From positions 1 to 34,664 of the forward strand of contig LBTZ01000009.1 of the NCBI GenBank assembly GCA_000992325.1: a stretch of DNA of 34,664 nucleotides. Reading direction: 5' to 3'. Numbering within the stretch: position 1 is the stretch's first letter; each line of letters opens with the position of its first letter. Made by a program: the position numbers and the translations under genes. Below, piece after piece: positions 1 to 34,664 of the stretch. The notes under the pieces are model-generated. The model saw only the letters and a list, made by a program, of their open reading frames with translations. It had not been told where the DNA came from and did no database searches. Source of the stretch: Parcubacteria group bacterium GW2011_GWD2_38_11 (GTDB lineage: Bacteria > Patescibacteriota > Minisyncoccia > Moranbacterales > GWC2-37-73).

Positions 1-85
1 TTCAAATAGTAAGTTCCTCTAATCAGTGTTTGCTATTAAGTTTTTCTAAAACGTATAGCAATCTTAACAAAGTATTGTTTTCTTG

Positions 86-194
86 TCAACCCCGTTAGAG
101 ATTTCAAAAGTAAACTCAAATAATACGTATATTTTGAGAGATAAAGTACAATATTCAGACTAAACAATAAATGTGAAATCTCTAACGGGGTCAA
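86..194. mobile_element. MITE-like element with 17-bp terminal inverted repeats
   Basis: A perfect 17-bp inverted repeat (90-106 and 174-190, outer ends CCCC/GGGG) encloses 67 bases of AT-rich, non-coding sequence. The same tetranucleotide, TCAA, lies directly outside both ends (86-89 and 191-194), as expected for a target-site duplication. No transposase is encoded, so this would be a non-autonomous element. The outer ends (CCCCGTTA...TAACGGGG) resemble those of the short palindromes at 5986 and 12690. The rest of 1-253 shows no gene. Confidence 0.55.
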
Positions 195-253
195 CCCCAG
201 GACACATTTGCTTTTTTATCCTCGTTTTTTATCTTTTTGGCTCAAGTAAGGCT

Positions 254-2116
254 TCATTTGACATCATCCTTGATTTCCACACTTACTCGCTGGGCATATT
301 GAGGTATGCGTGAAACAAATGTTGGCTGAAATTCAACATTTACGCTCTTTATCGTTGAATATTTCCGCAAAGTCGCTGCTAATTGATCATCTGACTTACC
401 CAGCAATTCCATTTTTATTTGCTCCTTGTCTATAACTGGTATATTTGTTATTTCACCATACACCTTCAATTTGAGAATATTTTTCTCAAAATCAGCATCT
501 ACTGTTCCATATTCTATTTTAGAGATATCCCTTTTAACATCTAATGATTGTTCTTCATTTGTCATAGATTGCACCATTATTTCTCTTACATCATTTTCAG
601 AAAAAACCAATGCGTAAACGGATGCCACTACACCATATTCAAATACACTCACCATATCACCTACTTTCACATCAGCACTTGATTTTATAATTGTAATTTT
701 TTCAGCTTGCCCAAGTGCTATTTCACCATTCCTCAACTCATCATTAATCACTTGTGCAAGTTTATCTTTAGCAGCAGCTTCTGTTTTTTGCTTTGCATTA
801 TCAATATCACTCTGACTAACAGCACCCCCAGCTGTTTCACCCTCAATTGATCCACCCGTCATTGATTCAGTTGACTTAGCATAAAATTTTGCATATTTTG
901 GTCCATCTTTAAATCCAGGAATAGTAAAGTCAGTGGGCTCAAGATTATATTCAGGTCCTGGCTGATCAGCTATTATCTCCGCCTCGATTGCACCTGGTTT
1001 AATCTCTCCAGCAATAGTTGTTGTTCCAGGAACAACAACATTTTTCACGAGGCGAAATATTTTGCCATCTTTTGATTCAAGTCTTGTTGTGGCAATCAAT
1101 GTCTGTGGAGAGTTATCGTATTCATTATAAATAACAACACTGCCATGAGCCTTCTTGCCCGCAACCGCAGACCCACCCCTCACTTCATATGAAAGGGTAA
1201 TTGTTTCTTCCTTATTAATTGTATGAATTGGAATATTTAATTGATCAACCCCGACAAAATCACTACTACCGCTTAAATCAAGATCCATCTTACTTTTCGT
1301 GATATTTGGTTCAATAATTATTTTTGCGCTAGGCAAAAATAAATACACAGCCACACCCACAAAAGCAAGCGTGCAAAGTCCTGTAAATATTAGAAATATT
1401 TTTTTTATCTTCCTTTCGCCGCCAGAAATTGGAATCGCAAGCTCTTTTACATTTCTTTCCTTTGTCGCATACATCTTTTCCAAACTTTTTTCTTTTTCAG
1501 AATCAAGATGCTTTTTATGTCCCAAACCAGCAACCACCTGCGGCCTATGCCCAACTGCCATACGGGATTGAGCAACCCTGTGGGCTGGAACTTGCGGTGT
1601 CTTATGATGTAAGGATTCCCTCTTTTTTTCCGAAGGTGAAATTGAATTAATATGAATGCGTTTTGAAGTAGTTGGGATGATCACAGATGTCTGGGATTTT
1701 TCCTTGCCAGTACTCGCAGCCAAATCATAGAAATCATTTGATCCAACATCCTTTAGTCTGATTTGTTTTTTTTGCTGGGCCTTAATTATTGTTTTTGGAA
1801 TTTCATAGTGAAGCGCTTCTTCCACTTCTTCTTCATCTTTATTATCCATAACTGATTCCAATCCATCAACAGTGCTGCGCACATCAATTCCACAGCGCTC
1901 AGCCATCGATGCTCCAATTTCATCTTGCGTAACAATGATAATGTGCTTGTCAACCTTGTCAGCTTCACGTTTTAAAAGTTTCAAATTAACAATGCTTTGA
2001 AGAAAAATTGCACGTTTTGGTACCACAAAATAATTATCCGTGGCCATAGATTTATTCAGTCGGTCAATCACTGATGAGATCTCCTCTTCCAAGTCGATGT
2101 AAAATGTCTGATGCAT
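254..2116 (-). CDS. Membrane-anchored baseplate-J-like protein of CPR type
   Basis: This is a 620-residue protein with three visible parts. Residues 1-85 form a small alpha/beta domain that reads like a nucleotide-binding or receiver-like fold. A charged, poorly conserved linker follows, rich in Lys, Ser and Glu. A single membrane span lies at about 239-261, and the C-terminal 350 residues, rich in beta strands and Gly, would be extracytoplasmic. I associate this architecture with Patescibacteria proteins often labelled baseplate J-like. That label rests on memory of the family and not on a search, and nothing else here is phage-like. It lies downstream of ftsA on the same strand, across a 130-bp AT-rich spacer, so it may have an envelope or division-site role. 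The ATG start is followed directly by the conserved N-terminal domain, but no Shine-Dalgarno sequence is evident. Confidence 0.6.
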   Translation of the reverse strand: MHQTFYIDLEEEISSVIDRLNKSMATDNYFVVPKRAIFLQSIVNLKLLKREADKVDKHIIIVTQDEIGASMAERCGIDVRSTVDGLESVMDNKDEEEVEEALHYEIPKTIIKAQQKKQIRLKDVGSNDFYDLAASTGKEKSQTSVIIPTTSKRIHINSISPSEKKRESLHHKTPQVPAHRVAQSRMAVGHRPQVVAGLGHKKHLDSEKEKSLEKMYATKERNVKELAIPISGGERKIKKIFLIFTGLCTLAFVGVAVYLFLPSAKIIIEPNITKSKMDLDLSGSSDFVGVDQLNIPIHTINKEETITLSYEVRGGSAVAGKKAHGSVVIYNEYDNSPQTLIATTRLESKDGKIFRLVKNVVVPGTTTIAGEIKPGAIEAEIIADQPGPEYNLEPTDFTIPGFKDGPKYAKFYAKSTESMTGGSIEGETAGGAVSQSDIDNAKQKTEAAAKDKLAQVINDELRNGEIALGQAEKITIIKSSADVKVGDMVSVFEYGVVASVYALVFSENDVREIMVQSMTNEEQSLDVKRDISKIEYGTVDADFEKNILKLKVYGEITNIPVIDKEQIKMELLGKSDDQLAATLRKYSTIKSVNVEFQPTFVSRIPQYAQRVSVEIKDDVK

Positions 2117-2246
2117 AGCATTAAATTAAAAATGAAAATATCAAAATGCAAAGTGACATTGTAAAATTTAAAATTTTATAATTTCAAAATTATTTTTAAA
2201 TTTTTTATATGTCATTTTGATTTTTGATTTTTAAATTTTGCATTAT
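2117..2246. repeat. AT-rich spacer with long imperfect inverted repeat
   Basis: The spacer is made almost only of A/T words. Its two ends are roughly complementary: the words AAAATGCAAAGTGACAT near 2140 and ATGTCATTTT...TTTTGCATT near 2210-2243 can fold back on each other. It resembles the spacers at 3507-3640, 9069-9140, 15050-15236 and 17521-17699. It has no open frame and no recognisable terminator T-run. Confidence 0.4.
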
Positions 2247-3506
2247 TCAGTCCTGCATTGTTTGTAAAACTCTTCTAAGTATTCCAGACATTACCTTTTC
2301 CTCACCAGTCACATCCATCACTAAATTTGCCAACCCCATTGGCGTAACATCTTGAGGATTCTTAAGCTCATTTGTTTGATCCACAATACGTACTACATCG
2401 CGAGGTTGCAAATAATTTACAGTTGGAGATTTCGAAAATGGCAAACTCCGAACCCATTCGGTAGTAAGCAATATTTTTTTTATACCAGGCAAGCCGCTAC
2501 CACCACCGCAAAGCAATATTTTGGATGGCAAAACATCACTGCCAGCAAATTCAGAGAGTGAGAGCTCCACACCACTAAGCCACACCGCCGCATCGCTTTG
2601 CAAAATTTGCTCCACCTTTGAACTCACATCTGCGCCCAACTTTCCTTCGGCATATTTTATTTTCAATTCCTCAGCCTCTTCAAAATCAATTCGAAGTTCC
2701 TGAGCCAATTTTTTGGTAAAAGCTCGCCCACCAAATGCAAACATCTTGGTACCTTCAAGCCCACCATTTCTCACAACCGCAATATCTGTCGTTCCTCCAC
2801 CTATATCAATAAATATTGCGCTAAAATCTAGCGCATCGTCATAATCAACACTTCGCGCAACAGCATATGGTTCTGCTGCAATACTGAGCAAATCAATATT
2901 AAGTTCATCAGCAATCGCCTGCAGCGCGCCCAAATGAATCATAGGAGCATAAGCATTAAAGATACTAACTGACACATCCCTACCCTGAAAGCCAATTGGA
3001 TTTGTAACTTGATATCCATCAATGCGAACATCCACAATAGCAGCATTAATAAGTTTTACCTCAATATCTTGTCCAGTTTCCCAGGCAATCTGCTCCTGAA
3101 TTCTTTCGTATGCCTTGGTTTGAACTTTTTGAATAATATTTTTAAGCTCCGGAAAGTCTATGCGTGAATCGGGATTGCCACGCTCATAATGCACTGTCGT
3201 GGTTGTCCCCTTAACCAACTCACCAGCAATACCAACGATTGCCTTCTTAACTTTTTTTATTTTAGCTTTTTCAAGCGCCTTACTAATAGAAATTTTACAA
3301 GTCTCTATCACCCCTGAAATGTCAGACACTGCGCCGCTTTGCATATTTCCCTTTTTTTGCCTTTCTTTTCCAACACCAACAACATAGCCGATCTTATCTT
3401 CGGAATCAATCTGAAAAACCAATGCCTTAGCAACTTCAGTACCAATATCAAGAGCCAAATAATATTCAGCGTTGTTTTTCGAAAATATTTTAGAAAAAAT
3501 AGACAT
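2247..3506 (-). CDS. ftsA: Cell division protein FtsA
   Basis: FtsA is the actin-like ATPase that ties FtsZ filaments to the membrane and recruits the divisome. The 419-residue product shows the family signatures: a phosphate-1 loop with D20-I-G-T, the MQSGAVSDI segment (55-63), the inserted 1C/SHS2 subdomain including the NPIGFQGRDV stretch (169-178), the phosphate-2 motif D234-IGGGTTD-241, and a GGGSGLPGI adenosine motif near 335. Its length matches typical FtsA. The last 20 residues (around VMSGILRRVLQTMQ) could form the amphipathic membrane-targeting helix. The related type IV pilus protein PilM was considered, but the 1C region and C-terminus fit FtsA better. No ftsZ lies next to it in the window. 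Confidence 0.85.
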   Translation of the reverse strand: MSIFSKIFSKNNAEYYLALDIGTEVAKALVFQIDSEDKIGYVVGVGKERQKKGNMQSGAVSDISGVIETCKISISKALEKAKIKKVKKAIVGIAGELVKGTTTTVHYERGNPDSRIDFPELKNIIQKVQTKAYERIQEQIAWETGQDIEVKLINAAIVDVRIDGYQVTNPIGFQGRDVSVSIFNAYAPMIHLGALQAIADELNIDLLSIAAEPYAVARSVDYDDALDFSAIFIDIGGGTTDIAVVRNGGLEGTKMFAFGGRAFTKKLAQELRIDFEEAEELKIKYAEGKLGADVSSKVEQILQSDAAVWLSGVELSLSEFAGSDVLPSKILLCGGGSGLPGIKKILLTTEWVRSLPFSKSPTVNYLQPRDVVRIVDQTNELKNPQDVTPMGLANLVMDVTGEEKVMSGILRRVLQTMQD

Positions 3507-3640
3507 AACTCAATAAATCTCAATGTCAAAATCTTAAATCTCAATAAAATCCTAATTTTTTTATTGTTAAGTCATTTTGTCATTTATTTGACATTTGACA
3601 TTTAGATTTGAGATTTTAAAACTTTTTTATCTAATAAACT
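3507..3640. repeat. AT-rich spacer with inverted words
   Basis: The words ATCTCAATGTCAAAATCTTAAATCTCAA (split over 3521-3545) reappear as approximate complements in the run of TTTGACATTTGACATTTAGATTTGAGATTTTAAAA near 3585-3620. The segment can fold into a long, AT-rich imperfect hairpin between ftsA and the upstream kinase gene. I see no gene and no clear promoter. Confidence 0.35.
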
Positions 3641-3651
3641 TAATGATTTTA

Positions 3652-4644
3652 TCAAAACTTATTAATCTGCAAGTTTATTTCTTCTTCGGTTAGGAGTCCT
3701 TTCTGTCCGCCATATTCCGTCACAGAATTACTGCTGTTTGCGATACCCCATCTTAAAGATTCTGAAAGATCCTTCCCCTTCAAATGAGCTGCAAAAAATC
3801 CACTTGTAAACGCATCGCCTGCACCAGTACTATCAACCACCCCTTTTTGCATCACCGCATCAATATGGAGTACGGTAACTCCATCATAAGCCCAAGCACC
3901 TCTTATTCCATCAGTAACTGCCACTATTTTAGCTCCAATTCCATACAAAGTTTTAACCAAATATTCCTCCTCTTCCAGCAACTCCTGCAGAACATTGTTG
4001 TCATATCCATTAATAATCTCTATTGCCTCATCCTTGTTTACAAACAATACCTCACAGACTGATATTGTTTGAATTATTTTTTTAACATCAGTGTGAATTG
4101 TTTTTTGACGAGGATTAAAAGCGAGATTAACATTTTTCTTTTTTGCAAATAAAATAATCTCATCCGTAATTTTCTGCCAATCACCACTCAAATCTCCAAT
4201 AAATATCCACTCTGGATTTCCCATTCTGTCGGTATCAAATTTTAATTTTTTATTTGCAATATGACTTGAAAAGATAATCCTATCACTACTTTTTTCATCA
4301 ACAATTATTGCGGACAAATCACTCGCACAATCATTTTCCATTTTAACCGCTTGCATTTTAACACCTGTTTCTCTTAATTCTTTCGTAATCCACTTACCCA
4401 CAGCATCATCCCCAATAGTCGTATACGCCATAACATCAACCCCAAGTCTTGAAAGTCCAACCGCAACATTGACACTATTACCACCAAGCGTTTCAAAGCG
4501 CTGCTCTATGGCACATTTTCCTCCAAGCTCAAATGCAAATTTTTTTTGAGACAAAACATCTTCCGGAGTTTCCAAAACAACTCCCTCATTTGTGGGAAAG
4601 AAAATATCCTGGCAAATCGAACCAATTGTAATAACCTTAACCAT
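3652..4644 (-). CDS. PfkB/ribokinase-family sugar kinase
   Basis: This 330-residue cytosolic kinase belongs to the PfkB (ribokinase) family, which phosphorylates sugars or nucleosides with ATP. The sequence shows the N-terminal substrate-loop signature GGNSVNVA (54-61) and the C-terminal signature STGAGDAF (272-279), with the catalytic base expected at D277 and the anion hole formed by GAG. Substrate cannot be told from sequence; adenosine, ribose, fructose or a glycolytic phosphosugar are all possible. The lower-glycolysis gene eno lies 34 bases upstream, so the two are probably co-transcribed and a role in feeding sugar phosphate to glycolysis is plausible. The family's length and both motifs are intact. 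Confidence 0.85.
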   Translation of the reverse strand: MVKVITIGSICQDIFFPTNEGVVLETPEDVLSQKKFAFELGGKCAIEQRFETLGGNSVNVAVGLSRLGVDVMAYTTIGDDAVGKWITKELRETGVKMQAVKMENDCASDLSAIIVDEKSSDRIIFSSHIANKKLKFDTDRMGNPEWIFIGDLSGDWQKITDEIILFAKKKNVNLAFNPRQKTIHTDVKKIIQTISVCEVLFVNKDEAIEIINGYDNNVLQELLEEEEYLVKTLYGIGAKIVAVTDGIRGAWAYDGVTVLHIDAVMQKGVVDSTGAGDAFTSGFFAAHLKGKDLSESLRWGIANSSNSVTEYGGQKGLLTEEEINLQINKF

Positions 4645-4678
4645 TTTTGTACTTTTTGTGATTATTTGTATTTGTAAC

Positions 4679-5977
4679 CTATGCCTTTATTTCCTGTTCA
4701 ATCTTCATCAAACGATTATATTTGCAAAGCCTTTCTCCTCTCGACAATGATCCAGATTTGATAAATTCAGCCGCGGTACCTGCCGCCAAATCAGCAATAA
4801 AATCATCCGTGGTTTCTCCAGAGCGATGTGAAATCATAATTTTCATTTTATTTTTTTTGGCCAAGCGTATGCATTCAAGTGTTTCAGAAAGACTGCCGAT
4901 TTGGTTAACTTTAATAAGCACTGCATTACAAGATTTTTCCTTAATTGCTCGCTCAACACGCTTTACATTTGTCACCAATAAATCATCCCCGACTAACAAA
5001 TTTTCGCTAAGAACATTTTTTGGAATTCCATCCAAGATTTGTTTTCCAGCAATTTTTTCAGTCATAATTTTCCATCCCTCCCAATCATCCTCAGCTAAAC
5101 CATCTTCAACTGACACAACATGATATTTATCAATCCATTCTCTATACATATTAATCAGACGCTCGCGCTCCAAGTGCGCACCCTCCGGTTTAACCAAATA
5201 ATGTTTTTCCTCTTCATCATAAAAATTGCTCGCAGCCGCATCGATCCCCAGATTAATTTCGCTGCCTAAAGTATAGCCACTTTCTGTGATAGCCTGATTA
5301 ATAATTTCCAATGCTTGTGTATTACTTTCCAGCTTTGGAGAAAAACCTCCCTCATCACCAACGCCACTACTATTATGACCGGCTTCGATGATTTTCTTGA
5401 GTTTATGAAATATCTCACTACCAGCTCTCAATTGTTCCTTAAATGTTTTAATCCCGGTTGGAATAACCTTAAACTCTTGAATACTAAGTCCGCTATCACT
5501 ATGCATTCCACCATTAAGCACATTAAACATCGGCACAGGAAGTTTAGGCTTTGTATTTAAACCGGAAATTTCATTGATGTATTGATAAAGTGGAATTTTT
5601 TTTGCCTTAGCAACTGCCCGACAAACAGCCAAGGAAACACCCAGAATAGCATTTGCACCAAGGCGTGCTTTATTTTCACTACCATCAAGTTCAAGCATAA
5701 TTTCATCAACAACCAACTGCTGGGAGGCATCCTTTCCAATAAGTGCATCCTTAATTTTTGTGTTAACATTTTTTACTGCCGTAAGAACGCCCAGTCCGCC
5801 ATAGCGCTGAGCATCTCCATCTCTAAGCTCGAGTGCTTCAAATTTTCCCGTGGATGCTCCAGAGGGAACAGCTGCAACAGCGCTTTCTCCGCCACTCAAG
5901 AAAACTTCAACCTCCACAGTGGGATTACCACGTGAATCTAAAATTTCCCTAGCAATAATATTTTTAATTTTCAACAT
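4679..5977 (-). CDS. eno: Enolase
   Basis: Enolase interconverts 2-phosphoglycerate and phosphoenolpyruvate in the cytosol using two Mg2+ ions. The 432-residue protein has the normal bacterial length. It carries GNPTVEVEV near the N-terminus, the flexible loop S-G-A-S-T-G, the acid/base region VGDEGGFSP, metal ligands in SVEDGLAEDDW and GDDLLVTN, the signature LIKVNQIGS with the catalytic lysine at about 356, and SHRSGETTDD. Translation starts at the ATG at 5977, preceded by GGGGCAAGAAAT. That stretch belongs to the foot of a palindrome (5986-6023) whose relative also precedes the MFS gene start. Enolase, the PfkB kinase downstream and pgk upstream form a lower-glycolysis neighbourhood. Confidence 0.97.
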   Translation of the reverse strand: MLKIKNIIAREILDSRGNPTVEVEVFLSGGESAVAAVPSGASTGKFEALELRDGDAQRYGGLGVLTAVKNVNTKIKDALIGKDASQQLVVDEIMLELDGSENKARLGANAILGVSLAVCRAVAKAKKIPLYQYINEISGLNTKPKLPVPMFNVLNGGMHSDSGLSIQEFKVIPTGIKTFKEQLRAGSEIFHKLKKIIEAGHNSSGVGDEGGFSPKLESNTQALEIINQAITESGYTLGSEINLGIDAAASNFYDEEEKHYLVKPEGAHLERERLINMYREWIDKYHVVSVEDGLAEDDWEGWKIMTEKIAGKQILDGIPKNVLSENLLVGDDLLVTNVKRVERAIKEKSCNAVLIKVNQIGSLSETLECIRLAKKNKMKIMISHRSGETTDDFIADLAAGTAAEFIKSGSLSRGERLCKYNRLMKIEQEIKA

Positions 5978-5985
5978 ATTTCTTG

Positions 5986-6023
5986 CCCCGTTAAATTCTC
6001 CTTTGGCGAGTATTTAATTGGGG
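5986..6023. repeat. 38-bp palindrome upstream of eno, copy 1
   Basis: The palindrome runs CCCCG TTAAAT...ATTTAA TTGGGG and can form a stem of about 13 bp with a few mismatches and a short loop. Its relative at 12690-12726 shares 11 further bases outside the palindrome (TTTCTTGCCCC on the plus strand). In both places a minus-strand start codon follows within 15 bases. The GGGG foot may therefore serve as part of a weak ribosome binding site that the hairpin could mask. Confidence 0.6.
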
Positions 6024-6040
6024 TACGACTTAACTCTTAT

Positions 6041-6652
6041 TTAACTATGCAAACGAATCCAGACAAATATTTGATGCAATGGATCAAAAGAAACCATTAG
6101 CGCCAACAATAAAACATAGTAAGCGGAAAGATATTTCAATGTTATTTCATATTGATCATGATTTGATAATAACCTTTCTGTGTTTTTAATGTTTATTTCT
6201 CGAGCTTTAAAAATAAATTTAATATGAATAGATGCGATCGTTATTATTGATAGCACTAGCAGGATGAAAGCTGGGGCAATAAGACTGTTATATAAAAAGA
6301 ATGTTCCGAAAAAAAACAATGGCAAAATCCAGAATGTCTCCTTATCCCAAAAATCACTTTCTTTTATGAAATTTTTAAGACTGGAAAAATATAAAAATGG
6401 AATAGAAATAAAATTAATGCAAAGACCTATAGAAAAAACAACCACAGTCACCCAATTATATGCACCAAAATAACTACCGGGTGCAAACACATTCAAATTA
6501 TTAAGTAGAATAAACAAGATTCCCAAAAATAACAAAGCTTCTGAAATATATAGTCCAATTATAGAAATTGGATCAACCTGCCTAAGCTCACTTATTGATA
6601 TTTTTCTGTTAAGCACTCCTATATCACCAGCTTTAAATTGAGGACTACTCAT
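6041..6652 (-). CDS. Hypothetical five-TM membrane protein
   Basis: The 203-residue product is not recognised. It has about five hydrophobic segments (near 30-50, 67-88, 106-121, 125-146 and 170-195) separated by short charged loops, and a soluble N-terminal 28 residues. There is no signal peptide cleavage site and no catalytic motif that I can see. The ATG at 6652 starts the frame without a strong Shine-Dalgarno sequence. The gene lies between pgk and eno on the same strand, separated from eno by 63 bases that contain a palindrome. It is probably an integral membrane protein of unknown role. The 208 bases upstream hold no recognisable feature. Confidence 0.6.
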   Translation of the reverse strand: MSSPQFKAGDIGVLNRKISISELRQVDPISIIGLYISEALLFLGILFILLNNLNVFAPGSYFGAYNWVTVVVFSIGLCINFISIPFLYFSSLKNFIKESDFWDKETFWILPLFFFGTFFLYNSLIAPAFILLVLSIITIASIHIKFIFKAREINIKNTERLLSNHDQYEITLKYLSAYYVLLLALMVSFDPLHQIFVWIRLHS

Positions 6653-6860
6653 AATTAAATTTTTTGTATTTAAACATTTTCTCTTGCTTCAGTATAACAC
6701 ATTTGACAGTAAGAATTCAAACAAGCTCCACCGAAAACAAATCGCGATTGCAAATATTTTTTTAATTCCCAATAAGTTAGCTTTAAATCCTGTTTATCAA
6801 TTTTGATATTTTTAAATTTTAGCTATCGAATGCACTGCAGTATCACCTTCCAATTTATTT

Positions 6861-7910
6861 TTACTTTTTTAATCGCAACGCTTCAATTCCAGGCATTTGA
6901 TTTCCACCTAAATATTCCAACATTGCACCACCGCCAGTTGAAACAAAAGATATTTTATCCATAAGGTTATTCTCTTCCAAAACCTGGACTGATTCTCCGC
7001 CTCCAATAAGCGTAAACGCATCACTCTCCACAACTGCATCCAAAATTTCACGTGTCCCAATATCATAGGGCGATTGCTCAAATTTACCCATTGGACCATT
7101 CCAAACAATCACCTTAGATTGCGCAATCACTTCCTTAAATCTTTTAATCGTTGCTGGTCCAATATCAAGGCGATCATCAGCAAAGTCAATTGGCAAAATA
7201 ACTTTTTGTGAAAAAGCTATACCCTGATCAATGGCTTCATTGGCTATTTTTCCGCCAACCAAAATGTGCGCATAAGCGCCTTCAAATCTCTTTATGAGTG
7301 GCAATTTGGTTTCAATCTTAGCCCCGCCAATGATAGCAGTTGCCGGACTTTCCGGCTCATGAATAACTCGATTAAGATTCTTGATTTCTTCTTGAAGCCG
7401 AAGTCCGGCATAACTCTCAATATATGCAGTAACCCCAGTAACCGACGCTTGATCGCGATGACAAACGCTAAATGCATCATTCACAAAAACATCAAAATTT
7501 TCGGCAAGTTTTTTGGAAAATTCGGAATCATTTTTTTCATCACCGTCATAAAAACGAACATTTTCCAAGAGAATAATCTCTCCGGGCGCAAGATCTTCCA
7601 ATGCTTTTGTAACAGAACCACCGATACAATCATCAACAAAAACAATCTTTTTTTCCAATATCGTCTCGAGTTCATCCTTAATTTGCCCAAGAGAAAAATC
7701 ACCATTCTTCTTGCCTTCAGGACGACCAAGATGCGAAATTAATGCAATTTTTGATCCTACTTGAGCTGACAAGTGATCGACGGTTTTTTTACATACTTCC
7801 AATTTAAATTTTTCTTTAACGTCGCCATTTTCAATTGCAACATTAAAATCCGCTCTAACTAAAATTTTTTTATTAAGAAAGGTCCCTTCTTGAATTTTTT
7901 TAATATCCAT
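6861..7910 (-). CDS. pgk: Phosphoglycerate kinase, short form
   Basis: Pgk transfers phosphate between 1,3-bisphosphoglycerate and ADP. Family motifs are clear: VRADFNV near the N-terminus, SHLGRPEG, LLENVRFYDGDEKND, VNDAFSVCHR, the GGAK hinge, DIGP, VWNGPMGKFE and the C-terminal GGGE...STGGGAMLEYL. With the ATG at 7910 the protein has 349 residues (a TTG two codons upstream is less likely), against about 390-400 in most bacteria. Most of the shortage lies between GGAK and DIGP in the nucleotide-binding half. Two substitutions stand out. The catalytic Arg of the usual DxxRI motif aligns with Lys (K36), and the Mg-binding Asp of GGGDS is Glu. The enzyme acts with eno and the PfkB kinase nearby. 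Confidence 0.92.
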   Translation of the reverse strand: MDIKKIQEGTFLNKKILVRADFNVAIENGDVKEKFKLEVCKKTVDHLSAQVGSKIALISHLGRPEGKKNGDFSLGQIKDELETILEKKIVFVDDCIGGSVTKALEDLAPGEIILLENVRFYDGDEKNDSEFSKKLAENFDVFVNDAFSVCHRDQASVTGVTAYIESYAGLRLQEEIKNLNRVIHEPESPATAIIGGAKIETKLPLIKRFEGAYAHILVGGKIANEAIDQGIAFSQKVILPIDFADDRLDIGPATIKRFKEVIAQSKVIVWNGPMGKFEQSPYDIGTREILDAVVESDAFTLIGGGESVQVLEENNLMDKISFVSTGGGAMLEYLGGNQMPGIEALRLKK

Positions 7911-7967
7911 ATCCAAATAATTTTAAATTTTAAATTTTAAATTCGTGCGTAGTGCGTAGCACGGGCG

Positions 7968-9068
7968 CTATCTTCCCATACCAAAAATAGCAATCACAAC
8001 ACCGACAAGTGCAGTCATCATTGTGAAAATCCAAGCACGCATAACAATTTTGCATTCCGGCCAACCTTTTGCCTCAAAATGATGATGGAGCGGCGCCGCC
8101 AAAAAAACCTTACGATGAAAAAATTTCTTGCTAGTCAATTGGATCGCGACACTCCCAGATTCAAGCACATAAATAAACACGATCAAAAAAAGTACCAGAG
8201 CCGAATTAGTAAGCATAGCAATAACACCAAGTGTTGTGCCCAAAGACATCGCTCCAGTGTCGCCCATCATAAAACGAGCAGGCGCGATATTGAACCAAAG
8301 AAAAGCCAATGTCACGCCGGACATAGCGCTACAAAATGCAGCAAGATTAACTTTGTTTTCAAAAAAAGCAATGATTGCAAAGGAGAAAAAAGCAAGCAAC
8401 AAAATCCCCCCATTTAATCCATCCAACCCATCTGTTTCATTTGAAGAAACAGCTGAAAATAAAATCACAAAAATAAAAAGTGGAATATACCAAAGACCTA
8501 TTGAAAAATCTCCGAAGGCGGGAATGTGCAAGACGTCCCAGCCAAGCTTATAATAAAACCACCAACCACCAGCTGAGGCGATAGCGATGAGCCACCCAAA
8601 GCGCATCGCAAAGCGCATTCCTCCACCTTTATTACTTCCCCAACCACGAACACTCATCACATCATCAAAAAGACCGAGAACTCCAGCTGAAGCAAGTGCA
8701 AAAAGTGGCAACCAGACTTCTTTGCGACTCAAGAAATCAAGTCTGGCAAGAAAATTTATACCAAAAAATTGTGCCAAAAATGGAAAGATGAAATGAGAAG
8801 AAAATGCGAGAATAATAACAGTAGCCCACATAATAACCCCTCCCATTGTGGGTGTTCCTGATTTATGTGCATGCAATTGACTAACAAATGTCAGTTTCTC
8901 ACCATTAACATCCTTGCTTTTAATCTTTATTCCAAATTTATATTTATAAAGCAAATGCGTCCAAAGAGGCGTAATCGCGAAAGCCAACAAAAAAGCAAGG
9001 AGTCCCGTAATCAGAACCTTAAGCACATTGACCACTTCTGGAATTGTTTGAATTTGAGCAAATTGCAT
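7968..9068 (-). CDS. mraY: Phospho-MurNAc-pentapeptide transferase MraY
   Basis: MraY is the polytopic membrane enzyme that moves phospho-MurNAc-pentapeptide from UDP to undecaprenyl phosphate, giving lipid I. The 366-residue protein has about ten TM segments and all key motifs: GTPTMGG (71-77), LFDDV with D135-D136, ETDGLDGLNGG with D213 and D216 (211-221), the MGDTGAM loop (268-274) and the HHHFE cytoplasmic motif (328-332). Its length is normal. The ATG at 9068 is followed by a short hydrophilic lead into TM1. It lies upstream of pgk on the same strand, with an AT-rich repeated spacer on its 5' side. With the carboxypeptidase gene upstream, it implies a peptidoglycan wall. Confidence 0.96.
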   Translation of the reverse strand: MQFAQIQTIPEVVNVLKVLITGLLAFLLAFAITPLWTHLLYKYKFGIKIKSKDVNGEKLTFVSQLHAHKSGTPTMGGVIMWATVIILAFSSHFIFPFLAQFFGINFLARLDFLSRKEVWLPLFALASAGVLGLFDDVMSVRGWGSNKGGGMRFAMRFGWLIAIASAGGWWFYYKLGWDVLHIPAFGDFSIGLWYIPLFIFVILFSAVSSNETDGLDGLNGGILLLAFFSFAIIAFFENKVNLAAFCSAMSGVTLAFLWFNIAPARFMMGDTGAMSLGTTLGVIAMLTNSALVLFLIVFIYVLESGSVAIQLTSKKFFHRKVFLAAPLHHHFEAKGWPECKIVMRAWIFTMMTALVGVVIAIFGMGR

Positions 9069-9140
9069 AAAAATACAAGTTTATAAGGTTATAAAGTTTA
9101 TAAGGTTTATAAAGCTATAAAGAATTCTTTTTTACTTTCT
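9069..9140. repeat. Degenerate TTTATAAGG/TTATAAAG tandem words
   Basis: The short words GTTTATAAGG and TTATAAAG recur several times between 9075 and 9121, forming a low-complexity tandem block upstream of mraY. Very similar words occur on both sides of proS (17521-17562 and 17655-17699). No gene or terminator is seen. Confidence 0.4.
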
Positions 9141-9181
9141 ACTTTATGAACTTTAGGAACTTTCGAACTCGCGCTTGCGCG

Positions 9182-10132
9182 CTACCTCCACATATACGAT
9201 TCGAGTGTCCAATTAATTGCAGTGCGAATATCTTGCCAACGCTGAGGATCATCCAAGACAACCACAATAATACGATGTTTTGTGCTAGGATCAGAAACGG
9301 CCATCAACAGTGAATATCCAGCCATAGGAGTAAAGCCAGTTTTTCCACCGTGCACATTTGGAATCTGATCAAGTGCAAGATCGGTGTTTAAAATGGTGTG
9401 TTCAATTTTTCCATCCAATGAAGTCACGATTGAATTGTTTGGCATACGAAACATTTTCCAGATAGTGTCATAACGAAGTGAATATGCAGCGATGCGAGCA
9501 ATGTCATATGCAGAAGAATAACATTTGGCAGCAGCTTTTTCATCATCAAGATCAAGCCCTGAAGCTGTGCAAAATTTTGTGTCAACCAATCCTAATTCTT
9601 TGGCTTTTTTATTCATCAAATCAGCAAATTCTTCCTCTGTTCCTGAGATATGTTTTCCAAGTGCGAGTGCTGCATCATTTGCACTATTCATTAACATTGC
9701 TTGAAGCAAACTTTTGACACTGATTTTTTCGCCAAGCTTAAGACGCGGACTTATGCAATATCCGCTGCGAGGACAACCTATTTTTGTGAGTGATGCAATT
9801 TGCCGCTGAGTGCGTCCTTCATTGTAATGCAAAATCGTTCCCGTGTCTCCATCAATAACAACCGATGCGTGAGCACTGGACAAAACAAGGTCACTAACCC
9901 CCTCTTTGCGCACAGGTTGATATTGCGGATCATCCACCGCCTGCGCTTTTAACAATTTAATCGTCTCAGGTTTCTTTTCAGTTTCCACACCCTGAACCAA
10001 TCCTTGAATACTTTTATTTTCAGTTGAAAAATCAGCCTGCACTTGCCTTCCTCCTGCCCAACTTTCGTGAAAAAGCAAAAAGGAATTAAGTGGGAAAAAT
10101 ACGATCATTAAAATGGTTGCCCCTATACCCAT
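9182..10132 (-). CDS. D-alanyl-D-alanine carboxypeptidase (S11), shortened
   Basis: This penicillin-binding protein of peptidase family S11 trims the terminal D-Ala from peptidoglycan peptides outside the membrane. An N-terminal hydrophobic segment (about 3-21) should be a signal or anchor. The three active-site motifs are present: SLTK (114-117, nucleophile S114), SAN (150-152) and KTG (264-266, within HGGKTGFT). From the SxxK serine to the SxN serine there are only 36 residues, against 66 in E. coli PBP5. About 30 residues that usually follow SLTKIMTA are missing and SLTKI runs straight into a Cys-containing stretch. The frame is otherwise open. This may be a genuine minimal variant or a damaged gene. 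The start codon abuts the scpB stop (TAAATG), so the two are likely translationally coupled. Confidence 0.85.
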   Translation of the reverse strand: MGIGATILMIVFFPLNSFLLFHESWAGGRQVQADFSTENKSIQGLVQGVETEKKPETIKLLKAQAVDDPQYQPVRKEGVSDLVLSSAHASVVIDGDTGTILHYNEGRTQRQIASLTKIGCPRSGYCISPRLKLGEKISVKSLLQAMLMNSANDAALALGKHISGTEEEFADLMNKKAKELGLVDTKFCTASGLDLDDEKAAAKCYSSAYDIARIAAYSLRYDTIWKMFRMPNNSIVTSLDGKIEHTILNTDLALDQIPNVHGGKTGFTPMAGYSLLMAVSDPSTKHRIIVVVLDDPQRWQDIRTAINWTLESYMWR

Positions 10133-10678
10133 TTACTTTTCAATTATTGAATTAATTCTCTCATCTACTGAAAGTATACCATACTCTGGAAGATTTTTCA
10201 CGGATTCAATCCCCAACTTCTTAAGAAAATCAAATGTAATCGCATAAACATAGCCTCGAGAATCATTTGGGTTGTCACTTCGTTCAATAAGCCCCCTTAA
10301 AAGCAAGTTTCTGAGTGTATAGGCGCAATTAACACCCCTAATTGCCTCGATTTCCGTTTTCGAAATTGGACCGCGATAAGCAATTATTGAAACAACCTCC
10401 AGAGCAGCATTCGACAATGAATCTTGAAGCTCACTTTTGACCAATTTTTCAATAAACTCAGCATTTTCAGGATTAGAAACTAACTGAATCTCTTCACCTT
10501 TTACAAGGATCATTAACCCACTTTGCTCGTCACGATATTTTTCGAAAATAACAGCAAGGGCCTTCTCCAAATCCTCACTTTCAACTGACAAAATTTTTAT
10601 CAGTTTAGATTTTTTAATAGGTTCGCCACTTATAAAAAGAACACTTTCGATAACGGATGTTAGTTTATTTTTTTCCAT
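10133..10678 (-). CDS. scpB: Segregation and condensation protein ScpB
   Basis: ScpB is the winged-helix (kite) subunit that binds ScpA in the SMC-ScpAB condensin complex. The 181-residue protein shows the usual order: an N-terminal winged helix beginning IESVLFISGEPI (about 10-21), then a second one with the strongly conserved LSNAALEVVSIIAYRGPISKTEIEAIRGV region (split here as about 88-116) and a LLLRGLIERS motif. Length is typical. It follows scpA by 26 bases and precedes the carboxypeptidase gene with no gap, so scpA-scpB-dac probably form one operon. Confidence 0.94.
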   Translation of the reverse strand: MEKNKLTSVIESVLFISGEPIKKSKLIKILSVESEDLEKALAVIFEKYRDEQSGLMILVKGEEIQLVSNPENAEFIEKLVKSELQDSLSNAALEVVSIIAYRGPISKTEIEAIRGVNCAYTLRNLLLRGLIERSDNPNDSRGYVYAITFDFLKKLGIESVKNLPEYGILSVDERINSIIEK

Positions 10679-10704
10679 ATATTTAAAAAATTGATATTTT
10701 AAAT

Positions 10705-11415
10705 TTATTTACTGTCTATATGTTTAAGATTTATCTCTGAAAACAATTCCCCTTGCTCCACGTGGATGATTCGTTGCTTTACCAATTCGAGCATTGCAAG
10801 AAAAGAAACCACGATTTCAACCTTATCTTTTGCATTTGCAACAAGCTCGGAAAATGATGTTTGCACTCGATCCCTGAGAGTGTTTTGCAAATGAACAATT
10901 CTATCTTCCAAAGTCAAAACCTCTTTTACCATTTCCTCTTCCAATTTTTCTTGAACCGGAATTTCGCCCAACACCTTGGCAAAAGCTTTTTGCAAATCCC
11001 CTGCGACAATATTTTCTGGCGGATAAAAAAGTGTCGTCAAGCCCAAGAATCCTTCTCGCGCAAAACTTGCCTTTGGGGAATCAAAAATAGTAGCAATCTT
11101 TGCCGAAGCATCTTTAAATTTTTTATACTCCGCCAGCTGATATTCCAAATCCTTAATTTCTTCCTCTTCTTCTTCGGTAAATTCAAGCATTGGCAATAAT
11201 GCTTTGGATTTAATCAAGATAAGTCGCGATGCCACCGACAAAAAATCAGCCAGATGAGCAAGCGTGATGTCTCTGGCCTGAGTGATGTATTCCAGATATT
11301 GGTCTGCGATTTTTGCCAAACTAACACGAGTAATATCAAGTTTTTCTTGCTCTGTTAATTGCAAAAGCAAATCCAATGGACCTTCAAATTGTTCGAGCTT
11401 AATGTGATATGCCAT
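10705..11415 (-). CDS. scpA: Segregation and condensation protein ScpA
   Basis: ScpA is the kleisin that bridges the SMC heads and carries ScpB on chromosomal DNA. The hallmark N-terminus FEGPLDLLLQLTEQEKLDI is followed by ITQARDITLAHLADFLSVAS and the SRLILIKSKALLP segment. The C-terminal winged helix has VVSFLAMLELVKQRIIHVEQ. The best start is the ATG at 11415, which has a GGGA sequence six bases upstream and gives 236 residues. An in-frame TTG four codons earlier has no such support. The gene is immediately upstream of scpB. The acidic EEEEEE-like stretch around 83-90 is common in this family. Confidence 0.94.
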   Translation of the reverse strand: MAYHIKLEQFEGPLDLLLQLTEQEKLDITRVSLAKIADQYLEYITQARDITLAHLADFLSVASRLILIKSKALLPMLEFTEEEEEEIKDLEYQLAEYKKFKDASAKIATIFDSPKASFAREGFLGLTTLFYPPENIVAGDLQKAFAKVLGEIPVQEKLEEEMVKEVLTLEDRIVHLQNTLRDRVQTSFSELVANAKDKVEIVVSFLAMLELVKQRIIHVEQGELFSEINLKHIDSK

Positions 11416-11462
11416 AATAATTCCCAATCAATAACCAAAATATTTCAATTCTTATTTTTAAA

Positions 11463-12680
11463 TCAAGCTCTAGATAATTTTGCTGCGCATTTTATCTCAT
11501 CTTCGCTTTTATTATCCACCAGAGTAAAGGCTGGATACAATGCAAGCAAAATCACTAAGGCAAGAAATAAGAACATTGCTTTTACCGGAAAAACAACCAG
11601 CAGCATTGCAGAAACAGCTGTCGCAGCAATATAAGCGACACTTCGCGAGGTTCTGAAGAAACTTATGATGTCCATATCATCACCATCAATTCTCTTGTAA
11701 AAATAAGAGTCGCGCAATGTCTCTACCATCGCAGCACCTATTCTCGTCATAAAAAGCACCATCCCCCAAATAAAAACTGATGTGCTTGTCACGAAAAAAA
11801 TACTCAGTGTTGAAGTAGCCATCACAAACAAGGCAAAGATTATCATTTCTTTTTCTCCAATTTTTTTATCCGCAATTATCCCAACTGGATAATTGATCAA
11901 AATAAAAGGTATCAACATTATAGTAAAGATAACTCCAATCTGACTCCACGACATTCCCAAATCAAGCAGATACAGTGGAGTATACACTGTCATCAGTGCA
12001 TAAAAAAATTCCAACACAAACGACACCCAATATATGCGCATCAAGTTTTTGTTCACAAATATTTTTTTCACCAAATCCCTGATGGTTATATTCCCATTAA
12101 ATTTGTTATTGCCCCCACGTAATCCAACCAGGCCGATAACAAAAATTATCATACTGATAATCATCGACAAAAAGAAGAGTCCTGAATAATCATACGCCTC
12201 CAAAATATGAGTAGAAAGAATCGGCCCAAGCATAAAGCCAGCACTGATGATCATCAAATGAAGTCCTCGTATTCTGCCTGATTTTCTGTCTTCAGAATAA
12301 GATTCCATAATGATATCCAACACCACATACATCAAATAAGATGTGATGATGTTTATCATCAACAAGAATATTCCAAATATAGACGGCGGAACCATAATAA
12401 GCACTGCCATAGCAAAAATTTGCAAAAAGAACAGCAAGAAAAAAGTTGTTGATTTCCCCAGGCTCTTTATGAATTTATGCATATTCAAAAGACCAAGCAG
12501 TGAAACCACATACGCCAAGAAATAAAAAACACTCACATTCTCGCTACCCAAAGACAATTTGAAATAAGACGATTCAACGTAAACGAGAAGTGATTGAGAA
12601 AAACCGAGCAAAAAAGAAACAAATGTTATCAATTTCAATTTACCATCATTAAGCTTTTCCTTGTGTTTTTTATTTGCCAT
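11463..12680 (-). CDS. MFS transporter
   Basis: This protein of about 405 residues has about twelve hydrophobic segments in two halves with a central cytoplasmic loop (around residues 195-210), the layout of the major facilitator superfamily. A motif-A-like sequence follows TM2 only weakly; IIADKKIGEKEMI in the second half is the clearer counterpart. No substrate can be assigned; drug or sugar efflux-type members look most similar in layout. I prefer the ATG at 12680. The alternative ATG at 12695 lies inside the stem of the palindrome at 12690-12726, while the 12680 start has the same GGGGCAAGAAATA lead as eno. It lies between scpA and aspS on the same strand. Confidence 0.8.
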   Translation of the reverse strand: MANKKHKEKLNDGKLKLITFVSFLLGFSQSLLVYVESSYFKLSLGSENVSVFYFLAYVVSLLGLLNMHKFIKSLGKSTTFFLLFFLQIFAMAVLIMVPPSIFGIFLLMINIITSYLMYVVLDIIMESYSEDRKSGRIRGLHLMIISAGFMLGPILSTHILEAYDYSGLFFLSMIISMIIFVIGLVGLRGGNNKFNGNITIRDLVKKIFVNKNLMRIYWVSFVLEFFYALMTVYTPLYLLDLGMSWSQIGVIFTIMLIPFILINYPVGIIADKKIGEKEMIIFALFVMATSTLSIFFVTSTSVFIWGMVLFMTRIGAAMVETLRDSYFYKRIDGDDMDIISFFRTSRSVAYIAATAVSAMLLVVFPVKAMFLFLALVILLALYPAFTLVDNKSEDEIKCAAKLSRA

Positions 12681-12689
12681 TATTTCTTG

Positions 12690-12726
12690 CCCCATTAAAT
12701 TCGCCTCTGACGAGCACTTAACGGGG
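12690..12726. repeat. 37-bp palindrome upstream of MFS gene, copy 2
   Basis: The palindrome runs CCCCATTAAAT...ACTTAACGGGG and matches the copy at 5986-6023 along its whole length with scattered changes. Several changes keep the pairing potential of the stem. The shared block extends 11 bases past the GGGG foot towards the minus-strand start codon. The element occupies most of the aspS-MFS intergenic region. Confidence 0.6.
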
Positions 12727-12760
12727 ATAAATATTTGTTTTTTGTTTAATGAAGAATGAT

Positions 12761-14176
12761 TTATATTACTTTTTTCTTTTTCGTGACAATTTTAATGCCA
12801 GCTTCAGTAAGTTGTTTTTCATCCAAAACACTTGGAGCTTCCATCATCGGATCTTCAGCTTCTCCTGTCTTGGCAAAAGCAATGACTTCTCGAATATTTG
12901 GCTCATTCTGAAGAATCATTACCAATCTGTCAACACCAGGTGCAATTCCTCCGTGTGGAGGTGCTCCATATTTAAATGCTTCTAACATATGACCATAATC
13001 TCTTTGCACATTTTCTTCAGAAATTCCCATAATCTCCAGAACCTTGCGAAGTGCTTTCGGTTCGTGATTCCTAATACTTCCACCACCCGCCTCATAGCCA
13101 TTAAGAACAACATCGTATTGGGTCGTAAGAATATCTCCAATATTTTTCTTATTCATCAAATCTTCCATAAATTCAGGTTTCGGACGAGAAAACGGATTAT
13201 GTGTAAATGTCCAACCGGTTGATGATTCTTCATCTTTTTCAAAAAATGGAAAGTCTACCACCCAACAAAATGCGAGCAGATTTGGATCATTTTTGTCTTC
13301 TCGAATGTCTGGCTTATCATTGCCGTATTTCTCCATCGATTCCTTATATGAAAAACGTGGAAAAGGAATTTCTTGAATTCTTTTTTCTGGAAATTGAGTT
13401 TGCACAAGTTCAATAAGCATTTTTTCAACAATATTCATCACATCCTCTTGCTCAACAAAACTCATTTCCATATCCAATTGAGTGAATTCCGGTTGTCTGT
13501 CCCCGCGAGTGTCTTCATCACGAAAACATCTGGCAATTTGAAAATATTTTTCAATTCCAGCAACCATCAACAACTGTTTATATTGTTGGGGTGATTGCGG
13601 AAGAGCATAAAACTTTCCCTTATATATTCTGGATGGAACCACATAATCCCTTGATCCTTCTGCAGTGGTTTTTCCAAGGATAGGAGTTTCAACTTCAATA
13701 AATCCTTGATTGCCAAGAAAATCTCTAAAGAATTTTACAACTTTGTATCTGGTCAAGATGTTATTCCTCATTCTTTCCGATCTAAGATCCAAATAACGAT
13801 ATTTTAATCTAATTTTTTCATCAACATCCTTGGTGTCTTTGGCAATTTCAAATGGCGTAGTTTTTGCCTCATTCAAAATATTTATCAAAGTAACTTCCAA
13901 TTCTACTCCACCAGTTGGCGAATCTTCTTTTCTAGCGCTCACTGGGCGCTCCTTAACCAAGCCTTCCATTTCAATCACAAATTCACTGCGCAGTCTCTTG
14001 GCGTTATCATGAGCCTCCATATGATCAGGGATGACAACGGTCTGGATAATTCCACTACGGTCACGCAAATCAATAAAAATCAATTTGCCATGATCACGAC
14101 GAATATGAACCCAACCCTGAAGCTTAACAGTTTTTCCAATAAATTTAGGAGTGTCAACAATATTTGTTCTTTGCAT
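12761..14176 (-). CDS. aspS: Aspartyl-tRNA synthetase lacking the GAD domain
   Basis: AspRS charges tRNA-Asp. The N-terminal OB-fold anticodon-binding domain (GWVHIRRDHGKLIFIDLRD) is of bacterial type. The class II catalytic core shows motif 2 (FRDEDTRGDRQPEFTQLD) and motif 3 (GIAPGVDRLVMIL). Bacterial AspRS has about 590 residues because a GAD domain of over 100 residues is inserted between YGSDKPD and the LLAFxWVVDFP stretch. Here YGNDKPD is followed by only about 11 residues before LLAFCWVVDFP, so the GAD domain is absent and the protein has 471 residues. I chose the ATG at 14176 because the N-terminus then matches the family. A start 11 codons earlier would overlap the upstream gene. Whether it also charges tRNA-Asn cannot be read from the sequence. 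Confidence 0.94.
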   Translation of the reverse strand: MQRTNIVDTPKFIGKTVKLQGWVHIRRDHGKLIFIDLRDRSGIIQTVVIPDHMEAHDNAKRLRSEFVIEMEGLVKERPVSARKEDSPTGGVELEVTLINILNEAKTTPFEIAKDTKDVDEKIRLKYRYLDLRSERMRNNILTRYKVVKFFRDFLGNQGFIEVETPILGKTTAEGSRDYVVPSRIYKGKFYALPQSPQQYKQLLMVAGIEKYFQIARCFRDEDTRGDRQPEFTQLDMEMSFVEQEDVMNIVEKMLIELVQTQFPEKRIQEIPFPRFSYKESMEKYGNDKPDIREDKNDPNLLAFCWVVDFPFFEKDEESSTGWTFTHNPFSRPKPEFMEDLMNKKNIGDILTTQYDVVLNGYEAGGGSIRNHEPKALRKVLEIMGISEENVQRDYGHMLEAFKYGAPPHGGIAPGVDRLVMILQNEPNIREVIAFAKTGEAEDPMMEAPSVLDEKQLTEAGIKIVTKKKKVI

Positions 14177-14192
14177 ATATTTTAAAATTAAA

Positions 14193-14990
14193 TTAACCCA
14201 ACAATTCACTCACTCGCCGGGCAAGATCACTGGGAACCAATCGTGTTTTTTCATAAAAATCACTGACACCCATATCTCGCACCGGCTGAATATCTTCCTC
14301 AATTAATGATGCTGATATCACAATTATAGGAATATTTTTGGTTTTATCATCCAACTTAAGACGTTTAATGATTTCCTCTCCACCCATCGCAGGCATAGTC
14401 ATATCAGTGATAATCAAATCATATTGGTTTTCAGTTGCAAGTTTACTACCCCAAGCACCATTTTTGGCATATTCAAGACAAAAACCATCACTTTCCAATT
14501 TTTTGCCAAACATTTCCAGGAAAACTTCCTCATCCTCAATAAAAAGAATTTTTTTGCCAACACATTTATTATCAATATTTTCACCGCCTGAGCGCTCCTT
14601 ATTTTTCTTTTGCTCGCTATATTCATTCAAAAGTCTTTGCACCTCAGCCACAAGCTCAGAAGGGCTATATTGCGTCTTTCCTATAAAATCATTGGCACCA
14701 TTTTCCCTGGCCTCTTTTTCATTATCAGTCTTATTAAGATTGCTCAATATGATTATTTTCAAATCACTGCTATATTGCGTATTGCTGCGAAGCTCCTTTA
14801 ACACGTCCATTCCGCTCATTTCGGGCAACACCATATCCAAAAGAATAAGGTCGAATTTATCCTCAAGGGCAAATTTTAAAACTTCTTTTCCCGTAACAGC
14901 ATTAACAACTTCAAATCCAGCTGATTCGAATTTTTTTTGATATATTTCAGCGATCATTGGATCGTCCTCAACAAGCATTATTTTGGTCAT
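14193..14990 (-). CDS. Response regulator with two receiver domains
   Basis: Two CheY-like receiver domains are joined by a short charged linker (about 123-145). The first has the acidic pair E8-D9-D10, phosphoacceptor D52 (LILLDMVLPEMSG), a Ser in IILSN at 83 and Lys at 105. The second has the acidic cluster near 152-154, phosphoacceptor D196 (LIITDMTMPAMGG), and a conserved IVISAS and Lys. There is no DNA-binding or enzymatic output domain, so it would act by protein contact or as a phosphate relay. The only histidine kinase in the window lies 6 kb away, at 20688-22403; pairing is possible but unproven. The stop is 16 bases from the aspS start. Confidence 0.9.
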   Translation of the reverse strand: MTKIMLVEDDPMIAEIYQKKFESAGFEVVNAVTGKEVLKFALEDKFDLILLDMVLPEMSGMDVLKELRSNTQYSSDLKIIILSNLNKTDNEKEARENGANDFIGKTQYSPSELVAEVQRLLNEYSEQKKNKERSGGENIDNKCVGKKILFIEDEEVFLEMFGKKLESDGFCLEYAKNGAWGSKLATENQYDLIITDMTMPAMGGEEIIKRLKLDDKTKNIPIIVISASLIEEDIQPVRDMGVSDFYEKTRLVPSDLARRVSELLG

Positions 14991-15049
14991 AAATTAAGCT
15001 TTTTTGTTATTTTTACTGCTTTTTAGTATTTAAAGTATAGCGAATTCAA

Positions 15050-15236
15050 AGGAAAAAAGCAATACATTGGGTTAAATAATTTTCAATTTTCAATTCACAA
15101 TTTTCATTAAATTTTCAATTTCTTAATTTTCAAACTTGAATTCGAATTTGGTCATTGTATCATTGGGATTTTATTGGAAATTGGAAATTGATCATTGGAA
15201 ATTTGGAAGCCCAATAGACACTTCGATTAAAAATTT
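15050..15236. repeat. AT-rich spacer of TTTTCAATT / ATTGGAAATT words
   Basis: Words of the form ATTTTCAATT recur on the left (15078-15130) and their near-complements TTGGAAATTGG recur on the right (15175-15210), so the region can fold into a long imperfect hairpin. It separates the response regulator gene from ispH. I see no coding sequence. A T-rich hairpin-type terminator is not evident. Confidence 0.4.
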
Positions 15237-16109
15237 TCATATGTTCTTAATTTCCCGCATAACTTCTTCTATTATCCATCCCGGTGTGCTTGCTCCTGCT
15301 GTTACTGCCACTTTTTTGCAATCAGCAAACCATTTTTTTTCAATTTCCGAAGCTCGCTGAACAAAATATGACGATTCATTAACGCGCTTGGCGATTTCCC
15401 AAAGACGCTTTGAATTGGCACTTTCTGGCGATCCAATAACAATAACAACATTGTTTTCTTGCGCCAATTGTTTTATCTCGGTTTGACGATGATGCGTTGT
15501 CAAACAAATAGAATCAACAACTTCTGCATTTGGATATTTTTGTGAAATTTGAGCAGCCGCTCTGTCAACAAATTCCTGATCTTGCGTGGTTTGTGAAATA
15601 ACAGCAATTTTTTTTGTATGATCAACATCGAAACCACACAAATCTTCATCCGTTTCAATAAAAATAGCTCTTTTATTTGCCCACTCAAAAATGCCTTTTA
15701 CTTCTTTATGATTTTTTTCACCAATAATCACAATTTGAGCATCTCTATCAAAAAATGCCTTTGCCAACCTTTGCACTTTGACCACTCGCGGACAGGTCGT
15801 ATCCACCAAATCAACCTTGTATTTTTTAGCAAGCTCATAAATCTGAGGACCAATACCGTGAGCCGTAATCACCAACGTTCCAACTTCCTTCTTTATTTTT
15901 TCAAAAAAATCCTCCAGCGGACCTTCAACGTGCACTTTTTGAATCCCCATTTTTTCAATCTTTTCCACCACATCCTCATTATGAACAAGTGAACCCAACA
16001 CAAAAATAGGCCTTTTTACTTTTGGGTCCTTGGCAATTTTTTCCACAATGTCATATGCCCGTTCCACTCCCTCGCAAAAACCAGCATATTGGCTGAGTGT
16101 AATCTCCAT
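15237..16109 (-). CDS. ispH: HMBPP reductase IspH (LytB)
   Basis: IspH is the [4Fe-4S] enzyme that reduces HMBPP to IPP and DMAPP in the last step of the MEP isoprenoid pathway. All three cluster ligands are visible: C12 (AGFCEGVERA), C106 (DTTCPRVVKVQ) and C202 (SICLTTHHRQ). The substrate-binding residues are H43 (LVHNEDVV), H84 (AHGIGP), H134 and E136 (NHKEVKG), and the SANSKRL stretch near 232. Length (290) is normal for short bacterial IspH. The ATG at 16109 starts directly before the FCEGV motif. Isoprenoid precursors are needed for the undecaprenyl carrier used by MraY. No other MEP-pathway gene is in the window. Confidence 0.95.
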   Translation of the reverse strand: MEITLSQYAGFCEGVERAYDIVEKIAKDPKVKRPIFVLGSLVHNEDVVEKIEKMGIQKVHVEGPLEDFFEKIKKEVGTLVITAHGIGPQIYELAKKYKVDLVDTTCPRVVKVQRLAKAFFDRDAQIVIIGEKNHKEVKGIFEWANKRAIFIETDEDLCGFDVDHTKKIAVISQTTQDQEFVDRAAAQISQKYPNAEVVDSICLTTHHRQTEIKQLAQENNVVIVIGSPESANSKRLWEIAKRVNESSYFVQRASEIEKKWFADCKKVAVTAGASTPGWIIEEVMREIKNI

Positions 16110-16154
16110 AAGGTCTACGAACTTACACTGAATTAACTTACTCTATTATGCCGT

Positions 16155-16223
16155 GTCATTCCCGTGAAAACGGGAATCTAGGACCAAGCAATGCTCTGGA
16201 TCCCCAGTCAAGCTGAGGATGAC
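16155..16223. repeat. REP/MITE-like palindromic element
   Basis: The 69-bp element begins GTCATTCCCG and ends GAGGATGAC, so its ends are inverted copies of GTCAT. It contains a strong internal hairpin, ATTCCCG/CGGGAAT (16158-16164 and 16171-16177). The GTCATTCCCGxGAAAxCGGGAAT pattern is a widespread bacterial intergenic repeat type. A partial version lies in the terminator at 17589-17646. It fills the gap between proS and ispH. Confidence 0.6.
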
Positions 16224-16271
16224 AAGATAACACAAAAAATCCAACACTACAAGGCAATGAATTTTTTAAAA

Positions 16272-17513
16272 CTATTTTTTCAATAATTGCAGAAATTCCT
16301 CAACTGTCATAATTTTGCTTTCACTTTCATTTCTTTTTTTAACTTCAATCCCGCCAGCAGCTAAAGATTTTTTGCTGATAACTGCGCGATATGGGATTCC
16401 AATCAAGTCAGAGTCTGCAAATTTTTGTCCAGCTTGCGCCTCGCGATCATCGAACAAAACTTCAATGCCATTTTTCAAGAGCTGCGCATAAATTTTTTCC
16501 GCTTCCCCATCCTCGCCCAAGTTCAAAAGATGCACAGAAAATGGCGCGATGTTTTCCGGCCACACCAAACCTTTATCATCAGCAAACAGTTCTGCAATTA
16601 CTCCCATCAAGCGACTAACGCCAATGCCATAACATCCCATAATTATTGACTGCTTCTCACCTTTTTCATCACTATAAAATAATTCGAGGGCATCGGTATA
16701 TTTACTTTCCAAGTGAAAAGTATTGCCAACTTCAACACCCTTTTTTTCCACCAAATCTTCGCGCTTAAGTCCAAGCTTTTCAAGATTTTCATCTGTGAAT
16801 ATCTCATCATTGATTGCAACTCGCTTTTTCTCATCAACATATATCTTGTCTTCACCAACATCACTCAAGGTTTGAAATTCATCACTAAAGCGTGGAGTGA
16901 AAATTCCACCATCGGCATAAGTTCTATAAGTGATTTCCCCCAATCCCAATCTGTCATACACTCGAAAATATGCTTTCACAATTTTTTCATATTCCTCGTT
17001 ATGCTGCTTTTGATCACGAGAAAAAGTGTACATATCTTTCATTAAAAATTCGCGACCACGCAAAAGTCCACTTTTGGCACGTTTCTCATTTCTAAATTTA
17101 TTTTGAATTTGATACACCGCAAAAGGCATATCTTTATATGAACCCAAATAGTTACTAACCGCATCAACGATTGGTTCTTCGTGGGTTAGTCCCACTCCAA
17201 GTTCTGTGCCATTTACAAGCTTGGTTTTAAACCAATTGTCCACCTTAGCATCATCCCAACGATCAGTTTTTTCCCAAATTTCCTTAGGCTGAAGTGTTGT
17301 CATCATCAATTCCTGACCACCAACACCATTCATTTCTTCGCGAACAATTTTTTTAATATTTTCAAGAACTCTAAGCCCCAACGGCATGTATGCATACACG
17401 CCAGCCATTTCCTTATGAATAAAACCAGCTCGAATCAACAGCTGCGCATTCTTCGCAACTTCATCAGATGGCGCCTCTTTTTTAGTTTTAGTGAAAAGTT
17501 GTGATTGTTTCAT
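16272..17513 (-). CDS. proS: Prolyl-tRNA synthetase without editing domain
   Basis: ProRS charges tRNA-Pro. The 413-residue class II enzyme shows the N-terminal AGVYAYMPLGLRV segment, motif 2 (FRNEKRAKSGLLRGREFLMKD, given in two parts around 137-157), motif 3 (GCYGIGVSRLMGVIAE) and a C-terminal HGTP anticodon-binding domain (from about 325). Typical bacterial ProRS has about 570 residues because a YbaK-like INS domain, which clears Ala-tRNA-Pro, sits between motifs 2 and 3. Here a short connector (about 215-250) replaces it, so cis editing should be absent. The ATG at 17513 gives the expected MKQSQLF start. It is flanked by the REP-like element on one side and by repeated AT words on the other. 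Confidence 0.95.
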   Translation of the reverse strand: MKQSQLFTKTKKEAPSDEVAKNAQLLIRAGFIHKEMAGVYAYMPLGLRVLENIKKIVREEMNGVGGQELMMTTLQPKEIWEKTDRWDDAKVDNWFKTKLVNGTELGVGLTHEEPIVDAVSNYLGSYKDMPFAVYQIQNKFRNEKRAKSGLLRGREFLMKDMYTFSRDQKQHNEEYEKIVKAYFRVYDRLGLGEITYRTYADGGIFTPRFSDEFQTLSDVGEDKIYVDEKKRVAINDEIFTDENLEKLGLKREDLVEKKGVEVGNTFHLESKYTDALELFYSDEKGEKQSIIMGCYGIGVSRLMGVIAELFADDKGLVWPENIAPFSVHLLNLGEDGEAEKIYAQLLKNGIEVLFDDREAQAGQKFADSDLIGIPYRAVISKKSLAAGGIEVKKRNESESKIMTVEEFLQLLKK

Positions 17514-17520
17514 AAATAAT

Positions 17521-17699
17521 AGTTTTTAAAGTTTGTAAGGTTATAAGGTTCGTAAAGTTATTGTATCAAATTTTTGCCTTATTGCAAGCAAAAAAACAGC
17601 CCTGTTATCATTCCCACGAAAATGGGAATCAAGAACTGTTTTTTTTCATTTTGCATTATAAACCTTACAAACTTTAAGAACTTTACAAACTTTACAAAC
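17521..17699. repeat. Inverted AT-rich words flanking a hairpin
   Basis: Left-hand words AAAGTTTGTAAGGTTATAAGG (split at 17526-17550) and right-hand words AACCTTACAAACTTTAAG (17660-17677) are near-perfect complements. They bracket the hairpin at 17589-17646. The whole spacer could form one large cruciform. It contains no gene. Confidence 0.45.
17589..17646 (-). terminator. Rho-independent terminator built on a REP-like hairpin
   Basis: Read on the minus strand, AAAAAAACAG and CTGTTTTTTT pair around an inner ATTCCCA/TGGGAAT hairpin, and a run of T follows. It lies downstream of the kinase fragment at 17700 and would end that transcript. Its inner stem resembles the REP-like element at 16155-16223. 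Confidence 0.6.
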
Positions 17700-17942
17700 T
17701 TACCCCATATGCTCTACTGGTATTTCAATAATAAACCTTGATCCCATCCCGGCGCCGTCGGATTCAACCCAGACTTGGCCGTGGTGTGTTTCGGCGATGG
17801 CTTTGCCGACATATAGACCAAGGCCTGTGCCACCGACGTGAAGACGCGACACATCTTTGCCACGAGAAAACTTTTTGAAAAGATATGGAATTTCCTCTTT
17901 TGGAATGCCGATACCGGTGTCTGAAACAGTGATACGAATCAT
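17700..17942 (-). pseudogene. Duplicated 3' end of a sensor histidine kinase gene
   Basis: The 80-codon frame encodes the end of a HATPase_c domain: the G1 box DTGIG, the G2 box GTGLGL and the C-terminus. The phosphoacceptor His and N box are missing, so it cannot be a working kinase alone. It matches the last 80 residues of the complete kinase at 20688-22403 with 78 identities, yet the aligned 260 bases differ at 30 positions, nearly all silent. Homology continues upstream in frame to about 17961 (codons for KSEFGK) and stops close to the TAA of the preceding gene at 17973-17975. This is either the remnant of a second full kinase whose 5' part was replaced by the neighbouring cassette, or a small ATPase-lid protein kept by selection. 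Confidence 0.75.
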
Positions 17943-17972
17943 TTTTCCAAATTCAGATTTTTGTATATAGAG

Positions 17973-18668
17973 TTACTTTTTAATAAAAATGATTGCCTCA
18001 TCTAACAGGTTTTGGAAGTCTTTATTTTTTGACCAAATTTCACCTAGTTTCTTCCTTAGCTTATCATGTTCTGGATATCCACCATCGCCAGATAAAATAA
18101 TTGAATTGAATTCAGCTTGATCCAATAAGAAAGTTAGAGATTCTTTCAAATCCTCAATTTGATCATTTGTCAGACCTTTCTTTTTCAAATAATTTCTATA
18201 GTAATATAAAAACTGAAGATGCATGATCTCGTGGCAAATTGTCGTGATTGAAAATGGAATACTATGCCACATGGAAACCATGAACCAACTTTCCTTTTCA
18301 CTATATGGACACATGAAGCCCGTAGTAAAATAGCAATCAAATTTATCAGTAAAAATAGGCTTTCCAGTTATATCTGAAAGTATTTTGAAATATTTTTCCG
18401 AAACAAGATGCCATGATTTTTCCAGCGCCTGCATTTCACTTTTCATGACTTTACTTTTATATATTTTTTTCGAATCTTTTTCAATATGATTTTCAACGAT
18501 TTTTTGAGCGCCAGCAAAAGTTGCTTTTTCAATTTTAACCAAGAGATCATCTGGGATTTGAGGAATTTGCTCACGCCAATTAAGACCCCAGATATTTTTA
18601 TCCTTGGCAATAAGCACCCAGCTCCAAGCATCCTTTTTTAAATTGTAATTGAAATTTAGTTTATTCAT
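17973..18668 (-). CDS. HEIMH-motif protein, possible metalloprotease
   Basis: The 231-residue protein is not recognised as a named family. It has H146-E-I-M-H150, an HExxH zinc-binding motif in a hydrophobic helix (SITTICHEIMHLQFLYYY, 140-157). A Glu at 176, in DLKES, is a possible third ligand, as in gluzincin peptidases. There is no signal peptide or TM segment, so it should be cytosolic. It is the last gene of the peptide-radical SAM-GNAT cassette, 49 bases after the GNAT gene. Leader cleavage of the precursor peptide is an attractive guess from context only. Its stop lies 12-15 bases from the point where kinase-duplicate homology begins. Confidence 0.6.
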   Translation of the reverse strand: MNKLNFNYNLKKDAWSWVLIAKDKNIWGLNWREQIPQIPDDLLVKIEKATFAGAQKIVENHIEKDSKKIYKSKVMKSEMQALEKSWHLVSEKYFKILSDITGKPIFTDKFDCYFTTGFMCPYSEKESWFMVSMWHSIPFSITTICHEIMHLQFLYYYRNYLKKKGLTNDQIEDLKESLTFLLDQAEFNSIILSGDGGYPEHDKLRKKLGEIWSKNKDFQNLLDEAIIFIKK

Positions 18669-18717
18669 ACCTTAAGTACCCAGGTTCAAGTTTCTATTTA
18701 AAAATGCAAATTTATTT

Positions 18718-19149
18718 TTATATGTTTTTTTCCATTATAGCTTCAGTATATTTCAAATTGAATCCGGATTTTTCATAAAGAGCAACAGCAGAAGCATTGT
18801 CTGTACGAACCTCTAAAGTCAATTTTTCTACTCCCAATTTTCCAGCCTCTTCTTCTAGAAGAGAAAGTGATTGAAAACCATACCCTTTTTTAGTAAAAGG
18901 CTCATCAACCATCATAACAACTCTTCCAATTTTAGATTGAATATTCATAAGAACAACATACCCAATTGGAAGATTATCCAACTTAATACAATAACATTTT
19001 CTATCTTCCTCATTCCGAATCATTTTCAAAGTATCTTCTTCTGTTCTGGCCTGCCTGAGCATGTATTTGCTATTATTGGGGTTGGTATACCAACCCATCA
19101 AGATGGGAAGATATTTTTTATCAAAAATTTCTAAACTAATTTTATTCAT
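18718..19149 (-). CDS. GNAT-family N-acetyltransferase
   Basis: The 143-residue protein has the GNAT layout: an N-terminal beta-alpha region, then motif A with V-x-x-x-x-(K)KGYG (about 88-96, where the acetyl-CoA pyrophosphate loop is usually Q/RxxGxG/A), and the motif B region LTLEVRTDNASAVALYEKSGF, which is typical of RimI-like enzymes acting on protein or small-molecule amines. The substrate is unknown. Its place between the radical SAM gene and the HEIMH gene suggests acylation of the modified peptide, or self-protection. The ATG at 19149 has no good Shine-Dalgarno sequence and follows a strong hairpin (19163-19194). Confidence 0.85.
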   Translation of the reverse strand: MNKISLEIFDKKYLPILMGWYTNPNNSKYMLRQARTEEDTLKMIRNEEDRKCYCIKLDNLPIGYVVLMNIQSKIGRVVMMVDEPFTKKGYGFQSLSLLEEEAGKLGVEKLTLEVRTDNASAVALYEKSGFNLKYTEAIMEKNI

Positions 19150-19162
19150 AATATTTTTAAGT

Positions 19163-19194
19163 TAGGGGGGATTTTTTTCCATAAATCCCCCCTA
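19163..19194 (-). other. 12-bp intercistronic hairpin
   Basis: TAGGGGGGATTT and AAATCCCCCCTA form a perfect 12-bp stem directly after the radical SAM stop codon. No T-run follows on the minus strand (ACTTAAAAATATT leads into the GNAT start), so it looks more like an mRNA processing or stability hairpin than a full terminator. It may lower expression of the two distal genes. Confidence 0.6.
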
Positions 19195-19196
19195 TT

Positions 19197-20195
19197 TTAA
19201 GATTTGCACCAGCAACCTGCATCTTCACCGCAGATACTACCAGTTAAATAATAAGCTGAAGCCCTGCAACCTCCACATTGAAATTTGTAGTCACATGCTC
19301 CGCACTTACCCTGAAGATTTGATCGCAGGGACCTTGCAATAGAAAAGGCCTCAGCATCTCTCCAGATAGATCTTACAGTTTCTCGTTTCACATCTCCACA
19401 ATAAACTGGGAGGCATGGGCACAGCAATACCGAACCGTCTTGGGCGATATACATAATGTTCAATCCGATTGAACATCCACCTACCTTACCTTCCTCAAAT
19501 TCCTGTTCATTTAGCAAAAAACGAGAGAACGGATCACCCAAAGAAAGACGCATATCCAATTCTTTAGCCCTATTGGCCAAAGTAGTAAACAAAACCTTCA
19601 ATTCTTCAGGTTTCAGTAATTCTACTGACCCACCCTTACCTGTTGGAACTACACGCCTGATAGCATAAATACTTGCGCCAATATCATGTGCAAATTCCAG
19701 AAGAGAACTTGCTTCATGTGCGTTCTCCCTGTACACAGTAGTACGAATAGTAACAGGAATTCCAGCATCTATCGCATATTTAATGCCCCTTGTGGCCTTT
19801 TCCCAGGTGCCTGTTTTTCCCCTGATTTTATCATGCAAGGCAGGGTTGAAAGCGTCCAGGGATATTTGCAATCCCTTAATATTTTTATCAGCCAACCGCT
19901 TAGCAATTTCTTGGGTGATCAAAGTTCCGTTTGATAACACATAGACCTCTTCAATTATATCGGTCGCGAGACCAAGAATTAAAAAGAAATCTTTATGCAT
20001 CAATGGCTCACCTCCTGCCAGAGCCACCATCTTACAGCTCATCTGACTCACTTGAGTTATCACTGAAGACCACTGATCAAAACTCATACTATCCGGCAAA
20101 TCTGCCTCATTGGTTTGCCGACAAAATGAGCAAGTCAAGTTACAGTTTTTGGTTAAATCGATTTGACAACTGTCTATCACATCTCGGATATCCAT
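19197..20195 (-). CDS. Radical SAM/SPASM peptide-modifying enzyme
   Basis: The 332-residue enzyme has the radical SAM cluster motif C18-NLT-C22-SF-C25 and the GGEP motif (AGGEPLMH). After the TIM-barrel comes a SPASM domain with extra cysteines for auxiliary Fe-S clusters: GGCSIG, GSVLLCPC, then CGACDYKFQCGGC and a final SICGEDAGC. This arrangement recalls PqqE, mycofactocin MftC and sactipeptide maturases, which crosslink Cys or other side chains in ribosomal peptides. The ATG at 20195 is chosen because GGGAGG lies seven bases upstream; the TTG at 20201 is too close to it. A short Cys-rich peptide gene lies directly upstream, its likely substrate. Its base composition looks less AT-rich than that of its neighbours, which fits gene transfer. 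Confidence 0.9.
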   Translation of the reverse strand: MDIRDVIDSCQIDLTKNCNLTCSFCRQTNEADLPDSMSFDQWSSVITQVSQMSCKMVALAGGEPLMHKDFFLILGLATDIIEEVYVLSNGTLITQEIAKRLADKNIKGLQISLDAFNPALHDKIRGKTGTWEKATRGIKYAIDAGIPVTIRTTVYRENAHEASSLLEFAHDIGASIYAIRRVVPTGKGGSVELLKPEELKVLFTTLANRAKELDMRLSLGDPFSRFLLNEQEFEEGKVGGCSIGLNIMYIAQDGSVLLCPCLPVYCGDVKRETVRSIWRDAEAFSIARSLRSNLQGKCGACDYKFQCGGCRASAYYLTGSICGEDAGCWCKS

Positions 20196-20210
20196 TTTCA
20201 ATCCTCCCTT

Positions 20211-20249
20211 AAAAAAATGCGGGGAAAGCTCTGAAAGAACTTGCCCCGC
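20211..20249 (-). terminator. Terminator/attenuator between peptide and radical SAM genes
   Basis: On the minus strand GCGGGGCAAG pairs with CTTTCCCCGC (6 bp, one mismatch, 3 bp) and is followed by A then TTTTTTT. It lies between the precursor stop (20279) and the radical SAM start (20195). Partial termination here would make far more peptide message than enzyme message, as is common in RiPP operons. Confidence 0.7.
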
Positions 20250-20278
20250 TGGTTTTAGTTTAACCTCTTTGTCTCAGC

Positions 20279-20422
20279 TTAATCGCAACAGATACGACAG
20301 GTGTCGTTTTTGGATTGATTAAATCTGACACTGCAGCCCGAGCTTGAATTGAGTTGCTTAACTTCTTTGAAAACGAAGTCAGGCGGAAGAACAACATCTT
20401 TGACTTGAATAATGGATTTCAT
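20279..20422 (-). CDS. Cys-rich 47-residue RiPP precursor peptide
   Basis: This small gene encodes 47 residues. The first part (about 1-27) is leader-like, with charged and hydrophobic residues (MKSIIQVKDVVLPPDF...). The last 20 residues are core-like and hold all four cysteines (C30, C42, C45, C46), Ser, Thr and Asn, ending in Asp. There is no signal peptide or TM segment. Support for translation is strong: AGGAGG lies five bases before the ATG at 20422, and a near-consensus promoter lies upstream (20556-20584). A radical SAM/SPASM gene follows on the same strand after an attenuator. I infer a substrate for that enzyme, giving thioether (sactipeptide or ranthipeptide) or other Cys crosslinks. 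I recognise no known peptide family. Confidence 0.8.
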   Translation of the reverse strand: MKSIIQVKDVVLPPDFVFKEVKQLNSSSGCSVRFNQSKNDTCRICCD

Positions 20423-20555
20423 AGACTCCTCCTTTCGTAAAAATGGAAAGAACTGCACTTCCCTGAGAAAGTCCCAAGGCCCGAAAATTATCCGATGATA
20501 ACATTCAGAGATCTAACAAAAAATACCAACGATTCTCAATCAGAGCTCTAGGAAT

Positions 20556-20584
20556 ATTATCCATCATAATATGTTTTTAGTCAA
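20556..20584 (-). promoter_or_regulatory. Sigma70-type promoter for the peptide cassette
   Basis: On the minus strand the -35 TTGACT (20579-20584) and -10 GATAAT (20556-20561) are separated by exactly 17 bases. Transcription would start near 20549, leaving a 5' leader of about 125 bases before the peptide ATG. The leader contains GGGACTTTCTCAGGG-type complementarity but no riboswitch that I recognise. Confidence 0.75.
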
Positions 20585-20614
20585 GCAAACTGGCCCACAT
20601 TCAAAATTGTCCAC

Positions 20615-20645
20615 AAAAAATAGCACCGCTAGTGTGCTATTTTTT
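20615..20645. terminator. Bidirectional rho-independent terminator
   Basis: AAAAAATAGCAC and GTGCTATTTTTT form a perfect 12-bp stem with a 7-base loop, giving T-runs on both strands. It lies after the histidine kinase stop (20688) and before the peptide promoter, so it isolates the peptide cassette from kinase transcription. Confidence 0.85.
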
Positions 20646-20687
20646 ATACCTCATAGAAAATAGGAAGAATTCAAAAATTCACCAAAT

Positions 20688-22403
20688 TTACCCCACATGT
20701 TCCACTGGAATCTCGATAATAAAGCGAGAGCCCAGACCGGCGCCATCTGATTCAACCCAAACTTGACCGTGATGTGTTTCGGCGATGGCTTTGCCGACAT
20801 ACAAGCCAAGGCCGGTGCCACCAACATGAAGGCGTGAAACATCTTTTCCACGTGAAAACTTTTTGAAAAGATATGGAATTTCCTCTTTTGGAATGCCGAT
20901 ACCGGTGTCGGAAACCGTGATACGAATCATTTTTCCAAATTCAGATTTTTTTCCAACAATAACAAATCCATTTTCATCAATTACGACGCCATCTTCTCTG
21001 AGTTCAGCTTTGACTGTTGCACCTCCCTTTTCAGTATATTTGAGGGCATTATCGATAAAATTGGAAACCAACTCTCGAATTTTGGAATAATCCATCACAA
21101 TCTCCGGCAAAGGATTTTCAGGCAATTTGATATCCAAATAAAACTTTTTGTTTTTAGCGATTAAAATAAAATTATCATAAAGCTCCTTGATCAATTTTTC
21201 AACACTACCTTTTTCAAAAGAAAATTGCATTCTGCCAGATTCAATGCGTGAAACATTCAAGAGATCCTCAACCAAATTTACCAAGCGCTCTGCCGAAGAA
21301 TACACTTTTTCCAGCGCGCTATGCACACTCTCACTCACCTCTCCATACGACCCTTCCAGCAAAAGCGAAGAGAAACCCTTAATTGCTGTGATCGGCGTGC
21401 GCAATTGATGAGAAGCAATCGAAATAAATTCCGTCTTAGCATTGTCCAATTTTCGCAGCGAATCATTCGCAGTCGCCAATTTGTCAGCCATAAGCTGAAG
21501 CTGTTCTTTTCTTTCAGCCTCTTTTTTGACTGATTTGATCAAGAAATATCCAAATCCAACAGAAAGTGCAAGCGTGATTCCAGTCAAGATCTTGTTTGTA
21601 TCGTTTTCAATAAAGAAAAACTGAGAGCCAATCAAAAGAACCAACGAAACAACCAACGCCTGAGCACCAAGAAGCTTGATCTCAAAAGCATTATATTTCA
21701 CAATCAAAAAAGCAATGGCACCCATAAAAAAAGTCATTCCAAAGAGCCCATATTGATCAATCTCAAAAGCATATGGAACACCCTTATTATCCAAATAACT
21801 TCCCAAAAAGCCGGTTACGAAGTAAGAAAACAAAAATAATTCAATTCCAGCCACTAAATATATTATTTGTTTTTTAAATATTTCTTCCACCTTCTTGTAT
21901 TGAAAAAAAGCAACAAACAATATCCAGACAAGGATAATTAAACTTAATCCATTATAATAATAAACATATTTTATATTATCCACCGCTTCACAATCAACAG
22001 CATTAAAGCTTTTCAGGTAAAATGGCATCAAAAAAATAACTGGCGACAAGAGCAAAAAGATTACACCCTTGGTATTGAAACTTAGATCATCCTTTTTTAT
22101 ATAAACATATGCAAAATAAAAAGATGAAATAAAAATCAAGGATGTCAAAACACCCATCATTGACCAAACAAACATTATCAGCCTACTATCAACACTAATC
22201 CAAGTTATTAAATTGCAAACTAACCATGAAGAAAATATTATTGAAATTGCTAACAATATTCTGCTAGATAAATCCTTACTCTTCAAGAAAACCATAAAGC
22301 CCACCAATAGTGAAATTACGGCCGTGGGTATATGTGAATAATATAACAAACTAGGAATTTCTATATAACAACTTCCGATGTTAGTAATGAGATTGTATTC
22401 CAT
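20688..22403 (-). CDS. Multi-TM sensor histidine kinase
   Basis: The 571-residue membrane kinase has a 7-8 TM N-terminal region (about residues 20-290) of the 7TM sensor type, then a short coiled linker (295-325). The HisKA domain carries H332 (IASHQLRTPITAIKG), and the HATPase_c domain has the N box NFIDNALKYT (449-458), G1 DTGIG (499-503) and G2 GTGLGLY (529-535). It should autophosphorylate in response to a membrane or small-molecule signal. No response regulator is adjacent; the nearest is the double receiver at 14193-14990. It follows the 274-residue gene at 22416 by 12 bases, so the two are an operon. The 3' 260 bases are duplicated at 17700-17961. Confidence 0.93.
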   Translation of the reverse strand: MEYNLITNIGSCYIEIPSLLYYSHIPTAVISLLVGFMVFLKSKDLSSRILLAISIIFSSWLVCNLITWISVDSRLIMFVWSMMGVLTSLIFISSFYFAYVYIKKDDLSFNTKGVIFLLLSPVIFLMPFYLKSFNAVDCEAVDNIKYVYYYNGLSLIILVWILFVAFFQYKKVEEIFKKQIIYLVAGIELFLFSYFVTGFLGSYLDNKGVPYAFEIDQYGLFGMTFFMGAIAFLIVKYNAFEIKLLGAQALVVSLVLLIGSQFFFIENDTNKILTGITLALSVGFGYFLIKSVKKEAERKEQLQLMADKLATANDSLRKLDNAKTEFISIASHQLRTPITAIKGFSSLLLEGSYGEVSESVHSALEKVYSSAERLVNLVEDLLNVSRIESGRMQFSFEKGSVEKLIKELYDNFILIAKNKKFYLDIKLPENPLPEIVMDYSKIRELVSNFIDNALKYTEKGGATVKAELREDGVVIDENGFVIVGKKSEFGKMIRITVSDTGIGIPKEEIPYLFKKFSRGKDVSRLHVGGTGLGLYVGKAIAETHHGQVWVESDGAGLGSRFIIEIPVEHVG

Positions 22404-22415
22404 GCGTATTTGTAT

Positions 22416-23240
22416 TTATTTTAGATTAATATTTTTTAAAGATAAATTATTCTTCACAGCATAATCAATTATGAACTCATTTACATTTGGCGGATAACTC
22501 CACCAATAAAAATCCTCAAGGTCGGTTTGATTTTGTGGATATTGCCTTATAATTAAGGGTTTTAGTCCGAATTTATTCTGAATTTTTTCAATTGCTGGCA
22601 ATATTATATTTTGAGCAAAATCAATATTGCTCTCGTCAACATCAAAAAAAAGTTCACACAACGCTCCATGAGCAACAAAATGAAGCAAGAGATAATAATA
22701 ATAATCTGATGCTTTACCAATATTTTTAAACCAATCAGAATTCTCCAAAAAATCAACTTTATACCCGAGCAAATTAACCAGATTATGATGAAAATCAATC
22801 AGGCTTTCACCATTTTTTAAAACACATTCGCCCAATTTATTTTTTTCATTTTCAGAAAAATTCATAACATCAACCATTGCAGTGGATCCATCCTCCAATG
22901 TTACGCGTAATCGACCCAACCCCTTCTTATCCTCATTGAGATGTGTGAATATATCCTCATGATATTCCAAAACAATTGGCATTGCACCAATATAGTTCGA
23001 ACATTGACAAAAAAAAGTAAACCCATTATCAGGAGAACAAACCTGCCTAAATGAAACCGTCCTCGGAATTTCATAAAATTGAGACATAAACTTCTCACCC
23101 AATTCATCCTCTATTCTCTTTTTCAAATCAGTATCCGCCCATCTCTTTTTTATCTCTTCCCTGGCCTCATCCAAAGACACATATATATCTTCTCCATTCA
23201 TACTTGATATACAATTTAAAAAATATTCAACCAAATCCAC
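22416..23240 (-). CDS. Hypothetical protein, paralogue of 30840-31655
   Basis: I recognise no family for this 274-residue, apparently cytosolic protein. It is clearly related to the protein at 30840-31655. Shared blocks are an N-terminal helix (SLDEAREEIKKRW / PLSVAKEEVWKRW) followed by an ELGE/YLGE turn, a central block (GESLIDFHHNLVNLLGY / GENLVDFHYRLLESYG) and a C-terminal block (FGLKPLIIRQYPQ / FGVKPLIVPLLPQ). The conserved DFH in the middle could be functional. The gene is 12 bases upstream of the sensor kinase, so its product may tune that kinase. The ATG at 23240 has no clear Shine-Dalgarno sequence. Confidence 0.7.
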   Translation of the reverse strand: MDLVEYFLNCISSMNGEDIYVSLDEAREEIKKRWADTDLKKRIEDELGEKFMSQFYEIPRTVSFRQVCSPDNGFTFFCQCSNYIGAMPIVLEYHEDIFTHLNEDKKGLGRLRVTLEDGSTAMVDVMNFSENEKNKLGECVLKNGESLIDFHHNLVNLLGYKVDFLENSDWFKNIGKASDYYYYLLLHFVAHGALCELFFDVDESNIDFAQNIILPAIEKIQNKFGLKPLIIRQYPQNQTDLEDFYWWSYPPNVNEFIIDYAVKNNLSLKNINLK

Positions 23241-23372
23241 ATCTCAATAATACACCAAAATCAACTTTTTGGGAAAAAAGTTCAACCGCACCTTAACTCC
23301 CCAGAAAGTTTATCCACCCTTGGCAGGGAGGTAATTCGTTGGAGATTGAGGAAAATATGTATTTTAGATAAG

Positions 23373-23401
23373 AAAAAATGGGGTGTCTAATTGACACCCC
23401 A
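23373..23401 (-). terminator. Rho-independent terminator after the 56-residue gene
   Basis: On the minus strand TGGGGTGTC/GACACCCCA is a perfect 9-bp stem with a five-base loop, followed by TTTTTTC. It lies eight bases after the stop of the small membrane protein and would end the argS transcript. Confidence 0.88.
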
Positions 23402-23409
23402 TGCCAGAA

Positions 23410-23580
23410 TTATCTGGATTGTTTTTTGCCCGTGAACTTGGAGCACAAATAAAGTATAGCCACAAGAACAGCTAAAACAATTGCTGGAGAAAATTGAAGG
23501 AGTACGGGCACACCCTTTAGACCTTTCAGGTAAGCAGCCCCGTTCCAAAAAGCTCCCGTGTAGTTACAAGGATCTAGCAT
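23410..23580 (-). CDS. Small single-TM protein of 56 residues
   Basis: The frame encodes 56 residues with a mostly polar N-terminus containing one Cys (MLDPCNYTGAFW), one hydrophobic span (about 26-46, ending LAVLVAILYLC) and a basic tail (KFTGKKQSR), so it should sit N-out, C-in in the membrane. Translation is well supported: AAAGGGGGTGAT, almost the exact complement of the 16S rRNA 3' end, lies four bases before the ATG. It is 39 bases downstream of argS and directly before a terminator. Function is unknown; toxin-like, regulatory or structural small membrane proteins are all possible. Confidence 0.7.
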   Translation of the reverse strand: MLDPCNYTGAFWNGAAYLKGLKGVPVLLQFSPAIVLAVLVAILYLCSKFTGKKQSR

Positions 23581-23619
23581 GTTATCACCCCCTTTTTTTC
23601 TGTTTTGACACTTTTTAGG

Positions 23620-25497
23620 TTACATTTTTTCAGGAACTCTAATACTAAGTAACGCAAGTCCATTTTTTATAACATTTGCAGTTGCTTTGCCAAGCATTAC
23701 CCTTGAATTCCTTAGATTCACATCTTCAGTTTTTATAATTGAAACTTCATTATAAAAACTATTGAAAATGAGTGTTAACTCCTCAAGATAGATACCTATG
23801 TCATGAGGGGAATCAGTTTTTTGAGCTTTTGCGATGACTTGTGGAAACATCATGAGCTTTTTTGCAAGAGAAAATTCCGACTTAACCTCAAAAGAAATTT
23901 CATTTTCATTGAGAACTTTCGTTCCTCCCGGATAAGCATCTTCGAGCTTCCGCAAGATTGACTGGATACGAACATAGGTGTATTGCAAATATGCTGCGCT
24001 ACCACCCTCAAGGTCAAGCATCCTATCCCAATCAAACGAGATGTTTTTAATCCTTGATTGATGAAGATCATTATACAGAATTGCCCCCACTCCAACAATC
24101 TCAGAAATCTCATCTAATTCTTGTTGAGTTAAAGCTGAATTCTTCTGTGAAAGAATTTCGCGCGACTTTTCAACTGATTGCTTCAGTAAATCTTCTAATT
24201 CAATCAGTGTTCCTTTTCTCGTGGACATCTTTTTTCCATCCACTGTTATCATTCCAAAGTCAATGTGTTTTGCTTTCGTTGATAAGGGCAGATATCCAGT
24301 CTTATCAGCAAGGGCAAATAGTTGCTTGAAATTTAAACCTTGTTCACTACCAACCACATAAAGGATTGACTCCGGATTAAAAACTTCAGTTCGAAACTTC
24401 ATCGCAGCTAAATCACGAGACATATAGAGGGTTGAGCCATCCTGTTTACGCAATAAAAATGAAGGTATATTTTCATCAGAATCCACAACAACTGCACCAG
24501 TCTCATCGTCAATCTTACAAGCACCTTTCTCCAGGCAATCCACAACTGCATTTTCCGCATCTTTAATAAAAAAGCTTTCACCAATATACAAGTCAAACTT
24601 TATTCCAAGTCGCTTATACATCTTCTCAAAATCCATAATGCTCAAATCTCTGAAACGCTTCCAAAGTGCCATCAGCTCAGAATCCCCCTCTTCAAGCTTG
24701 ACGAAAAGTGCGCGCGCATCGTCCTCCATTTGAGGATTCTCCTTGGCAAGATCATGAAATTTTACATACAAGTCTTTCAATTCAGTAATAGGATTTTCAA
24801 TTATTTTTTGCTCATCGCCCCACTGCTTATACGCCAATAACAGTTTACCAAACTGCGTGCCCCAATCTCCAAGATGATTATCTTTGATAATAGTATAGCC
24901 GGTCTTTTCGTAGAGGTTGGCAAGAGCTTGTCCTATAATAGTTGACCTAAGATGACCCACACCCATTGGCTTGGCAATATTAGGAGAGGAAAAATCAATA
25001 ACCGCCACCTTTTTTGCATTCACATCGGACTCGCCATATCTGTCTCCCATGCTGGAAATGCAAGAAAGTACCGAGGCATACAAACCGCTCTTTCTTGCCT
25101 CTACATTAACAAAAGGACCAGCAGCAGAAGCTTTTTCCACGAATTCCATACCCTCATTGGCGTTATTAATCCCATCAACTATCTTTGAAGAAAGAAGTTG
25201 GGGATTCACTTTGAGCTTTTTCGCCAACCCAAAGGTTTCAATTGCGAAATCTCCTTCAACGTGAGATGGAGGAGCCTGTAACTGAAAATCTCCGCCAAAA
25301 ACGCCTGGTGCACCAACCGAATTTCCTACAACATCGCTCAGCTCCTTTTGCATCCTGAAAGAAGGATAGGTCTCAGTTGAAATATGTTCTTTTTCTACGA
25401 GCTCACGATTAACCCTGCCAAGAACAGAGTCGACTGTTTCCATAATTTCCTGCTGATATTGCTCGAAAACGGGTACTTCCCTTTCTTTCTTTTTCAT
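23620..25497 (-). CDS. argS: Arginyl-tRNA synthetase
   Basis: ArgRS charges tRNA-Arg. It is a class I enzyme with an N-terminal Add1 domain (about 15-110). The HIGH-type motif is GHLRST in PNIAKPMGVGHLRSTIIGQ, followed by DNHLGDWGTQFG, and the KMSKS-type motif is KKMSTRKG. A C-terminal DALR all-helical anticodon-binding domain ends the protein with the typical NGLALLSIRVPEKM sequence. The ATG at 25497 is preferred because GGAG lies eight bases upstream, giving 625 residues. An in-frame ATG 14 codons earlier lies on the other side of that site. A tRNA-Arg(UCU) gene is in the same window. It is probably co-transcribed with the 56-residue protein. Confidence 0.96.
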   Translation of the reverse strand: MKKKEREVPVFEQYQQEIMETVDSVLGRVNRELVEKEHISTETYPSFRMQKELSDVVGNSVGAPGVFGGDFQLQAPPSHVEGDFAIETFGLAKKLKVNPQLLSSKIVDGINNANEGMEFVEKASAAGPFVNVEARKSGLYASVLSCISSMGDRYGESDVNAKKVAVIDFSSPNIAKPMGVGHLRSTIIGQALANLYEKTGYTIIKDNHLGDWGTQFGKLLLAYKQWGDEQKIIENPITELKDLYVKFHDLAKENPQMEDDARALFVKLEEGDSELMALWKRFRDLSIMDFEKMYKRLGIKFDLYIGESFFIKDAENAVVDCLEKGACKIDDETGAVVVDSDENIPSFLLRKQDGSTLYMSRDLAAMKFRTEVFNPESILYVVGSEQGLNFKQLFALADKTGYLPLSTKAKHIDFGMITVDGKKMSTRKGTLIELEDLLKQSVEKSREILSQKNSALTQQELDEISEIVGVGAILYNDLHQSRIKNISFDWDRMLDLEGGSAAYLQYTYVRIQSILRKLEDAYPGGTKVLNENEISFEVKSEFSLAKKLMMFPQVIAKAQKTDSPHDIGIYLEELTLIFNSFYNEVSIIKTEDVNLRNSRVMLGKATANVIKNGLALLSIRVPEKM

Positions 25498-25753
25498 AGT
25501 TTCTTCTCCTTTTTTATATTTTGTGGTTTCATTTTTCAAAGATATTTATTATGAAATAAAATTAGTTTGCTTATCAGCTTCATAATACAATTCTCGCTGA
25601 AAAACACAATAAAGTCAATCACGCATAAATACAGGAAAATGAATCTGCAGGACACTGCATAATATTGTAAAAGAACTTCAAAACACATCTCTTTTTCATT
25701 CCTGTAATTTCTAACTATAAATCAATCTTGTCATTTTATCAATATTTTCAGCC

Positions 25754-26356
25754 CTAATTTAAGCCATATTTCATATAAAATCCCCTAGCATCAGTTTTTG
25801 GATATTGCATAAATTTCTCCATAACAAGGAGATAGGACTTATCTTGCCATTTTAATCTGTCTTCTTCTGATATCAAAGAAAGGACCTCGGTTTTCCATTT
25901 TTCTGGATAGCATACAAATTCCTTCTGCAAGGCATTACAAACTTCTGGAATAGTGCATAGTAATCCCATTTTTTTACCAACCAGCATATCAGCCCAAAGA
26001 ATTGCCTCTCTTATGTTGATATCTGTTACTTTCAAATCAAGCTTTAATGTATAGAGTAATTTAAGTTTTTTCTGCAAAACATCCAACTCAACGATTTCTC
26101 CTGGATAATCATCGTCTGGCGGAAAATTATGTTTTCTATGAAGATTATAATACCACTCAAGATATGCTTTTGCTGTTTCTTTATTTATTGGCTTCTTTAC
26201 ACAAATAAAAGTGTCTATATCATGGTCATTATCCCAAAATCCTTTTGCAAACCCTCCACAAATAAAACCAAAAGCGAGGTTGTCTCCAAATATTTTACAA
26301 ACTCCATTCATAAAATCCCTTCTTATTTTTTCTTCGGTTTCCTTTCTTGTGCTCAT
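25754..26356 (-). CDS. Small nucleotidyltransferase-fold protein
   Basis: The 200-residue protein has the polymerase-beta nucleotidyltransferase signature: G34-G35 in FICGGFAKGFW, then D44-H-D46-I-D48 and a later acidic residue D92 in IVELDVL. These would bind two Mg2+ ions and transfer a nucleotide to a hydroxyl or protein. The C-terminal part is helical, as in aminoglycoside- or MNT-type enzymes. It starts 3 bases after the aminotransferase stop and is the last gene of that operon, so it may adenylylate the pathway product or an enzyme. The DHDID motif is intact. The substrate is unknown, and antibiotic modification is no more than a possibility. Confidence 0.75.
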   Translation of the reverse strand: MSTRKETEEKIRRDFMNGVCKIFGDNLAFGFICGGFAKGFWDNDHDIDTFICVKKPINKETAKAYLEWYYNLHRKHNFPPDDDYPGEIVELDVLQKKLKLLYTLKLDLKVTDINIREAILWADMLVGKKMGLLCTIPEVCNALQKEFVCYPEKWKTEVLSLISEEDRLKWQDKSYLLVMEKFMQYPKTDARGFYMKYGLN

Positions 26357-26359
26357 AAT

Positions 26360-27682
26360 TTACGACTTGTAAAATTTAATAATCTCTTTAAGTCCACGAT
26401 CCAAAATATTTCTTTCAATATTGGGGCTAATTCGCACATATGGTTTTGAAAAAATAAAACTAAGCACCCCTGGATACACCGAGACTTTAATATTCAGCAG
26501 CAATTTCAAAAATACATCGTAACTATCTCTTGTTCCTGGTATGTTAAATAAAATATTAAGTGAATGACTTGGTTCAATCACCTCAAATCCCGCGCTTTTT
26601 AATTTTTCTACTACATAAAGCCTATTATCGATTACAGCCTGTCTGTTTTTATTTGTTTGTTGAACATAATCAAAATAAAGTTCATCCAATTTTTCATCGG
26701 AAATATCATATTCTGAAAATAACTTTTTATCCAACGCTATTTCTTTTTGTCGATGCAGCTCAAAAATGGCCAGACCTTCCATTAAAAGATAAAAAAATGA
26801 AGCAGGCGACCCATAAGAAGAAGATGCATGTTCGTAATAATCATTAATGAAATCTCTATCCGCTATAAACCACCCTAGTTTTATTCCTGGAGCAAAAAAC
26901 TCTTTTGATAGGCTATTGATCCTGATAACGTTTTTCCTTGTTCTTAAATTTCCAAAAACTTTTTCTCCAAAACACTCATGACACTCATCAAGAATTATCA
27001 ATGTATTTTCAGATGTTTTTTCTATGAGCTCAGCCAAGGAATCTTCTGATACCTTTTTGCCACTAGGATTTATAACTGTTTGTATAAGTGCAACTGCGGT
27101 ATCAGGCGCAATTCTATCGATTAAAGGTTGCAAATTAACACAATCCTCATTGTATCCATCCAGCTCAACAAGCTCAACATTAAAATGCTGTGTCATGCTT
27201 TTAACCAATGGAGGATAGTTAGGTGTCGCGCAAAGAGCATTTACCCTCTGGCCAAATTTTTTAACTCTATTTTTTGAAATATATTCCAATAAATCAGAAA
27301 TTGCTGCCGTAGCTCCCATTGTTATGCAAATATTTTCTGAAGTATAAGGATCGTTGTTAAAAAATATATTCTCATACAGGGCGATAGCTACTCTTGTTTG
27401 CAATCTTCCTCGAGAATCAGAATAACCATACCAATTGCGATCCAATGCGTACTTAATAAAAAACTTCAAAGATTCTGGCATATTAAAAATATCATGATCC
27501 ACAGAGCCACTGGAAAGAATTATATTATCATCCGAGCGATATTTTCCGTATAAATGATCCCTGAAATACACATTAAAAAGTTCCTTTGTGGTTGCGATTT
27601 TATCGCCATCATCCAACCTATCAAGAATATCTCCTCTTGCAGTATTTAAATATTTTTGCAAATGTTTTTTATATTCTTTCAT
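26360..27682 (-). CDS. PLP-dependent class I/II aminotransferase-like enzyme
   Basis: The 440-residue fold-type I enzyme shows the family pattern: YSDSRGRLQTRVAIA near 87-101, GATAAISD (123-130, cofactor phosphate), N205-PSGK, D232-ECHECF and the Schiff-base lysine K260 in NSLSKEFFAPGIKLGW. The usual PGxRxG Arg is Lys (K268), and the C-terminal carboxylate-binding Arg may be in YVRISPN. It could transaminate an aldehyde or keto acid, or act as a C-S lyase or decarboxylase; sequence alone does not decide. The neighbouring ALDH-like protein, 17 bases upstream, could supply an aldehyde for amination. An extra helical N-terminal segment of about 50 residues precedes the core. Confidence 0.85.
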   Translation of the reverse strand: MKEYKKHLQKYLNTARGDILDRLDDGDKIATTKELFNVYFRDHLYGKYRSDDNIILSSGSVDHDIFNMPESLKFFIKYALDRNWYGYSDSRGRLQTRVAIALYENIFFNNDPYTSENICITMGATAAISDLLEYISKNRVKKFGQRVNALCATPNYPPLVKSMTQHFNVELVELDGYNEDCVNLQPLIDRIAPDTAVALIQTVINPSGKKVSEDSLAELIEKTSENTLIILDECHECFGEKVFGNLRTRKNVIRINSLSKEFFAPGIKLGWFIADRDFINDYYEHASSSYGSPASFFYLLMEGLAIFELHRQKEIALDKKLFSEYDISDEKLDELYFDYVQQTNKNRQAVIDNRLYVVEKLKSAGFEVIEPSHSLNILFNIPGTRDSYDVFLKLLLNIKVSVYPGVLSFIFSKPYVRISPNIERNILDRGLKEIIKFYKS

Positions 27683-27699
27683 TATACTACTTATAAAAA

Positions 27700-28896
27700 T
27701 TAGGAGGCTAGCACATTACTTATCAAAACTGGACCAAACTTAAAATTATTATCATGATATACGAAATTAGCCTTTGCTCCATAACCGCCGTATGGTTCAT
27801 TACCTATTTCAATATCATTAACTATTTTATTTATCAAAACTTGTGTATTGGGTATATTTTTATTCAACTCATCACTTGTGCCAAAAACTGATGCGTACAT
27901 AGCATATTCAGAATAATGCTCAGAGTTTAATATTGCCAATAATTCTGACTCACTTTCATATTTTAATATGTAAAAAATCGGAGCAAAAAATTCCACAAAT
28001 TCTCCATTATGATCTTTTATATCACGTTCGATGATGTGCGGAGTAACAATACAAGAATCATAATTCACCACACCCCTAAATGTAATATCATTTTCAGCTT
28101 TCAATAAAAATTCTTTTAATTCATTTATGTATTCAATTCTTTGCACCTTGCCAATTCTTACTCCTTCATCATTATAATTTCCAACTGAAACCATTGACAC
28201 ATCTTCTTTTAAAGTTGCGACGAATTTTTCATATATGACATCAGAAACAAAAATAACATCTATGCCTGCACAATCTTGACCACTATTGAATATTCTCATT
28301 TCTACAATTTTTTTAACAGCCAAATCAATATTTGCATTATTACCAACGATTGCAGGATTAATCCCCCTGCCATTAAAAATAAATTTTTTATCAGGAAATT
28401 CTGTGATTAACTCTTGCACATTTTCATAGCGCCCATTAAATATTACCACCTGCGAATATTCAACACATTCATCCAGAAACTGTTTTCGACTTATTGGATA
28501 TAGGAAAATATTGGGCATCAAATCGGAAAACTCAACAATTTTTACAATTTTTTCAAGAAGTTCATTGATTATCATTGGCGGGCGAACACGCACTTTTTTT
28601 GCAAATGCTGATGAGGTAATTGCAAACAAAACCAATGAATACAATGGCAAATTTATTGGAAAAAAAATACTAATATTTCCATACTTTTTTAAAAAATCAA
28701 GATTTGAAAATTCATTTGAAAATCCTTGAAGAGTTTTGATACTATGCTGGATTTCATAAACAGCAGTTTCACGTGATTCATACATACACAAAATAGAGAT
28801 GAGCTCATCCCTTTTTTTATCTATTTTATTAGCCAACTCGATTGTAGCCCGGATAAATTCGTTGTAATTATTGTTATTCATAAATTCACTAGTCAA
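27700..28896 (-). CDS. Aldehyde dehydrogenase-like protein, divergent
   Basis: The 398-residue protein is related to the NAD(P)-dependent aldehyde dehydrogenase superfamily. It has an FPINLPLYSLV segment (about 79-90, like the PWNFPL cofactor loop), the nucleophile region IFNSGQDC209 and the EFFAPIFYILKYES segment matching the EEPFGPV motif. Where ordinary ALDHs have ELGGKSP with the general-base Glu, it has FNGRGINPAIV, so that Glu is missing, as in CoA-acylating aldehyde dehydrogenases and acyl-CoA reductases. It is shorter than standard ALDHs (about 480), mainly at the N-terminus. I infer reduction of an acyl thioester or acyl phosphate to an aldehyde, perhaps for the aminotransferase encoded next. 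Confidence 0.75.
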   Translation of the reverse strand: MTSEFMNNNNYNEFIRATIELANKIDKKRDELISILCMYESRETAVYEIQHSIKTLQGFSNEFSNLDFLKKYGNISIFFPINLPLYSLVLFAITSSAFAKKVRVRPPMIINELLEKIVKIVEFSDLMPNIFLYPISRKQFLDECVEYSQVVIFNGRYENVQELITEFPDKKFIFNGRGINPAIVGNNANIDLAVKKIVEMRIFNSGQDCAGIDVIFVSDVIYEKFVATLKEDVSMVSVGNYNDEGVRIGKVQRIEYINELKEFLLKAENDITFRGVVNYDSCIVTPHIIERDIKDHNGEFVEFFAPIFYILKYESESELLAILNSEHYSEYAMYASVFGTSDELNKNIPNTQVLINKIVNDIEIGNEPYGGYGAKANFVYHDNNFKFGPVLISNVLAS

Positions 28897-28937
28897 CCAA
28901 CTTTAACTAGATTAAATTAGCAATTGCTGCACCAGAG

Positions 28938-29630
28938 TCAAAATATGCTTTTTCCCCCGCGATAATAAAAAAATAGAACACACTCCCATGTTCGATCTTC
29001 GGAAAAATATTCCTCGGCCACCGAGTCGACAGAGAGATTATCACAATGTTGAAAACGATCAGGATTAAGTAAGATAATCCAAGCCAAATCTACACTAAAT
29101 AATGCAGTTCTGTTATTCTTGCTTGTTATATCACATCTTGCTCTACGAGGAGTCCAGCCAGTATACCTGCCACCGGTATTCACATCAAGAATTAAAATAT
29201 CTCCTGGAATATTCTCCTCGATAAGCTTTCTTCTTAAAGCAATAATTTTAATACAACGAATGCAATTCTGTTCCAATTGTCCCTTGCGGTAATGTGTAAA
29301 TTTACCCTTCCGTTGCTTTTCTAACAAATTACAAACATGCTCTATCAGTGTTCCAATTTTGATATATGGATCATCCACTTTATTTAAATTAGCAAGAAAA
29401 CTCAATTTGGGAATTGCAACCCTAACAAATCCTTTTGGCAAAGGGTCATTAACTCTTTTTTCCAAATATTGCAGATCAATCATAGCTCCGATAAGATATT
29501 TTTCCTGCAATAACTTTAACTGTTCATCTAGAGATTTTATCCAATCTTTCGGTTCAAAAAAGGCCTGCTCCAGGACAATATCATTTTCAAACATATTCAA
29601 TTTTTCATTAATATCAGAAGACATGCACAT
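28938..29630 (-). CDS. Hypothetical protein, first gene of the ALDH/aminotransferase operon
   Basis: No family is recognised in this 230-residue protein. The N-terminal half is helical and acidic. The middle has a basic stretch KQRKGKFTHYRKGQLEQ followed by C-I-R-C, and the C-terminal half has a GGRYTGWTPRRARCDI segment and ends with an aromatic FFYYRGGKSIF tail. There is no TM segment. The ATG at 29630 has GAGGGG ten bases upstream, and a consensus promoter precedes it. It is 41 bases upstream of the ALDH-like gene, so it is probably the leading gene of a four-gene operon. Its role in that pathway is unknown. Confidence 0.6.
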   Translation of the reverse strand: MCMSSDINEKLNMFENDIVLEQAFFEPKDWIKSLDEQLKLLQEKYLIGAMIDLQYLEKRVNDPLPKGFVRVAIPKLSFLANLNKVDDPYIKIGTLIEHVCNLLEKQRKGKFTHYRKGQLEQNCIRCIKIIALRRKLIEENIPGDILILDVNTGGRYTGWTPRRARCDITSKNNRTALFSVDLAWIILLNPDRFQHCDNLSVDSVAEEYFSEDRTWECVLFFYYRGGKSIF

Positions 29631-29660
29631 AAAAAAATAACCCCTCGTTTTAAAGCATAA

Positions 29661-29679
29661 TTACCTCAAAAACAGGTAA
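29661..29679. promoter_or_regulatory. Possible operator: TTACCT-N7-AGGTAA
   Basis: A 6-bp perfect inverted repeat with a 7-base spacer (TTACCT 29661-29666, AGGTAA 29674-29679) covers the predicted transcription start of the operon at 28938-29630 and touches its -10 box. That is the classic place for a repressor site. No repressor gene is adjacent. Confidence 0.4.
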
Positions 29680-29707
29680 CGATAGCATCTTTTACTAAGA
29701 TTGTCAA
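29679..29707 (-). promoter_or_regulatory. Sigma70-type promoter for the ALDH/aminotransferase operon
   Basis: On the minus strand a perfect -35 TTGACA (29702-29707) and a -10 TATCGT (29679-29684) are spaced by 17 bases. The start codon at 29630 follows after about 40 bases of leader that contains GAGGGG. Confidence 0.75.
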
Positions 29708-29747
29708 GCCCACCGAAAAATTCCACTTCTACAAGTGAGATATGCGC

Positions 29748-29770
29748 AAACAGAGACAAAAACTCTGTTT
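29748..29770. terminator. Weak hairpin terminator after the tRNA gene
   Basis: AAACAGAG and CTCTGTTT pair with a seven-base loop. On the plus strand five T residues follow; on the minus strand the tail is TTTGCG. It lies 20 bases past the 3' end of the tRNA gene and may end its transcript, though the minus-strand T-run is short. Confidence 0.4.
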
Positions 29771-29789
29771 TTGAAAGTTTTTTTACATA

Positions 29790-29862
29790 TGCCCCCTGCA
29801 GGACTCGAACCTGCGACCTCCTGGCTAGATTCCAGATGCTCCATCCACTGAGCTAAGGAGAC
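29790..29862 (-). tRNA. tRNA-Arg (anticodon UCU) with A33
   Basis: The 73-base gene folds into a full cloverleaf: acceptor GTCTCCT/AGGGGGC (two G-T pairs), D stem GCTC/GAGC, anticodon stem TCTGG/CCAGG and T arm GCAGG-TTCGAGT-CCTGC. The discriminator is A73 and CCA is not encoded. Spacing between arms equals that of E. coli tRNA-Arg(UCU). The anticodon loop is AATCTAG, so the anticodon is UCU with A37. Base 33 is A instead of the nearly universal U. A shifted register that would restore U33 (anticodon CUA) breaks the stem. Confidence 0.85.
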
Positions 29863-30164
29863 AATTTTATTATAGATGCATTTTAATTTTGTGCAAGCAG
29901 ACTAACTAAATATAAATGAATTATCATAAATAAATACGCAAAAATTTATTATTATACCAAATCCCCCATATCCAGTTCATCCGCAATGAATTCATAAGGA
30001 AACCCCGCAAGAAATACGATCGGACGACACTGGAAAATTTTCGTAGTGAACTTGAACACCTTGTACTTGCAAAGCATCTGCTCTGTTTGAACAATAAGGA
30101 CAATGTCCCAGAGGAACTCTCCTCAAATATTAAATTGATTGGAAACCCAATCTGTTATCACAAA

Positions 30165-30193
30165 GGTAGCGGCTTCATGCCACTACCTTTTTT
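30165..30193 (+). terminator. Rho-independent terminator, plus strand
   Basis: GGTAG-C-GGC and GCC-A-CTACC form an 8-bp stem with one internal mismatch and a TTCAT loop, followed by TTTTTT. It would end a plus-strand transcript coming from the remnant at 29934 and lies just before the Nudix promoter. Confidence 0.75.
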
Positions 30194-30200
30194 ATTTCTG

Positions 30201-30209
30201 TGGTATTAT
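30201..30209 (+). promoter_or_regulatory. Extended -10 promoter for the Nudix gene
   Basis: TGG precedes TATTAT (30204-30209), matching the extended -10 form TGnTATAAT. No good -35 is seen. Start of transcription near 30216 leaves about 23 bases to the ATG at 30239, which argues against the GTG at 30200 as start codon. Confidence 0.45.
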
Positions 30210-30238
30210 GTGGGTATAAGAAAATAACAATAAAATAT

Positions 30239-30775
30239 ATGGATAATGATAGGAATATGGAATTACTTTCCTGTTTTGATGAGACTGGCAATCACATTGA
30301 ACCGCACACAAGAAAAGAGGTTCATGAACAACCATTGAAATTTTGGCATGCTGTTACAAATATTTGGGTGATAAATTCAAAAAGTGAAATTCTTTGCACA
30401 CATAGATCAAGCATCAACGAGGGTAATCCCAACAAATGGCAGACGTACGTCGGAGGACATGTAAAACATGAGGACAGCTTTAAAGAAACTGCTGTCCGCG
30501 AATTAGATGAAGAATTAGGATTAACTCCCGATGATGGAAAATTAATATCAATAAAGGAAGAAAAAGGTGAACATTGGAAACATATCACAGCCATGTTTGC
30601 ATTTTTCTGGGATGGAAAAGCTGAAGACACAAACGCAAAAGATGGAGAAATTGATGGAGCAAAATGGATGAGCTTTGAAGATTACATGAATGATTTTAAT
30701 ACCAATCCAGAACAATGGTGCAATAATATAAATCATGAATTATACACGGATATTTTAAAACTAAAGGTTGAATAA
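30239..30775 (+). CDS. Nudix hydrolase, IPP-isomerase-like subgroup
   Basis: The 178-residue protein holds a Nudix box, GGHVKHEDSFKETAVRELDEELGL in two parts (about 83-106), which binds Mg2+ and hydrolyses a nucleoside diphosphate linked to another group. The REXXEE core is intact, while the first Glu of the box reads as Asp. The lead-in (PLKFWHAVTNIWVIN...ILCTHRSS) resembles the isopentenyl-diphosphate-isomerase-like Nudix subgroup. True isomerase activity cannot be claimed, though IspH is encoded in the window. It is the only intact plus-strand gene here, has its own extended -10 promoter and converges on the gene at 30840. Confidence 0.88.
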   Translation: MDNDRNMELLSCFDETGNHIEPHTRKEVHEQPLKFWHAVTNIWVINSKSEILCTHRSSINEGNPNKWQTYVGGHVKHEDSFKETAVRELDEELGLTPDDGKLISIKEEKGEHWKHITAMFAFFWDGKAEDTNAKDGEIDGAKWMSFEDYMNDFNTNPEQWCNNINHELYTDILKLKVE

Positions 30776-30839
30776 AATAAAATTAATCCTCAAACATCCC
30801 CTCGTCTCTCATTGTACTTTCTTCATTTCAGCCTCATGT

Positions 30840-31655
30840 TTATTTCTTACGATCTAATTTTTGCGTCATCAATTCTGAAATGGAATCATTGTCCAGATAG
30901 CTCCTAAAGTACCAGTGATCATCATCTTCTTGTGGAAGCAATGGAACTATCAATGGCTTTACACCAAAGATAACCTCTATTTCTTTAAAGCTTTTAGTGA
31001 CAACTTCATCTGTAAACTGTTTCTCATTTCTCTTTACTATAAAATTATCAAAAAGTATTCCATAACAAACAAAGAATGCAAAGAATTTTTTGTAATATTC
31101 CAATATCCCACTCTTTCCGGAAATATGTTTACACCATTTGAAATCATCAAAAGACTCTATGCTTATCCCATAAGATTCCAACAATCTATAATGAAAATCA
31201 ACCAAGTTCTCACCCCAAAATGTTTTTATATCACAAAGCCTTTTTCCATCAGAATCAGCCATATCTATTATCGCAATATTACTACTTTCGTTACTATCCT
31301 TGTTTGCATTCTTATTTTTCAAAAATGACAATTTTCCAAGAGAAACTTTGTCATAATTTTTGGTGCAAAACTTATCTTCAACACCTTCCAATCCTATCGG
31401 CTTCAAATCGGTATGCCCAGCCAAATCAAGAAAATATAAAAGTTCTTGATTAGGTGTGATTATGTTTCGAGATATGGCAACTCTCGGCTCAGCCCTAAAA
31501 GGCTCAGGAATTTCCCCGAGGTATTCCTCAACTTTTTTACGAAGTTCATTATCATTCCATCTTTTCCAGACTTCCTCCTTTGCCACAGATAAAGGAGTGT
31601 ACATATTATCAACCGAAAAGCCCTCTTTCTTTTCATTCTGTTTTTCAATATCCAT
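30840..31655 (-). CDS. Hypothetical protein, paralogue of 22416-23240
   Basis: The 271-residue protein shares three blocks with the 274-residue protein encoded upstream of the sensor kinase: the AKEEVWKRW...YLGE start (about 24-47), GENLVDFHYRLLESYG in the middle and FGVKPLIVPLLPQ near the end. Between the blocks the two differ strongly, so the duplication is old or the copies evolve fast. There is no signal peptide or TM span. It has its own promoter (31702-31730) and stands alone between a convergent Nudix gene and an upstream terminator. The family is unknown to me. Confidence 0.7.
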   Translation of the reverse strand: MDIEKQNEKKEGFSVDNMYTPLSVAKEEVWKRWNDNELRKKVEEYLGEIPEPFRAEPRVAISRNIITPNQELLYFLDLAGHTDLKPIGLEGVEDKFCTKNYDKVSLGKLSFLKNKNANKDSNESSNIAIIDMADSDGKRLCDIKTFWGENLVDFHYRLLESYGISIESFDDFKWCKHISGKSGILEYYKKFFAFFVCYGILFDNFIVKRNEKQFTDEVVTKSFKEIEVIFGVKPLIVPLLPQEDDDHWYFRSYLDNDSISELMTQKLDRKK

Positions 31656-31701
31656 AAAAAACTCGCATTTATTGCTTATCTTGATTTGTTGCTAACGAAG
31701 T

Positions 31702-31730
31702 ATGATAGCATAAAATCTTCAGCAAGTCAA
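31702..31730 (-). promoter_or_regulatory. Sigma70-type promoter for the gene at 30840-31655
   Basis: On the minus strand -35 TTGACT (31725-31730) and -10 TATCAT (31702-31707) are spaced by 17 bases, about 45 bases upstream of the ATG at 31655. Confidence 0.7.
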
Positions 31731-31793
31731 TCATTCTTGCTGATATTTTTCTTTTCTTATTTGATTATAACCTCAAATTCATTTTTGGGGAAG

Positions 31794-31827
31794 AAAAAAG
31801 CGCCGATGATGATTCATCTAGCGCTTT
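31794..31827 (-). terminator. Rho-independent terminator after the four-TM gene
   Basis: On the minus strand AAAGCGC...GCGCTTT encloses a second pairing GATGA/TCATC, and TTTTTTC follows. It begins two bases after the stop codon of the gene at 31830. Confidence 0.85.
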
Positions 31828-31829
31828 AA

Positions 31830-32585
31830 TTACATCTTCCAAATTGAGCTAATAAGCTCGATCACACTTTCATGACCAAGACTATACAGCCATGCCCAGA
31901 ACAAACCCTGAACAACTGTCAGCCCAACAACTGCCATTGCAGTTTTGAAAAAACCCTTGAGCTCTTTTTTGTAAAAGAAAATGAGCTGTTCAGGTCCATC
32001 CCAGATTGTTGCCATTGGATGCTGAATGATTTTATACATCCAACCAGCAATTTTTGATTGAGCTCGCACCGCTTCGAAACCTCTGCGATGTGCTTCGCCC
32101 AGTGTCAGATCTTGACCGGATTTGACACATCCGACAATCGAAATGACAACGCATCCAATGTCGAACATCCAGGTGGCAAAGAAGATCCAGAAAAATCCCC
32201 AATGCCAGTCATTGAGTTGACTAACCATCACCGCGCAAAGAATTGCCAGGTGATAATCAGCAACATCATAGACCAAACCTCTCAAGAAATTGGCACGAAT
32301 TTTTTTTCCAGCTTCTTCGAGAGAATCTCCCTGCTCGATTGTGTGAAATCCATTAAATGCAATTTTGCACATCGAGACAAGCCAACGGAAAAAATTGACA
32401 ATTTTTTCACATACCGGATGAAGACCGCTCAGCCAGAGGAAAAATCTTTTTCCAAAACACAAAATTTTCTTGAAAAGTTCACTGTGGAAAATCTTTCCGA
32501 CGACTCTTGCAATCTGAATTAAAAACAGAAAAACAAGAGCTATCACCAAAAACCGAATTGCAAACTCTCTGACGAAGTCGATCAT
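31830..32585 (-). CDS. Hypothetical four-TM membrane protein
   Basis: I recognise no family. The 251-residue protein has an N-terminal TM helix (about 7-28), an amphipathic cytosolic segment (30-100), two central TM helices (about 105-125 and 127-154) around a WHWGFFWIFF aromatic cluster, and one near the C-terminus (213-237). Conserved-looking cytosolic features include GEAHRRGFEAVRAQSKIAG. It has a very strong ribosome binding site (AAGGAGGTG, five bases before the ATG) and a perfect consensus promoter with a nearly identical twin upstream of the gene at 33677. High expression is therefore likely. Confidence 0.7.
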   Translation of the reverse strand: MIDFVREFAIRFLVIALVFLFLIQIARVVGKIFHSELFKKILCFGKRFFLWLSGLHPVCEKIVNFFRWLVSMCKIAFNGFHTIEQGDSLEEAGKKIRANFLRGLVYDVADYHLAILCAVMVSQLNDWHWGFFWIFFATWMFDIGCVVISIVGCVKSGQDLTLGEAHRRGFEAVRAQSKIAGWMYKIIQHPMATIWDGPEQLIFFYKKELKGFFKTAMAVVGLTVVQGLFWAWLYSLGHESVIELISSIWKM

Positions 32586-32627
32586 TTCGACACCTCCTTA
32601 TTTGATTGTTAAATTAACTGATTTTCT

Positions 32628-32671
32628 ATTATACACCCAAAAACACCATTTGTCAACCACAAATGGTGTTT
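32628..32671 (-). promoter_or_regulatory. Perfect sigma70 promoter with overlapping 13-bp inverted repeat
   Basis: On the minus strand -35 TTGACA (32651-32656) and -10 TATAAT (32628-32633) are spaced by 17 bases. A perfect 13-bp inverted repeat (32641-32653 and 32659-32671) covers the -35 box and most of the spacer. It could be a repressor site or a terminator for transcripts arriving from 32901. The twin promoter at 34533-34561 shares the boxes and spacer but lacks the inverted repeat. Confidence 0.85.
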
Positions 32672-32687
32672 TTCAGCTCAAATAAAA

Positions 32688-32803
32688 GGGTATTAATACC
32701 CCCAGCCCTGGACCCTTTGGGCTTTCGAGGCAAGCCTCGAGGTATTAAACCTTTTGGTATCGTCGTTCCCTGGCCGGACAGGCACTCGGAAATGCTTGTC
32801 TGG
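32688..32803. other. Structured non-coding intergenic segment
   Basis: Four successive fold-backs lie in 116 bases with no gene: GGGTATTAATACCC (32688-32701), CCCTTTGGG (32713-32721), TCGAGGCAAGCCTCGA (32725-32740) and an 11-bp stem CCGGACAGGCA/TGCTTGTCTGG (32774-32803) that contains G-T pairs in the plus-strand sense. The base composition is richer in G+C than the surroundings. It may be a decayed mobile repeat or a structured RNA. It fills most of the 315-base gap between the genes at 31830 and 32901. Confidence 0.4.
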
Positions 32804-32847
32804 ACAATCATTTCACTCGTTTCACTAGATAATAAAGCATTTAAAAC

Positions 32848-32877
32848 AAAAAAGATGGAGAAATTCCATCTTTTTTT
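32848..32877. terminator. Bidirectional rho-independent terminator
   Basis: AAAAAAGATGGA and TCCATCTTTTTT pair around a short loop, with T-runs on both strands. It follows the stop of the acidic Cys-repeat protein (32901) by about 23 bases. Confidence 0.85.
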
Positions 32878-32900
32878 ACAATATCACAGCATTTTTTTCA

Positions 32901-33566
32901 TTATTCCTCAATTTCACCTTCATCCAAAAATGTTTCATCGGAAAGACAATCTTCAATTTCAGGATCACATTCTATAAGTTCTTCCTCTTCAGCCAAGCAT
33001 TCTTCATCGCCATCTTCGCAAACAACCTCTTCACCTTCCGCAGCCAAACATTCCTCATCATCCTCTTCGCAGGCAGACTCCTCCACAGCAAGACATTCTT
33101 CATCACCTTCTTCACATTCAACTTCTTCATCTTCAATTGGATTATCTATTGTATATTGAATTGGGTCATTGCATTCAACTCCTTGCTCCTCCTTGGTAAC
33201 TTCGTCGCAAAGAATTTTTTCACAATCCTTTTCTCCCCATATCCCATCGCCATATGGTTCAACACAAGTCCAAGGATCACAGCTTTCATCTGTTTCCGGA
33301 TCGCAAAGCGGAATATTTGCCGCATTCCTCCTTGCAACAGCAAAATACCAAATATCATTTTCTTCGTCTCCAGTGCAAGCCTCACCTTCTTCTGTTGAGT
33401 CAGGATCACACTCCCACACAAAACATTTCTCCTCATATGGATCACAATCAATCTGCGCTTCAATGACATAATCTTTTTTAATCATAATACGCCAATAAGT
33501 CGCCCCCACTGAAGCAATAATCAAAAGTGCCAAAACCCAGAGCAATATTTTATTTTTTTTATCCAT
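32901..33566 (-). CDS. Membrane-anchored acidic Cys-repeat surface protein
   Basis: The 221-residue protein starts with a TM helix (8-24) after a KK-rich N-terminus, so residues 30-221 should be outside the cell. That part is very acidic and has 18 Cys. Pairs spaced C-x6-C recur at 41/48, 151/158, 166/173, 183/190 and 200/207. The last four form tandem units of about 16 residues with a C-E-E/D-G/D-D-E-E-C-L-A core. The acid loops inside Cys pairs suggest Ca2+ or other metal binding, with disulfides holding the loops; this is inference. The middle part (ARRNAANIPLCDPETDESC) reminds me of other CPR surface proteins. It lies between two terminators and is probably transcribed alone. Confidence 0.75.
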   Translation of the reverse strand: MDKKNKILLWVLALLIIASVGATYWRIMIKKDYVIEAQIDCDPYEEKCFVWECDPDSTEEGEACTGDEENDIWYFAVARRNAANIPLCDPETDESCDPWTCVEPYGDGIWGEKDCEKILCDEVTKEEQGVECNDPIQYTIDNPIEDEEVECEEGDEECLAVEESACEEDDEECLAAEGEEVVCEDGDEECLAEEEELIECDPEIEDCLSDETFLDEGEIEE

Positions 33567-33621
33567 AGAAAAAATTTTAAAAATTCAACACTTTTATTGT
33601 ACCACAAATATCAAACCAAAG

Positions 33622-33658
33622 AAAAAAGGCATCTGGATTTTATAAATCCAGATGCCTT
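33622..33658 (-). terminator. Rho-independent terminator after the barrel-like gene
   Basis: On the minus strand AAGGCATCTGGATTT and AAATCCAGATGCCTT form a perfect 15-bp stem followed by TTTTTTC. It lies 18 bases after the stop at 33677. Confidence 0.9.
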
Positions 33659-33676
33659 GAAAGTTTGCATACGATA

Positions 33677-34474
33677 TTAGAAACTAAACGTTACTCCTCC
33701 GCCGTATATCCATTCTGTCTTACGTCCGTCGTCGACTTTAGTAAGAGGGCTGATCACTTTTGCCGAGGCATCAAGTGAAAGCCAGTCGGCAACTACATAC
33801 GATGGACAAACTTCATATGCGCCAATCAGTGCTTTGTCAGCGCCGTAGGCACCATAATCGTATACCATTTCCACTTGATGATTGATGGAAAAATCTTTCG
33901 AAATTTCCCAATTATGTTTTAGGGCAGTGTGCATATGCAGACCTTTTGATCCCACATCATTGCCTTTAGCGGGAATGCCATATTCCGCTTTGATTGATGG
34001 AGTAAGGGTATGACCCTCCTCAATAATGTCGAACTTTTTGTTAAGTTCGAGATACGGCTGAACAATGTCGCCTTCTGGACTTTCAAACAGCGTAGCAATG
34101 TCCCAATATGAGACACCAGCATCAATTCCAATTCCAGCAACTTCGCCAGCCCACCCAAGTGTGTAATCAATTTCGTTTCCATAGTTAGTGGAAACGCCAG
34201 CGTTTTTTAGTGATGTGCTGACCCAAATTTCGAGATAGACGCCGGATGGCGTATGTGTGATGGTCAGTTCATTTTCCACAACCGAACGGTTGTAAAAAAC
34301 TGTGCCAGCGTCACCCACAGACTTTGAAAGAACCTTGGAGGAAAAATTAACCTCTATATTCCTTTTTTTCAGTTCTTCCATTGTTATGCGAGCAGCTTCT
34401 TCTTCGACTGCAAATACTACATTAGAAAAAGAAACCAATAAAACAACAACCATAATAATAAATAACTCTCTCAT
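33677..34474 (-). CDS. Secreted beta-barrel-like protein
   Basis: The 265-residue protein begins with a clear Sec signal peptide (MRELFIIMVVVLLVSFSNVVFA, cleavage after about residue 22). The mature part is rich in alternating hydrophobic/polar beta strands, aromatic residues and Gly, and it ends in YGGGVTFSF with a terminal Phe, the pattern of outer-membrane beta-barrels recognised by BAM. There is no Cys lipobox. The ATG at 34474 is chosen for the AAGGAGG seven bases upstream and for the signal peptide it gives; an in-frame ATG 14 codons earlier lacks both. Promoter and leader are near-copies of those of the gene at 31830. CPR bacteria are thought to lack a classical outer membrane, so this protein is unexpected. 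Confidence 0.75.
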   Translation of the reverse strand: MRELFIIMVVVLLVSFSNVVFAVEEEAARITMEELKKRNIEVNFSSKVLSKSVGDAGTVFYNRSVVENELTITHTPSGVYLEIWVSTSLKNAGVSTNYGNEIDYTLGWAGEVAGIGIDAGVSYWDIATLFESPEGDIVQPYLELNKKFDIIEEGHTLTPSIKAEYGIPAKGNDVGSKGLHMHTALKHNWEISKDFSINHQVEMVYDYGAYGADKALIGAYEVCPSYVVADWLSLDASAKVISPLTKVDDGRKTEWIYGGGVTFSF

Positions 34475-34532
34475 TTCCTGCCTCCTTTTATTGTTAAGTT
34501 TACTGAATTTTGCCATTCAATGACAATATTAT

Positions 34533-34561
34533 ATTATACTCCTAAAAACAGCATTTGTCAA
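34533..34561 (-). promoter_or_regulatory. Perfect sigma70 promoter for the barrel-like gene
   Basis: On the minus strand -35 TTGACA (34556-34561) and -10 TATAAT (34533-34538) are spaced by 17 bases, and the spacer differs from that of 32634-32650 at only a few positions. The leader downstream also shares the CAGT..A..TTAACAAT..AAA..GGAGG pattern with that gene. Confidence 0.85.
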
Positions 34562-34634
34562 GCAAGCGTAATATCCCAATAGCTTGGAAACGTTTCTGAT
34601 ATACTAAATGGTTATCAATTAACTTTCCAACTAT

Positions 34635-34664
34635 ATGGCATACACAACAAATCCAAGGATGCCC
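34635..34664 (+). CDS. Start of a plus-strand gene cut by the window edge
   Basis: An ATG at 34635 opens a frame of ten codons to the window end (MAYTTNPRMP). An extended -10 (TGATATACT) lies about 30 bases upstream. The N-terminus resembles helix-turn-helix transposase or integrase proteins that I recall from CPR genomes, but ten residues cannot establish this. Confidence 0.3.
   Translation, partial: MAYTTNPRMP

Follow-up and report, generated by a model that had tools for sequence, protein, structure and literature searches.

Several described systems bear on the locus reported here. PapB ranthipeptides contain Cys-X3-Asp thioethers, and PapB accepts Cys-Xn-Asp motifs with n from 0 to 6 (PMC9413430). 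ChlB, BpmH and PflC are alpha-ketoglutarate HExxH hydroxylases of RiPPs (PMC12636437). Graspetides are RiPPs already reported from CPR bacteria (PMC8939145), which limits the claim of the original prediction that RiPPs are little described in genome-reduced symbionts; graspetides depend, however, on ATP-grasp ligases, not on radical SAM enzymes. Among the papers searched, none joins Parcubacteria, radical SAM and a precursor peptide; radical SAM RiPPs as such are known, and no description of a modified-peptide family with a shared short Cys tail was found. Little is known of the ways in which the epibiotic, genome-reduced Patescibacteria deal with their hosts, and few dedicated small molecules are attributed to them; a conserved peptide, its modification being inferred, together with its maturase and short enough for synthesis, is a directly testable candidate.

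The window, i.e. the whole stretch of 34,664 nucleotides analysed here, derives from a genome that falls in the same order as Ca. Moraniibacteriota M55B143, and its description from the letters alone as CPR-like was correct. It contains a cassette of genes for a 47-residue peptide, a radical SAM/SPASM enzyme, a GNAT acetyltransferase and an HEIMH protein, all on the minus strand, and both the coordinates and Pfam bear out this predicted arrangement. Motifs, Pfam and predicted-structure comparison identify the enzyme (332 aa, ATG start, 19197-20195) as a putative radical SAM/SPASM peptide maturase. Its cluster motif CxxxCxxC comprises C18, C22 and C25, and all seven SPASM cysteines are present (C241, C259, C298, C301, C307, C310 and C328), meeting the pattern CX9-15GX4C, CX2CX5CX2-3C, C, of which the first part is C241-X12-G254-X4-C259. 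These cluster and SPASM cysteines are invariant in the clade, except C328, which is found in 90 % or more of its members. Pfam Radical_SAM and SPASM score above cut-off, no NCBIfam cut-off is reached by the enzyme, and no NCBIfam model matches the peptide, so that the failure to recognise a known class at first reading is upheld.

The best solved structural relatives of the enzyme, SkfB, SuiB, CteB, PqqE and ChlB, are all peptide maturases, and judged by predicted fold and sequence it is nearest to the RiPP maturases SkfB, SuiB and CteB. Its model aligns with SkfB (sactipeptides) at Z 29.4 over 279 residues (rmsd 2.8), and with 5why at Z 25.8; we take 5why and 5wgg to be CteB, which acts on a thioether peptide. 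Unlike SkfB and CteB, the enzyme begins with the radical SAM domain and has no N-terminal RRE, the model aligning from SkfB residue 100, and the precursor sequence is unrelated. An RRE, fused or separate, is common but not universal in radical SAM RiPP systems. Since a PqqD-family protein had no match in the genome either, recognition of the leader remains unexplained. With PapB ranthipeptides the locus shares a radical SAM/SPASM enzyme beside a Cys-rich precursor; moreover, the tail C-x-I-C-D of related CPR peptides is a Cys-X3-Asp motif, and PapB is the closest model for the radical SAM enzymes of other HExxH loci (L154, L199). The window enzyme, however, is RRE-less, its peptide has a C-X4-D tail, and a cross-link has not been shown. 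The window enzyme stays far short of the PapB cut-off (NF047865, 340 bits), a model that is not in its top 25 and that gives 71 bits for the L027 enzyme and 78 for that of L005. A sub-cut-off version of FibroRumin (TIGR04136/TIGR04135; 280 of 400 bits, peptide E 1e-4) occurs in genome G505 (L149), adjoining a 75 % identical HExxH protein, whereas for the window enzyme this model is outside the best 25 and the window peptide matches no model. The ACGX system (TIGR04340) is approached by the radical SAM enzymes of L035-L037, which belong to the same broad CPR clade (L035, 248 of 400 bits) and have CxxCTG peptides just downstream; here the enzyme is followed, not preceded, by the peptide, and the window leader is missing.

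The peptide gene (20279-20422) is as originally described, with cysteines at positions 30, 42, 45 and 46, a promoter and a strong ribosome binding site. Residues 1-29 are leader-like (VKD...DFVFKE), and the remainder, with an 18-residue Cys span, ends in C-x-I-C-C-D. The closest enzyme orthologue (39 % identity) is found in locus L027 of another Moraniibacteriota genome, where a peptide with the same leader, VKD...DF[VI]FKE, and the same core C-x-I-C-C-D is encoded directly upstream. The original prediction would have been refuted by the absence of a homologous Cys-rich frame beside the enzyme in relatives; the opposite was found in L027. Cys-rich open reading frames with a Shine-Dalgarno sequence adjoin 9 of 18 radical SAM genes of HExxH loci and 7 of 49 other CPR radical SAM genes, and were absent beside all 226 control genes. 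Together with the homologue at the same position in L027, the latter result indicates that the pairing is beyond chance. The small gene beside the maturase is thus co-conserved in the closest orthologue and in the wider clade, and we consider, with a probability of roughly 0.8, that peptide and enzyme constitute a RiPP precursor and its maturase, so that the radical SAM RiPP reading largely holds. The exact VKD...FKE leader type is so far known from only two genomes, and the E-values that the peptide profile gave for these two peptides (window and L027), being self-matches, were excluded as evidence. Weak profile matches elsewhere (E 0.005-0.1), most of them in long or broken frames, were not counted as members, nor was a match in L137 (2.5e-4) lying inside a 322-residue frame. 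The match in L028 among the Cys-rich frames is a fragment of another radical SAM gene, not a peptide.

Peptides ending in C-x-[IT]-C-[DST] are encoded upstream of the enzyme in other CPR genomes as well (L003, L004, L005, L007, L009, L030, L031, L214, L272 and L273). They have 20-37 residues and a tail C-x-[IT]-C-D, typically GKGSC[SGTA]ICD, which is nearly invariant across distant CPR lineages. This motif was defined only after the peptides had been seen, the core lengths differ from the 18-residue Cys span of the window, and the CPR genomes searched were samples, not an exhaustive set. A methyltransferase (50-57 % identity) is common to L027, L004, L005, L009, L030, L031, L272 and L214; since L214 also has a member of the HExxH family, it links the window type with the ICD type. 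A RiPP cassette family concentrated in Patescibacteria is the best explanation of these data. It is conceivable, though we propose it only tentatively, that Patescibacteria possess a RiPP system of their own, made up of a 20-37-residue precursor whose C-x-[IT]-C-D tail is nearly fixed, a SPASM enzyme without an RRE, a methyltransferase dedicated to the system and the HExxH protein of the unnamed family; its product would be a conserved cofactor-like or host-directed small molecule kept through genome reduction; the window would then represent a diverged, laterally acquired branch. RiPP enzymology would gain a SPASM maturase that lacks an RRE and has a minimal substrate. The peptide MKNKVVKKRIKVRIGKGSCSICD, which goes with the L005 enzyme, would be a simpler substrate than the window peptide.

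The biological role can only be inferred. The peptide might provide the backbone from which a small redox cofactor or a metal carrier is made, as with PQQ or mycofactocin, serving metabolism and not exported as a signal or antimicrobial; this concerns the role alone and is compatible with the RiPP reading. Near-invariance of GKGSC[SGTA]ICD between distant CPR lineages, unlike in fast-changing bacteriocins, the lack of an adjacent transporter, and matches of the PqqE and MftC NCBIfam models to the enzyme would all fit. On the other hand, the window tail is longer and different, there is no dedicated oxidoreductase adjacent to the cassette, and the enzyme occurs patchily, the five other members of the genus having no relative above 1e-30, a pattern to be expected of an accessory trait more than of a core cofactor. 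On balance a cofactor or carrier role appears unlikely, without being far-fetched.

The HEIMH protein (231 aa, 17973-18668) is a putative gluzincin-like metalloprotein of an unnamed CPR family, marked by the residues H146, E147, H150 and E176. Among 36 family members H146, E147 and E176 are invariant and H150 is present in 90 % or more; E176 lies 25 residues past the second His, and the gluzincin feature, HExxH plus a downstream Glu ligand, is thereby met. A radical SAM gene is found within about 5 kb in 19 of 40 HExxH loci and in none of 40 control stretches (p 2e-7); the family is usable as a genome-mining handle. The inclusion of both the GNAT and the HEIMH protein in the cassette, as first proposed, is thus supported for the latter, which recurs with such cassettes, but not for the GNAT (143 aa, 18718-19149), whose recurrence was not seen, which lacks a close homologue in the rest of the order, and which is linked by position only. 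One may ask whether the HExxH protein, instead of being a protease, hydroxylates peptides with iron and 2-oxoglutarate, as ChlB-HExxH, BpmH and PflC do: other HExxH proteins from RiPP clusters have proved to be hydroxylases of this sort, and a GNAT occurs in the pfl cluster too (PMC12636437). However, none of the 36 members matches any NCBIfam HExxH model at up to E 0.01, and the extra invariant Glu sets the family apart from those hydroxylases. E176 and a weak resemblance of the predicted model to M1 enzymes suit a zinc gluzincin; for LTA4 hydrolase and aminopeptidase N the comparison gave Z 6.0-6.8 and rmsd 3.2-3.6 over 143-152 residues, values that common arrangements also reach. Foldseek gave no match below E 0.001. 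The PDB lists for this model did not contain the ChlB HExxH domain and decide nothing. CPR bacteria are mostly fermentative, many living without oxygen, which also speaks against a hydroxylase. We regard that function as improbable, and it is not excluded.

It is very improbable that the enzyme serves tetrapyrrole (heme b or heme d1) synthesis, as radical SAM enzymes of the AhbD and NirJ2 types do, with the small frame incidental. AhbD (201 bits) and NirJ2 (197 bits) are its top NCBIfam models, and distant archaeal homologues appear in heme loci (in L053 a HemD-like fragment, named by eye, lies upstream), but these scores are far under the 500-bit cut-offs, the genome has a single enzyme of this kind without an AhbC-like second, and the peptide is co-conserved. 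In the enzyme tree, the window and L027 enzymes form one clade (support 0.993) within a CPR group separate from the heme enzymes, the deeper node being weakly supported. That the short frame is no gene, its likeness to the L027 frame being coincidental, is hardly credible: only 24 leader residues are aligned, at 38 % identity, but a single pairwise BLASTP comparison gave E 2e-6, position and C-x-I-C-C-D tail are the same, the frame has its own AGGAGG, and a hairpin lies 3' of it in both the window and L027.

Assuming a RiPP precursor and maturase, residues 1 to about 29 would serve as a recognition leader, a boundary that is inferred, and the C-x-I-C-C-D tail would be modified. A 5'-deoxyadenosyl radical may take hydrogen from a core residue, the carbon then being joined to Cys sulfur; thioether chemistry at the tail seems to us about an even bet. 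The bond would most likely be of the Cys-to-Asp ranthionine type (C-X3-D in relatives, C-X4-D in the window) or a Cys-to-neighbour thioether, the Cys-Asp linkage taken alone being possible and rather doubtful. The HExxH protein may then act on the peptide, most likely as a metallopeptidase that removes the leader, a second modification step being the less likely alternative; the protease role is a working assumption, somewhat short of even odds. Expression would start at a sigma-70-like promoter, TTGACT-N17-GATAAT (20556-20584, minus strand), the strongest promoter-like candidate in this region, matching 10 of 12 consensus positions; it rests on consensus alone, and such sites as a class are not commoner than in shuffles. 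A Shine-Dalgarno AGGAGG (20428-20433) lies 5 nt 5' of the peptide ATG. Between peptide and enzyme, a terminator-like hairpin, GCGGGG..CCCCGC with a T-run (20211-20249, -23.1 kcal/mol, z -1.95), has an equivalent in L027, and strong ones lie 3' of the peptide in most other pairs. It is likely an attenuator yielding more substrate than enzyme, attenuation itself being inferred. An Rfam search of the leaders found no riboswitch.

This hairpin and a duplicated histidine-kinase 3' end were absent from the original prediction. Searches of phage, plasmid and viral-contig records with the enzyme returned remote radical SAM proteins at most, and as the HExxH protein had no match among phage or plasmid records, no mobile-element carrier was seen. 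The cassette is flanked by two minus-strand copies of the kinase 3' end, 84 % identical to each other: an 89-codon remnant at the left border (17656-17955), and at the right border (20644-20943) the copy belonging to the intact gene (20688-22403). Recombination at the kinase 3' end probably brought the cassette in.

A homologous small Cys-rich frame beside the radical SAM/SPASM enzyme in a related genome, by which the original prediction was to stand or fall, is present. Relatives of the window enzyme at E 1e-15 were detected in 26 of the 131 genomes of the order (source genome counted). The closest, 39 % identical across nearly its full length, is encoded by Candidatus Moraniibacteriota M55B143 (G502, contig JAGYNK010000102.1; locus L027). 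Immediately upstream lies a peptide gene with a GTG start, MIMKGKKNKNGILSVKDLKISKDFIFKEIDKIDGPICSICCDCCLCETGGV, which has its own strong ribosome binding site (RBS) and is followed by a hairpin. VKD, DF[VI]FKE and C-x-I-C-C-D are common to both peptides, and the leaders alone gave a BLASTP E value of 2e-6.

In the window, all elements lie on the minus strand, in the order promoter-like site (20584-20556), gene of the 47-aa peptide (20279-20422, AGGAGG 5 bases before ATG), hairpin with a run of seven T behind it (20249-20211, -23.1 kcal/mol), radical SAM/SPASM enzyme (332 aa, 19197-20195), GNAT (18718-19149) and a 231-aa protein with an HEIMH motif (HExxH protein, 17973-18668); the positions and residue numbers predicted originally were correct when rechecked on the sequence. 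GC content is mixed (42 % in the radical SAM gene, 32 % in those for the HExxH protein and GNAT, 36 % in the window). Neither the peptide nor the HExxH protein matched any NCBIfam or Pfam family, and the enzyme matched numerous models for radical SAM maturases and heme enzymes, every score being far under cut-off (at best AhbD, 201 bits vs 500). Neither a further enzyme of this kind nor a PqqD-like protein was found in the source genome (assembly 90 % complete). For the predicted enzyme structure (pLDDT 81.9), the best match was SkfB (Z 29.4 over 279 residues, rmsd 2.8), followed by SuiB (27.7), CteB (25.8), anSME (25.4) and ChlB (25.0), where rows less than 1 Z unit apart count as tied. A sequence profile search again placed SkfB first, with 5wgg (which, like 5why, we take to be CteB), PqqE and SuiB next. 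SkfB has an N-terminal RiPP recognition element, which the window enzyme lacks.

In a tree of 179 domains, the window and L027 enzymes pair (support 0.993) within a CPR-dominated group of 29 (0.774), separate from the homologues of archaea; one node deeper, support is close to zero. Roughly 85-215 bases upstream of enzymes of this group lie short basic peptides with RBSs (GTG starts shown as M): MKKPKQKKRLKVRIGQNGCRTCDTNG (locus L003), MKKRNKPETKKPRITVRIGKGSCGICD (L004), MKNKVVKKRIKVRIGKGSCSICD (L005), MQPEIKKKPEKKRVKVRIGKGSCSICD (L031), MQPEIKKKPEKKPEKKRVKVRIGKGSCSICD (L272), MKTGLKKRVAVKVLKCRCMTCDVN (L007), MKTRIRVRILKCRCFTCDSN (L273) and, as C-terminal parts, ...KKRVIKARIGKGSCAICS (L009), ...KKPVKRVRIGKGSCTICD (L030) and ...IRKARIGKGSCGICD (L214). 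A C-terminal CxxC occurred in 2 of 395 RBS-led short frames of control stretches, and in nearly all clade pairs peptide and enzyme are separated by a hairpin (-17 to -31 kcal/mol). Upstream of the L027 pair lies a methyltransferase, absent from the window, that has 50-57 % relatives beside L004, L005, L009, L030, L031, L272 and L214; this links the window-type leader with peptides of the ICD type. About 100-200 nt upstream of the L005 and L272 peptides, both genomes carry a conserved, possibly structured 5' leader, TTAGTTCTTTAACAT..AAGTCCTATTTCT, without an Rfam match.

Judging from related enzyme families, radical-driven thioether formation would take place at the Cys tail; by this analogy, we give a thioether of any kind a probability of about 0.5. 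A Cys-Asp linkage specifically would be a tentative and rather doubtful assignment. PapB forms a bond from Cys to the Asp beta-carbon within Cys-X3-Asp and tolerates spacings of 0-6 (PMC9413430); its motif is exactly matched by C-x-I-C-D of the CPR relatives, and the window tail, C42-R-I-C-C-D47, has a spacing of 4. Graspetides have been reported from CPR (PMC8939145). We found no literature describing peptide cassettes with radical SAM enzymes from CPR, which is weak evidence because most subscription journals were not covered. Two other loci were noted: a 14-kb Moraniibacteriota contig (L155; G504, C37) bearing five radical SAM genes, a methyltransferase and other enzymes, possibly a multi-enzyme peptide cluster, and a Riflebacteria locus (L119, 3470-3920) where a radical SAM gene is immediately preceded by one for a protein with a C-terminal GGCGGGCGGGCGG tail.

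Five further genomes of the order encode relatives of the HExxH protein at 55-78 %, and 30 of the 380 CPR genomes sampled have a member of its family. Of 40 HExxH loci, 19 have a radical SAM/SPASM gene no more than about 5 kb away (10 kb in L216), vs none of 40 control stretches, for the most part from the same genomes (totals compared, 367 and 433 kb; Fisher 2e-7). The profile used was partly seeded from HExxH loci, and two or three of its matches are gene pieces; the enrichment stands with 17/40 (2e-6). Cys-rich RBS-led peptides occur within 250 bases of 9/18 radical SAM genes at HExxH loci, 7/49 other CPR ones (including one false match and the L027 pair) and 0/226 control genes. These peptides vary: FibroRumin-like in G505, acidic CDCD-type at L199, L202, L204 and L220, and GKGSCGICD at L214, while the enzymes at L154 and L199 are PapB-like. 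Thus, in CPR, the HExxH protein appears to be a partner of Cys-peptide cassettes in general. At L149 (5842-7444; G505, same order), a FibroRumin-like enzyme and the Cys-rich peptide MLLIPKDEHYRKVLGNLESKVAMNLKCGACASCTGGGGGQACKCTGVGRVIKKP are directly followed by an HExxH homologue; at L220 (4519-6397; G077), several differing Cys/Asp-rich CDCD-type peptides surround one gene each for a radical SAM enzyme and an HExxH protein.

Among 36 aligned members, H146, E147 and E176 are invariant and H150 is kept in at least 90 %. The motif, HExxH plus Glu, would suit a gluzincin protease. The predicted structure (pLDDT 82.6) gave no clear match; the best hits, to LTA4 hydrolase and aminopeptidase N (catalytic domains), stay below Z 7, scores that chance arrangements also reach. 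A 2-oxoglutarate hydroxylase of the HExxH kind, known from RiPP clusters (PMC12636437), is not excluded.

Four sister species in the genus have no cassette at this site: proS follows the histidine-kinase gene after 150-660 bases. In the window, the kinase 3' end is duplicated around the cassette as a 300-nt direct repeat (17656-17955 and 20644-20943). Over 89 codons, the two copies show 26 synonymous differences and only 4 non-synonymous ones (87.6 % identity), as alleles of different species do, which suggests, from sequence comparison, recombination with DNA of a relative. An HExxH protein with a different GNAT lies between kinase and proS in G410 and adjoins proS in G414; thus, the kinase-proS interval is a recurrent site of variation among relatives. 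A 274-aa protein without a Pfam family (22416-23240) adjoins the kinase; two sister genomes have relatives of about 31 % in the equivalent position.
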